Assembly: GCA_016927565.1 (NCBI GenBank)
Contig: JAFGMK010000025.1
Coordinates: forward strand, 1 to 40,671
Source: Minisyncoccota bacterium
Lineage (GTDB): Bacteria; Patescibacteriota; Microgenomatia; PFEM01; JAFGMK01
Direction: 5' to 3'
DNA length: 40,671 nucleotides
Part shown: piece by piece, positions 1 to 40,671 of the stretch
Numbering within the stretch: position 1 is the first letter of the stretch
Layout: every line of letters starts with the position of its first letter
Position numbers and translations under genes: made by a program
Notes under the pieces: generated by a model
What the model saw: the letters and a program-made list of their open reading frames with translations, nothing else
Told to the model about the DNA's origin: nothing
Databases searched by the model: none

Positions 1-67
1 AGCAGTTTGTTGCTGGTTGAAAAGGGCTCTCTAGCCTGGCGGGTTCTCACCCGCCACCAGCTTTTTG
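1..67 (-). terminator. Possible terminator hairpins after tRNA-Thr
   Basis: Downstream of the minus-strand tRNA there are two consecutive inverted repeats. One has 8-bp arms at 37-44 and 49-56 with a 4-nt loop. A second short GGCT/AGCC stem at 25-28 and 33-36 is followed on the minus strand by CCCTTTT. The arrangement fits a transcription stop for the tRNA, but the T tract is short, so the call is tentative. Confidence 0.35.
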
Positions 68-140
68 AGCTGGCGGCAGGATTCGAACCCGCGACCCAAC
101 GCTTACAAAGCGTTTGCTCTGCCAACTGAGCTACGCCAGC
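68..140 (-). tRNA. tRNA-Thr (anticodon TGT)
   Basis: The minus strand folds into a full cloverleaf. The acceptor arms GCTGGCG and CGCCAGC pair perfectly at 134-140 and 69-75. The D arm contains TAGCTCAGTTGG, the anticodon loop is TTTGTAA with anticodon TGT (reads ACA, threonine), and the T arm contains GGGTTCGAATCC. The discriminator base is T and CCA is not encoded. Length is 73 nt. It lies downstream of, and on the same strand as, the putative structured RNA at 243-406. Confidence 0.96.
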
Positions 141-242
141 ATTCCAGTTTGCCGTTAAAAAACTTTGGCATGAACATTTTACGAATAATTGGATTTTAAC
201 AAAAGAAAGATTCAAAAGAAAGTTTGAAAAGGTTTTGGCAAC

Positions 243-406
243 AAAAAAGCCTGCCGCGCCGGTTGTTTTGGGATTTTTTCCCCGTTTTCCGAAAAAACAG
301 GTGGGTGGGCTGGTTTAAAGCCCGAGGGCATTAAACACTTCGCCCTCCCGTATTGGGTGCTGTCAGGGAGAAAACTTCCCAAAAAGCTAGCCACGCACGG
401 CAGGTT
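243..406 (-). ncRNA. Putative ~160-nt structured RNA (6S-like rod, unassigned)
   Basis: This stretch of the minus strand folds as one unit. A closing helix of 10 bp pairs 395-404 with 250-259. An 8-bp helix pairs 377-384 with 266-273. A further 8-bp helix with one bulge pairs 366-374 with 276-283. A 4-bp helix (360-363 with 297-300) then encloses two hairpins, with stems 307-311/319-323 and 324-329/342-347. A promoter lies right before the closing helix and six T residues follow it at 248-243 on the minus strand, as at an intrinsic terminator. Length and rod shape recall 6S RNA, although the branched tip is not typical of 6S. The sequence does not match SRP RNA, RNase P RNA or tmRNA hallmarks that I know. 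Confidence 0.6.
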
Positions 407-412
407 GGTTCC

Positions 413-441
413 AGAATAGCAAAAAAGATCAATTGAGTCAA
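413..441 (-). promoter_or_regulatory. Sigma70-type promoter of the structured RNA
   Basis: On the minus strand TTGACT (441-436) is separated by exactly 17 nt from TATTCT (418-413). Transcription would then begin near 406, at the foot of the closing helix of the putative RNA. Confidence 0.6.
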
Positions 442-464
442 TCGGTAAATTGCCCTTTTTGAGG

Positions 465-1121
465 CTAAATCAGCAGGCTTGGGGGAAAAACCAGAGAGAG
501 AAAAAACTGCACGATTGGGGCTAAGATCAAAGAGACCAGAGATTGATTGCCGAAAGGTAAGATCAGAAGGAGGATCAGGACCCGGCTGTAGCGGTTTAAA
601 AAAAGATCTATTTCGGCGGCGGCGTTTTCAGGTAGAAAACCGACAAGGATTTTACCTCCGTCCAGCGGATGGACCGGCAGGAGATTAAAGAAAGCCAGTA
701 CAACATTGGCTCTGATTAAGAACAGAAGGAAAATGGCGATATTGACGGATAAACCTCTGGCCGGGAGAGCCGGAACAAGGATAAAGCGAAAAAAGAGAAC
801 GCTGATTAGGGCGAGAAGGAGATTGGCTCCCGGTCCGGCCAGAGAGACCAGCGCCATATCGCGACGCCGGTTCTTAAAATTAAAAATGTCAACCTGGACC
901 GGTTTGGCCCAGCCGAAAACAAGAGGCGATCTGGAAAGAATCAAAAAAAGCGGCAGGATAATTGTTCCCCAAAGATCGAGATGATTGGCCGGATTAAGAC
1001 TGAGCCGGCCGGCCAGTTTGGGGTTGGGGTCGCCCAGCTGATCAGCCGCCCAGGCATGAGCAAATTCGTGAATCGTCAGGGCAATCAGAAAACCAGCCAG
1101 AGGAATAAGAAAATCAAACAT
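465..1121 (-). CDS. M50 family membrane metalloprotease (site-2 protease, small form)
   Basis: This 218-residue integral membrane protein belongs to the site-2 protease group (M50), which cleaves substrates within or near the membrane using zinc. The zinc motif HEFAH is at residues 18-22 in the first transmembrane segment. The third-ligand motif appears as PLDGG in the segment NLLPVHPLDGG, around residue 150. About five to six hydrophobic segments are visible and there is no PDZ domain, unlike the RseP-type protein at 32598. The short form resembles COG1994/SpoIVFB-like proteins. The substrate is unknown. The ATG at 1121 is followed at once by a hydrophobic N terminus. Divergent to rpmB, with about 100 nt between them. 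Confidence 0.88.
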   Translation of the reverse strand: MFDFLIPLAGFLIALTIHEFAHAWAADQLGDPNPKLAGRLSLNPANHLDLWGTIILPLFLILSRSPLVFGWAKPVQVDIFNFKNRRRDMALVSLAGPGANLLLALISVLFFRFILVPALPARGLSVNIAIFLLFLIRANVVLAFFNLLPVHPLDGGKILVGFLPENAAAEIDLFLNRYSRVLILLLILPFGNQSLVSLILAPIVQFFLSLVFPPSLLI

Positions 1122-1148
1122 GATCTTTTTTTTAAAGTTAATTTATGC

Positions 1149-1218
1149 TAGAGTATAGCACAGTCTGATCCTGGGCCGTTAATTAGGCTCAGAATGAACC
1201 CGAAAGGAGTTATCAAGA
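1149..1218 (+). promoter_or_regulatory. rpmB upstream region: extended -10, small leader hairpin, SD
   Basis: TGCTAGAGT (TGn plus TAGAGT, -10 at 1149-1154) could start an mRNA near 1161. The leader holds a short imperfect stem, CTGATCCT against AGGCTCAG, then a clear AAAGGAG at 1203-1209 placed 9 nt before the ATG. The -35 region is only a T tract, so the promoter call is modest. Confidence 0.4.
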
Positions 1219-1626
1219 ATGTCCGTTCGTTGCGATCGCTGTTTTAAAGGTTCTTTAAGGGGTAAAAAAATTGCCCGGGCCCGTCAGGGGCTTAACTATC
1301 GGAGTTCAAAGGTCTTCCGCCCGAACTTACACTCTCTCACGGTTATAGTTAACCACCGTCGGAAAAAGCTTAAACTGTGCACCAAATGTTTGAGGATAGT
1401 CAAAAAAGAACAAGCGGAGTTGAAACGGAAAGAGGCAGAACTGCTGGCCAAAAAATCGGCTGAAAACCGGAAGAAAAAGAAAATTGATAAACCGAAAAGA
1501 ACCGTTAAAAAGATAAAGGTTAGCCGAAAAGAAGCTCGGGAAAAAAGAAAGACAGCTAAAGAAAAAAAGCTTTTGGTTGAAAAAACTTCTCCTGCTAAAG
1601 AAAAACCCGCCGTCAAAAAGAACTAG
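1219..1626 (+). CDS. rpmB: Large ribosomal subunit protein bL28, lysine-rich tail
   Basis: This is a structural protein of the 50S subunit. The first ~65 residues carry the L28 fold signature: an N-terminal CDRC pair, then RSSKVFRPNLHSLTV, then a second CTKC pair around residue 57. Four cysteines in two CxxC pairs indicate the zinc-binding (C+) form of L28. The protein is 135 aa, about twice a normal L28 (60-80 aa). The extra ~65 residues are almost only K, E, A and R and look like an unstructured basic or helical tail. AAAGGAG lies 9 nt before the ATG. A strong intrinsic terminator follows, so this is likely a single-gene unit. Confidence 0.93.
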   Translation: MSVRCDRCFKGSLRGKKIARARQGLNYRSSKVFRPNLHSLTVIVNHRRKKLKLCTKCLRIVKKEQAELKRKEAELLAKKSAENRKKKKIDKPKRTVKKIKVSRKEAREKRKTAKEKKLLVEKTSPAKEKPAVKKN

Positions 1627-1628
1627 CT

Positions 1629-1657
1629 GTCACCGTTTGCCGCTTCGGTGACTTTTT
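1629..1657 (+). terminator. Intrinsic terminator after rpmB
   Basis: A 7-bp perfect stem (GTCACCG at 1629-1635, CGGTGAC at 1646-1652) is followed directly by TTTTT. On the other strand it could also help end the convergent fmt transcript, whose stop lies at 1660. Confidence 0.8.
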
Positions 1658-1659
1658 CA

Positions 1660-2592
1660 TCACCGGTTTAACGTACTGGGACATTGAACTATTTCGGCGT
1701 TGGGGTGGCCGGTCAGGAACTGTTTCCAGGAAACTGCTTTTTTTCCTTCTAATTGAACCAGGTCCAAGACCAATTTTCCCTTTTCAAGATGGGCTTTTAG
1801 GATCTTCAGGCGTTTTTTTGTTTTTAGCTTGACGAAGGTGTAACTTTCCGGCCAGGGGTTAAAAGCCCGGATTTGCCGGTCTATTTTTTCCGGCGGAATA
1901 TTCCAATTAATTTCACCGTCTTTGCGGCCGAATCTCCGGGTATAAGTAGCCCGGAGATGATTTTGTTTTTGAGGTTTTGTTTCTCCGGACAGATAACCGG
2001 GCAGAGCTTCAATGAAGATTTCTGCCCCCAGAAGAAAAAGTTTTTCCAAAAGAATCCGGCTCGTGTCCGTCGGCTTAATCGGTGTTTGCCTTTGGCTGAT
2101 AATCGGGCCGTGATCCCATTTTTCATCCATTTTAAAGACAGTGACCCCGGTTTTTTTTTCACCCTCGAGAATGGCCGAGGGAACCGGAGAAATACCGCGG
2201 TAGAAGGGTAAAATAGAAGGATGGATTACCAGAATTCCTTTGGAAAATGAATTGATTATTTCAAGAGGAATCTTGGCTCCAAACGAAGCCAACAAACCGA
2301 TCCGGGGAAAGGGAGCCAGTCTGTTTTTCAAAGCAGTAAAATCGTCCAGGAGAAAATAGGGGATTTTTTTTTGGCGGCAGATTATTTTGATGGGGTTGGG
2401 AATGATTCTTTTCTGCCGGCCCTGGGGTTTGTCCGGCAGAGAAATCACTGCCGCTATCAGGACTGACGGATTATCGAGCAGTGTGAAAAGGACCAGCCGG
2501 GAAAGCCGGTCATGGCCGAAAAAAATCAGGGGAATTTTTTTAAAGCTGGGTTTCAAATAACTGTTTTCCTTCCGGGGTTGTTCGAGATTCAT
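1660..2592 (-). CDS. fmt: Methionyl-tRNA formyltransferase (divergent)
   Basis: Fmt transfers a formyl group from 10-formyl-THF to Met-tRNAfMet for initiation. The 310-residue protein shows the family landmarks DKPQGR (54-59) and HPSILPFYRG (124-133), then TGVTVFKMDEKWDHG with the catalytic Asp at about 160, and the C-terminal domain starting near residue 225. The catalytic triad in E. coli is Asn106-His108-Asp144. Here His124 and Asp160 are kept, but the position two before the His is Val122 instead of Asn. The ATG at 2592 overlaps the end of def by 53 nt. A TTG at 2556, behind GGAAGG, is a possible alternative start. It pairs naturally with def just upstream, since formylation and deformylation form one cycle. 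Identification is firm, activity less so. Confidence 0.88.
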   Translation of the reverse strand: MNLEQPRKENSYLKPSFKKIPLIFFGHDRLSRLVLFTLLDNPSVLIAAVISLPDKPQGRQKRIIPNPIKIICRQKKIPYFLLDDFTALKNRLAPFPRIGLLASFGAKIPLEIINSFSKGILVIHPSILPFYRGISPVPSAILEGEKKTGVTVFKMDEKWDHGPIISQRQTPIKPTDTSRILLEKLFLLGAEIFIEALPGYLSGETKPQKQNHLRATYTRRFGRKDGEINWNIPPEKIDRQIRAFNPWPESYTFVKLKTKKRLKILKAHLEKGKLVLDLVQLEGKKAVSWKQFLTGHPNAEIVQCPSTLNR

Positions 2593-3076
2593 AAAGCTTG
2601 GCTTTTTGTTTCAAAGCATGATCAATAAAGAGAGTGCCTTCCAAATGATCATATTCGTGCTGAATGACGGTTCCGTTAAAACCGGTCAGGCGTTTTTTCT
2701 GCCACCGGCCGCTTATGTCCTGATATTTTAAAATTACCCACTCCGGCCTCTTGATCCGGGCGTAAAGATTGGGAATAGAAAGACAACCCTCAAGCCAGGC
2801 CGGTTCCCGGCAGAATTTTTTTGAAGATCTGATAATTTCCGGATTAATAAAAACCTTAAGGCCTTTTTGGGGAGCCAGGTGAGCCAAAAAAAGCCGGACC
2901 GGCCGGCCGACTTGAATAGCGGAGAGGCCTTCGCCGGTCCGGTCCGGACCGGCGTTTCCTCTAAGCAAAGAGGTCATTGCCCCGATTAATCTTTTGATTC
3001 TGCCGTCAATTTCCGCTATGGGCTTTGATTTTTGCCGCAAAAGCTCATTAGGGAGAGTGATTATTTTCAGTTTCAT
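2540..3076 (-). CDS. def: Peptide deformylase
   Basis: This enzyme removes the N-formyl group from nascent proteins using a metal ion. All three motifs are visible: GEGLSAIQ (motif 1, normally GxGxAAxQ), EGCLS (motif 2, Cys ligand) and HEYDH (motif 3, two His ligands and catalytic Glu). I place the start at the ATG at 3076, which gives a 178-aa protein beginning MKLKIITLP, the usual PDF N terminus. The frame is open further upstream to 3199, but that extension is encoded by a dispersed DNA repeat (3167-3284) and has no PDF-like sequence. No clear Shine-Dalgarno site precedes the ATG. It overlaps fmt downstream, so the two are probably co-transcribed. Confidence 0.92.
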   Translation of the reverse strand: MKLKIITLPNELLRQKSKPIAEIDGRIKRLIGAMTSLLRGNAGPDRTGEGLSAIQVGRPVRLFLAHLAPQKGLKVFINPEIIRSSKKFCREPAWLEGCLSIPNLYARIKRPEWVILKYQDISGRWQKKRLTGFNGTVIQHEYDHLEGTLFIDHALKQKAKLYESRTTPEGKQLFETQL

Positions 3077-3166
3077 CAAAGTTATTTTATCGTTGGCAGG
3101 AAGCAAATGCAACTGAGAGCTTTTTTGCAAACGGTTTGAGATTGCTGAATAAACTCTTGATTCATT

Positions 3167-3284
3167 GTCATTCAGAGGCCGAAGGCCGAAGAATCCCATC
3201 CGAAAAGGCCGAAGAATCCCTTTGGATTCAAGCCGGGGATCCTTCGCTTGGCTCAGGATGACGGTGAGAAAGGCTCAGGATGAC
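3167..3284. repeat. Dispersed repeat, copy 1
   Basis: It starts with GTCATTCAGAG and ends with CTCAGGATGAC, which are imperfect inverses of each other (9 of 11). Inside are a duplicated CCGAAGAATCCC block and two copies of a 22-nt GGCTCAGGATGAC-type unit (3250 and 3272). The same blocks recur at 40320-40557, and a diverged form is at 18153-18255. The element lies between def and the orphan gene at 3398. Confidence 0.85.
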
Positions 3285-3322
3285 GAAATTTTCATTCAAC
3301 AAAGCCTTAAAAAGGTTTTGGC

Positions 3323-3374
3323 TTGACAGACGGGGTTAAAAAGGAGTAAAACAACTCCTGTTAAAGACTTATAG
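3323..3374 (+). promoter_or_regulatory. Promoter region of the small orphan gene
   Basis: A consensus -35 TTGACA at 3323-3328 has a possible -10 TAAAAC at 18-nt spacing, inside a GGAGT/ACTCC inverted repeat. A second -10-like TATAGT lies about 25 nt before the ATG. Which is used cannot be told by eye. Confidence 0.4.
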
Positions 3375-3397
3375 TCTAGCAAAAAGGATATTGTATT

Positions 3398-3886
3398 ATG
3401 GCTATTCAGGAATCTCGTTTGCCAAAGGGGGCAATGCCAGAACCTGAGGAAGCAGGAAAAGATTTTATTCCTCCTGCGGGAGAAGGGTCGGAACCGCTGG
3501 CAGGCGGACTCCCTTTTCCAAATCAGACTCCGGAACCGCCGTTTTCAGCAGGCCGGGGTGGAGGAAGCGCCAATCATGATTCCCGGCTTGATGCTTTACC
3601 TCCGGGAGGGGTGACCGCCGACTTGTTGAATGAGCCTCTTATGGATCTTCTGAGGCCGCCTGAAGCGGGGATAGGAACGGGACCGGCGGAAAGGAAAGCA
3701 AAAAAAGGAGGCGGAGGCAACATATATAATGCGATCGGAACCAGCAGAAGACCGCCTGATCAAATTCTCCAAATAGGCGGAGCGGAAAGAAGGGAAAAAA
3801 GGTACGATTTTTTTTCCGGGAGAGTTTATTATGTTGTGACATATCGGGATTTATCTGGATATCATACACGTATTGAATGGCAGTGA
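3398..3886 (+). CDS. Hypothetical protein, Pro/Gly-rich with GRVYY tail
   Basis: I do not recognise this 162-residue protein. The first ~115 residues are low-complexity, rich in Pro, Gly, Glu and Ala, and likely disordered. The last ~45 look folded and end with FFSGRVYYVVTYRDL and an aromatic tail IEWQ. No signal peptide or membrane segment is present. AAGGA lies about 10 nt before the ATG and a TTGACA-type promoter lies upstream, so the gene looks expressed. The second orphan at 18369 has a comparable tail (LLRGRVYY, RDL, IWD) and also sits just downstream of a copy of the dispersed repeat. The two may be distant relatives that share only the C-terminal motif. Confidence 0.6.
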   Translation: MAIQESRLPKGAMPEPEEAGKDFIPPAGEGSEPLAGGLPFPNQTPEPPFSAGRGGGSANHDSRLDALPPGGVTADLLNEPLMDLLRPPEAGIGTGPAERKAKKGGGGNIYNAIGTSRRPPDQILQIGGAERREKRYDFFSGRVYYVVTYRDLSGYHTRIEWQ

Positions 3887-3950
3887 TCTTCCGGAGTTCC
3901 TAGTTTAATTTAAGCGATTTCTTAAGATCAAAAACGGCTGCATCCGTTTC

Positions 3951-3986
3951 TTGACTTCTTTCCCCTTTCTTTCTTACAATAAAAAG
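3951..3986 (+). promoter_or_regulatory. Promoter of the subtilase, leaderless GTG start
   Basis: TTGACT (3951-3956), an 18-nt spacer, and TACAAT (3975-3980) end exactly 6 nt before the GTG at 3987. Transcription would begin at or next to the start codon. This also argues against the upstream in-frame TTG at 3951, which is the -35 box itself. Confidence 0.6.
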
Positions 3987-5765
3987 GTGAAATGTTTCAG
4001 AAAAATTGGCTGTCTGTTTTTGTTTTTTGTTTTTCTTTTTAGTCCGGCCGTTGTTTTCGCCGACAATCAAGAGAAAAGAATCAAATCCTTCGGCCGTTTT
4101 TCTTTTGACGGAGAACCGCCTTTGTATGCTCCGGGAAAACTTCTGGTTAAATTTAAGTCAATTCCTCAGCCCCGATATGAAAAAGAAATTGTTTTTACCG
4201 TTCCCCTGATTAAGGAGAAAATCATTTTCCGGCCGGCCGGTTGGGCGATTGAGGGGATGAAGCAAGTGACCTTCCTGAATAAGGAACTGGAAGTGGAATC
4301 GATCAGCCGGTTAGCCGAGACCGGCCCTTTGGCTCAAATCGTCCGGATCCGGTTGAGGAAGGATTTTGATCTGTTAAAAGTGGCGGCTGAATACCAAAAA
4401 AAAGAAGAGGTTCTTGCTGCCGAACCGGATTTTCTTTACCGTTCCTTCTGGCTGCCTGACGATCCTTACTTTTCCGCTTCTCCGGCGGATTGGTTTCAAT
4501 GGAATCTGGAACGGGTGAAAATGCCTGAGGCTTGGGAATACCAGCCCCGGGGCGGAGCCGCTTCGGTAAGGGTAGCGGTAATTGATACTGGAGTGGCATT
4601 TGAGGATTATTTCAACGGCACTCAGCAGTTTGTCCGGGCGCCGGAGCTGGCTCAAGTGCCGATCCACAGCCCGATCAGTCTTAATTCGACTATCAGTTGT
4701 GACGAAAGCTGTCTTTTTTGCGACTGGCGGGACAGCCCGATAATCGGGGTTCATCCCAATGATGACGGGGTTCACGGCACTCATGTTGCCGGAACGATTT
4801 TCCAGTTGGCCGGTAATAATAGCCATGGGGCAGGGATGGCTTTTAACGTCAGTTTGATGCCGGTCAAGGTGTTGAACTATTGCGGGGCTGGATTGATTTC
4901 GGATATTGCTTTAGGGATTGATCTGGCGGTTGCTCAGGGAGCGGATGTGATCAATCTCAGCCTGGGCGGCCCGAGCTATTCGGCAGTTTTGGAAACCGCT
5001 GTCAAAGGAGCTCATCAGGCCGGAGTGACTGTAGTTGCCGCTGCCGGCAATTCTTTTGGGCTGCCGGTCAGTTATCCGGCGGCTTATCCGGAAACGATTG
5101 CCGTTGGGGCGACCCGTTGGGATAACCGGCGTTCCGATTTTTCCGATTTTGGCCCGGAACTCGACCTGGTTGCTCCCGGAGGCCAGCTGGTCAATGACGA
5201 GGCAACGGCCTTTCTTGATCAGAACCATGACTTTCTGCCTGACGGGATTGTCCAGCAGACAACTGAATTTACCGACTTCACCCGGTTTACGGCGGTAAAG
5301 GAGCCGGATTTGTTAGGCTTGCGCTGTATTGCCGAGGACGAGCTTTACTACTTTATTGATGACAGCTGCGGCGTCTTTGAGGGAACCTCGATGGCGGCTC
5401 CTCATGTCGCCGCGGCGGCGGCCTTGATGTTGAGTCTTGATCCGAGCTTGACTCCGGATCAGATAAAGGAGGTTTTAGTCCAAACCGCCGATCCGGCGGT
5501 GATTCCGGATTACAATGAAGCTGAATGCGGCGCCGGTCTTCTGAATGTTGCCTCGGCTCTGGCGGCAGTGGCTTTGTCGCCGACGCCGGCGGATTCGGCC
5601 GGTGATGTCAATCGGGACGGGAAGGTCAATCTTGGTGATTTTGGCGCTTGGTGGCCTTATTATCGGGCGTTTGCCTGGCCGGCGAATTTGAAGCCCGATT
5701 TTGACAATGACGGTTTGGCCGCTCTCAATGACTCAGGTTTTATCTTTCTTAACTTCGGACATTGA
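3987..5765 (+). CDS. Secreted subtilisin-like (S8) serine protease with dockerin-like C terminus
   Basis: This is a predicted exported protease of about 592 aa. The N terminus is a signal peptide: a basic KCFRK, a long Leu/Phe core, then a cleavage site near VVFA-D. A propeptide-like region follows, with APGKLLVKFK. The S8 catalytic set is complete: Asp in VAVIDTG, His in HGTHVAG, oxyanion Asn in AAAGNS, and Ser in GTSMAAPHVA. An insertion between Asp and His holds three closely spaced Cys. The last ~60 residues contain two calcium-loop motifs, DVNRDGKVNLGDF and DFDNDGLAALND, the pattern of a dockerin type I repeat. The frame is also open from a TTG at 3951, but the promoter placement favours GTG at 3987. 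A role in processing surface or host proteins is inference. Confidence 0.93.
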   Translation: MKCFRKIGCLFLFFVFLFSPAVVFADNQEKRIKSFGRFSFDGEPPLYAPGKLLVKFKSIPQPRYEKEIVFTVPLIKEKIIFRPAGWAIEGMKQVTFLNKELEVESISRLAETGPLAQIVRIRLRKDFDLLKVAAEYQKKEEVLAAEPDFLYRSFWLPDDPYFSASPADWFQWNLERVKMPEAWEYQPRGGAASVRVAVIDTGVAFEDYFNGTQQFVRAPELAQVPIHSPISLNSTISCDESCLFCDWRDSPIIGVHPNDDGVHGTHVAGTIFQLAGNNSHGAGMAFNVSLMPVKVLNYCGAGLISDIALGIDLAVAQGADVINLSLGGPSYSAVLETAVKGAHQAGVTVVAAAGNSFGLPVSYPAAYPETIAVGATRWDNRRSDFSDFGPELDLVAPGGQLVNDEATAFLDQNHDFLPDGIVQQTTEFTDFTRFTAVKEPDLLGLRCIAEDELYYFIDDSCGVFEGTSMAAPHVAAAAALMLSLDPSLTPDQIKEVLVQTADPAVIPDYNEAECGAGLLNVASALAAVALSPTPADSAGDVNRDGKVNLGDFGAWWPYYRAFAWPANLKPDFDNDGLAALNDSGFIFLNFGH

Positions 5766-5768
5766 TTT

Positions 5769-6317
5769 TCAAGAAGAATATCTCAAAACGGTGAAAATTT
5801 CCAAATTTACTTTTTCCCGATTGGAAATGCCGGCTTTGGCAAGACAAATTTTGATTTGTTCCGAAGGTGATTTGACACCGGGAATATCAGGCAGGAGCAA
5901 GCCTTTCCGGCCGTTTCCGGCGGAAACAATCAAACCGAATTTCCGGGCATCCAGAATTGCCGGTAAAGGCCGGTCCGGCCGGAATTCTTTCGCGATCATC
6001 TTTGGCGGTGAAAGAATATCAACCGCAATTTCCAGATTACCAAATTCCCGCAGGGCAACCGGGGGAAAACGGGGGTCCTGACTGGCGGCGGCAATGGCAT
6101 TGTGAATAATTTCTTCGGCCAGGTTTTTCCTGACCGGCAGAAAAGTGCCGATACAGCCTCTCAGGGAATGATCGCTTCTAAGATGAAGGGAAACAAAAAC
6201 CCCGGCCTGTTTTTGCAGAAGCTTATGAGGCAGATTTGCCGGCCGTGTCAGAATTTGGCCGGTTTCCAGGTAGTTTTTGATTGATTCGCGGGCGAGTTTT
6301 AAAATTGCTTGCTTCAT
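5769..6317 (-). CDS. AMMECR1-domain protein (AmmeMemoRadiSam system protein A)
   Basis: This 182-aa protein has the AMMECR1 fold, whose biochemical role is still unclear. The hallmark LRGCIG is present, followed by further family motifs: SQDPRFPPV, LEIAVDILSPP, and GLLLPDIPG. I chose the ATG at 6317 (MKQAILKLARE). A TTG at 6347 would overlap the upstream gene. It begins 7 nt after the LigB-like gene ends and is the last gene of the radical SAM, LigB-like, AMMECR1 series. In some Clostridia the LigB-like and AMMECR1 parts are fused in one protein; here they are split. It is convergent with the subtilase gene, only 3 nt apart. Confidence 0.93.
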   Translation of the reverse strand: MKQAILKLARESIKNYLETGQILTRPANLPHKLLQKQAGVFVSLHLRSDHSLRGCIGTFLPVRKNLAEEIIHNAIAAASQDPRFPPVALREFGNLEIAVDILSPPKMIAKEFRPDRPLPAILDARKFGLIVSAGNGRKGLLLPDIPGVKSPSEQIKICLAKAGISNREKVNLEIFTVLRYSS

Positions 6318-6324
6318 CTGTTTT

Positions 6325-7017
6325 CTAAGCCGGACCCAGCCGGGCAACTAAATAACCTACTCCGAAAGGGGCTTCATAGGAAAGGATTTGCGGCTGCCAA
6401 TTTTCTCCGCCGGCTTCGAGCGCCCCTAAAGCCAGGCAAAACGATCTCAGGCCGCACTCGCCGGCCTCTTCAATCAGCAAAGGGTCCAGCTCAAGAATCT
6501 TTTCAACGGCTTTTTCTTTTAAAAGGTTTAAAAAGGCCCGGTCAAATTTTTTGCCTGAAGGGTGGAGGCCGTAAGGCCCGTCTTCTTTGAGGCGATGGCT
6601 CATGTCGCCCGAGGCAAGCCAAAGCCATTTTTTTTCAAGATTGATCCGGGCGGCGATTTCTTGTCCCCACTGGTAATGTTGTTGAATCGAGTCAGGAGTG
6701 GTTAGGATCGGATAAACGGTCGGGGTTTCCGGTTCAATCCGGAAATTAGCCGGAGTTTGCCTTCTTTGATTTTTGAGAATTACTTTTGAGCTCTGATTTT
6801 CGAAACCTGATTTCTTTACAAAATACCATGGCACTTCAAAGCCCCAATCCGGATGAGGCGAGGAGATGATAATTATCTCCGGTTTAATCCGGGCGATTTC
6901 TTGGCCCATCTTTTCCAGCGCAGCAGTTGTTTTTTTTACTTTAGCCCGATCAAAAGGCGCGCCAGTCTGCGGCAGAAGAATCGGAGGATGCGGTGCGAAA
7001 AAAACGACGAGTGACAT
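6325..7017 (-). CDS. LigB/MEMO-like extradiol dioxygenase-fold protein of the AmmeMemoRadiSam system
   Basis: The protein has 230 aa and belongs to the class III extradiol ring-cleavage dioxygenase superfamily. Candidate metal ligands are His10 (APHPP), His55 (SSPHPDW) and Glu215 (SYEAPFG). SGDMSHRL and HPSGKKFD are further superfamily signatures. It begins like the LigB half of clostridial LigB-AMMECR1 fusions rather than like canonical MEMO proteins, which usually start near PAVAGxFYP. It lies 16 nt after the radical SAM gene and 7 nt before the AMMECR1 gene, a strong operon signal. The substrate is unknown; an aromatic dioxygenase role should not be assumed. Confidence 0.87.
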   Translation of the reverse strand: MSLVVFFAPHPPILLPQTGAPFDRAKVKKTTAALEKMGQEIARIKPEIIIISSPHPDWGFEVPWYFVKKSGFENQSSKVILKNQRRQTPANFRIEPETPTVYPILTTPDSIQQHYQWGQEIAARINLEKKWLWLASGDMSHRLKEDGPYGLHPSGKKFDRAFLNLLKEKAVEKILELDPLLIEEAGECGLRSFCLALGALEAGGENWQPQILSYEAPFGVGYLVARLGPA

Positions 7018-7033
7018 ATTTTTAAACTGATTT

Positions 7034-8131
7034 TCAGCCTAATCTGATATTAAGATCTTTTTGGCAGTTTTGGCAATGCCCTTTTTTGTCAACTGCGATT
7101 ATTTCCGGCTGCCAGAAATTTCTTTTGACGGCCAGACTGCCGCATTCAGGGCAAATGGTATTGCCCCGGCTGAAAAAATCAGGCGCATCGGGTGTTCCCG
7201 GGGCCCAAATATAGACAAAGTTCAAACCGGACCGGCGGCCGATTCCGGCGGCTTTCAGCAAGTCTTTTCCGGTAGGAGCGGGGATTTTTTTAAAATCCGG
7301 ATCCGGGGCGCTTTGAGGCGAGTATTGAGAGAGATGCCAGGGAGTGTCGGGACCAAGATTTTTGACAATCCAGGCAGTCATTTTTTTAAGCTCGTCAGCG
7401 TCATCGTTTATTCCGGGAATCAGAACCGTGGTCAGTTCTAAAAAAATCCCGTATTTTCCCCGGGCGAGTTTAGCCATTTCCGGAATTCCGGACCAGAAAG
7501 CTCCCAGTTCGGCATAGGTTTTTCGGGAAAAGCCTTTAAAGTCAATGTTGGCCGCATCAAGATGGGGGCCGATTTCGGCGAGAGTTTCTCTGGTCCAACT
7601 GCCGTTAGTAACATAACAGGTTTTCAGGCCATTTTTCCGGGCCAGCTTGGCAATGGCCAGATTGTATTCCAGCCAGATAGTCGGTTCGTTGTAGGTAAAA
7701 GAGATCCCCGGGATGTTTAATTCCAGACAAAGATTGACTATTTTTTGAGGCGTGATTTCAGGGGTTTGGGGCGGTCTCTCATTTCGGGAGAGTTTTTTTA
7801 AGATTCCTGTTGCCGGTTCGCCCCAGGAGCACCAGTGGTTAAGGCATTTTTTACAACGGAAATTGCAGCCGAAGGAGCCGAGGGATAGTGTTTTTGTTCC
7901 CGGAAGAAAGTGGTAGAAAGGTTTTTTTTCGATCGGATCAATCTGGGGGGGGCCATTCAAGAGGCCGTAATTGAGGGCGTAAAGAGTGTTATTGGTGTTT
8001 TTCCGGGCCAAACAAAAACCGGTTTTGCCCGGTTTAATCCGGCAACGGCGTTGGCAAGTTAAGCATTGGGCGTAATTTTTTTTTTGCTTTTTCTGCAGGA
8101 GAACTTTTTTCACTAAGTGCTGATTTATCAT
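7034..8131 (-). CDS. Radical SAM enzyme of the AmmeMemoRadiSam system
   Basis: The 365-aa protein resembles PflA-type activases (COG1180), AmmeMemoRadiSam subgroup. The SAM-binding cluster motif is GCNFRCKKC with Cys89, Cys93 and Cys96. An N-terminal Cys set (C23, C26, C30, C40; CLTCQRRC...GFC) is typical of this subgroup, as is YGLLNGPPQIDPIEKKP. A C-terminal zinc ribbon is formed by CPEC and CQNC. SFTYNEPTIW and NIDFKGF are family core motifs. The product is unknown. No dedicated NrdG lies beside nrdD (21932), so cross-activation is conceivable but unsupported. It starts 24 nt after the upstream HExxH gene. Confidence 0.92.
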   Translation of the reverse strand: MINQHLVKKVLLQKKQKKNYAQCLTCQRRCRIKPGKTGFCLARKNTNNTLYALNYGLLNGPPQIDPIEKKPFYHFLPGTKTLSLGSFGCNFRCKKCLNHWCSWGEPATGILKKLSRNERPPQTPEITPQKIVNLCLELNIPGISFTYNEPTIWLEYNLAIAKLARKNGLKTCYVTNGSWTRETLAEIGPHLDAANIDFKGFSRKTYAELGAFWSGIPEMAKLARGKYGIFLELTTVLIPGINDDADELKKMTAWIVKNLGPDTPWHLSQYSPQSAPDPDFKKIPAPTGKDLLKAAGIGRRSGLNFVYIWAPGTPDAPDFFSRGNTICPECGSLAVKRNFWQPEIIAVDKKGHCQNCQKDLNIRLG

Positions 8132-8155
8132 ATTCGGGTCCGGAAAAGCTAGAAT

Positions 8156-9412
8156 TTAGATTTCTCCAGCCAATCCGGCTTTCATCAGCGGGTGGTTGAT
8201 TTCACCCTCCCATTCCTTTTCCCGGCTGACAGCGAAAAGGGCGGGAAAAAATTCCGGCGGGAATAAATAACTATCAGCAAGAGGGTTTTGGGAAATTTGA
8301 TTGAGGTAATAATCTAAAAAGGTAAATCCGGGATTGCGTGCTGTCTCGTGGACTCTGTTTCTGGTTCTTCCCAGTCTAATAAAGTGATAGGCGTGATTGA
8401 TGTGGCTCATGGCGGCAACGAAATTTTGGGAACATAAATAAGGAATCTCAATTTCAGTACCGTTAACCATTATTGATTCGCAGGGATAAAAGATATTTTC
8501 TATTTTTTGTGCTTCTTCGTTGCTTAAATAGGTAGTGCCGTAATCAAGTGAAAGCAGGGAACAGGCCGTAGCTTCCGGGTGAGGCTTTTCGGCCGGTTGG
8601 TAGGGTTTTGGAATCTTTCTGGTGTGTTCTATGGGCGAAGTGTTGGGTAAATAGATCTGGGAAGGGAGGTGAAACCAGGTATCGCTGGCGGCCAGTTCAT
8701 ATAGGCCGCTGTTGGCGCCGATCAACCGGCGGGGGTTGGCAGCGTAATCGGCAAAACTACCGATTTCAAGTATTTTTTCCAGCCAAAACCTTTCTTTTCT
8801 AACATGGAGGGTTTCGTGTTGATGGTTAAATCTGACGAGATCTGCGCCTTGAGCCGGATCTCTGTCGCAAGTATCAAGGCAGGCTTGGAAGCAGGAAGAT
8901 ATTCCGAGGGGGCTATAACTCAAACAATTGTTTCCAATCCAACGCAATCTTTTGGGCAGCCCGATTTCGGCCATTTTCCGATAGGTATTAAAGACGAAAA
9001 TCGGAAGAAGAAGCCGGGGAGCGGAAAAATGATGTCTGTAAAAGGCTCTTTGGTCGGAAGAGTCCAGGTGTTTTGCCAGGGCTCTTCCCCAGGGAGTGGG
9101 CTTTCCGGGCGGTAAAATAAAAACCTGATCATCAGTGAAATAATAACGATTTCTTGTTTCCTGGTCTTTTAGGCTATCAAATCCGGCATAATCAAGCAAA
9201 AGGGTCATTTTTTCAGCCAGTAAATGGAATTCGGGAGAGGCCTCACCTCTCCAAGTTATGAATTGGTCTGCATATTCTCTCAGTTCGTAAAGTTCGCCAA
9301 TCCTCTCTTCCCTAGCTCTTTTTTCCATTTGATTAAAACTGCCGTTTTTACTTTTATCCCAAAATCTTCTACATGATTCTTCTTCTATGGTTGTTGCTTC
9401 GGATTCGGTCAT
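8156..9412 (-). CDS. Unrecognised protein with HExxH motif, possible zincin-like metallopeptidase
   Basis: I do not recognise this 418-aa protein. It is soluble-looking, with no signal peptide or membrane segment, and rich in aromatic residues. The centre carries HQHETLH, which contains a zincin HExxH. YELAASDTW follows 35 residues later, with a Glu in the place where gluzincins put a third ligand. I see no further family signature. The frame is open upstream to a TTG at 9493, which would overlap the O-antigen ligase gene by 25 nt and give 445 aa. A TATAAT lies in that extension, so I prefer the ATG at 9412; the choice is uncertain. It lies directly upstream of the AmmeMemoRadiSam genes, with a 24-nt gap. 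A peptidase role is inference from one motif. Confidence 0.7.
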   Translation of the reverse strand: MTESEATTIEEESCRRFWDKSKNGSFNQMEKRAREERIGELYELREYADQFITWRGEASPEFHLLAEKMTLLLDYAGFDSLKDQETRNRYYFTDDQVFILPPGKPTPWGRALAKHLDSSDQRAFYRHHFSAPRLLLPIFVFNTYRKMAEIGLPKRLRWIGNNCLSYSPLGISSCFQACLDTCDRDPAQGADLVRFNHQHETLHVRKERFWLEKILEIGSFADYAANPRRLIGANSGLYELAASDTWFHLPSQIYLPNTSPIEHTRKIPKPYQPAEKPHPEATACSLLSLDYGTTYLSNEEAQKIENIFYPCESIMVNGTEIEIPYLCSQNFVAAMSHINHAYHFIRLGRTRNRVHETARNPGFTFLDYYLNQISQNPLADSYLFPPEFFPALFAVSREKEWEGEINHPLMKAGLAGEI

Positions 9413-9468
9413 GGTTATGGTTTCTAAAAAACCAGTTTTGTTATTTGCATATAGTGTATTATACAATG

Positions 9469-11556
9469 TCAAAATATCAGATTTTTTTGCCAATCTTCGC
9501 TTAGTTTTTTGATTGATTCATCGGTCGGGTCGATCTTTTCGCTGATATATTCCAGCTGTTCAAGAGCTTCCCGGGCTTGATTGTTCTCATAAAGATAGAG
9601 GGCAAGCGCAAATCGGGCCTGTTTGTAATTGGCTTTCATTTCAATGGTTTCCCGAAGGGTTCGGATGGCCGCTTCCCGTTGTTCCATCTGGCCGTACAGA
9701 AGAGCCAGGTTATAAAAGATTTTGGCGTCGGTTGGCGCCAGCCGGGCGGCGGCAGTTAAACTTTCAAGCGCTTCCAGTTTATAATCGGGATTTATCTCCG
9801 CCAGGCGCAAAAACAATTCGGCCCGGCTTTTCAAGAAATTAAGGTGGAAGGGGTTCAGGTTGATGGCGAGGTTGCTTTCCCTGACGGCGGTTTCAGCCAG
9901 TTCGGCCGAAAGAGTGGCCTCATCTTGACTAAAAGCAATTTGCGCCAGAGCGGCGCTGGTCAGAGCCAGCTGGTTATGGTGGGTTGGTTCAGGCCAGTTA
10001 GTCAGGACTGCCTTTCGGGCAAATTCAAAACTGGTTTGGAGGTTGCCGTTGGCGTAAAATTTATCCGCCTTGGCCAGAAGAAAGTCGGCATACCAAATTC
10101 TAAAACTGAATCGCAGGCTGTAAAAAGCAAAGCCGGCAACCAGCAGCGCCAGCGCCAGCTGTCTTTGGCGGAATTCTGCGGCAGTTTTTATTTTGGTTTT
10201 TATTTCAGGTTGAGAAAGAATGAAACTGAAACCCGGGAAAAGAAAGAAAATCAAGCCGGTGGCAACGACCGAAAAACCAAAGAAATTGGTAATCAGAAGA
10301 CTAAAAAATCCGGCCAGGAGTGAAAGGCGAATGATTGAAGGAGGATTGGAATCTTTGCTGTTATTTTTATTGCTTAAAGAACCCCAAATGGCTTTTAGCT
10401 CCCGGAAAAGAAAAGAGAGAATGAGAAAAAGGTAGCTGCTCAGGCCGATAATGCCGGTTGTGGCCAGGAAATTAAGGTATTCGTTATGGGCTTTGTTATA
10501 AAGAAAGTCCCATTCGGAAACCAGATTATGTTCCAGAGGCCGGAAGTTGTAGTAAGAATAGGCAAAGGTTTCTACTCCTGATCCCAATAGAGGGTAATGG
10601 CGCCAGATATCAATCGATCCCTGCCAGACTATTTTCCGGATATCGCTTGATTTGCTGATCTGAACCCAGGGGGCGAGTTCCGCGGGAACAAACCAGCCGA
10701 TCTTGGCTAAGATTTTTTCCCGGATCGGATTTTCAGTACCCAGCGTCAAGGCCAGAATAACTAAGGAGAGTAAAAAGAAGTTTTTGAAAAGAAGCTTTTT
10801 TTTTGTTCCTGTTGCCCGGATCGGGAGAATGAAGGCGAAAAACCAGAAAATCAGATAGCTGAGGCCAAAAGCGATCAGACCGGAACGGGATTTGGTATAT
10901 AAAAGGCAGAGAAATAGAATGATGAAGAGAGAAAGGTGGATAACAAAGAATGGTTTTTTAGTTTTGGGGCGGTTGAGGATACCGGCAATGGGGATAAAGA
11001 TCAAGCCGGCCAGGTAAGCGGCCAGCCAGTTTGGCTGGCCGAGGGTGGAAAAGACCCGGCTTTGAACATCTTGAGCCCAATAGTTTTTGTCAATGCCAAA
11101 ATGTTCCAGAATGCCATAGCCGGCAACTAAAAAACTGCCGATTGAAAGGCTTTTGAGAGCGAGCCGGATATCGGGCTTTTTAAAATTCGAAACCAGGGCC
11201 CAATACAAAATCAGGTAGCAGAGGGTAGAGGCAAGCCCGCCGTGAGCCCGGGTGTAATAGCCCCAGACAGAAGTATGAGGATTGAGAGAATAAAGAGTGG
11301 AAAGAGTTTGCGAAGCCAGAAAGACGATCAGGGGGAAATCCCAAAAACTTCGCCGGAAAATTATTTTTTTGGCGGCTATCATTTTGATCAGCCAGGCCGC
11401 AAGAATAAAGGAAGTCAGGATATAAACCAGAATCATTTTGTTAAATTCAAAAAGCTCAAAATTCCAGGGAGAGAGAACCAGAGGAACGAGAAAAAAAACC
11501 AGCCGAAAGCAGGTCTTGATGAGTTTTTCGCTTAGGTTAAAGATTTTTCCGGGCAT
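9469..11556 (-). CDS. O-antigen ligase/polymerase family membrane protein with C-terminal TPRs
   Basis: The protein has 695 aa. The first ~440 residues form about ten to twelve transmembrane segments. The O-antigen ligase/Wzy signature is visible: GSGVETF, then AHNEYLNFLATTGIIGL in a periplasmic-loop/TM context. After the last membrane segment, the rest consists of TPR-like helices (FARKAVLTNWPEP, AIRTLRETIEMKANYKQ, and others). Such proteins join or polymerise glycans on lipid carriers outside the cytoplasmic membrane. Which glycan is unknown; lipid A is not expected in this lineage, so a surface polysaccharide or glycoprotein is more likely. It follows the GT87-like gene by about 50 nt on the same strand. 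Confidence 0.9.
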   Translation of the reverse strand: MPGKIFNLSEKLIKTCFRLVFFLVPLVLSPWNFELFEFNKMILVYILTSFILAAWLIKMIAAKKIIFRRSFWDFPLIVFLASQTLSTLYSLNPHTSVWGYYTRAHGGLASTLCYLILYWALVSNFKKPDIRLALKSLSIGSFLVAGYGILEHFGIDKNYWAQDVQSRVFSTLGQPNWLAAYLAGLIFIPIAGILNRPKTKKPFFVIHLSLFIILFLCLLYTKSRSGLIAFGLSYLIFWFFAFILPIRATGTKKKLLFKNFFLLSLVILALTLGTENPIREKILAKIGWFVPAELAPWVQISKSSDIRKIVWQGSIDIWRHYPLLGSGVETFAYSYYNFRPLEHNLVSEWDFLYNKAHNEYLNFLATTGIIGLSSYLFLILSFLFRELKAIWGSLSNKNNSKDSNPPSIIRLSLLAGFFSLLITNFFGFSVVATGLIFFLFPGFSFILSQPEIKTKIKTAAEFRQRQLALALLVAGFAFYSLRFSFRIWYADFLLAKADKFYANGNLQTSFEFARKAVLTNWPEPTHHNQLALTSAALAQIAFSQDEATLSAELAETAVRESNLAINLNPFHLNFLKSRAELFLRLAEINPDYKLEALESLTAAARLAPTDAKIFYNLALLYGQMEQREAAIRTLRETIEMKANYKQARFALALYLYENNQAREALEQLEYISEKIDPTDESIKKLSEDWQKNLIF

Positions 11557-11609
11557 CTTATTCCCATATTAACATAGAATCAAACAGGCTGAAGAAACAA
11601 TATCTCCGG

Positions 11610-12710
11610 TCAAATAAAGGCAAGTAGAAAAACAAGAGCGGTGCCGTACAAGCCATGGGATAGGAATAACAGGCTGAGACCGGAAAAGGCGAGCGGGTTT
11701 TTAATATTGGCGGAGACTAAAAAGTAAGCTAGGACCAGCCAGCCGGTTTTCGGTTCAGATGGGTGTTGTTTTTTCGCCTTACCCCAAAGAGCCAGAAAAG
11801 GAATGATTAAAAAGACCAAGTGGTGTTGCCAGGTTAAACCACCGGCGATTAAGGAAACAGTCAGGAAAAAACTAAATTGACCCAGCTCCGAAAAAAATGG
11901 TTGTTGCCGAGCCGGAGTTTTGAAAAAACTGATGGTCAGAAGAAGGAATAAAATGAGATAGTTAATCCAACAGGCAAGCCGGTCATTTACCTGGAGGCGG
12001 GCCAGAAAACCGCTCAAGGCTTGATTATAGTAAGCCTGATTGCCGATAGCCGGGAGACGGGGCAAAACTTTCAGGAAGTATTGCTTTGTTAAGCCGGAGC
12101 CGAAAATTAAAAAAGCCAGCAGGAGAAAAAGGAAGCAGCTCAGTAAAAAGGTTTTAACCAGAGGATAAGTCTTCTTCCTGAGGAAAAAAAGTAAGCAAAG
12201 GAGAGGAGTGATTTTAATGACGGCGGCAATTGCCAGAAAAAAACCGGCAAGGGAGAACCGCTGATGCCGGTAAAACCGGAAAGAAAGACTGATTAAAAAA
12301 AGGATGAAGAAGTTAACTTGGCCCATTCCGAGGCTGAACCGAGTGGGAAAGCTGATCATGGTCAAGCCGAAGACGACTAGAAAAGAAGTAATGGTTGCTT
12401 TTGGAAAAAGGCCTCTAAGGAGTAGTCTTAAAGAGACAATCAGGCAGAAAAGAGAAAACAGGGTCCAGAGTTTTTCGGCTAAAGGGTAGGAAAGCAAGCC
12501 GAAAGGAAACAGGAAAAACAAAGCCGGAGGGGGATAGATAAAAGGAAAACCGGGTAGCGGCAATTGGTAGGGGTTCTGTTTTAAAAAAAGTTGCTGGACG
12601 GCCGAATAATAACTCTCAAAATCGTTCAAGTGGAAAACGGCAAGTATTTTAGCAACAGTAAAAAAGGAAAAAGTCAAGCTTAAAAAAATAAAGAGGCTGA
12701 TTAGTGTCAT
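11610..12710 (-). CDS. GT87-type polyprenol-phosphate glycosyltransferase (DUF2029-like)
   Basis: This is a 366-aa integral membrane protein with about ten hydrophobic segments. It shows features of the GT-C family GT87. An acidic loop after the first membrane segment reads FHLNDFESYYSAVQQ, followed by NPYQLP and FIYPPPALF. GQVNFFILFL, KITPLLCLLFFL and WQHHLVFLIIPF follow in order. Such enzymes use polyprenyl-phosphate sugars outside the membrane. It is the first gene of the minus-strand run down to 5769 and pairs with the O-antigen ligase-like gene, so surface glycan assembly is likely. The acceptor is unknown. Confidence 0.82.
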   Translation of the reverse strand: MTLISLFIFLSLTFSFFTVAKILAVFHLNDFESYYSAVQQLFLKQNPYQLPLPGFPFIYPPPALFFLFPFGLLSYPLAEKLWTLFSLFCLIVSLRLLLRGLFPKATITSFLVVFGLTMISFPTRFSLGMGQVNFFILFLISLSFRFYRHQRFSLAGFFLAIAAVIKITPLLCLLFFLRKKTYPLVKTFLLSCFLFLLLAFLIFGSGLTKQYFLKVLPRLPAIGNQAYYNQALSGFLARLQVNDRLACWINYLILFLLLTISFFKTPARQQPFFSELGQFSFFLTVSLIAGGLTWQHHLVFLIIPFLALWGKAKKQHPSEPKTGWLVLAYFLVSANIKNPLAFSGLSLLFLSHGLYGTALVFLLAFI

Positions 12711-12797
12711 GAGTTGTCAATTGAGCGGTGATGGAGTTATTCTAGCAAAATTTGCAGGATTACGGATAGGGTCTGTATTTAGGTTGGCGGCTGTGGT

Positions 12798-12809
12798 TAT
12801 AATTAACTC
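12798..12809 (+). promoter_or_regulatory. Perfect -10 box next to the start of the CruF-like gene
   Basis: TATAAT at 12798-12803 ends 6 nt before the ATG at 12810, so the transcript is predicted to be leaderless. No good -35 is visible. On the opposite strand, TAGAAT within the same gap may serve the divergent GT87 gene. Confidence 0.55.
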
Positions 12810-13637
12810 ATGCCGGTTAAGGGAAAAATCCTCTGGGGCCTCTTTGGTTTGATATTGGTGCTGGCACTAGTGGATATCGGAGGTGAGGTTTGGAATTGGG
12901 AAAATCACCGATCAGGCTTTTGGGGGTTTTCCCTTTTACTCTTGCCGGGAGTGGCGGTTTTTTTTCATTCGGTTTGGACACTTTCATTTTTAAAGGGATT
13001 ATTGCTTCTTTTTTCCGGCTCCTTAACCGGTTTCATTTTTGAACGCTTAGGATTGAAATACGGAATGATTTTCGGCGGGAGATATGTTTATAACCTGCAA
13101 GGGGCAAAATTTTTTGAAGTGCCGCTGGCGGTGGTTTTCTATTGGGCAATTTTTATTTACGCCGGATATTGCCTTACTAATTCTTTTTTATTTTGGCAGC
13201 AAAAAAGGAAGCCCGGTCGGAAACAGGGGAATGCCTGCTTGTTACCCTTTCTGGTTTTGACCGATGGTTTAGCGGTGGTGGCGATTGATCTGTTTATGGA
13301 TCCTTTGCAGGTTCAGGCCGGGAGCTGGGCCTGGCTTGATAAGGGAGTTTATTTTGGGGTTCCGGCGGGAAATTTTTTCGGCTGGTTTTTGGTAGTTGTT
13401 ATTTCGACCGGTTTTTTCAGAACCTATGAATATTTTTATCCTTCTTCAGCCGGAAATGAATTGCCAACCGTTCCGCTGATTCCGGTTCTGGCCTACGGGT
13501 TGTTATATCTGAGTTTTTTAGTTTCAGCTCTGAGATCGGGAATGACGAAATTGGCTCTGGTCGGTTCTTTAACAATGCTGCCTGTTGTGACGGCTAGCCT
13601 TTTTCTTTTTTTAAGGTCAAAACTGATCAGGGATTAA
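12810..13637 (+). CDS. Carotenoid biosynthesis-type membrane protein (CruF/DUF422-like)
   Basis: This 275-aa membrane protein has about seven hydrophobic segments. It shows the signature of the DUF422 family, which contains CruF and haloarchaeal bisanhydrobacterioruberin hydratase: ERLGLKYGMIFGGRY, then DLFMDPLQVQAGSWAWLD, GVYFGVPAGNFFGW and RTYEYF. Characterised members hydrate carotenoid ends. No other carotenoid gene is in the window, so the substrate is open. It ends 24 nt before mreB, which has its own promoter. Confidence 0.82.
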   Translation: MPVKGKILWGLFGLILVLALVDIGGEVWNWENHRSGFWGFSLLLLPGVAVFFHSVWTLSFLKGLLLLFSGSLTGFIFERLGLKYGMIFGGRYVYNLQGAKFFEVPLAVVFYWAIFIYAGYCLTNSFLFWQQKRKPGRKQGNACLLPFLVLTDGLAVVAIDLFMDPLQVQAGSWAWLDKGVYFGVPAGNFFGWFLVVVISTGFFRTYEYFYPSSAGNELPTVPLIPVLAYGLLYLSFLVSALRSGMTKLALVGSLTMLPVVTASLFLFLRSKLIRD

Positions 13638-13645
13638 AAGTATCT

Positions 13646-13661
13646 GTGATATACTCAAGAG
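13646..13661 (+). promoter_or_regulatory. Extended -10 promoter of mreB, leaderless
   Basis: TGATATACT (TGn plus TATACT at 13650-13655) ends 6 nt before the ATG of mreB at 13662. The -35 region is weak, which fits an extended -10 promoter. The mRNA is predicted to start at or next to the ATG. Confidence 0.55.
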
Positions 13662-14744
13662 ATGATGGGCCGCATTCGAAAATTTGATTTTTCTTCTTTT
13701 TCTGATCGGGCTTGGTCGTCTTTTTCTCATGATCTGGGGATTGATTTGGGGACTTCGAATACTCTTGTTTTTGTCCGGGGAAAAGGGATTGTTATCCGGG
13801 AAGCTTCGATGGTCGCCAGACAAAAAAGGACTAAAGAGTTTCTGGCCATTGGCAATAGCGCCAAAAAAATGCTTGGCAAAACACCGGCAAATATCGAAGC
13901 GATTAAACCTTTAAAGGAGGGGGTAATTGCTGATTTTGACGCTTGCGAGGCAATGCTGGTTAAATTTATCCGTCAGGTTCATCAGTCGGGACGGCTGATT
14001 CCTATGATTCCCCGCCCCCGGGTAGTGATCGGAATTCCTTCGGGAGTGACCGAGGTGGAAAGGAGGGCGGTTCAGGATGTCTGCCTCTCAGCCGGAGCCA
14101 GAAAAGCTTTTTTGATCGAAGAACCGATGGCGGCGGCGATTGGCCTGGGTCTGCCGATCGAAAGGCCGGAGGGCATGCTGATTGTTGATATCGGCGGAGG
14201 AACAACCGAAATTGCGGTAATTTCTCTGGGAGGAATCGTTATTTCAAAATGCATCCGGATTGCCAGCTTGAAAATGGATGAAGCGATTGCTGCCTATGTT
14301 AGATTAAGACATTCCCTGCTTTTGGGGGAAACCACTGCCGAAGCGGTTAAGCTTCAGGTTGGCTCGGCTTATCCTTTAGCTCGGGAAAGACATCTGGTGG
14401 TCCGCGGCCGGGGGCTTGAGGACGGTTTACCGAAGTCGGTCAAGCTCTCCTCTACTGAAATCAGGGAGGCGCTGTCGCCTGTTGTCCGCCGGATTATGGA
14501 TAGTCTTTCCCAGGTTTTGGAAGAAACACCGCCGGAACTGATGGCCGACATCGTCAAAAAGGGGATTAGCCTTTCCGGCGGCGGTTCTTTGCTTGACGGG
14601 ATAGATAAATTAATCACTGAGGAAACCAAAATTCCGGCCTGGCGGAGCAAAAACCCGATGGAAGCGGTTGTTTTGGGTTGTGGTCGGGCTTTGGCGGAGC
14701 CCTCTCTTTTAGTTAAGGTTAAATTGAGCGATGGATTGCGCTGA
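13662..14744 (+). CDS. mreB: Rod shape-determining protein MreB
   Basis: This is a bacterial actin homologue that positions lateral wall synthesis. The 360-aa protein shows the actin-fold nucleotide motifs: phosphate 1 DLGIDLGTSNTLVFVRGKG, phosphate 2 MLIVDIGGGTTEIAVISLGG, and the adenosine motif ISLSGGGSLLDGID. Also visible are GIPSGVTEVERRAV and EEPMAAAIG, typical of MreB. Length is close to the usual 340-350 aa, with a short N-terminal addition. It heads the cell-shape operon, and the next gene overlaps its end by 14 nt. Confidence 0.97.
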   Translation: MMGRIRKFDFSSFSDRAWSSFSHDLGIDLGTSNTLVFVRGKGIVIREASMVARQKRTKEFLAIGNSAKKMLGKTPANIEAIKPLKEGVIADFDACEAMLVKFIRQVHQSGRLIPMIPRPRVVIGIPSGVTEVERRAVQDVCLSAGARKAFLIEEPMAAAIGLGLPIERPEGMLIVDIGGGTTEIAVISLGGIVISKCIRIASLKMDEAIAAYVRLRHSLLLGETTAEAVKLQVGSAYPLARERHLVVRGRGLEDGLPKSVKLSSTEIREALSPVVRRIMDSLSQVLEETPPELMADIVKKGISLSGGGSLLDGIDKLITEETKIPAWRSKNPMEAVVLGCGRALAEPSLLVKVKLSDGLR

Positions 14745-15333
14745 AAAACAAAACCGTCAGAAAATTTTTTTTGCCAACTTGGTTTCATTTGTTTTCAGTC
14801 CGCTGATTTCAGTTAATTATGGCCTGATATCCTTGATCTGGCGAAGCATGGTTCGGGATGAACTGGCTCCCTGGCAATTTCTTTGTTTATTGACTGTTTT
14901 TATGGTTATCCCGACAGCCTTTTTTTTGTTTGAGGTCAGCCGGGGGCGGCTTGATTTCGACTTAATGGAAAAAAAAGAAAGATTCAGGTTCTATATCTTT
15001 TGCCTGGGATGCGGTTTTTTGGGTTTGAACTTGACCTATTACTTTTCTCAAGATCTTTTCAGGCTTCTTTTAATTTTTACTTTTACCGGTTTGGTTTTTG
15101 CCGTCACTACTTTTTGGGATAAAGCCAGTCTGCATGTGGGATCTTTAACCTCAGTTTACCTGGTTCTTAACCTTTTCAACCGAGGCCGGTTTTTTTATTT
15201 TTTGCCGATCATTCCTCTGGTCGGCTGGTCAAGGGTGTTTCTGGAAAAACACAGCTTAAGCCAGGTATTGGAGGGAGTGATAATTCCCGGACTGATCATT
15301 CCGGCCGGGCTTTTGCTTTTTAAAATTATTTGA
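14731..15333 (+). CDS. PAP2-like membrane protein within the mre operon
   Basis: This 200-aa protein has about six hydrophobic segments. It resembles a PAP2-family phosphatase in spacing: KASLHVGSLTS in the place of the PSGH motif, and WSRVFLEKHSLSQ matching SRx5HxxxD, except that the final Asp is Gln. The Lys motif is not clear. It may be a degenerate or altered lipid-phosphate phosphatase, for example acting on undecaprenyl pyrophosphate; that is inference. The ATG overlaps the mreB end by 14 nt, so the two are translationally linked. Confidence 0.65.
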   Translation: MDCAEKQNRQKIFFANLVSFVFSPLISVNYGLISLIWRSMVRDELAPWQFLCLLTVFMVIPTAFFLFEVSRGRLDFDLMEKKERFRFYIFCLGCGFLGLNLTYYFSQDLFRLLLIFTFTGLVFAVTTFWDKASLHVGSLTSVYLVLNLFNRGRFFYFLPIIPLVGWSRVFLEKHSLSQVLEGVIIPGLIIPAGLLLFKII

Positions 15334-15341
15334 TTCTTTTT

Positions 15342-16094
15342 ATGAGTTCCCGGGGTAAAAAACAAACCTTTTTCTTATTTTTGAAGCTGGCTTTTCTCAG
15401 CATGGTGATTTTTTGCCTTTCCCGAATTTCCTGGGTGAGGGGACTGAAGGGTTATCTTGAGCGGCCGGTGCTTGATTTTCAAAGAGTTCTTTATGCCGGC
15501 AAGCAAAAAATTTTTGGTTCGTCCGAAGAGACGGGAAAACCCTCAGCCGAGGCCGGTCAGCTGGCAGTCTGTCTGGAGGAAAATGAGGCGATGCGGCGAT
15601 TATTGGGGGCTTCTTTACCGCCGGCCTGGCATTTTATTCCGGCCAAAGTTTTGAGCGGTTTTGACAAGTTGAAAATCAATGTCGGCGAAAAAGCCGGAGT
15701 GGAGCCGGGAATGCCGGTGGTTTCCCGGGATTTATTAGTAGGCCGGATTTCACAGGTGGAAAAGTACTTTAGTTTGGTGACCTTAGTGACTGACCCCGAT
15801 TCCCGGATCCTGGTTGTCATCCGGACGCCTGGTCAGCCGGGGATAAAAGGCCGGGGGATTTTAACCGGTTTGTTTCAAGAACAACTTTTGCTGAACGATG
15901 TTTTGGTAAGCGAAGTAATTCAGGAGGGTGATTGGGTAATGACGAGCGGCGAGGGAGGCTGGTTGCCGGATTTAGGGATCGGGATTATTCTGAAAATTGA
16001 AACCGGTAAAGAAAAAGTTTTCAAAAAAGCGACAGTCGGCCCTTTTTTGGATTATCAGGATTTAAGACATGTTTTTGTCATCAGCGAAACTTAA
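15342..16094 (+). CDS. mreC: Rod shape-determining protein MreC
   Basis: MreC is a bitopic membrane protein that links MreB to the wall-synthesis enzymes. The ~250-aa protein has a basic N terminus, one transmembrane segment (about residues 8-26), a short helical stretch and the MreC beta domain: PAKVLSGFDKLKINVGEKAGVEPGMPV, then DPDSRILVVIRT, and GDWVMTSGEGGWLPDLGIGII. The coiled coil is short compared with model MreC proteins. I use the ATG at 15342; a TTG at 15330 is in frame. It overlaps mreD by 26 nt. Confidence 0.93.
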   Translation: MSSRGKKQTFFLFLKLAFLSMVIFCLSRISWVRGLKGYLERPVLDFQRVLYAGKQKIFGSSEETGKPSAEAGQLAVCLEENEAMRRLLGASLPPAWHFIPAKVLSGFDKLKINVGEKAGVEPGMPVVSRDLLVGRISQVEKYFSLVTLVTDPDSRILVVIRTPGQPGIKGRGILTGLFQEQLLLNDVLVSEVIQEGDWVMTSGEGGWLPDLGIGIILKIETGKEKVFKKATVGPFLDYQDLRHVFVISET

Positions 16095-16527
16095 GCTTTT
16101 TATTCTCCTTTTAATTTTAGCCGTTTTAATCCAGGGCCTGCTCCCTCATTTTAACTGGGTGCTGGCCGTGGTTCTGCTGTCGGCTCTGGTACTGCCGGGA
16201 AAAGAAGTTGCCTGGCTGGCTTTTGGCGCCGGATTGTTGGCCTCTCTTTTCAGCGGTCAGACAATGGGCTGGTCCAGCCTGATTTTTTTAATCTTGGCAG
16301 GAATGGCCTTTTTTTTAAAAACCCGGTTATCCCCGGACCGGTTGGGAAGCGATTTTGGCTTGTCTTTTCTGGTTGATTTGGTTTTTAATTTGATTAGCTT
16401 TCATTTTGTCAGTTTAAAAAGAAGCTTTTTCTTTGCCTTGATTCTGGGATTAATCTGCTTTTTCTTTTTTAAAAAAACCCGCCGGGGGGAAACTTTAAAA
16501 TTAGCAATCGGGAGAAGAAGATTATGA
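16069..16527 (+). CDS. mreD: Probable MreD
   Basis: This is a 152-aa, very hydrophobic protein with about five membrane segments. MreD proteins have little sequence conservation. The call rests on size, hydrophobicity and position between mreC and the PBP2 gene, with overlaps on both sides (26 nt with mreC, ATGA with the next gene). Partial support comes from the early acidic/Pro turn GLLPHFNW and the segment LVDLVFNLISF. Confidence 0.8.
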   Translation: MFLSSAKLKLFILLLILAVLIQGLLPHFNWVLAVVLLSALVLPGKEVAWLAFGAGLLASLFSGQTMGWSSLIFLILAGMAFFLKTRLSPDRLGSDFGLSFLVDLVFNLISFHFVSLKRSFFFALILGLICFFFFKKTRRGETLKLAIGRRRL

Positions 16528-18134
16528 CACGCGATTCCCGGGTGGCTTTTTTATTTTGGTTCCAGGTAATGGCTTTTTTTCTCCTCGGGGCGCGGTTGAT
16601 TGACCTCCAGTTGATTAAAGGGGAAAGGAACAGAATTTTAGCAAATGAGAACCGCGTAAAAAAGATGGTTTTGCCGGCCGGCCGGGGAATTATTTATGAT
16701 TCTTTGGGCCGGCCGCTGGTGGAAAATATCCCTTTTTACCTGCTGGGACAAAAAGATGACCAATTTTCCTGGCGGCCGATCACCCGTCTGGAAGCTTTGG
16801 AAATGGAAGCTCAGGGGGGTGACGGCAAAGAAAATCTTAGGGTAGAAGTCAGCCGGCGTTATTTGTTCGGGCCGGCGCTGGCTCATTTGATTGGATTTGT
16901 TCAGGAAGCCAGGAAAGAGGAAATCGGAGAATTGATCAGCCGGGGCGATTTGGTCGGCCGGGGCGGAATCGAACAGCAATACGATGCTCTTTTAAGGGGA
17001 GTAAACGGATGGGAGGTTTTTGAAACCGATGCCTTGGGAAATCAGGTTCGAAGCTTGGGTAAAGTTGATCCCCGGGCAGGGAGAGATTTGCGCCTGACGA
17101 TTGATGCTCATTTATCTCAAGCCGCTTACGAGGCGCTGGGAGACCAGGCGGGAGCGGTAATAGTTAGCCGTCCTCTGACCGGTGAGATTCTGGTTTTGAT
17201 TTCGACTCCTTCCTTTGATCCGACCCGGCTGGCGATGGGTTTGAATGTTCAGGATTACCAGGAAATTTTAGAAGACCCGCGCCGGCCTTTTTTCAATCGG
17301 GCGATTGGCGGGGTTTATCCGCCGGGATCAGTTTTTAAAATTGTTACGGCCGCCGCCGGTCTTGAAGAGGGAAAAATCATTCCGGAAACATTGATTAATG
17401 ACACCGGAGTGATCCGGATCGGAGATTTTGTTTACCGGAACTGGTATTTTACCCAATACGGCCGGACGGAAGGGGAAATAAATCTGGTTACGGCTCTCAA
17501 GCGGTCAACAGACACTTTTTTTTACAAGGTGGGTGAATGGGTGGGTCCGGAGTTACTGGCACTTTGGGCAACCAGATTTGGCCTGGGGGAAAAAACCGGC
17601 CTTGATTTGCCGGGTGAGGTTGGGGGTTTGGTGCCTGATCCGGAATGGAAAAAAGAGATTCGGGGAGAACGCTGGTTTTTGGGAAACACTTATCATTTTG
17701 CCATCGGCCAGGCCGACTTGACGGCTACTCCGCTTCAGATAAATCAGATGACAGCCGTAATTGCCGGTCAAGGTCAGTGGTGCCGGCCGAAAGTGGCGAA
17801 GCAGAGAAAGACTCAGTGTCAGGACTTGGGATTAAGCGGAACAACTGTTGCTGCGATTCGGGAGGGAATGAAAGAAGCCTGTTCTGAAGGAGGAACTGCC
17901 TATCCTCTTTTTGACTTTGATCCGGCGGTGGCTTGTAAAACCGGAACGGCCCAGTTCGGTTTTTTGAGTGAAGATTCGGAAAAAAATCAAACTCACGCCT
18001 GGTTGACTGCATTTGCGCCGGTTGAGAATCCGGAAGTGGCAATTACGGTGCTGGTTGAGGCCGGCGGCGAAGGTTCCCGCGATGCGGCTCCGGTTGCCAA
18101 AAAAATACTTGAAGAATGGTTTGGCAGGATTTAG
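16524..18134 (+). CDS. mrdA: Penicillin-binding protein 2 (elongation transpeptidase)
   Basis: This class B PBP cross-links peptidoglycan during rod elongation, with MreBCD and RodA. The 536-aa protein has an N-terminal membrane anchor (residues ~7-28), then the dimerisation-domain motif GRGIIYDSLGRPLVEN. The transpeptidase set is complete: PGSVFK (SxxK), STD in KRSTDTFFY (SxN position; PBP2 proteins commonly carry SxD here), and KTGTAQ. The ATG overlaps mreD by 4 nt, and GGGAGAAG precedes it. rodA is not in this window. No terminator is obvious; the dispersed repeat begins 19 nt downstream. Confidence 0.96.
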   Translation: MTRDSRVAFLFWFQVMAFFLLGARLIDLQLIKGERNRILANENRVKKMVLPAGRGIIYDSLGRPLVENIPFYLLGQKDDQFSWRPITRLEALEMEAQGGDGKENLRVEVSRRYLFGPALAHLIGFVQEARKEEIGELISRGDLVGRGGIEQQYDALLRGVNGWEVFETDALGNQVRSLGKVDPRAGRDLRLTIDAHLSQAAYEALGDQAGAVIVSRPLTGEILVLISTPSFDPTRLAMGLNVQDYQEILEDPRRPFFNRAIGGVYPPGSVFKIVTAAAGLEEGKIIPETLINDTGVIRIGDFVYRNWYFTQYGRTEGEINLVTALKRSTDTFFYKVGEWVGPELLALWATRFGLGEKTGLDLPGEVGGLVPDPEWKKEIRGERWFLGNTYHFAIGQADLTATPLQINQMTAVIAGQGQWCRPKVAKQRKTQCQDLGLSGTTVAAIREGMKEACSEGGTAYPLFDFDPAVACKTGTAQFGFLSEDSEKNQTHAWLTAFAPVENPEVAITVLVEAGGEGSRDAAPVAKKILEEWFGRI

Positions 18135-18152
18135 CCCTCTTCCAAAAGAAGT

Positions 18153-18255
18153 GGCTCGGGATGACATAGTTCTGGTCTCAGCCTCATTCCGAACGAGGCG
18201 AAGGATTTCTTTCGGCAGGGGATTTTTCCCTTGTCGTTGGCGGGGTCAGAATGAC
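18153..18255. repeat. Dispersed repeat, diverged copy 2
   Basis: This copy contains GGCTCGGGATGAC (18153-18165), CATTCCGAACGAGGCGAAGGA (from 18185) and ends in GGGGTCAGAATGAC (18242-18255). It shares the block logic of the copies at 3167 and 40320 but is more diverged. The 18135-18368 gap holds this element and the promoter of the next gene, and nothing else that I can see. Confidence 0.65.
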
Positions 18256-18296
18256 AATAAATCAGGGCGTTGTCCAACAGTCTCTGCAGCGAAAAT

Positions 18297-18325
18297 TTGA
18301 CAGGACTTTTATTATAGGGTATAAG
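18297..18325 (+). promoter_or_regulatory. Strong sigma70-type promoter
   Basis: TTGACA at 18297-18302, a 17-nt spacer and TATAAG at 18320-18325. The start of transcription is predicted near 18332, about 37 nt before the orphan gene at 18369. Confidence 0.65.
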
Positions 18326-18368
18326 GAAATTCCCTTTCAGGGTTTGAGGTTTTCTTTTAAAAGAAGGG

Positions 18369-18719
18369 ATGAAAATGATTGATTCAATTGAAAGGTCAGC
18401 TGTCCGGCCGCCGGTTTGGTATAGTAGAAAAAGAGTAAGTTTATACGAGCAAACCAGGCGGCAAAGAGAAAAAGAGAAAGCTGAAAGGGATGCGGCAAAA
18501 AGAGCAAGACGCGGATCGGGTCGAGAGGATTATCAGGCCGAGATCGATGCCGCGACGCTGCCGCTTGATTGTGTCGGCCAACAGGCCAGGGTATGGATAA
18601 TTCAAAGTCTGGCTCGGCAGCATCCTGATTATGAAACGGTGGAGTTAGTAAATTTTCTTCTCAGAGGGCGGGTGTATTATGATCGGGATTTGGGTTCTTT
18701 TGATATTTGGGACGATTAA
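18369..18719 (+). CDS. Hypothetical protein, charged helix plus GRVYY tail
   Basis: I do not recognise this 116-aa protein. Residues ~25-50 form a highly charged helix (RRQREKEKAERDAAKRARRG). The second half looks folded: ARVWIIQSLARQHPDYETVELVNFLLRGRVYY, then RDLGSFDIWDD at the end. The tail resembles that of the orphan at 3398. AGAAGGGATG gives a weak ribosome-binding site, and there is a second ATG two codons in. A near-consensus promoter suggests real expression. The gene lies between the mre operon and dprA, next to a dispersed repeat. Confidence 0.6.
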   Translation: MKMIDSIERSAVRPPVWYSRKRVSLYEQTRRQREKEKAERDAAKRARRGSGREDYQAEIDAATLPLDCVGQQARVWIIQSLARQHPDYETVELVNFLLRGRVYYDRDLGSFDIWDD

Positions 18720-18737
18720 CTTTCCGCTTTGAAACTG

Positions 18738-19844
18738 ATGGAAGAAGAAAAACTTTATTGGTTAGCTTTTTCTGTTTTTGAAGGAATCGGGCCGAAAAGA
18801 TTTGCTTTGCTTTTAAAGTACTTTGGCTCAGCTCGGGCGGCCTGGCAGGCGAAAAGACTGCTGCTTTTGAAAACCGGTCTGAATCAGCCGCTGGTAGAAA
18901 AATTGATAAAATTTCGTCGGGATTTTGATCCGGCCGCTTATTTCCAGCTATTAAAAGGAAAAGCGATTGGCCTTCTTTTTCTTGACGAAGATAATTACCC
19001 GGTTAATTTAAAAAATACAGATAACCCGCCCTTTATTTTATATGTCAGAGGCCAGATTTTAAAACAAGATCGAAGGGCTTTGGCAGTAGTGGGAACGCGG
19101 CGGATGAGTGCTTATGGCGGTCAAGCTTGCGAAAGTCTAACCGCCGAGCTGGCTTCAATGGGACTGGCGATTGTTTCCGGTTTGGCTCGGGGAATTGATT
19201 CAGTGGCTCATAAGACGGCTTTAGCGGCCAAAGGCCGGACAATAGCGGTTCTGGGGTCGGGAATTGACTTTATTTATCCGCCGGAAAACAAATATCTTGC
19301 TGAGCGAATAGTAGCTGAAGGAGGAGTGTTGGTTTCCGAATATCCTCTGGGAACCAAGCCGGTTCTGGGCTATTTTCCGGCCCGGAACCGGATTATCGCC
19401 GGTTTGTCTTTGGGAGTTTTAGTAGTTGAGGGAGCGGAAAAATCAGGCAGTTTGATCACCGCCCGATTAGCTGCCGAACAAGGCCGGGAGGTGTTTGCGG
19501 TTCCCGGGCCGATCTATAGTCCGGGAACCCGGGCTCCGGCTCATTTAATCAAATTGGGGGCAAAATTAGTTTTATCAGCCGCTGATGTCTTGTCGGAACT
19601 GAGGATTGATCGGGCAGTCGCCGGCAGGCAGAGAAAACGAGAAACCAGCCCTTCGGTTGATGAAGAAAAAATTCTCTCTCTTTTGACCCTGGAGCCAAAA
19701 CACCTTGACCAGTTGACCAGAGAATCAGGGTTGACAACCGGCGAGGCAACCAGTTTAATGACCATGATGGAAATTAAAGGGATGGTCAGGGATTTGGGAG
19801 GAATGATTTATATTAAGACAAAGAAAATCAAAACAGGGGGTTAG
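18738..19844 (+). CDS. dprA: DNA-processing protein DprA
   Basis: DprA binds incoming single-stranded DNA and loads RecA during natural transformation. The protein is 368 aa. The Rossmann-like domain is clear: VGTRRMSAYG, SGLARGIDSVAHKTAL, VLGSGIDFIYPPEN, SEYPLGTKP, FPARNRIIAGLS and EGAEKSGSLITARLAAEQGREVFAVPG. An N-terminal helical region (residues 1-70) and a C-terminal winged-helix DML1-like domain (from ~300) complete the usual layout. I prefer the ATG at 18738; a TTG at 18729 is also in frame. topA follows after 6 nt. Together with DNA uptake genes elsewhere it would support competence, which is common in CPR genomes. Confidence 0.95.
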   Translation: MEEEKLYWLAFSVFEGIGPKRFALLLKYFGSARAAWQAKRLLLLKTGLNQPLVEKLIKFRRDFDPAAYFQLLKGKAIGLLFLDEDNYPVNLKNTDNPPFILYVRGQILKQDRRALAVVGTRRMSAYGGQACESLTAELASMGLAIVSGLARGIDSVAHKTALAAKGRTIAVLGSGIDFIYPPENKYLAERIVAEGGVLVSEYPLGTKPVLGYFPARNRIIAGLSLGVLVVEGAEKSGSLITARLAAEQGREVFAVPGPIYSPGTRAPAHLIKLGAKLVLSAADVLSELRIDRAVAGRQRKRETSPSVDEEKILSLLTLEPKHLDQLTRESGLTTGEATSLMTMMEIKGMVRDLGGMIYIKTKKIKTGG

Positions 19845-19850
19845 GCAATT

Positions 19851-21872
19851 ATGAATCTGATTGTCGTTGAATCGCCGACAAAGGCCAAAACAATCAGCCG
19901 TTTTTTGGGTAAGGATTTTAAAATTCTGGCCTCAATGGGGCATATCCGCGATCTGCCGGCTGGCAAATTGGGGGTGGATGTCAAAAATAATTTTGAGCCT
20001 CTATATGTTCAGGTACCGGGTAAAAAGGAAGTGGTAAAGGAATTGAAAGAAGCTGTTGGCAGGGCTAAGGAGATCTATCTGGCCACTGACCCCGATCGGG
20101 AAGGAGAAGCGATTGCTTATCATATTCGGGTAATCGGCGAAGAAGTTTCGGCCAAAGGCCGGTCCGCTTCCGGGCCGGAGAAGAAAAACTTTTTAAGGAT
20201 TACCTTCCACGAGATTACCAAGACAGCCATTGAGAAAGCTATGGTTCATCCCGGCAAGCTTAATATGCGGCTGGTTAATGCCCAGCAGGCTCGGCGGGTT
20301 TTAGACCGTTTGGTCGGTTATAAACTTTCGCCTCTGCTTTGGTATAAAATCCGGAAGGGCTTGTCGGCCGGCCGGGTTCAATCAATCGCAGTCAGGCTGA
20401 TTGTTGATCGGGAAAGAGAAATTGAGAAGTTTGTTCCTGAAGAGTACTGGGACATTGGTTGCAATTTGAGAAAAAAAATTGGCCGAAAGCGGTCCGATCT
20501 GCCGACTTTTCCGGCCAAACTTTTTTCCAAAAATGGCCAGGCGGCTAAAGTAAGCAATCAGGTCGAGGCCGAAGAGATTGTCAAAGAGCTTAAAAAGGCC
20601 GGTTATGAAGTTGATCGGATTGAGCAGAAAGAATTAAAAAGATCCCCGTTGCCGCCATTCATTACTTCAACTCTTCAGCGAACCGCTTTTGCCAAGTTTG
20701 GTTTTTCCAGTAAACAAACAATGCGCCTGGCGCAACAGCTTTATGAAAAAGGTTTAATTACTTATCACCGGACTGATTCGGTGGCTCTTTCTCGGGAAGC
20801 TTTGGATCAGATCAGGGGTTTTGTTAAGAGTCATTATCAGGAATTTCTTCCGGAGAAGCCCAATTTCTATAAAACTCGTTCCAAAGTAGCTCAGGAAGCG
20901 CATGAGGCAATCCGGCCGACTGATATTGACCGCGCTTTTGAAAAAATAAACTTTCGGGATGAAAGAGGGAAGAAACTTTATCAATTAATTTTTAACCGGG
21001 CAGTGGCTTCGCAGATGAAGCCGGCAATTTTTGATCAAACTAAGGTTTTTATCCGGGCCGACGGATCAGCTAATGTTTATCTTCTCCTGAGTCAGGGCAA
21101 GGTGATTAAATTTCCTGGCTGGCTGATTCTTTATGGTTTGAGGGGTAAATCCAAAACCGGTCAGGATAAGAATCCGGAGCTTGAAGAAATGCCGTCGCTT
21201 AAGCGGGCTGATGAACTTTCTTTGGTGGAAGTTTTGGCTGAACAGAAGTTTACCCAGCCGCCGCCCCGATATAACGAGGCTTCTCTGGTTAAAGCACTTG
21301 AGGAAAAAGGGATCGGCCGGCCGTCAACCTATGCCCCCACCATCAGTACGATTCAGGACCGGCAGTATGTCGAAAAAGAAGAAAAAAAATTGAAACCGAC
21401 CGTTTTAGGAATCACAGTCAATGATTTTCTGATGGATTATTTTGCCGATGTCTTAAATTATGATTTTACCGCCCGGATGGAAGATGAACTGGATGAGATT
21501 GCCCGGGGAGAGAAAAAGTGGGCGGCGGCGATTAATGATTTTTATGAGCCTTTTATTAAAAAGCTGAGGGCAGTTTCCAAAGTGGCTGAGAGAGTGAGGG
21601 TGCCGGTAGAGACAATCGGGCGTAAGTGTCCGGAGTGTAAAGAAGGGGAATTGGTTATCCGGGTTGGCCGTTTTGGTAAGTTTGTTTCCTGCTCCCGTTT
21701 CCCGGATTGTAAATATAAGGAAAAATATCTTGAAAAAGTTGAAGGGATTAAGTGTCCGAAATGCGGGGGTGACGTGGTGGTTAAGAAAAGCAAAAAAGGC
21801 GGCCGGTTCTATGGCTGTTCCAACTGGCCGAAGTGTGACTGGGCAACCTGGCGGAAGCCGCATCGGATCTGA
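19851..21872 (+). CDS. topA: DNA topoisomerase I
   Basis: This type IA topoisomerase relaxes negative supercoils. The 673-aa protein has the Toprim domain (VVESPTKAKTI at the N terminus, TDPDREGEAIAYHI), QQARRVLDRLVGYKLSP, SAGRVQSIAVRLI, and the active-site Tyr in LITYHRTDS. Two C-terminal zinc fingers follow: CPEC...CSRFPDC and CPKC...CSNWPKC. Usual bacterial TopA proteins are 690-870 aa, so the tail is short. GGGGGTTAGG precedes the ATG. It is linked to dprA by a 6-nt gap, as in many bacteria. Confidence 0.97.
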   Translation: MNLIVVESPTKAKTISRFLGKDFKILASMGHIRDLPAGKLGVDVKNNFEPLYVQVPGKKEVVKELKEAVGRAKEIYLATDPDREGEAIAYHIRVIGEEVSAKGRSASGPEKKNFLRITFHEITKTAIEKAMVHPGKLNMRLVNAQQARRVLDRLVGYKLSPLLWYKIRKGLSAGRVQSIAVRLIVDREREIEKFVPEEYWDIGCNLRKKIGRKRSDLPTFPAKLFSKNGQAAKVSNQVEAEEIVKELKKAGYEVDRIEQKELKRSPLPPFITSTLQRTAFAKFGFSSKQTMRLAQQLYEKGLITYHRTDSVALSREALDQIRGFVKSHYQEFLPEKPNFYKTRSKVAQEAHEAIRPTDIDRAFEKINFRDERGKKLYQLIFNRAVASQMKPAIFDQTKVFIRADGSANVYLLLSQGKVIKFPGWLILYGLRGKSKTGQDKNPELEEMPSLKRADELSLVEVLAEQKFTQPPPRYNEASLVKALEEKGIGRPSTYAPTISTIQDRQYVEKEEKKLKPTVLGITVNDFLMDYFADVLNYDFTARMEDELDEIARGEKKWAAAINDFYEPFIKKLRAVSKVAERVRVPVETIGRKCPECKEGELVIRVGRFGKFVSCSRFPDCKYKEKYLEKVEGIKCPKCGGDVVVKKSKKGGRFYGCSNWPKCDWATWRKPHRI

Positions 21873-21931
21873 AAGGCCGAAACAATTCCCTCTTTACAAC
21901 TTTGCCTTTTTTGTTTAAGTTTATTTTTAAG

Positions 21932-23710
21932 ATGGCAGGCCGAAGGTCCCTGGATTTTGTTTCTCTGGTTGATGGTTATCTTGCCCAAAAAGGCTGGAAA
22001 GCCAAAAATAACTCCAATTCTGATTATTCCTTATCAGAGCTAATTCTTCATACAGCGGGTTCGGTTTTGGGGAACTATGCTTTAAGCCAGATTTATTCTC
22101 CGGCAATTAAAAAGGCTCACGAGGAAGGGTTGCTTCATCTTCATGATTTAACACACTCAGTGGTGGGATATTGTGCCGGCTGGTCGCTTGAGAATTTGTT
22201 GGCTCGGGGCTACGGCGGCGTTTCGGGTCAAATTGAGACCTTGCCGGCCCGTCATTTTTCGACGGCAATTCAGCATGTGATTTATTTTATTAAGGCGATG
22301 TATCAGGAATGGGCCGGGGCTCAGGCTTTTTCTTCCTTTGATACCTTTCTGGCCCCCTTTGTTTATTTTGACCATCTTTCTTATGATGAGGTTTACCAGG
22401 AAATTCAAAAATTGATTTTCTCGCTTAATTTGCCGTCAAAGTGGGGTTTTGAAAGACCGTTTTCCAATCTGACCTTTGATTGGGTGATTCCTTCAGACCT
22501 AGCTAAAAAGAGAGTCATTATTGGCGGCAGGCAGCAAAAAGAAAAATATTGGCAATTTCAAAAAGAAGCCGGCATGATTAACCGGGCCTTTCTTGAAGTC
22601 ATGCTCAAAGGGGATAAAAGCAGCCGGCCGTTTACTTTCCCGATTCCGACTTATAATTTAACCCGAGAGTTTTTTAAAAAAGAAAACGGCAACAGCCGGT
22701 TGCTTTTCAGGGTAACGGCCAAATACGGTTTGCCCTATTTTCAAAATTATATCGGGAGTGGGTTGGATCCGAATTCAGTCCGGGCAATGTGCTGCCGGCT
22801 AAATATGGATCTGAAGCAGTTAATTAGTCAGCCGGGTAATTTATGGGCGAAGGGTGATTCAACCGGCTCGATTGGGGTAGTGACAATTAATCTTAATCGC
22901 TTGGCTTGTCAGGCGAAAGACAGGAAGGATTTTTTTTCCGGCTTGAAAAAGACTTTAAAACTTGCCAAAGAGGCCCTGGAGATCAAGAGAAAAATAGTGG
23001 AGAAAAACTTAAAACAGGGCCTGATGCCTTATTCGCGTTATTATCTGGGATCTTTCAGGAATCATTTTTCAACGATTGGGGTTTGCGGGGGGAATGAAGC
23101 GTGTTTGAATCTTTTGGGCAAATCGATTGCGACTGAGGCGGGCCAAAAGTTTGCCCAAGAAACCCTGGAGTTTATCAAGGAAGAATTAGTCAAATTTCAA
23201 GAAGAGACGGGCTATCTTTATAATTTAGAAGCGACTCCGGCGGAATCGACTGCCTACCGGATGGCGCTTTTGGATCAAAAAAAGTTCCCGAAAGCGAAGT
23301 TGGCTGGGACTAAAAAGTCGCCCTATCTAACTAATTCAACCCAATTACCGGTTGACGAGACTGATGATTTATGGGAAGCTCTCCAACTCCAGGAAAACTT
23401 GCAGGCAACTTATACCGGAGGGACGGTTTTCCATGTCTTTTTGGGCGAAGAGTTGTCTGATTGGCGCAGTTGCCGGACATTGGTGAAAAAAATTGCCGAA
23501 AAAACAAAGCTGCCTTATTTCTCGATTACGCCGACCTTTTCGGTTTGTAAAAATTGCGGCCGGTTAAAGGGAAAGGTTTTTATTTGTCCTCGCTGCGGTG
23601 AAGAGACCGAAGTTTATTCCCGGATCGTGGGCTACTTGCGCCCCTTAAGGCGATGGAACAAAGGCAAGGCCCAGGAATTTAAGGAGCGGAAAACTTACCA
23701 GGTGGTTTAA
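21932..23710 (+). CDS. nrdD: Anaerobic (class III) ribonucleoside-triphosphate reductase
   Basis: NrdD makes dNTPs from NTPs without oxygen using a glycyl radical. From the ATG at 21932 the protein has 592 aa. Visible are HTAGSVLGNYALSQIYSP, GLLHLHDL, TFPIPTYN, RAMCCRL and GVCGGNEACLNLLG. The C-terminal zinc ribbon has CKNC and CPRC. The glycyl-radical loop is SRIVGYLRPL, with Gly at ~567 and the usual RWNKGKAQEFKERKTY end. The N terminus starts close to the catalytic core, so the ATP-cone domain seems to be missing. The frame is open to a TTG at 21902. No nrdG is adjacent. Confidence 0.93.
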   Translation: MAGRRSLDFVSLVDGYLAQKGWKAKNNSNSDYSLSELILHTAGSVLGNYALSQIYSPAIKKAHEEGLLHLHDLTHSVVGYCAGWSLENLLARGYGGVSGQIETLPARHFSTAIQHVIYFIKAMYQEWAGAQAFSSFDTFLAPFVYFDHLSYDEVYQEIQKLIFSLNLPSKWGFERPFSNLTFDWVIPSDLAKKRVIIGGRQQKEKYWQFQKEAGMINRAFLEVMLKGDKSSRPFTFPIPTYNLTREFFKKENGNSRLLFRVTAKYGLPYFQNYIGSGLDPNSVRAMCCRLNMDLKQLISQPGNLWAKGDSTGSIGVVTINLNRLACQAKDRKDFFSGLKKTLKLAKEALEIKRKIVEKNLKQGLMPYSRYYLGSFRNHFSTIGVCGGNEACLNLLGKSIATEAGQKFAQETLEFIKEELVKFQEETGYLYNLEATPAESTAYRMALLDQKKFPKAKLAGTKKSPYLTNSTQLPVDETDDLWEALQLQENLQATYTGGTVFHVFLGEELSDWRSCRTLVKKIAEKTKLPYFSITPTFSVCKNCGRLKGKVFICPRCGEETEVYSRIVGYLRPLRRWNKGKAQEFKERKTYQVV

Positions 23711-23726
23711 GAAGAAGTTTTTTAAT

Positions 23727-25328
23727 TTACGGAAAAGCGATTTTAGTTCTTTTACCCCGTAAATAAATCCCTTCAGCAATGGCCGGATGTTTTTTCTTAA
23801 TCAGGTCATAAGTTGGCCACATTAATCTTCTGATAAAGGCGTGAGCAGTATCGCCGGTCCTTAATTTGATCAGGTGGAAGGCTTCTCTGGTATTAAACTG
23901 GGCGATGGCGGGCCGGTAGTGAAGCCTGGTTACTGCGTATCGAGCGTCACCGGGATTGTTTTTGGCAACTTTTTTAAAAAGCCTTTCTGCTTGTTCGACT
24001 GCTTGTTCAACTGCTTTGGTGCAGCCATGAAATTTTTTGTTTTTGCTTTTATCCATTATTGTGGCTAAAGGGGGTATCATGTGCCCCCATTTAATATCAA
24101 GAGGTTTAGCGGAATAGCTTTGGATTCGGTGGCGTTTAAATTCTCGCCAGTCACCGTAAGTCATTTGAGGAAATTCGTAGATATAGCCCCCGTTAAATTC
24201 AAAAGCCCTTGGCGGCATATCGTGAGCGCCGATTCCGGCTGAATTTATTTTTCCTTTTTCAAAGTCATTAAATAAAAGGTTTTCCTTTAAGATTCTTTGA
24301 ATCATTTTTTGCCTTTTTGTTTTGGGGAAATGATTGATTTTTGAAACCAGATCTTTAAAAGTGCCGGTTTTTTCATCTTCAAAAATAAAAGCAGCTAAAA
24401 TTAGGGCCTCAATCTTTTTAGATTGGACTATTTCTGTCCGGGCGGCAGTTTCCCCTTTGATTTTGTCCAATTTTCCCTTCAGATTGAATTCTTTAATAAG
24501 TAAATTTCTCCTGGTTGGCCAGGAAGCCAGGTAGGGATCAAAATTAGCGTATTTTACTAATGTGGGAGCAATTTCTAAGGCGGCTCTTTTAAAGGCTCGG
24601 CCGATCTTTCTTAAACTCGGGGAAGGACCGGACAAAAATTTCTTAATGGCATGTTCTCCTTCGGAGGCGTTCATAGTAACGCCAATACTGGTTAATCTGG
24701 AGGCGGGTAAGAGATTTTTATACTGATCAGCGGCATGTTTGGTTAGCCGGGACAGCCAGGCCTTTTCCGTTTCTTCAGAATGGTAATATCCTTGGCGAAG
24801 TTCTTTAAACTGGTTTTGGGCTTCGTCAGAAAAAATCCATTCTTCAGCCTTGCTGGTTAACCGGTCGCAGGTTTTAAACAAAAGCTGATGAGTTTTTCGC
24901 CAGAGCTTTGTCAGCGCTTTGTCTTTCAGAACCGACTGGGGAGTAAAATAGCCTTTGCCCTGGCGGCTTTTAAAACGGGCTGAAAATTCGGTGTAAGAAG
25001 CCAGCCGATTATCGGTAATCGCATCGCCATCAGCTGAGGCGACATCTTCGATGGCAATCTGAAGGATGGCGTGCTCGCCGACCGACTTGTGGCCGTAACC
25101 CTCAATCGAAACTGTCCATTTTTGATGAAAGCGGGCCGCGCCTTCTTCATCAACGGAAGAGGAAATTTCGTCAAAGCTGCCGGGGGAGCGGGAAATCCGG
25201 GCGAAGATAACGGCGTTTTCCTCGGCTGTCCGGAGTAGTTTTCGAGCAATTTCTTGTTTGTTTTTGGGGATGAGCTCTAAGATTTTTTCCTTCGCCTGTC
25301 GGTGGATCCCAACGGGGAAAACCTTCAT
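23727..25328 (-). CDS. thyX: FAD-dependent thymidylate synthase, tandem ThyX-domain form
   Basis: ThyX methylates dUMP to dTMP using methylene-THF and FADH2. The protein has 533 aa, twice the size of a classical ThyX (~220-250). The N half holds the nucleotide/FAD motif as RLASYTEFSARF (R108, S111, E114, S116, R118), preceded by HKSVGEHA. The C half holds RHRIQSYS (399-404), followed by a degenerate continuation, and FNTREAFHLIKLRTGDTAHAFIR near the end. It looks like two ThyX modules in one chain, each with part of the motif. It begins 4 nt after the dUTPase/dCTP deaminase-like gene, so dUMP supply and use are coupled. It is convergent with nrdD. Confidence 0.88.
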   Translation of the reverse strand: MKVFPVGIHRQAKEKILELIPKNKQEIARKLLRTAEENAVIFARISRSPGSFDEISSSVDEEGAARFHQKWTVSIEGYGHKSVGEHAILQIAIEDVASADGDAITDNRLASYTEFSARFKSRQGKGYFTPQSVLKDKALTKLWRKTHQLLFKTCDRLTSKAEEWIFSDEAQNQFKELRQGYYHSEETEKAWLSRLTKHAADQYKNLLPASRLTSIGVTMNASEGEHAIKKFLSGPSPSLRKIGRAFKRAALEIAPTLVKYANFDPYLASWPTRRNLLIKEFNLKGKLDKIKGETAARTEIVQSKKIEALILAAFIFEDEKTGTFKDLVSKINHFPKTKRQKMIQRILKENLLFNDFEKGKINSAGIGAHDMPPRAFEFNGGYIYEFPQMTYGDWREFKRHRIQSYSAKPLDIKWGHMIPPLATIMDKSKNKKFHGCTKAVEQAVEQAERLFKKVAKNNPGDARYAVTRLHYRPAIAQFNTREAFHLIKLRTGDTAHAFIRRLMWPTYDLIKKKHPAIAEGIYLRGKRTKIAFP

Positions 25329-25332
25329 TTTT

Positions 25333-25902
25333 TTAAACCTGTCTTTCTTTTTTGGTAAAGCTGACGCGGCCGCCTTGATGCTGGCCGCGATAATTGATTG
25401 TTTTGCCCTCGATTTTAAAAAAGACGAGATTGCAAATTCTGGCGCCTAGCTGGAGTTTAACTTCAAAGCTGCTCAGGTTGGCTAAGCCAAAGGTTAGCGG
25501 CCCCTGATAACCGGGATCAATTTTTGTATTAAGCAGCAAAAGGCCGGCCCGGAACAGGCTGCTTCTGGGATAGATAACAGGCATCAAGTCTGGAGGGGTG
25601 TTTAAGCTTTCGAGAGTTAGGACTAAGTAGTAGTCTCCGGGCCCGAGAGTAATTTCTGCTTGCGGATTTTGCTCTTTTTGGTATCGGGCAACCAGTTTGG
25701 TTTCAACTCCCTGTCTTAAGCCCAAACTTTTTTTTTGATCGGCTTCAATAAAAGCCCCGCCCTTAATGATTTTATGGACTTCTCCCAGACGAAGATCCAA
25801 ACCGACGCCTTCAGGGTTCTTAAGCTCTCTTTGGCCTAAATTTTCGACTAATTTTTCTTTTTTGATTCTTTTTTTAATAACATCGAGTCCTAAAACTGAC
25901 AT
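25333..25902 (-). CDS. dUTPase/dCTP deaminase family protein
   Basis: The 189-aa protein belongs to the trimeric dUTPase/dCTP deaminase fold. It has PRSSLFRAGL (nucleotide-binding motif), TKIDPGYQGPLTFGLAN and LGARICNLVFF. dCTP deaminases carry a catalytic Glu in the segment after the DPGW/Y motif (VLEFYN in E. coli); here that position reads as Gly (TFGLAN). The Asp in KIDPGY matches the dUTPase motif. It may therefore be a dUTPase in a deaminase-like frame, or a bifunctional relative. Either way it would feed dUMP to ThyX, whose gene starts 4 nt downstream. CCGGAG lies 9 nt before the ATG. Confidence 0.85.
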   Translation of the reverse strand: MSVLGLDVIKKRIKKEKLVENLGQRELKNPEGVGLDLRLGEVHKIIKGGAFIEADQKKSLGLRQGVETKLVARYQKEQNPQAEITLGPGDYYLVLTLESLNTPPDLMPVIYPRSSLFRAGLLLLNTKIDPGYQGPLTFGLANLSSFEVKLQLGARICNLVFFKIEGKTINYRGQHQGGRVSFTKKERQV

Positions 25903-26206
25903 TTTAAAAAACTCCGGATTAACTTAATAAATTCGGTCTTGCCCCAATATAATTTTTCAAAAGAATTATTTCAAGACGCAATTGTCCTTTTATTTTTGGT
26001 TCAAGATGTTAAAACAGGCAAATTTTTTAATTTATTTGTCTGCCATTTTTCAAAAAATGAATTTTTAAGAAGAATCTTATCAGGCTGCCTGCGGGCATTG
26101 TCATCAGGTAGGGGGCAAAAACCGGGAATAGTTTATATTCCCGGATTTTGGAAAAGGATTAAGATTACGGGAATGTCTGCGTATTACCCTCGTGGAGTAA
26201 AGATGG
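25903..26206. other. Gene-poor gap with two hairpins before glyA
   Basis: I see no convincing gene here. Two inverted repeats are present. One pairs CAGGCAAAT with ATTTGTCTG (9 bp with one G-U, near 26014-26042). The other is a perfect 9-bp stem, 26122-26130 with 26136-26144 and a 5-nt loop, followed by ATTTT. The second may terminate transcription or be a regulatory hairpin of glyA. The pieces do not match THF or ZTP riboswitch consensus sequences as far as I can tell. A 91-codon open frame here lacks any recognisable feature. Confidence 0.5.
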
Positions 26207-26219
26207 TAAAATAGAAATT
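26204..26219 (+). promoter_or_regulatory. Extended -10 promoter of glyA, leaderless
   Basis: TGGTAAAAT (TGn plus TAAAAT at 26207-26212) ends 7 nt before the ATG at 26220. The mRNA is predicted to have no leader, so the hairpin at 26122-26144 would lie upstream of this start of transcription. Confidence 0.5.
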
Positions 26220-27539
26220 ATGAATCAGGGTGAGGCAGTTTTTGATTTGATCCGCCAGGAGGAAAAAAGACAGAAAGAGGAGCTGGCGCTGATTCCGTCA
26301 GAGAATTATTGCTCTTCGGCAGTCCGGAAAGCATTGGGAAGTATTCTGACCGATAAATACTCGGAAGGCTACCCGGGGAAGCGTTATTATCAGGGAAACC
26401 GGATTATTGATGAAGTTGAGAGTTTGGCCATCAATCGGGCCAAAAAAGTTTTCGGCGTTGCTCAAGTTAATATTCAGCCTTACTCGGGATCGCCGGCTAA
26501 TCTGGCGATTCTTTCGGCTGTTTGCCAGCCCGGCGACCGGGTGCTTTCTCAGCATCTTTCCATGGGCGGCCATCTCTCGATGGGTCAGCAAGCCTCAATG
26601 ACTTCCAGATTTTTTAAAGCTTTTTATTACGGTTTATCAAAAAGAGGCCAGATCGATTGGGATGGGCTTGAATCCCAGGTCAGAAAACAGAGGCCGAAAA
26701 TAATCTTTTGCGGCGGGACGGCCTTTACCAAGGTTTTTGATTTTCCCCGTTTTGGCCGGCTGGCTGATGAATCCGGAGCTTTTTTCGTAGCCGATATTTC
26801 CCATATTGCCGGACTGGTTGCAGCTGGCGTTCATCCTTCGCCGGCAAGGTCGGCTCATTTGATTATGACAACGACTCATAAAACTCTCCGGGGTCCGCGA
26901 GGGGCAATGATTATGGTAACGGCTAAAGGCTTAAAGAAAGATCCGGAGCTGGGGAAAAAAATAAATCAGGCGGTTTTCCCCGGGCTTCAGGGCGGGCCGC
27001 ATAATAATAATATTGCCGGTGTGGCCGTCGCTCTAAACGAGGCCCGAGCCGCCGGGTTCAAAAAATATGCTGTTCAAATAGTTAAAAATGCCAAAGCTCT
27101 GGCGACCAGTTTAAAAAGATATCGTTTTAAATTAATTGGCGGCGGAACCAAAAACCATTTAATCTGGATTGATTTAAATAACAAAAAAATTGACGGTTGG
27201 ACGGCTGCTTGGGCGCTTGAAGCAGCGGGAATAATTGCCAACCGCCAAACAATACCTTTTGATCAGCGCTCGCCTTACTATCCTTCCGGTTTGCGTTTGG
27301 GAACGCCGGCAATTACCACTCGGGGGATGAAGGAACCGCAAATGCGCCTGATTGGCCAATGGATTAACGAGGGTTTGGAGGCGGCCCGGAAAATGAATTT
27401 AGAAGGGATTGGCAGTCCGGATCGGGAAAGAGATCAGAAAGCCAGAAAAGAGTTTAAGCAAGCAGTCTTTGAAAATCAAGAACTCAGAAGAATCAAAAAA
27501 GAAGTTAAATCCCTTTGTTGCCAGTTCCCTCTTCCGTAG
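26220..27539 (+). CDS. glyA: Serine hydroxymethyltransferase
   Basis: This PLP enzyme converts serine and THF to glycine and methylene-THF, the main entry of C1 units. The 439-aa protein is of usual length. The PLP-lysine motif is TTTHKTLRGPRGAMI. Also visible are LIPSENYCS, YSEGYPGKRYYQG, YSGSPANLA, DISHIAGL and GLQGGPHNN. It lies just upstream of the folD-like gene and the TrpR-like/fchA-like pair, so the locus is a C1-folate block. The palindrome at 27549 separates it from folD. Confidence 0.97.
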   Translation: MNQGEAVFDLIRQEEKRQKEELALIPSENYCSSAVRKALGSILTDKYSEGYPGKRYYQGNRIIDEVESLAINRAKKVFGVAQVNIQPYSGSPANLAILSAVCQPGDRVLSQHLSMGGHLSMGQQASMTSRFFKAFYYGLSKRGQIDWDGLESQVRKQRPKIIFCGGTAFTKVFDFPRFGRLADESGAFFVADISHIAGLVAAGVHPSPARSAHLIMTTTHKTLRGPRGAMIMVTAKGLKKDPELGKKINQAVFPGLQGGPHNNNIAGVAVALNEARAAGFKKYAVQIVKNAKALATSLKRYRFKLIGGGTKNHLIWIDLNNKKIDGWTAAWALEAAGIIANRQTIPFDQRSPYYPSGLRLGTPAITTRGMKEPQMRLIGQWINEGLEAARKMNLEGIGSPDRERDQKARKEFKQAVFENQELRRIKKEVKSLCCQFPLP

Positions 27540-27548
27540 AATATAAAT

Positions 27549-27580
27549 CCTGATACCATGATTCGAATCATGGTATCAGG
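27549..27580. promoter_or_regulatory. Operator-like palindrome O1 (perfect, 32 bp) before folD
   Basis: The left arm is CCTGATACCATGATTC and the right arm is its exact reverse complement, with no loop. It lies 10 nt after glyA and just before the folD start, reaching the GGGGG ribosome-binding region. A -10-like TATAAA (27542-27547) with TTGCCA 18 nt upstream sits at the end of glyA, so the palindrome would cover the start of transcription. Near-copies are at 28698 and 29237. A protein operator is the best reading; an attenuating RNA hairpin is the alternative. Confidence 0.8.
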
Positions 27581-27591
27581 GGGAAATGTTT

Positions 27592-28428
27592 ATGACTGCA
27601 ATAATTTTTCAAAGTAAACGAAAAGCTGGCAAAATTCTGGAAAGAGCCAGGCAGAAAATGAACAAATGCAAGGCTATTCCGGTTTTGGAGACGGTTTTGG
27701 TCGGTTCTGATTTGATTAGTGAAAGCTATTTCAGAAGTCTTAAACGGATAGCTAAAGATTTAAGGGTTGATCTTCGGGTAAAACGGTTTGATTCTCGGGT
27801 GCGACTTGAGAAAGTGACGGATTTTTTAAAGGCTGAAACCAAGACTGAAGAAATTGACGCTCTTCTGCCTTTAGTTTCGTCTCAGTCCGGATTATTCAAT
27901 CAAAGAGAAGAGATTGTTAAAGCGATTGGTTGGACAAAGGACAGTGATTATTTAAGAGAAACTGTTTTTGGCGATAAGAAAAAGATTCCCTCTGTTTGCC
28001 GGGCAGTTTTGCTGGCTATTGAGGAGGCAGGCAAAGAGTTGTCATTTGTGCCCCGATGGGCCAAAATTCTGGTGGTGGGCGACACAGGTTTTTGGGGAAG
28101 TCGAATTAAACAGACTCTGATTGCCCGGGGTTTTGAGAATATCAGCGGAGCCAATCGTAAAACGGCTGATCTTATTTCGGCTTGTCAGACAGCGGAAGTT
28201 TTAATTTCTTGTGTTGGCCGGCAAAATTTAATTACCCGGGAAATGGTTAAAAAAGGTTCGGCTGTGATTGATATCGGTTTTTCGCTGATCGGCGGGCAAT
28301 TAGTCGGCGATGTTAATTTTGAAAGGGTTAAAAAAAGAGCCGGTTTTATTACTCCGGTTTTAGGAGGAATCGGTCCTTTGGCAACGGCTTTGGTTTTTGA
28401 TAATTTAATTGGCAGATTTTTTGAATGA
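27592..28428 (+). CDS. folD: Divergent FolD-like methylene-THF dehydrogenase/cyclohydrolase
   Basis: FolD oxidises methylene-THF to methenyl-THF and hydrolyses it to 10-formyl-THF. The 278-aa protein keeps the fold order: VLVGSDLISESYFRSLKR, KDSDYLRE (for KDVDGF), KILVVGDTGFWGSRI (for VVGRSxIVGxP), EVLISCVGR, AVIDIGF, GDVNFE and ITPVLGGIGPLATAL. Several active-site elements differ. The Lys of YxxxK, required for cyclohydrolase activity, reads YFRSL with Lys one position later. The QLPLP and PCTP motifs are not recognisable. It may therefore be a dehydrogenase only. A second ATG at 27586 is in frame; the one at 27592 is better spaced from GGGGG. Preceded by palindrome O1 and followed by a terminator. 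Confidence 0.85.
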   Translation: MTAIIFQSKRKAGKILERARQKMNKCKAIPVLETVLVGSDLISESYFRSLKRIAKDLRVDLRVKRFDSRVRLEKVTDFLKAETKTEEIDALLPLVSSQSGLFNQREEIVKAIGWTKDSDYLRETVFGDKKKIPSVCRAVLLAIEEAGKELSFVPRWAKILVVGDTGFWGSRIKQTLIARGFENISGANRKTADLISACQTAEVLISCVGRQNLITREMVKKGSAVIDIGFSLIGGQLVGDVNFERVKKRAGFITPVLGGIGPLATALVFDNLIGRFFE

Positions 28429-28470
28429 GCTGTTATCCGGCGCTTGAAGGAAACGGATACAGCAGTTTTT
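28429..28470 (+). terminator. Intrinsic terminator after folD
   Basis: GCTGTTATCCG (28429-28439) pairs with CGGATACAGC (28454-28463), a 10-bp stem with one bulge. AGTTTTTAT follows. It starts right after the folD stop codon. Confidence 0.7.
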
Positions 28471-28806
28471 ATCATTGACAAAAGCGTTTCCGGTGAATGA
28501 ATAGCCGGGGCCGAGAAGATTGGGGAATTTAATTCTGCGTCGGTTTGGAGGAGTGAAAATGAGGAATAAATTGAGTTTCGGGAAATGGTCTGCCGGTTTT
28601 AGGCCAGGATAAGATCAGAGAATTCTATTTAGAGATTGCTGCTTTTTAAAAAAGTTTTAGGGAGAGACTAAAATCAAAAGCGGAGAAGATTTTAACACTC
28701 TTGATATCATGATATGAATCATAGTATCAAGAGCGGAGGATAGTCAGGAAAAAAGACAAAGCTCGGATTTAGCAGGATTCAGGAAGGACTTGATTCAGAA
28801 ATTGGT
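28471..28806. other. Non-coding gap between folD and the TrpR-like gene
   Basis: About 336 nt without a convincing gene, apart from palindrome O2 (28698-28733). A very short frame at 28559-28612 (17 codons, beginning MRNKLSFGKW) has a good GGAGGAG seven nucleotides before its ATG and contains one Trp. TTGACA occurs at 28475 without a convincing -10. This could be a leader peptide, a gene remnant or chance. Confidence 0.4.
28698..28733. promoter_or_regulatory. Operator-like palindrome O2 (imperfect, 36 bp)
   Basis: The core TGATATCATGATAT / GAATCATAGTATCA (28702-28729) matches O1 and O3 with a few changes, and CTCT/AGAG extends it outward. No gene start lies nearby: the TrpR-like gene ends at 28807 and folD ended at 28428. 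On the plus strand TTGATA (28701-28706) with an 18-nt spacer to TATCAA could form a promoter, in the same geometry as at O3. Confidence 0.7.
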
Positions 28807-29238
28807 TTAGAAAGGGGTTTTTTTACTTAATTCTTTTTTGGCACGGTGATAGGGGGACGAATAGGGTGAAGGGGTAATTTTAGTGTAAAAATCGGCAATT
28901 TGTTCCAGCATTTTTCGGAAACGGTCTTTCTTTTCCATTGTTTTCAGGGTTTCGCGGAAACCGGCGCCTTCGGTTTTCAACCATAAAGAGACGCGGTGGA
29001 TAGTGCTAAAACTTACTTTTAGGAAATCAATAATCGTTCGGTATTGATAATTCTGCAGAAGGAGAAGAGCGATAGCCAGTCGTTTGGCGAGCATTACTTT
29101 CTCGGTGGGAGTGAGAAGATCATCAAGAAGTTTTTCAATCCCGTCTTTGTTTTTTTGACTGGCCAGTGATTCAAAAAAGACATCGTACATCCGTTGTTCA
29201 ATTTCTTTTCTCAGTTGGAGTTTGGAAATTTGAGCCAT
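28807..29238 (-). CDS. TrpR/YerC-family transcriptional regulator
   Basis: This 143-aa protein has the Trp-repressor fold. The diagnostic segment is LLTPTEKVMLAKRLAIALLLLQ, followed by the helix-turn-helix YRTIIDFLKVSFSTIHRVSLWL. Trp repressors and the YerC/YecD group share this arrangement. There is no sign that tryptophan is the ligand, and no trp genes are present. The neighbours are folate C1 enzymes. Palindrome O3 overlaps its promoter (TTGACA at 29276-29271, 18 nt, TATCAT at 29252-29247 on the minus strand) and ends next to the ATG, so autorepression and a near-leaderless mRNA are likely. The C terminus is slightly longer than TrpR (~108 aa). Divergent to the fchA-like gene. Confidence 0.9.
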   Translation of the reverse strand: MAQISKLQLRKEIEQRMYDVFFESLASQKNKDGIEKLLDDLLTPTEKVMLAKRLAIALLLLQNYQYRTIIDFLKVSFSTIHRVSLWLKTEGAGFRETLKTMEKKDRFRKMLEQIADFYTKITPSPYSSPYHRAKKELSKKTPF

Positions 29239-29270
29239 TTGATACTATGATATGAATCATGGTATCAAAT
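29237..29270. promoter_or_regulatory. Operator-like palindrome O3 in the divergent trpR-like/fchA-like promoter
   Basis: The core is TGATACTATGATAT / GAATCATGGTATCA (29240-29267), with three more paired bases on each side. It spans the -10 and spacer of the minus-strand TrpR-like promoter and reaches its ATG. On the plus strand it abuts the -35 of the fchA-like promoter. One bound repressor could therefore control both genes. Confidence 0.8.
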
Positions 29271-29298
29271 TGTCAAGGCAGAATTTATTTGGTAAAGT
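29270..29298 (+). promoter_or_regulatory. Promoter of the fchA-like gene
   Basis: TTGTCA (29270-29275), a 17-nt spacer and TAAAGT (29293-29298), preceded by TGG as an extended -10. AAAGGAG stands 6 nt before the ATG at 29339. The -35 touches palindrome O3. Confidence 0.65.
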
Positions 29299-29338
29299 TT
29301 TAAATGAAAAGGTTCTGAAACCAGGAAAGGAGTAAGAA

Positions 29339-29926
29339 ATGGCTAAGCCAATTAAATCTGAAAGTTCCCAAGACCTGGCCCGGGTTTCTTTTGGAGAGAT
29401 TTGCCGATTAGTAGGGCAAAAACAGTCAGGCTTAGGAGGCGGATCGGTGATAGCTTTATCCGGAGCATTAGCCAGTTCTCTGGGAATAAAAATTTTAAAC
29501 TTTTCTTTGAAGGGTGAAAATAATTCGGACAAAGTTTTAAAACTTGAATCCTGGTTGGAAAGAGCCGAAAAAACAACAGCTGATTTTTTAGAATTGGCGG
29601 CTGAAGATGGAATTGCCTATGCCCGATATCTTCAGGATAAACAAGTCTTTGAAAACAAGCAGGCAATTATCAGCGTGCCCTTAGTGATGGCGGAAAAAGC
29701 CAATAACCTGATGACTCTGGCAGGCTTTTTAATTAAGGAAGGCAAGCAAAGTTTTATTTCCGATAGCCGGGGAATGCTGGAGTTGGCCACAGCTTGTTTT
29801 TATGGTGCTTTGGAAACAGTCAGAATTAATTTGCCTTTAATCAAAGGAAAGGCCTGGGAGAATCAAATTCGGGAAAAAATTGAAAATCTGCTTGATTCAG
29901 TCAAGGATCTTGTCGCTCCTTCTTAA
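29339..29926 (+). CDS. Cyclodeaminase/cyclohydrolase family protein (FchA-like)
   Basis: The 195-aa helical protein belongs to the FTCD C-terminal / FchA family. Members convert formimino-THF to methenyl-THF or hydrolyse methenyl-THF to 10-formyl-THF. The family signature GLGGGSVIALSGALASSLG is at residues ~32-50. Downstream are helices with AAEDGIAYARYLQDK, VPLVMAEKANNLM and DSRGMLELATACFYGALETVRINL. In this folate block, a methenyl-THF cyclohydrolase role next to the FolD-like enzyme is the natural reading; no histidine-degradation genes are present to favour formimino-THF. A clear ribosome-binding site precedes the ATG. Convergent with the methyltransferase-like gene. Confidence 0.88.
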   Translation: MAKPIKSESSQDLARVSFGEICRLVGQKQSGLGGGSVIALSGALASSLGIKILNFSLKGENNSDKVLKLESWLERAEKTTADFLELAAEDGIAYARYLQDKQVFENKQAIISVPLVMAEKANNLMTLAGFLIKEGKQSFISDSRGMLELATACFYGALETVRINLPLIKGKAWENQIREKIENLLDSVKDLVAPS

Positions 29927-29942
29927 CTCAGGAACAAAAATT

Positions 29943-30572
29943 TTATCCGGGCTTTTGGGCGTGGTGGATTACCCCGCCTTCGATTATAAATCCGCTGGTT
30001 ACTTTCTTATCTCCTGTTTCTCTCAAATTGTAGATAGTGACGAAGGATTCCTGGTAGTAAGTGGCAGTTCTAACAAAGCCGGTTTCTTCTAAAATTAGAT
30101 GGGTTTCTTTTGGGCTGGGGATCGTTCTATAATTTAGAGGCCATTTAGGTTTTTCGACAAGGCTGGTGGTTATAACAAAAAAACTGCCGCCGGGTTTTAG
30201 GGCCTGGTAAGTTTCCCGGGAAAATCCGCTAAATTTCACTCCGTTTCGGCCTTGGGGATCAATATTCAGATTTTCGGCAATTATTATGTTCCAGTGGCCA
30301 GTTCCCACTGCTTCGACAAGTCGATTGGCGTCGGCAGTAAAGTCAGGCTGGTGTCTTGCTTCAATGTCTAAGGTTTTACAGCCTGATTTTTTCCAAAAAG
30401 GAGTATTGTCTCCAGACCCGACTACTAAAATTTGCCTTCCCCGAGCGCCATTTTCAATAATTTCCCGGTAAGTCCGATAAACATACGGTATTTCAAGTAT
30501 GGCTCCAGCGGCGTTTCGTTCGCAAGGGGGCCTAAGATCTAAGTATTCTCCTGACGGCAAAAAGTCGGTCAT
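29943..30572 (-). CDS. Class I SAM methyltransferase-like protein
   Basis: The Rossmann-fold methyltransferase layout is visible over ~210 aa. Motif I is ILVVGSGDNTPFW. An acidic end of beta 2 is in TLDIEA. DFTADANRLVEAVG follows, then WNIIIAENL and ALKPGGSFFVIT. Motif I is a slight variant of GxGxG. The substrate cannot be told. I place the start at the ATG at 30572, because GACAGGTTTAAAA just before it matches the sequence before thyX. An upstream ATG at 30620 is in frame and would give 225 aa. Divergent from rpsB. Confidence 0.7.
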   Translation of the reverse strand: MTDFLPSGEYLDLRPPCERNAAGAILEIPYVYRTYREIIENGARGRQILVVGSGDNTPFWKKSGCKTLDIEARHQPDFTADANRLVEAVGTGHWNIIIAENLNIDPQGRNGVKFSGFSRETYQALKPGGSFFVITTSLVEKPKWPLNYRTIPSPKETHLILEETGFVRTATYYQESFVTIYNLRETGDKKVTSGFIIEGGVIHHAQKPG

Positions 30573-30649
30573 TTTTAAACCTGTCTTTGTTAACGGAATT
30601 TCTGAAAGCAATTGTATCATTTTATGGGCTTGAGCTGACAGCGTCTTTC

Positions 30650-30678
30650 TTGCAGACTCTGAAAAAAACTGGTAGAAT
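30650..30678 (+). promoter_or_regulatory. Promoter of the rpsB operon
   Basis: TTGCAG (30650-30655), a 17-nt spacer and TAGAAT (30673-30678) with TGG just upstream as an extended -10. Transcription is predicted to start near 30685, leaving a leader of about 120 nt before rpsB. Confidence 0.65.
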
Positions 30679-30700
30679 CCAGACAGTTATTAAATTCACC

Positions 30701-30768
30701 CACTGGTTAGACTCCTTGATCCCGTCTCTGGCGGGAACTTCAAAAACCAGTGCCAGGTAAAAAGGAGG
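30701..30768 (+). promoter_or_regulatory. Candidate S2 (rpsB) leader RNA structure
   Basis: CACTGGTT (30701-30708) pairs with AACCAGTG (30745-30752), 8 bp. Inside, TCCCG (30720-30724) pairs with CGGGA (30732-30736). A perfect AAGGAGG follows at 30762-30768. Ribosomal protein leaders often carry such a stem for autoregulation by the encoded protein; S2 leaders are known in other phyla. Whether this is homologous is unknown. Confidence 0.45.
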
Positions 30769-30806
30769 CAAGGGTCTTGTTTAGGACAGGGCCCGGTAAA
30801 GAATCC

Positions 30807-31586
30807 ATGGAGAAGGCCAAAAAAAACGAAGTTTCTCTGATGCAATTATTAGAAGTCGGGGCCCATTTTGGCCATCAACCCCGGCGTTGGAATCCGAAGA
30901 TGGCTCCCTATTTATACGGGAAACGGAGCGGAGTCCATATTTTTGATTTGGTCAAGACCAAGAAAAAGCTGGAAGAAGCCTGTGACTTTGTTAAAAATTT
31001 CGTTGCCGGAGGCGGCGAGATTGTTTTTGTCGGGACCAAAAGGCAGGCGGCCGAAATTATTCGGGAGGAAGCCAAAAGAGCCGGGGTCGCCTTTGTGGCG
31101 CAGCGATGGCTGGGAGGAACGATTACCAATTGGTCCCAGATAAAAAAAAGCATTAAAAAGTTTGGAGAGATGAAGGCCAAAAAAGCTGCCGGCGAGTACG
31201 AAAAATACACTAAAAAAGAAAATCTTTTAATTGCCCGGGAAATCCGGCGATTGGAGAAATTTTTTGGCGGCTTAACCGGTTTGAAAGAAATTCCAGAGGC
31301 AATGTTTATGGTTGATGTTAAAAGAGAAGAAGCGGCTTTAAAAGAGGCGGCCAAAAAGAAAATTCCGGTGGTGGCGATGGTGGACAGCAACAGCGATCCC
31401 AATTTGGTAGATTATCCGATCCCGATCAATGACGATGCCATCAGATCGATCAAACTGGTGGTGACTCGGATTGCCGATGCAGTGATTGAGGGCCGGCAGA
31501 TAAAAGAAAAGAAATTGCCTGAAAACTCAAAATCAGATGGGAAAAATCTTTCCAAAAAAAAGCCTGAACCAAAGGAGAAAAAATGA
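30807..31586 (+). CDS. rpsB: Small ribosomal subunit protein uS2
   Basis: This is a structural protein of the 30S subunit. The ~259-aa protein shows the S2 core: LLEVGAHFGHQPRRWNPKMAPYLYG, IVFVGTKRQA, RWLGGTITNW, KEIPEAMFMVDVKREEAALKEA, and VDSNSDPNLVDYPIPINDDA. A lysine-rich tail follows. The start is uncertain. I use the ATG at 30807, where family-like sequence begins. A TTG at 30777, in frame and 8 nt behind a perfect AAGGAGG, is a serious alternative that would add ten residues. tsf overlaps the end by 4 nt. Confidence 0.95.
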   Translation: MEKAKKNEVSLMQLLEVGAHFGHQPRRWNPKMAPYLYGKRSGVHIFDLVKTKKKLEEACDFVKNFVAGGGEIVFVGTKRQAAEIIREEAKRAGVAFVAQRWLGGTITNWSQIKKSIKKFGEMKAKKAAGEYEKYTKKENLLIAREIRRLEKFFGGLTGLKEIPEAMFMVDVKREEAALKEAAKKKIPVVAMVDSNSDPNLVDYPIPINDDAIRSIKLVVTRIADAVIEGRQIKEKKLPENSKSDGKNLSKKKPEPKEKK

Positions 31587-32053
31587 AAGTTAATCTCGGC
31601 CAGCTAAAGAAGCTTCGCCAGAAAAGCGGCGCCGGAGTAATGGATTGTCGTCGGGCCTTGACGGCCTGTGAAGGCAGGCTGAAAGAAGCGCTGGTTTGGC
31701 TGAAGGAAAAAGGGATCGCCAGGGCAGAAAAAAGAGCTGACCGGCAGGTCAAAAACGGTTTGATTGAGGCTTACTCCCATAGCGGAGGAAGAATTGTGGC
31801 AGTAGTTGAACTTTTATGCGAAACCGATTTTGTTGCCCGGACGCCGGAGTTTAAAGAATTGGCCCATGAATTGGCAATGCAGGTAGCGGCTATGTCTCCT
31901 CAAAATGCTGAAGATTTGGAAAAACAGCCCTATATCAGAGATGAAAAAATCCGGGTGGGCGAGCTATTGAAAGAAATAATTGCCAAAACCGGAGAGAATA
32001 TCGTTTTGGGCCGGTTAATTAGGCTGGAATTAGGAGAAAATAATGGAAATTGA
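31583..32053 (+). CDS. tsf: Elongation factor Ts (short form)
   Basis: EF-Ts recycles EF-Tu-GDP. The 156-aa protein has the N-terminal UBA-like domain (LKKLRQKSGAGVMDCRRALTACEG) and the core motif VELLCETDFVARTPEFKELAHELAMQVAA. A full E. coli EF-Ts has 283 aa. Here most of the second core subdomain and the coiled coil are missing, as in the short forms known from Thermus. AAAGGAG precedes the ATG, which overlaps the rpsB stop. It overlaps frr by 11 nt. Confidence 0.95.
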   Translation: MKVNLGQLKKLRQKSGAGVMDCRRALTACEGRLKEALVWLKEKGIARAEKRADRQVKNGLIEAYSHSGGRIVAVVELLCETDFVARTPEFKELAHELAMQVAAMSPQNAEDLEKQPYIRDEKIRVGELLKEIIAKTGENIVLGRLIRLELGENNGN

Positions 32054-32594
32054 AGAAGTTAAAAAACAGATGCAAAAAACTCTGTCTTTTTTAGAGCAGG
32101 AGCTTAGTCAAATCAAAACCGGCCGGGCAACTCCTTCTTTAGTGGAAAGGATTTTGGTTGAGGCTTATGAAACCAAGATGCCTCTGGTAGAGTTGGCGAC
32201 AATTACTGCGCCGGAACCAAATGAGATCTTGGTAGCTCCTTTTGACCAGTCAATTATCAAAAACATTGAAAAAGCAATTGGTTTCCGGAAGGAACTGGGT
32301 CTTTCGCCGGTGGTTGATGAGGCGCTGGTGCGGATAAAAATTGCTCCTCTGACCGAAGAAAAAAGAAAGGAACTGGTAAAGGTTTTAGCTTCTAAGCTGG
32401 AAATTGGCCGGGTGGCAATCAGACAAATCCGCCATGAAGAAAGATCGCGCCTCAAAAAACAATTTGAAGAGGGAGAAATCAATGAAGATGAAAGAAGAAA
32501 TCAGGAAACCAAACTTCAGGAATTGACTGATGAAATGAATGAAGAGATTCAAAAGATGGGCGACCGTAAAGAAAGAGAAATTTTGGGGGACTAG
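32043..32594 (+). CDS. frr: Ribosome recycling factor
   Basis: RRF splits the post-termination ribosome with EF-G. The 183-aa protein is of normal length. The family signature is clear: ELSQIKTGRATPSLVERILVEAY, TITAPEPNEILVAPFD, GLSPVVDEALVRIKIAPLTEEKRKELVK and RQIRHEERSRLKK. AGGAG lies 7 nt before the ATG. In most bacteria pyrH (UMP kinase) lies between tsf and frr. Here tsf and frr overlap, so pyrH has been lost or moved. Confidence 0.97.
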   Translation: MEIEEVKKQMQKTLSFLEQELSQIKTGRATPSLVERILVEAYETKMPLVELATITAPEPNEILVAPFDQSIIKNIEKAIGFRKELGLSPVVDEALVRIKIAPLTEEKRKELVKVLASKLEIGRVAIRQIRHEERSRLKKQFEEGEINEDERRNQETKLQELTDEMNEEIQKMGDRKEREILGD

Positions 32595-32597
32595 AGA

Positions 32598-33701
32598 ATG
32601 TTTTTGACAATCCTCGTTTTTTTTATTACCCTTTCCACCTTAATTATTTTTCATGAGCTGGGGCATTTTTTAGTGGCCAAAAAAACCGGTATTAAAGTGG
32701 AGGAGTTTGGTCTGGGCTATCCTCCTCGTGCTTGGGGTAAAAAAATCGGCGAGACAACCTACTCTCTTAATTTAATTCCTTTCGGTGGTTTTGTCCGTCT
32801 CTACGGGGAGGATCGGGCCCAAACGAAGCAAAAAGAAAGATCCTTTTGGGCAAAAAGCTGGCGGGTGAGGCTGGCGGTAATCTTGGCGGGCATCGTTGCT
32901 AATGTTTTTTTAAGTTGGATTTTGTTTTCGGCCAACTTTTTGATTGTGGGAGTGCCGGTGAAGACCGATAAGGTTATTTTCGAAGCGGTTATCGCTGATT
33001 CTCCGGCTGATAAGGCCGGAATTGAACCGGGGGATGTGGCTGTTTCTTTTGCCGGGGTGCCGGTGACCTCGATTGACGGTTTTATCAAGCAGATTGAAGC
33101 CCGAAAGGAAGTTTCTACCAATTTAATAATTTTAAAAGAAGGGGTAGAAAAAGAAATTGAAATTACTCCCCGAGTCGAAACTCAAGAAGGAGAGGGACCT
33201 TTAGGGGTAATTATTTCCTCTTATGAGCTGGCTCATTTTCCTTTTTGGCAAATGCCGTTTCGAGCCGGAGCTGAAGGTTTAAAAGAGACCTGGGGCTGGC
33301 TGGTAATGATTGCCGGCTCTCTTCTTAAGATGATCAGAGAGCTGATTTTTTCCGGCCAGGTGCCTCAGGATGTTGCCGGCCCGATTGGTATCTTGCAGGT
33401 TACTTCTCAGGTAGCCCGGTCCGGTGTGGTGGCTGTTTTCCAGTTTATCGGAATCTTGTCAATTAACTTGGCAATTATTAACACGCTGCCTTTTCCGGCT
33501 TTGGACGGAGGGCGTTTTGCTTTTCTGGTGGTGGAATTGATTACCGGCCGGAGGAATCATGAAAAAGTGGAACAATGGGTTAACCGGATGGGAATGATTT
33601 TTTTGCTTCTTTTAATGCTTTTAGTTACGATTAATGACATTAAACGGGTTTTAACCACGACTGAATTCGGCGGCCGGGTTTTGGAACTTTGGCCGTTTTA
33701 A
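32598..33701 (+). CDS. rseP: RseP-like site-2 protease with PDZ domain
   Basis: This M50B intramembrane metalloprotease (367 aa) is of the RseP/RasP type, which releases membrane-bound regulators and clears signal-peptide remnants. The zinc motif HELGH lies in the first membrane segment (FHELGHFLVAK). GFGGFVR-type sequence FGGFVRLYGED follows. One PDZ domain covers about residues 115-200 (DSPADKAGIEPGDVAVSFAG). The C-terminal motif is PFPALDGGRFAFLV. It starts 3 nt after frr. The usual neighbours dxr, uppS and cdsA are absent. Confidence 0.95.
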   Translation: MFLTILVFFITLSTLIIFHELGHFLVAKKTGIKVEEFGLGYPPRAWGKKIGETTYSLNLIPFGGFVRLYGEDRAQTKQKERSFWAKSWRVRLAVILAGIVANVFLSWILFSANFLIVGVPVKTDKVIFEAVIADSPADKAGIEPGDVAVSFAGVPVTSIDGFIKQIEARKEVSTNLIILKEGVEKEIEITPRVETQEGEGPLGVIISSYELAHFPFWQMPFRAGAEGLKETWGWLVMIAGSLLKMIRELIFSGQVPQDVAGPIGILQVTSQVARSGVVAVFQFIGILSINLAIINTLPFPALDGGRFAFLVVELITGRRNHEKVEQWVNRMGMIFLLLLMLLVTINDIKRVLTTTEFGGRVLELWPF

Positions 33702-33780
33702 TTTGGAATAGTTTTTGCCTGCCGGCCTATCGCCCGGAAAATAGCCGCCGGAATGGTTAGGATTAATCAAAGGAGATGAG

Positions 33781-35040
33781 ATGCGCTATTCAAAGCTTTT
33801 CGGCCAAACCAAAAAAAGCTCACCGGCAGGTGAAGTGACTGTCAATGCCAATCTTTTGATTCGGGCCGGTTATGTTAACAAATTGATGGCGGGTTGTTAC
33901 AGCTATCTGCCATTAGGCCTCAGGGTCCTGCGTAAAATTGAAAACATTATCCGGAAAGAGATGAATGCGATTGGCGGTCAGGAGCTTTTCCTGCCGGCGC
34001 TTCATCCGGCAGAAAATTGGCAGAAAACCGGCGCCTGGGAAACTGTTGATGTTCTTTTTAAAATTAAAAGCCGTACCGGCCGAAGCTATGCCCTGGGTCA
34101 AAGCCACGAAGAAATTATCACCCCTCTGGTAAAGGAATATCTGGATTCTTATCAAGAACTGCCGCTTTTTGTTTATCAAATCCAGGAGAAATTCAGAGAT
34201 GAACTGCGGGCCAAATCCGGAATTCTCCGCGGCCGCGAATTCGGAATGAAGGATATGTATAGCTTTCATTTAAACCAGGGTGATTTCGAAAATTTTTACG
34301 AGAAGGCAAAAGAAGCCTATCTTAAAGTTTATCAGCAGTGTGCCTTGAAAGCGAAAGTGACTGAGGCTTCAGGCGGTGCTTTTTCCCAAAAAATCTCCTA
34401 TGAGTTTATGGTTTTGACTGATGCCGGCGAAGATGATATTTTGTACTGTCAAAAATGCAATTACTGCATCAATGTTGAAATTGCCGAATTTTCGCAGGGA
34501 ACAAAATGTCCCAAATGCCGCCGGGGAGTTCTAAAAAAAGCCCGGGCTTCTGAAGTGGGCAATGTTTTTGACTTGGGCCGGAAATACACCCGCGATTTTG
34601 ATTTATATGTCTATAATAAAAATGGAGAAAAAATTTATCCGATTATGGGGTGTTACGGCATTGGCACGACCCGATTGATGGGAGTGATTGTGGAGAAATT
34701 CCATGATGAGCGAGGGATTATCTGGCCTGAATCCGTTGCTCCTTTTAAGGTTCATCTTCTGACTATCGGTCGGAGCAAAGCGGTTTGGCAGTTTAGCGAA
34801 AAAGTTTATTGTGCTTTGGTTGAAAAAGGAATCGAGGTGTTGTTTGACGACCGCCGGAAAACTTCCGCCGGAGAAAAATTTGCCGATGCAGATCTGATCG
34901 GCATTCCTTACCGGCTGGTGGTTTCGGACAAGACCGTTAACAACCGGCAAATCGAGATTAAAAAAAGAAATCAGACAAAAACCAGTTTGGTTTTACTGGC
35001 TGATTGTCTTGAGAAATTTGCTTCTCCGGCTCTGAAATAA
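33781..35040 (+). CDS. proS: Prolyl-tRNA synthetase without editing insertion
   Basis: This class II aminoacyl-tRNA synthetase charges tRNA-Pro. The 419-aa protein has motif 1 (YLPLGLRVLRKIENIIRKEM), motif 2 region (QIQEKFRDELRAKSGILRGREFGMKDMYSFH), the GQSHEE loop and motif 3 (YGIGTTRLMGVI). Then comes the anticodon-binding domain with VLFDDRRKTSAGEKFADADLIGIP. Bacterial ProRS proteins of ~570 aa carry a ~180-aa INS editing domain between motifs 2 and 3. Here that stretch is a short zinc-ribbon-like segment with CQKCNYC and CPKC. AAAGGAG lies 5 nt before the ATG. Confidence 0.95.
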   Translation: MRYSKLFGQTKKSSPAGEVTVNANLLIRAGYVNKLMAGCYSYLPLGLRVLRKIENIIRKEMNAIGGQELFLPALHPAENWQKTGAWETVDVLFKIKSRTGRSYALGQSHEEIITPLVKEYLDSYQELPLFVYQIQEKFRDELRAKSGILRGREFGMKDMYSFHLNQGDFENFYEKAKEAYLKVYQQCALKAKVTEASGGAFSQKISYEFMVLTDAGEDDILYCQKCNYCINVEIAEFSQGTKCPKCRRGVLKKARASEVGNVFDLGRKYTRDFDLYVYNKNGEKIYPIMGCYGIGTTRLMGVIVEKFHDERGIIWPESVAPFKVHLLTIGRSKAVWQFSEKVYCALVEKGIEVLFDDRRKTSAGEKFADADLIGIPYRLVVSDKTVNNRQIEIKKRNQTKTSLVLLADCLEKFASPALK

Positions 35041-35065
35041 ACAACCCGGGTTTGACATTTCCGAC

Positions 35066-35105
35066 TTGTAATATCTTTTTTTTATCGTTAAACTCCTTTT
35101 ATAAA
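35066..35105 (+). promoter_or_regulatory. Promoter of the DHH-like gene
   Basis: TTGTAA (35066-35071), a 17-nt spacer and TAAACT (35089-35094), then 11 nt to the GTG at 35106. The same two hexamers with the same spacer and the same distance to the start occur before the gene at 36070. Confidence 0.5.
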
Positions 35106-35945
35106 GTGAAAAAGGTGGTTACTCATATCAATCCTGACCTGGATGCGATGGCTTCGGTTTGGCTCATTAAGCGCTTTTTGCCTGGCTGGGAAAAGGCAGC
35201 TGTTTGTTTTGTCCCGGCCGGAAATACAATTGACAATCAGTCAGCCGATAGTGATCCGGCGGTGCTTCATGTGGACACGGGTCTGGGAAAGCTGGACCAT
35301 CACCAGCTTAAGAGAATAACTTCGGCTACGGCTTTGGTTTGGCAATATATCCGGACAAAAAGGAAACATCAGACGATCAGTCCATTGGAAAAGGAGGCTT
35401 TAACCCGGATAGTGAAGGTGGTGACGGAAATTGATAATGCCCGGGATTTAGTTTGGAACGAAAACCGCCGGGACCGGTTTGAGTTTTACCTTCACAGTTT
35501 GATTTACGGGATTAAAAGAAATATTCCCCAGGATGACCAGCTAACTGAAGTTGGCCTGATGCTTATGGACGGACTTTTAAGGACTTTTAAGGATAAAATT
35601 AAAGCTGAAGAAAAAATTGAACGGGAAGGAATTAAATTCGAGTCCAGATGGGGCCGGGCAATTGCTCTTGAAACCGGCAATGAAAAAGTTTTGTGGGAGG
35701 CCGAAATCCGCCGGTTTTGCCTGGTAATTAAATATGACCCGGATTTTCCCAAACGGGTCAAAATTTATGCCCGTTTTGACAGCCCGGTTGACTTGACGCC
35801 GATTTATAAGATTTTTAAAAAGAGCGATTCTGAAGCCGATTGGTTTTTGCACGCTTCTAAGAAACTTCTGCTGATTTCCAGCCACCCTCACGCTCGGGGA
35901 ACCAGTCTTTCGCTTGACGAAATTATTAAGGCGTTAAAAAAATAG
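35106..35945 (+). CDS. DHH-like phosphoesterase family protein
   Basis: This 279-aa protein starts with the GTG at 35106 (VKKVVTHINPDLDAMAS). DLDA in the first strand region and HVDTGLGKLDHHQ resemble the DxD and DHH metal motifs of DHH phosphoesterases, a group that cleaves phosphodiesters or polyphosphate with Mn2+. The rest is not typical of RecJ, Orn/NrnA or PpaC. The C terminus has SSHPHARGTSLSLDEI. It is thus an unplaced branch of the superfamily. An open frame upstream to a TTG at 35052 has no family-like sequence and runs over the promoter. Function unknown. Confidence 0.7.
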   Translation: MKKVVTHINPDLDAMASVWLIKRFLPGWEKAAVCFVPAGNTIDNQSADSDPAVLHVDTGLGKLDHHQLKRITSATALVWQYIRTKRKHQTISPLEKEALTRIVKVVTEIDNARDLVWNENRRDRFEFYLHSLIYGIKRNIPQDDQLTEVGLMLMDGLLRTFKDKIKAEEKIEREGIKFESRWGRAIALETGNEKVLWEAEIRRFCLVIKYDPDFPKRVKIYARFDSPVDLTPIYKIFKKSDSEADWFLHASKKLLLISSHPHARGTSLSLDEIIKALKK

Positions 35946-36029
35946 ATTAAGCTTTTTCTGCTAACGCAAAAGACATTTCGAGTTTGCCGGATATCTTCTT
36001 TTCCGGACCGAGTTAACAGAAAAATCCTC

Positions 36030-36069
36030 TTGTAAACCAAAAGTAAAAAAGATAAACTTAGGACGAGTT
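36030..36069 (+). promoter_or_regulatory. Promoter of the adenosine-specific kinase gene
   Basis: TTGTAA (36030-36035), a 17-nt spacer and TAAACT (36053-36058), then 11 nt with AGGACGAG to the ATG at 36070. It duplicates the geometry of the promoter at 35066. Confidence 0.55.
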
Positions 36070-36555
36070 ATGGTGCAATTGAAGACAATCAAAATCAAAA
36101 AACCGGCCGGGGTTAATTTGATCCTTGGACAGGCTCATTTTATCAAAACAGTTGAAGATTTGCATGAAGCGCTGGTTAGTGCCATACCGGGGATAAATTT
36201 CGGTTTGGCTTTTTGCGAAGCCTCAGGCCCCTCTCTGGTGAGAACCAGCGGCACTGATCCGGTCCTGGTAAAAATGGCGGCCGAAAACGCTCTAAAACTC
36301 AGTTGCGGCCATTGCTTTTTAATTTTTTTAAAAGACGCCTATCCGATTAATGTTTTAGAAAGAATTAAAAGAGTGGATGAGGTGGTAACAATTTTTTGTG
36401 CCACTGCCAATGAAGCAGAGATTGTCGTTGCCGAAACAAAAACGGGCCGGGGAGTTCTGGGAGTGATTGACGGAGCCAAAAGCAGAGGAATTGAATCCGA
36501 CAATGAAAAGAAAGAAAGAAAGTTATTATTAAGAGAAATTGGGTACAAATTATAA
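36070..36555 (+). CDS. Adenosine-specific kinase family protein (DUF355)
   Basis: The 161-aa protein matches the small family first described as adenosine-specific kinase in hyperthermophilic archaea. The conserved segments are NFGLAFCEASGPSLVRTSGTD (residues ~44-64), LIFLKDAYPINVLERIKRVDEV, IFCATANEAEIVVAE and GRGVLGVIDGAKSRGIE. Length is typical. Kinase activity has been reported for an archaeal member; the role in bacteria is not settled. No nucleoside-salvage neighbour is visible. Confidence 0.88.
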   Translation: MVQLKTIKIKKPAGVNLILGQAHFIKTVEDLHEALVSAIPGINFGLAFCEASGPSLVRTSGTDPVLVKMAAENALKLSCGHCFLIFLKDAYPINVLERIKRVDEVVTIFCATANEAEIVVAETKTGRGVLGVIDGAKSRGIESDNEKKERKLLLREIGYKL

Positions 36556-36579
36556 TTTATTTTGCTTGAGGGGAGGTGT
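36551..36579 (+). promoter_or_regulatory. -10 box and ribosome-binding site of rpsU
   Basis: A perfect TATAAT at 36551-36556 is followed, about 15 nt later, by GGGGAGGTG (36571-36579). Two ATGs follow, at 36581 and 36591, in different frames; only the second opens rpsU. No clear -35 is seen. Confidence 0.45.
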
Positions 36580-36590
36580 CATGAGTTTTC

Positions 36591-36797
36591 ATGGCGATTA
36601 TTGTCAAAAAAGATCCGGGTGAGAGCGAGGACAGGCTCATTGCCAAATTCAGAAAAAAAGTCCAGATTGAGCAGGTTCTTACTCTTGTCAAGGAAAGAGG
36701 ACATTATAAAAAACCTTCGGTGATCAAAAAAGAAAAATTGGCCCGCTTTAGAAAAAAAGGCCGTCGGCAAAACAAAAAAAGGTCTGCTTCTTTTTAA
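36591..36797 (+). CDS. rpsU: Small ribosomal subunit protein bS21
   Basis: S21 acts in initiation on the 30S subunit. The 68-aa basic protein shows the S21 pattern: IIVKKDPGESEDRLIAKFRKKVQ at the start, then ERGHYKKPSVIKKEKLARFRKKGRRQ. Length is normal. The ATG at 36591 lies 11 nt after GGGGAGGTG, slightly long for a Shine-Dalgarno spacing. Confidence 0.94.
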   Translation: MAIIVKKDPGESEDRLIAKFRKKVQIEQVLTLVKERGHYKKPSVIKKEKLARFRKKGRRQNKKRSASF

Positions 36798-36859
36798 AAA
36801 AACGGCTTGGCCAAAAAAAATGATCCAGTTTATCAGGAAAAAGTTCTAGTTGACTGAAG

Positions 36860-37273
36860 ATGAACTATTCGATTTTAATAAAGTCAGACTCAAGGTTCCC
36901 GATCAAGAGAAAAAAAATCAAGGAACAAGTGGAGAAATTTCTGAACCGGTCCGGTTTAACTTCTCCGGTTGAGATAAGCTTGGCTTTTGTAGGTAATAAA
37001 AAAATGAAACAACTGAACCGCCAGTACCGGAATTTGGATCAATCAACCACTGTTCTGACTTTTTCTCAACTGGAAGTTTCCTCTCGGGAAAGGCTTTATC
37101 CTGATTCAAGATTTCATTTTTCTCCTGATGAAGTGCTCAGATTGGGAGATTTGGTAATTTGCTATCCCCAGGCGCAAATCTTGGCCAATACAGAGGGGAT
37201 TTTGGTCGATGAGGAAGTAAATTTTTTAATTAAGCACGGTTTGAGGAATTTATTAAAAGGAATTTCCGGCTGA
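36860..37273 (+). CDS. ybeY: YbeY-like protein lacking the C-terminal histidine motif
   Basis: YbeY is a zinc-dependent endoribonuclease/ribosome maturation factor. The 137-aa protein keeps the core pattern: VGNKKMKQLNRQYRNLDQSTTVLTF (normally LNxxYRxxDxPTDVLSF), then LGDLVICYPQA and VNFLIKHG. The zinc site is normally HGxLHLxGYDH, with three His. Here the protein ends HGLRNLLKGISG: the first His is kept, the second reads Asn and the third is lost. The Asp of PTDVLSF is Thr. A frameshift near the end or a real loss of zinc binding are both possible. dnaX follows closely, as in many CPR-type layouts. Confidence 0.8.
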   Translation: MNYSILIKSDSRFPIKRKKIKEQVEKFLNRSGLTSPVEISLAFVGNKKMKQLNRQYRNLDQSTTVLTFSQLEVSSRERLYPDSRFHFSPDEVLRLGDLVICYPQAQILANTEGILVDEEVNFLIKHGLRNLLKGISG

Positions 37274-37284
37274 TCTTTTTGCCC

Positions 37285-38886
37285 ATGTCTTTTTATCTTA
37301 AGTACCGTCCTCAAAAAATTGCCGATCTGGATCTGCCCGATATCAGGCAGAGTCTTGGCCGGCTGCTGGAAAAAGAAAAAACCTCCCATGCTCTTCTCTT
37401 GGTCGGTCCCCGGGGATCAGGAAAGACTTCAGCCGCAAGGATTATTGCCAAGGCAGTTAATTGTTTAAAAAACGAAGGAAGGGGCGAGCCTTGCAATCAG
37501 TGTCTTCATTGTGAAGAAATTACTTCCGGACGTTTTCTTGATCTGATTGAAATTGACGCTGCTTCAAACCGGGGAATTGATGATGTCCGGACTTTAAGGG
37601 AAAATGTCAAACTCGCTCCGGCCAAGGGCCGGAAGAAAGTTTACATCATTGATGAGGTCCACATGTTGACGACTGAAGCTTTCAATGCGCTTTTGAAAAC
37701 TCTGGAAGAACCGCCAGCCCATGTTATTTTTATTCTTTGCACAACCGAACAGGAAAAACTGCCCGAAACGATTATTTCCCGTTGTTTAAAATTTAATTTC
37801 AGAAAAGCCAGTCCGGCCGAGGTTATTTCTTCTTTAAAGAAGGTGGTCAAAGGTGAGGAATTGAAGGTAGAAAAAGGGGCATTGGAGTTGATTGCTGAAG
37901 CGGTAGATGGCAGTTTTCGGGATGGCCAAAAAATTCTTGATCAGCTTTTAGGCCGGAACAAAGAGATAACTTTGGCTGAAACCCAAAAATTACTGAACCA
38001 GGGGGAGATTTTTTCTCCTTTAAAATTAATTGCGGCTTTGGCCGAAAGAGATACCAGAGCCGGCCTAGTGGAAGTGGCCCGCCTGATGGAAAACGGTGCT
38101 GATTTAAAAGCTTTTTTGTTTAACTTTTTAAAAATACTGCGGCAGGAATTGATGAGTCGGATCGGAGTCGGGGATCCGGTTGAACCGGAATGGGTAAAAA
38201 GTTTGAGCAGCGGCGAGATTCGTCAGCTGATCCGCCGGTTTTGTCAGGCCGGTCAAGAACTTAAAAGTGCCGTTATTCCTCAGCTGCCGCTGGAATTGGC
38301 GGTAATTGACTGGGGAGAAACAGAAAGGAGAAACGAAGAAGGAAAGATAAAGAACAATAAAGCCGAAGAAAAAAGAGTTCAAGCTGCTAAAATTGCCGGG
38401 GAAACTAAATCCGGTTTTAAAGCGGAAAATTCACCGTTTAAGGCCGGGGCCGGCTTAAATCAAGATAGGGATAATAATAGTCAAGGCCAAAGTCACAGAG
38501 AGGTAAATACCGAAGAAGAAGGTAATGGCGGACTCAATCTGAATAAGATTAACGGTCAATGGTCAGCCTTGCTTTCTCAGGTCAAACCCCTAAATCATTC
38601 CGTTGAAGTCCTGCTTCGGACCTGCCGTCCTGACAGGATTGAGGATGGAATTCTGACGATCAGGGCTTTTTATCAATTTCACAAGGAAAGGCTGGAAAGT
38701 GTCAAGTGCCGGGAAATTGTGGAATCAGCTGCTTCTCAAGTTTTTGATTCGCCGATTAAGATAAGATGTATTTTGGGAAAGAGGGAAAAGCCTGTTTCCG
38801 AGGCAGCGCCGGTTATAGTCCGGACTGAAACTGCGGCCGAAAAAGACATTCTGGTTACCGCCAGTCAAATTTTCAACGGTAAGTAA
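37285..38886 (+). CDS. dnaX: DNA polymerase III subunit gamma/tau
   Basis: This is the clamp-loader ATPase of the replisome. From the ATG at 37285 the protein has 533 aa. The AAA+ module is complete: KYRPQKIADL, Walker A GPRGSGKTSAARII, the zinc site C...CNQCLHC, IDAASNRGIDDVR, Walker B IIDEVHML, LLKTLEEPP and SRC (sensor/Arg finger). Domain III follows to about residue 360. After that comes a low-complexity linker rich in K, E, N, G and a small C-terminal domain (from ~430, HSVEVLLRTCRPDRIEDGILTI). A TTG at 37279 is in frame. Standard dnaX-ybaB-recR order follows. Confidence 0.96.
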   Translation: MSFYLKYRPQKIADLDLPDIRQSLGRLLEKEKTSHALLLVGPRGSGKTSAARIIAKAVNCLKNEGRGEPCNQCLHCEEITSGRFLDLIEIDAASNRGIDDVRTLRENVKLAPAKGRKKVYIIDEVHMLTTEAFNALLKTLEEPPAHVIFILCTTEQEKLPETIISRCLKFNFRKASPAEVISSLKKVVKGEELKVEKGALELIAEAVDGSFRDGQKILDQLLGRNKEITLAETQKLLNQGEIFSPLKLIAALAERDTRAGLVEVARLMENGADLKAFLFNFLKILRQELMSRIGVGDPVEPEWVKSLSSGEIRQLIRRFCQAGQELKSAVIPQLPLELAVIDWGETERRNEEGKIKNNKAEEKRVQAAKIAGETKSGFKAENSPFKAGAGLNQDRDNNSQGQSHREVNTEEEGNGGLNLNKINGQWSALLSQVKPLNHSVEVLLRTCRPDRIEDGILTIRAFYQFHKERLESVKCREIVESAASQVFDSPIKIRCILGKREKPVSEAAPVIVRTETAAEKDILVTASQIFNGK

Positions 38887-38916
38887 TTTCTCCTTCTTTA
38901 TCTTTTTTAAAAAACT

Positions 38917-38931
38917 TGTTATGATTTTGGT
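38917..38931 (+). promoter_or_regulatory. Extended -10 promoter before ybaB, leaderless
   Basis: TGTTATGAT (TGn plus TATGAT at 38920-38925) ends 6 nt before the ATG at 38932. It may start a separate ybaB-recR transcript within the dnaX cluster. Confidence 0.45.
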
Positions 38932-39210
38932 ATGCTTGATAATTTAAAACAACTCAACGAGCTAAGAAAGCTCCGATCTCAGGCATTGAAAATGCAGCGG
39001 GAACTGGCTCAGGAAGAGGTGGAGCTTGAAGAGGGCGGGATCCGAGTGGTTGCCAGCGGTGATCAGAAGATCAGGCTGGTTGAGATTGACGGCGAGTCCC
39101 AGGAGAGGCTGGTCCGGGTTTTAAACAAGGCCCTGGAAAAAGCCCAGCGGCAGGCGGCGCTTAAAATGGCCCAATCCGGCGGCGGTTTGATGGGTCTGCT
39201 GGGAAAATGA
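38932..39210 (+). CDS. ybaB: YbaB/EbfC family nucleoid-associated protein
   Basis: This small DNA-binding protein (92 aa) has the usual YbaB layout: an N-terminal helix with LRKLRSQALKMQRELAQEEVE, the middle strand segment GIRVVASGDQKIRLVEID, and a C-terminal helix KALEKAQRQAALKMAQ. It lies between dnaX and recR, and its stop overlaps the recR ATG. Confidence 0.94.
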   Translation: MLDNLKQLNELRKLRSQALKMQRELAQEEVELEEGGIRVVASGDQKIRLVEIDGESQERLVRVLNKALEKAQRQAALKMAQSGGGLMGLLGK

Positions 39211-39830
39211 AAATTGCCCGTCCTTTGCGAAAGTTAATTGAGTCTTTTGAGGCTCTGCCGGGCATCGGTCCGAAAACGGCTTCCCGGTTGGCTTTTTATT
39301 TACTTCATGTGCCCCAATCCTATCTTGATGTATTTGCCTCAAACCTTGAGAATCTGAAAAAACAAACTAAGACCTGCACGATTTGTTTCAATGTTGCTGA
39401 GGAAGATCCTTGTCCGATTTGTCTTGATCGGGATCGGGATAAGTCCGTCATCTGTGTGGTTGAGGAGCCTTTGGATATTCTGGCTCTGGAAAAAACCGGG
39501 CATTATCAGGGAGTTTATCATGTTCTTCACGGAGCGATTTCACCGTTAGACAATATCGGTCCGGAAGAGCTTTTTATTAAGCCGCTTTTCAACCGGCTTA
39601 AAAACGGCGGAGTTAAGGAATTAATTCTGGCGACGAATCCGAATATGGCGGGCGAGGCGACGGCAATGTACATTGCCAACCTCATTCGCAAATCTAAAGG
39701 CCGGGAATTAAAAATTAAAAGTCTTAAATTGACCCGAATCGGATTGGGATTGCCGACCGGAGCGGATTTGGAGTATGCTGATGAAGTGACCCTTACGCGG
39801 GCGATTGAGGGCAGGAGAGAGTTGGATTAA
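39207..39830 (+). CDS. recR: Recombination protein RecR
   Basis: RecR works with RecO/RecF in gap repair and RecA loading. The 207-aa protein has the helix-hairpin-helix (LIESFEALPGIGPKTASRLAFYLL), a Cys4 zinc site (CTICFNVAEEDPCPIC), and the Toprim domain starting VICVVEEPLDILALEKTG, with HGAISPLDNIGPEEL, EGEATAMY-like sequence GEATAMYIANLI, and the Walker-like GLPTGADLEYADEVTL. Length is normal. The ATG overlaps the ybaB stop by 4 nt. Confidence 0.97.
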   Translation: MKIARPLRKLIESFEALPGIGPKTASRLAFYLLHVPQSYLDVFASNLENLKKQTKTCTICFNVAEEDPCPICLDRDRDKSVICVVEEPLDILALEKTGHYQGVYHVLHGAISPLDNIGPEELFIKPLFNRLKNGGVKELILATNPNMAGEATAMYIANLIRKSKGRELKIKSLKLTRIGLGLPTGADLEYADEVTLTRAIEGRRELD

Positions 39831-39861
39831 AGGTTTAATTCCGAAAAAGGGTTAGAAAAAT

Positions 39862-40299
39862 ATGCCGATTTTACCTCCTAAGGTAGCTAAGGCGATAAAA
39901 CAGGCCAAGCAAAACACGGTCGAAAAGCTGGTCGAAACGGCTGCGTCTCAGGCCGGTATTGGTCAGAAAAAATCGGATCCGGGCCGGGAAAAAATTCCGG
40001 CAGGAACCGATCCGGCCCAATGGATCGAAAAAGAAAAAGAGAAGCAAAAACAGCTGGGTATTGTCCGGCGGCACCTGCAACAACTTCAACAGGAACAGTT
40101 AAGTTTGGCTCATCAGCGGCAAAGACAGATTGAGCAAGAGAAGAATCAGGCGGAAGCGGCCAGGCAGCAGATCAGAGAGAAGGGCTTGCCTCCGGTGCCC
40201 CAGATTTCTTCCAAACCCAAAAGGGGGACGGCCCTGATGGGCAGGCGGAAAAAAGGCAAGGGCAGCGGCGAACTGCCGGCCGCCCAAAGATCAAGATAA
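39862..40299 (+). CDS. Hypothetical coiled-coil protein, Gln/Lys-rich
   Basis: I do not recognise this 145-aa protein. It has no signal peptide or membrane segment. The N-terminal ~40 residues are helical (PPKVAKAIKQAKQNTVEKLVE). The middle (residues ~55-105) is a Gln/Glu/Lys-rich likely coiled coil (QLQQEQLSLAHQRQRQIEQE). The tail is basic with Gly: PKRGTALMGRRKKGKGSG. A role with RNA or DNA is plausible from charge alone, nothing more. It starts 31 nt after recR with AAAAAGGG upstream, and the repeat block follows. Confidence 0.65.
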   Translation: MPILPPKVAKAIKQAKQNTVEKLVETAASQAGIGQKKSDPGREKIPAGTDPAQWIEKEKEKQKQLGIVRRHLQQLQQEQLSLAHQRQRQIEQEKNQAEAARQQIREKGLPPVPQISSKPKRGTALMGRRKKGKGSGELPAAQRSR

Positions 40300-40319
40300 A
40301 AAAAAGCACTCCATACCCC

Positions 40320-40557
40320 GTCATTCAGAGGCCGAAGGCCGAAAAATCCCCTTGGGGTTCAAGCCGGGAATCCTTTGCCTGGCTCAGGATGACGGTGAGA
40401 AAAGGCTCAGGATGACGGTGAGAAAAGGCTCAGGATGACGGTGAGAAAAGGCTCAGGATGACGGTGAGAAATCCCCGCCCCGTCATTCAGAGGCCGAAGG
40501 CCGAAGAATCCCCTTGGGGTTCAAGCCGGGAATCCTTTGCCTGGCTCAGGCTGTCGG
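40320..40557. repeat. Dispersed repeat, copies 3a and 3b, with tandem array
   Basis: Two copies of the GTCATTCAGAGGCCGAAGGCC element start at 40320 and 40482. Copy 3a ends in four tandem 23-nt units (starts 40381, 40404, 40427, 40450), each GGCTCAGGATGAC followed by GGTGAGAAAA. Copy 3b ends degenerately in CTCAGGCTGTCGG. The tandem units have no spacers, so this is not a CRISPR array. Confidence 0.9.
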
Positions 40558-40584
40558 AAAATTTTTACTCAACAATATCCAGAA

Positions 40585-40610
40585 TTCAAGTTTGAAGTGC
40601 CCCACTTGAA
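40585..40610. mobile_element. Possible terminal inverted-repeat region of an IS30-like element
   Basis: TTCAAGT (40585-40591) and ACTTGAA (40604-40610) form an inverted repeat just before the transposase start. This placement fits the left end of an insertion sequence. The other end lies beyond the window, so the boundary is a guess. Confidence 0.35.
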
Positions 40611-40618
40611 GAAGTATC

Positions 40619-40671
40619 ATGTGGAGCATGAAAAAATACAAACATCTTTCTATTAAGGAAAGAGAGTTGAT
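40619..40671 (+). CDS. IS30-like transposase, N-terminal fragment cut by the window edge
   Basis: Only the first ~17 codons are present. They read MWSMKKYKHLSIKEREL, which matches the helix-turn-helix opening of IS30-family transposases (a Y-x-H-L-x-x-x-E-R pattern). The ATG at 40628 is an alternative start. The assignment rests on a very short stretch. Confidence 0.6.
   Translation, partial: MWSMKKYKHLSIKEREL

Follow-up and report, generated by a model that had tools for sequence, protein, structure and literature searches.

The window, by which we mean the whole stretch of 40,671 nucleotides that was analysed, carries a gene for a TrpR-like DNA-binding protein that lies convergent to a folD-like gene and divergent from an fchA-like gene (Table 1). 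An earlier, sequence-only reading had identified the products of this region correctly as SHMT, FolD, an FTCD_C/FchA-like protein and a Trp_repressor protein, and the three palindromes that it reported at 27549-27580, 28698-28733 and 29237-29270 were found at those positions. We found that the three are near-identical 28-bp dyads of the form TGATAY.ATGAT...ATCAT.RTATCA. A half-site scan gave 8 matches where 2.5 were expected, a number reached in no shuffle. Since the reversed full pattern had 0 matches across the whole genome, the window palindromes are not a product of chance.

The palindrome at 27549-27580 lies 12 nt past the glyA stop and 8 nt ahead of the folD ATG, as had been claimed for a palindrome at the folD start. 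That description does not suit the middle palindrome (28698-28733), which sits in the convergent spacer, 273 nt past the folD stop, where there is no gene start. The third had been placed on the trpR-like promoter towards fchA, and its core (29240-29267) does cover the promoter, with a divergent fchA promoter-like site beginning alongside. Elsewhere in the window we observed a 23-bp tandem repeat, GGCTCAGGATGACGGTGAGAAAA, together with a dispersed repeat, GTCATTCAGAGGCCGAAGGCCGAAGAATCCC, at 40286-40557, with similar copies at 3148-3271 and a weaker inverted match at 18176-18284. The window also encodes a ThyX-like protein of 533 aa (23727-25328) that has two Thy1 stretches and about twice the usual length.

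Table 1. Genes, palindromes and predicted promoter at the TrpR-like locus, with palindrome copies on other contigs of the same genome
Feature	Position	Strand	Remark
glyA (serine hydroxymethyltransferase, SHMT), neighbour	26220..27539	+	gene call
Solo palindrome copy	27549..27580, core 27551-27578		between glyA stop and folD start
folD-like gene, neighbour	27586..28428	+	gene call
Downstream palindrome of the bracketing pair	28698..28733, core 28702-28729		77 nt past trpR stop
TrpR-like DNA-binding protein, 143 aa, with C-terminal extension of ~45 aa	28807..29238	-	Pfam Trp_repressor
Upstream palindrome of the bracketing pair	29237..29270, core 29240-29267		touches trpR start codon; covers promoter -10 and spacer
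trpR promoter (predicted), TTGACA-18-TATCAT	29247..29276	-	11/12 matches
fchA-like gene (FTCD_C), divergent neighbour of the trpR-like gene	29339..29926	+	gene call
Seven further window-type palindromes	C5:38663, C15:621, C15:39160, C15:60104, C21:13165, C24:34347, C31:47		pattern scan

The TrpR-like protein scored 58.6 bits against the Pfam Trp_repressor profile (PF01371, cut-off 27), which places it in that superfamily. It scored below cut-off against both TIGR01321, the Trp operon repressor equivalog (29.9, cut-off 67.25), and TIGR02531, the YerC/HisR profile (33.8, cut-off 42.2). Of the earlier TrpR/YerC label, the TrpR fold is upheld and YerC is not. A profile of the TrpR-like family matches the TrpR-like proteins 3frw, 3g1c and 3kor of the PDB. 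Single-sequence structure prediction of the window protein gave a pLDDT of 49, too low for use, and a fold search on that model was worthless. No relatives were found in viral contigs or PHROGs, and the window genome itself holds six Pfam Trp_repressor genes. At the residues that we take to be the tryptophan pocket of E. coli TrpR (Gly85, Asn87 and Ser88) the window protein has Val83, Leu85 and Trp86. Because these residues are replaced, tryptophan appears unlikely to be its ligand.

The predicted trpR promoter is the best promoter-like site of the stretch and lies under the upstream palindrome. The transcript start would fall at or next to the ATG, so the trpR message, which has no Shine-Dalgarno sequence, is probably leaderless. 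TTGAC was present within the last 80 nt upstream of 36 of 77 TrpR-like genes; a downstream control contained it in 6 of 77. The promoter-like site under the palindrome and the enrichment of TTGAC across the family suggest that the TrpR-like protein would repress its own promoter, and the position of the palindrome fits the autoregulation that had been proposed.

The palindromes with cores at 28702-28729 and 29240-29267 bracket the TrpR-like gene as a pair, with one copy at either end. We compared both flanks of 79 TrpR-like genes collected mostly from Microgenomatia, in metagenome-assembled and incomplete genomes whose genes were called as open frames with a simple overlap rule. Among the genes of at least 125 aa, again mostly from Microgenomatia, 60 of 74 had a matched palindrome pair that scored beyond the 95% level set by 176 neighbouring genes, where about 4 of 74 would be expected (Mann-Whitney p=2e-27 for the excess); these figures come from loci fetched in favour of higher profile scores, some of which share ancestry or locus, and from several thresholds set after the data had been seen. 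The other 14 of the 74 were without a clear pair. In the collected genes the upstream dyad centre typically lies 15-24 nt ahead of the ATG and the downstream centre 16-20 nt past the stop (median +17), and the downstream copy of the window, 77 nt from the trpR stop, is farther out than this norm. Other classes of the phylum also show bracketing (for example L191, L194, L200, L203 and L211). A bracketing pair was not found for shorter TrpR-like genes of 118-120 aa (L030, L034, L036), nor for a 97-aa HisR-like gene.

The 97-aa HisR-like paralogue (L009 5779-6072; C15:38775-39074 in the window genome, G000) lies upstream of two aminotransferase-like genes and has a window-type palindrome 89 nt ahead of its start. 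TrpR-like genes of about 117-122 aa at six further loci (L190, L193, L196, L201, L210, L212) are without palindromes, and several of them lie directly upstream of a metG-like start. Such palindrome-less genes are possibly a separate housekeeping lineage.

A survey of the neighbours of TrpR-like genes found a few conserved contexts (recA, ribosomal protein genes, metG and murein hydrolase genes) and no single partner. At several loci orthologous units were found in the same place with both palindromes changed together (L019, L078, L093, L128, L129). When G132 was compared with its congeners G111 and G084, the TrpR unit was missing where the congeners have the flanking genes next to each other, and a like difference was seen between G245 and its congeners G126 and G135. 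This indicates that the unit is accessory in those two genera; the extra DNA measures about 1.0 and 1.6 kb and has other sequence in it besides the bracketed gene. The 1.6-kb stretch of G245 that its congeners lack (L085 628-2218) holds the TrpR unit and an open frame of about 200 aa. The paired layout recurs across the phylum and does not look like a switch specific to folate.

The palindromes differ between paralogues, which makes covariation between protein and palindrome testable. We took 51 proteins that share less than 60% identity. Among all residue-base links in this set, the one between residue 67 and base -13 was the strongest (z=11), with residues 77 and 78 near the top. G-13 was found in 22 of the 25 cases with Arg67 and in 0 of the 26 without it (p=1.5e-11). 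Similarly, Glu78 accompanies C-2 (p=1e-4) and Gly78 accompanies C-1 (p=0.004). In the alignment, residues 67, 77 and 78 correspond to Arg69, Ile79 and Ala80 of E. coli TrpR, which are among the six TrpR DNA-contact residues given in PMC9413887. When the HTH residues were excluded from tree building, residue 67 changed about six times, and independent pairs were concordant in 4 of 6 cases; in one discordant case (L113) the dyad centre is probably misplaced. With only about six independent changes, part of the covariation between residue 67 and base -13 is inherited. Closely similar palindromes were found beside the window protein and a protein of G012 that is only 32% identical to it, which means that the recognition code is not one to one.

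Within the half-sites we also found a repeat at an offset of 8 bp (z=5.5); every other offset gave at most 2.4. TrpR dimers bind tandem sites 8 bp apart (crystal 1trr). Since bases of the palindromes change together with the residues at DNA-contact positions of E. coli TrpR, the TrpR-fold protein very probably reads the window palindromes, as tandem dimers 8 bp apart. The covariation at these contact positions supports the role of reader that had been given to a TrpR-family protein.

The window genome (1.19 Mb in 31 contigs) contains ten window-type palindromes, three of them in the window, so the statement that there are no others holds within the window and fails for the genome. The seven further copies adjoin gyrB/holB, secF, an ABC transporter, a radical-SAM gene, a second trpR-like gene and contig ends, these genes being named from their translations without a family search. 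At the ends of contigs C24 and C31 (L012 6348-6471 and L013 1-200) two copies lie beside the same GAATAGAG-type minisatellite, a repeat that probably broke the assembly there. A TrpR-like paralogue on contig C21 is flanked by two copies of another palindrome, AGTTCAATGAACTGAATCATTGAACT, which with its variants has eleven sites in the genome; seven of these are letter-identical and an eighth differs only at a base left open by the pattern. The sites of the two paralogues (10 and 11) are mostly intergenic.

The exact window pattern was looked for in about 85,000 species, a set from which the window genome is possibly absent, and turned up in only three other genomes, each of them from Patescibacteria (Curtissbacteria, Blackburnbacteria and Levyibacteriota). 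Palindromes of this type are scarce in other genomes, a point in favour of the bracketed-operator reading given below. Against that reading, a genome of Curtissbacteria (G032) has window-type palindromes although the sole TrpR-like gene in it carries another. A perfect 28-bp window-type palindrome also lies inside miaA in Curtissbacteria (L049 7207-7234), in a genome whose only TrpR-like gene has another palindrome. We rejected this copy as proof of mobility; the MiaA protein aligns without an indel, so the copy is no evidence of insertion.

Across several genomes we placed 35 solo sites, of which 21 lie between co-directional genes, 7 between convergent and 3 between divergent genes; of the rest, 3 fall within an open frame and 1 is at the edge of a contig. 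Solo copies occupy divergent spacers less often than expected (p=0.04) and strongly avoid coding sequence. Apart from the C24/C31 pair, solo copies share no flanking sequence. A test of the identity of copies found the C21 family more uniform than independent half-site evolution predicts (p=0.02, slightly optimistic because C15:53112, which has a single mismatch, was counted as identical) and found no excess of identical copies in the window family (P=0.97). Identical asymmetric copies were therefore rejected as general proof of copying, as the signal is significant for the C21 family and not for the window family.

The sequence-only reading had proposed a local regulon of glyA, folD and fchA under the control of the TrpR-like protein, with a folate or an amino acid as its possible ligand. 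A palindrome does lie just ahead of the folD start and another between trpR and the divergent fchA, the neighbours form a one-carbon and thymidylate block (thyX, dcd, nrdD, glyA, folD, fchA), and a FolD homologue occurs near two other TrpR-like genes. In such a regulon the sites should occur at one-carbon genes alone or be conserved along with them, and neither is the case. The seven further copies stand beside unrelated genes, so that the palindrome is in part the genome-wide repeat unlinked to folate genes that had been named as counting against the proposal. The trpR-flanking pair also occurs elsewhere with unrelated neighbours, and the middle site of the window has no gene start to control. 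The proposal looked for trpR-like, folD and fchA genes to co-occur in relatives; FchA was found in only 3 of the 59 genomes searched, the window genome counted, and one of these, the same-order relative G001, has fchA beside rpsB and is without any TrpR-like gene. GlyA was found beside no other TrpR-like gene. Because the copies lie by unrelated genes and FchA does not co-occur with this type of TrpR in relatives, the folate regulon is unsupported and we consider it improbable. It is very improbable that the palindromes are RNA hairpins, either terminators or mRNA stabilisers, that have nothing to do with the TrpR-like protein. Perfect palindromes could fold as RNA and one copy is terminator-like on the minus strand; however, the dyads are mostly symmetric right across their central bases, where a hairpin loop would not need symmetry, the bases covary with DNA-contact residues, most copies are without a U-run, and the terminator count equals the shuffled expectation.

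Two other roles concern the dispersed copies. Protein bound just past stop codons might halt RNA polymerase, in which case the flanking copies would insulate the gene and the solo copies would act as protein-dependent terminators. Downstream copies usually begin a few nt past the trpR stop, and solo copies lie nearer to upstream stop codons than random spacers do (p=0.047), with convergent spacers a frequent location; this signal is statistically weak, however, and some solo copies lie 100-200 nt from any stop codon, so that we regard a roadblock of this kind as unlikely. Alternatively, the bracketed TrpR-type gene could be the master of dispersed REP-like palindromes copied by an unknown enzyme, in the role that RAYT transposases play for REPs. 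The order palindrome-gene-palindrome, the unrelated flanks of the dispersed copies, their avoidance of coding sequence and divergent promoters, and the absence of the unit between adjacent genes in congeners all agree with this, as do the eight 26-mers of the C21 paralogue, counted as identical and more uniform than expected, and five identical asymmetric copies in G016. Against it, no nuclease or transposase domain was recognised, the copy number is low (about 1-12 against tens to hundreds for REPs; PMC2817692), several units lie at conserved loci in different families, the window-type family has no excess of identical copies, and the perfect copy inside miaA leaves protein length unchanged. 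REP-like spread may have taken place, the copying signal being present in the C21 family and absent in the window family; the bracketed gene as its master is a doubtful reading. Its extension to the whole phylum, with a dedicated TrpR-type repressor whose specificity changes together with that of its palindrome and palindromes copied by an unknown route, seems rather doubtful.

We consider it quite probable that the locus is a TrpR-fold repressor gene bracketed by two copies of its own operator, of which the upstream one would be autoregulatory, and that the copy between glyA and folD is merely dispersed. In this proposal the product of 28807-29238 would be a TrpR-fold repressor whose family is found widely among the ultra-small Patescibacteria. 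Each operator would be a palindrome of 28-30 bp in which two TrpR-type sites overlap with an 8-bp offset, allowing two dimers to bind in tandem. The upstream copy would lie over the -10 region and the start of the probably leaderless promoter, where bound protein would shut off its own transcription. Past the trpR stop, the downstream copy would provide a second operator. The glyA-folD copy would be one of the dispersed solo copies and define no folate regulon.

What looked like a folate switch thus points to a general rule, that many TrpR-like genes in a large and mostly uncultured phylum have an operator at both ends. With an operator at both gene ends, each locus would itself reveal the target sequence of the protein that it encodes. 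The covariation offers a testable recognition code across dozens of natural variants, in which Arg at the position of TrpR Arg69 would read G-13. A further question posed by the paired layout and the dispersed copies is whether the spread of short palindromes can go with a repressor and need no transposase. No description linking TrpR-like proteins, palindromes and Patescibacteria was found in the literature searched, with subscription papers and preprints outside its scope.

The window protein resembles E. coli TrpR in its PF01371 fold and in its predicted autoregulation, and its family has palindromes that covary with the contact positions Arg69, Ile79 and Ala80. The tandem 8-bp spacing is also that of TrpR (crystal 1trr). 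It differs from E. coli TrpR in its score below the equivalog cut-off, its replaced pocket residues and its C-terminal extension of about 45 aa, and its family differs in having an operator at both gene ends and many paralogues in one genome, with a separate operator sequence for each. HisR/YerC of Firmicutes regulates his genes through a 20-bp motif, cacTTTAnnnnnnTAAAgtg, usually in single copy (PMC9413887). It shares with the window protein the TrpR family, palindromic operators and frequent autoregulation; however, the window protein falls below the YerC cut-off and its operator is TGATAY.ATGAT...ATCAT.RTATCA, not cacTTTAnnnnnnTAAAgtg. No his genes were evident beside window-type copies among the genes inspected. 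As with RAYTs and their REPs (PMC2817692, PMC3116915), a gene lies between two cognate palindromes, copies are dispersed between genes, and distinct protein-palindrome pairs coexist within one genome. Unlike RAYTs, the TrpR-like protein has no HUH/Y1 nuclease, Pfam finding only Trp_repressor in it, copies are far fewer, and the palindrome of the window family also serves as a predicted promoter operator. REPs around RAYTs are inverted (PMC2817692, PMC3116915); the palindromes flanking TrpR-like genes mildly favoured the direct orientation, which matched better in 26 cases against 12 for the inverted one, with 20 ties. Among known systems, RAYTs (PMC2817692) are the closest in layout.
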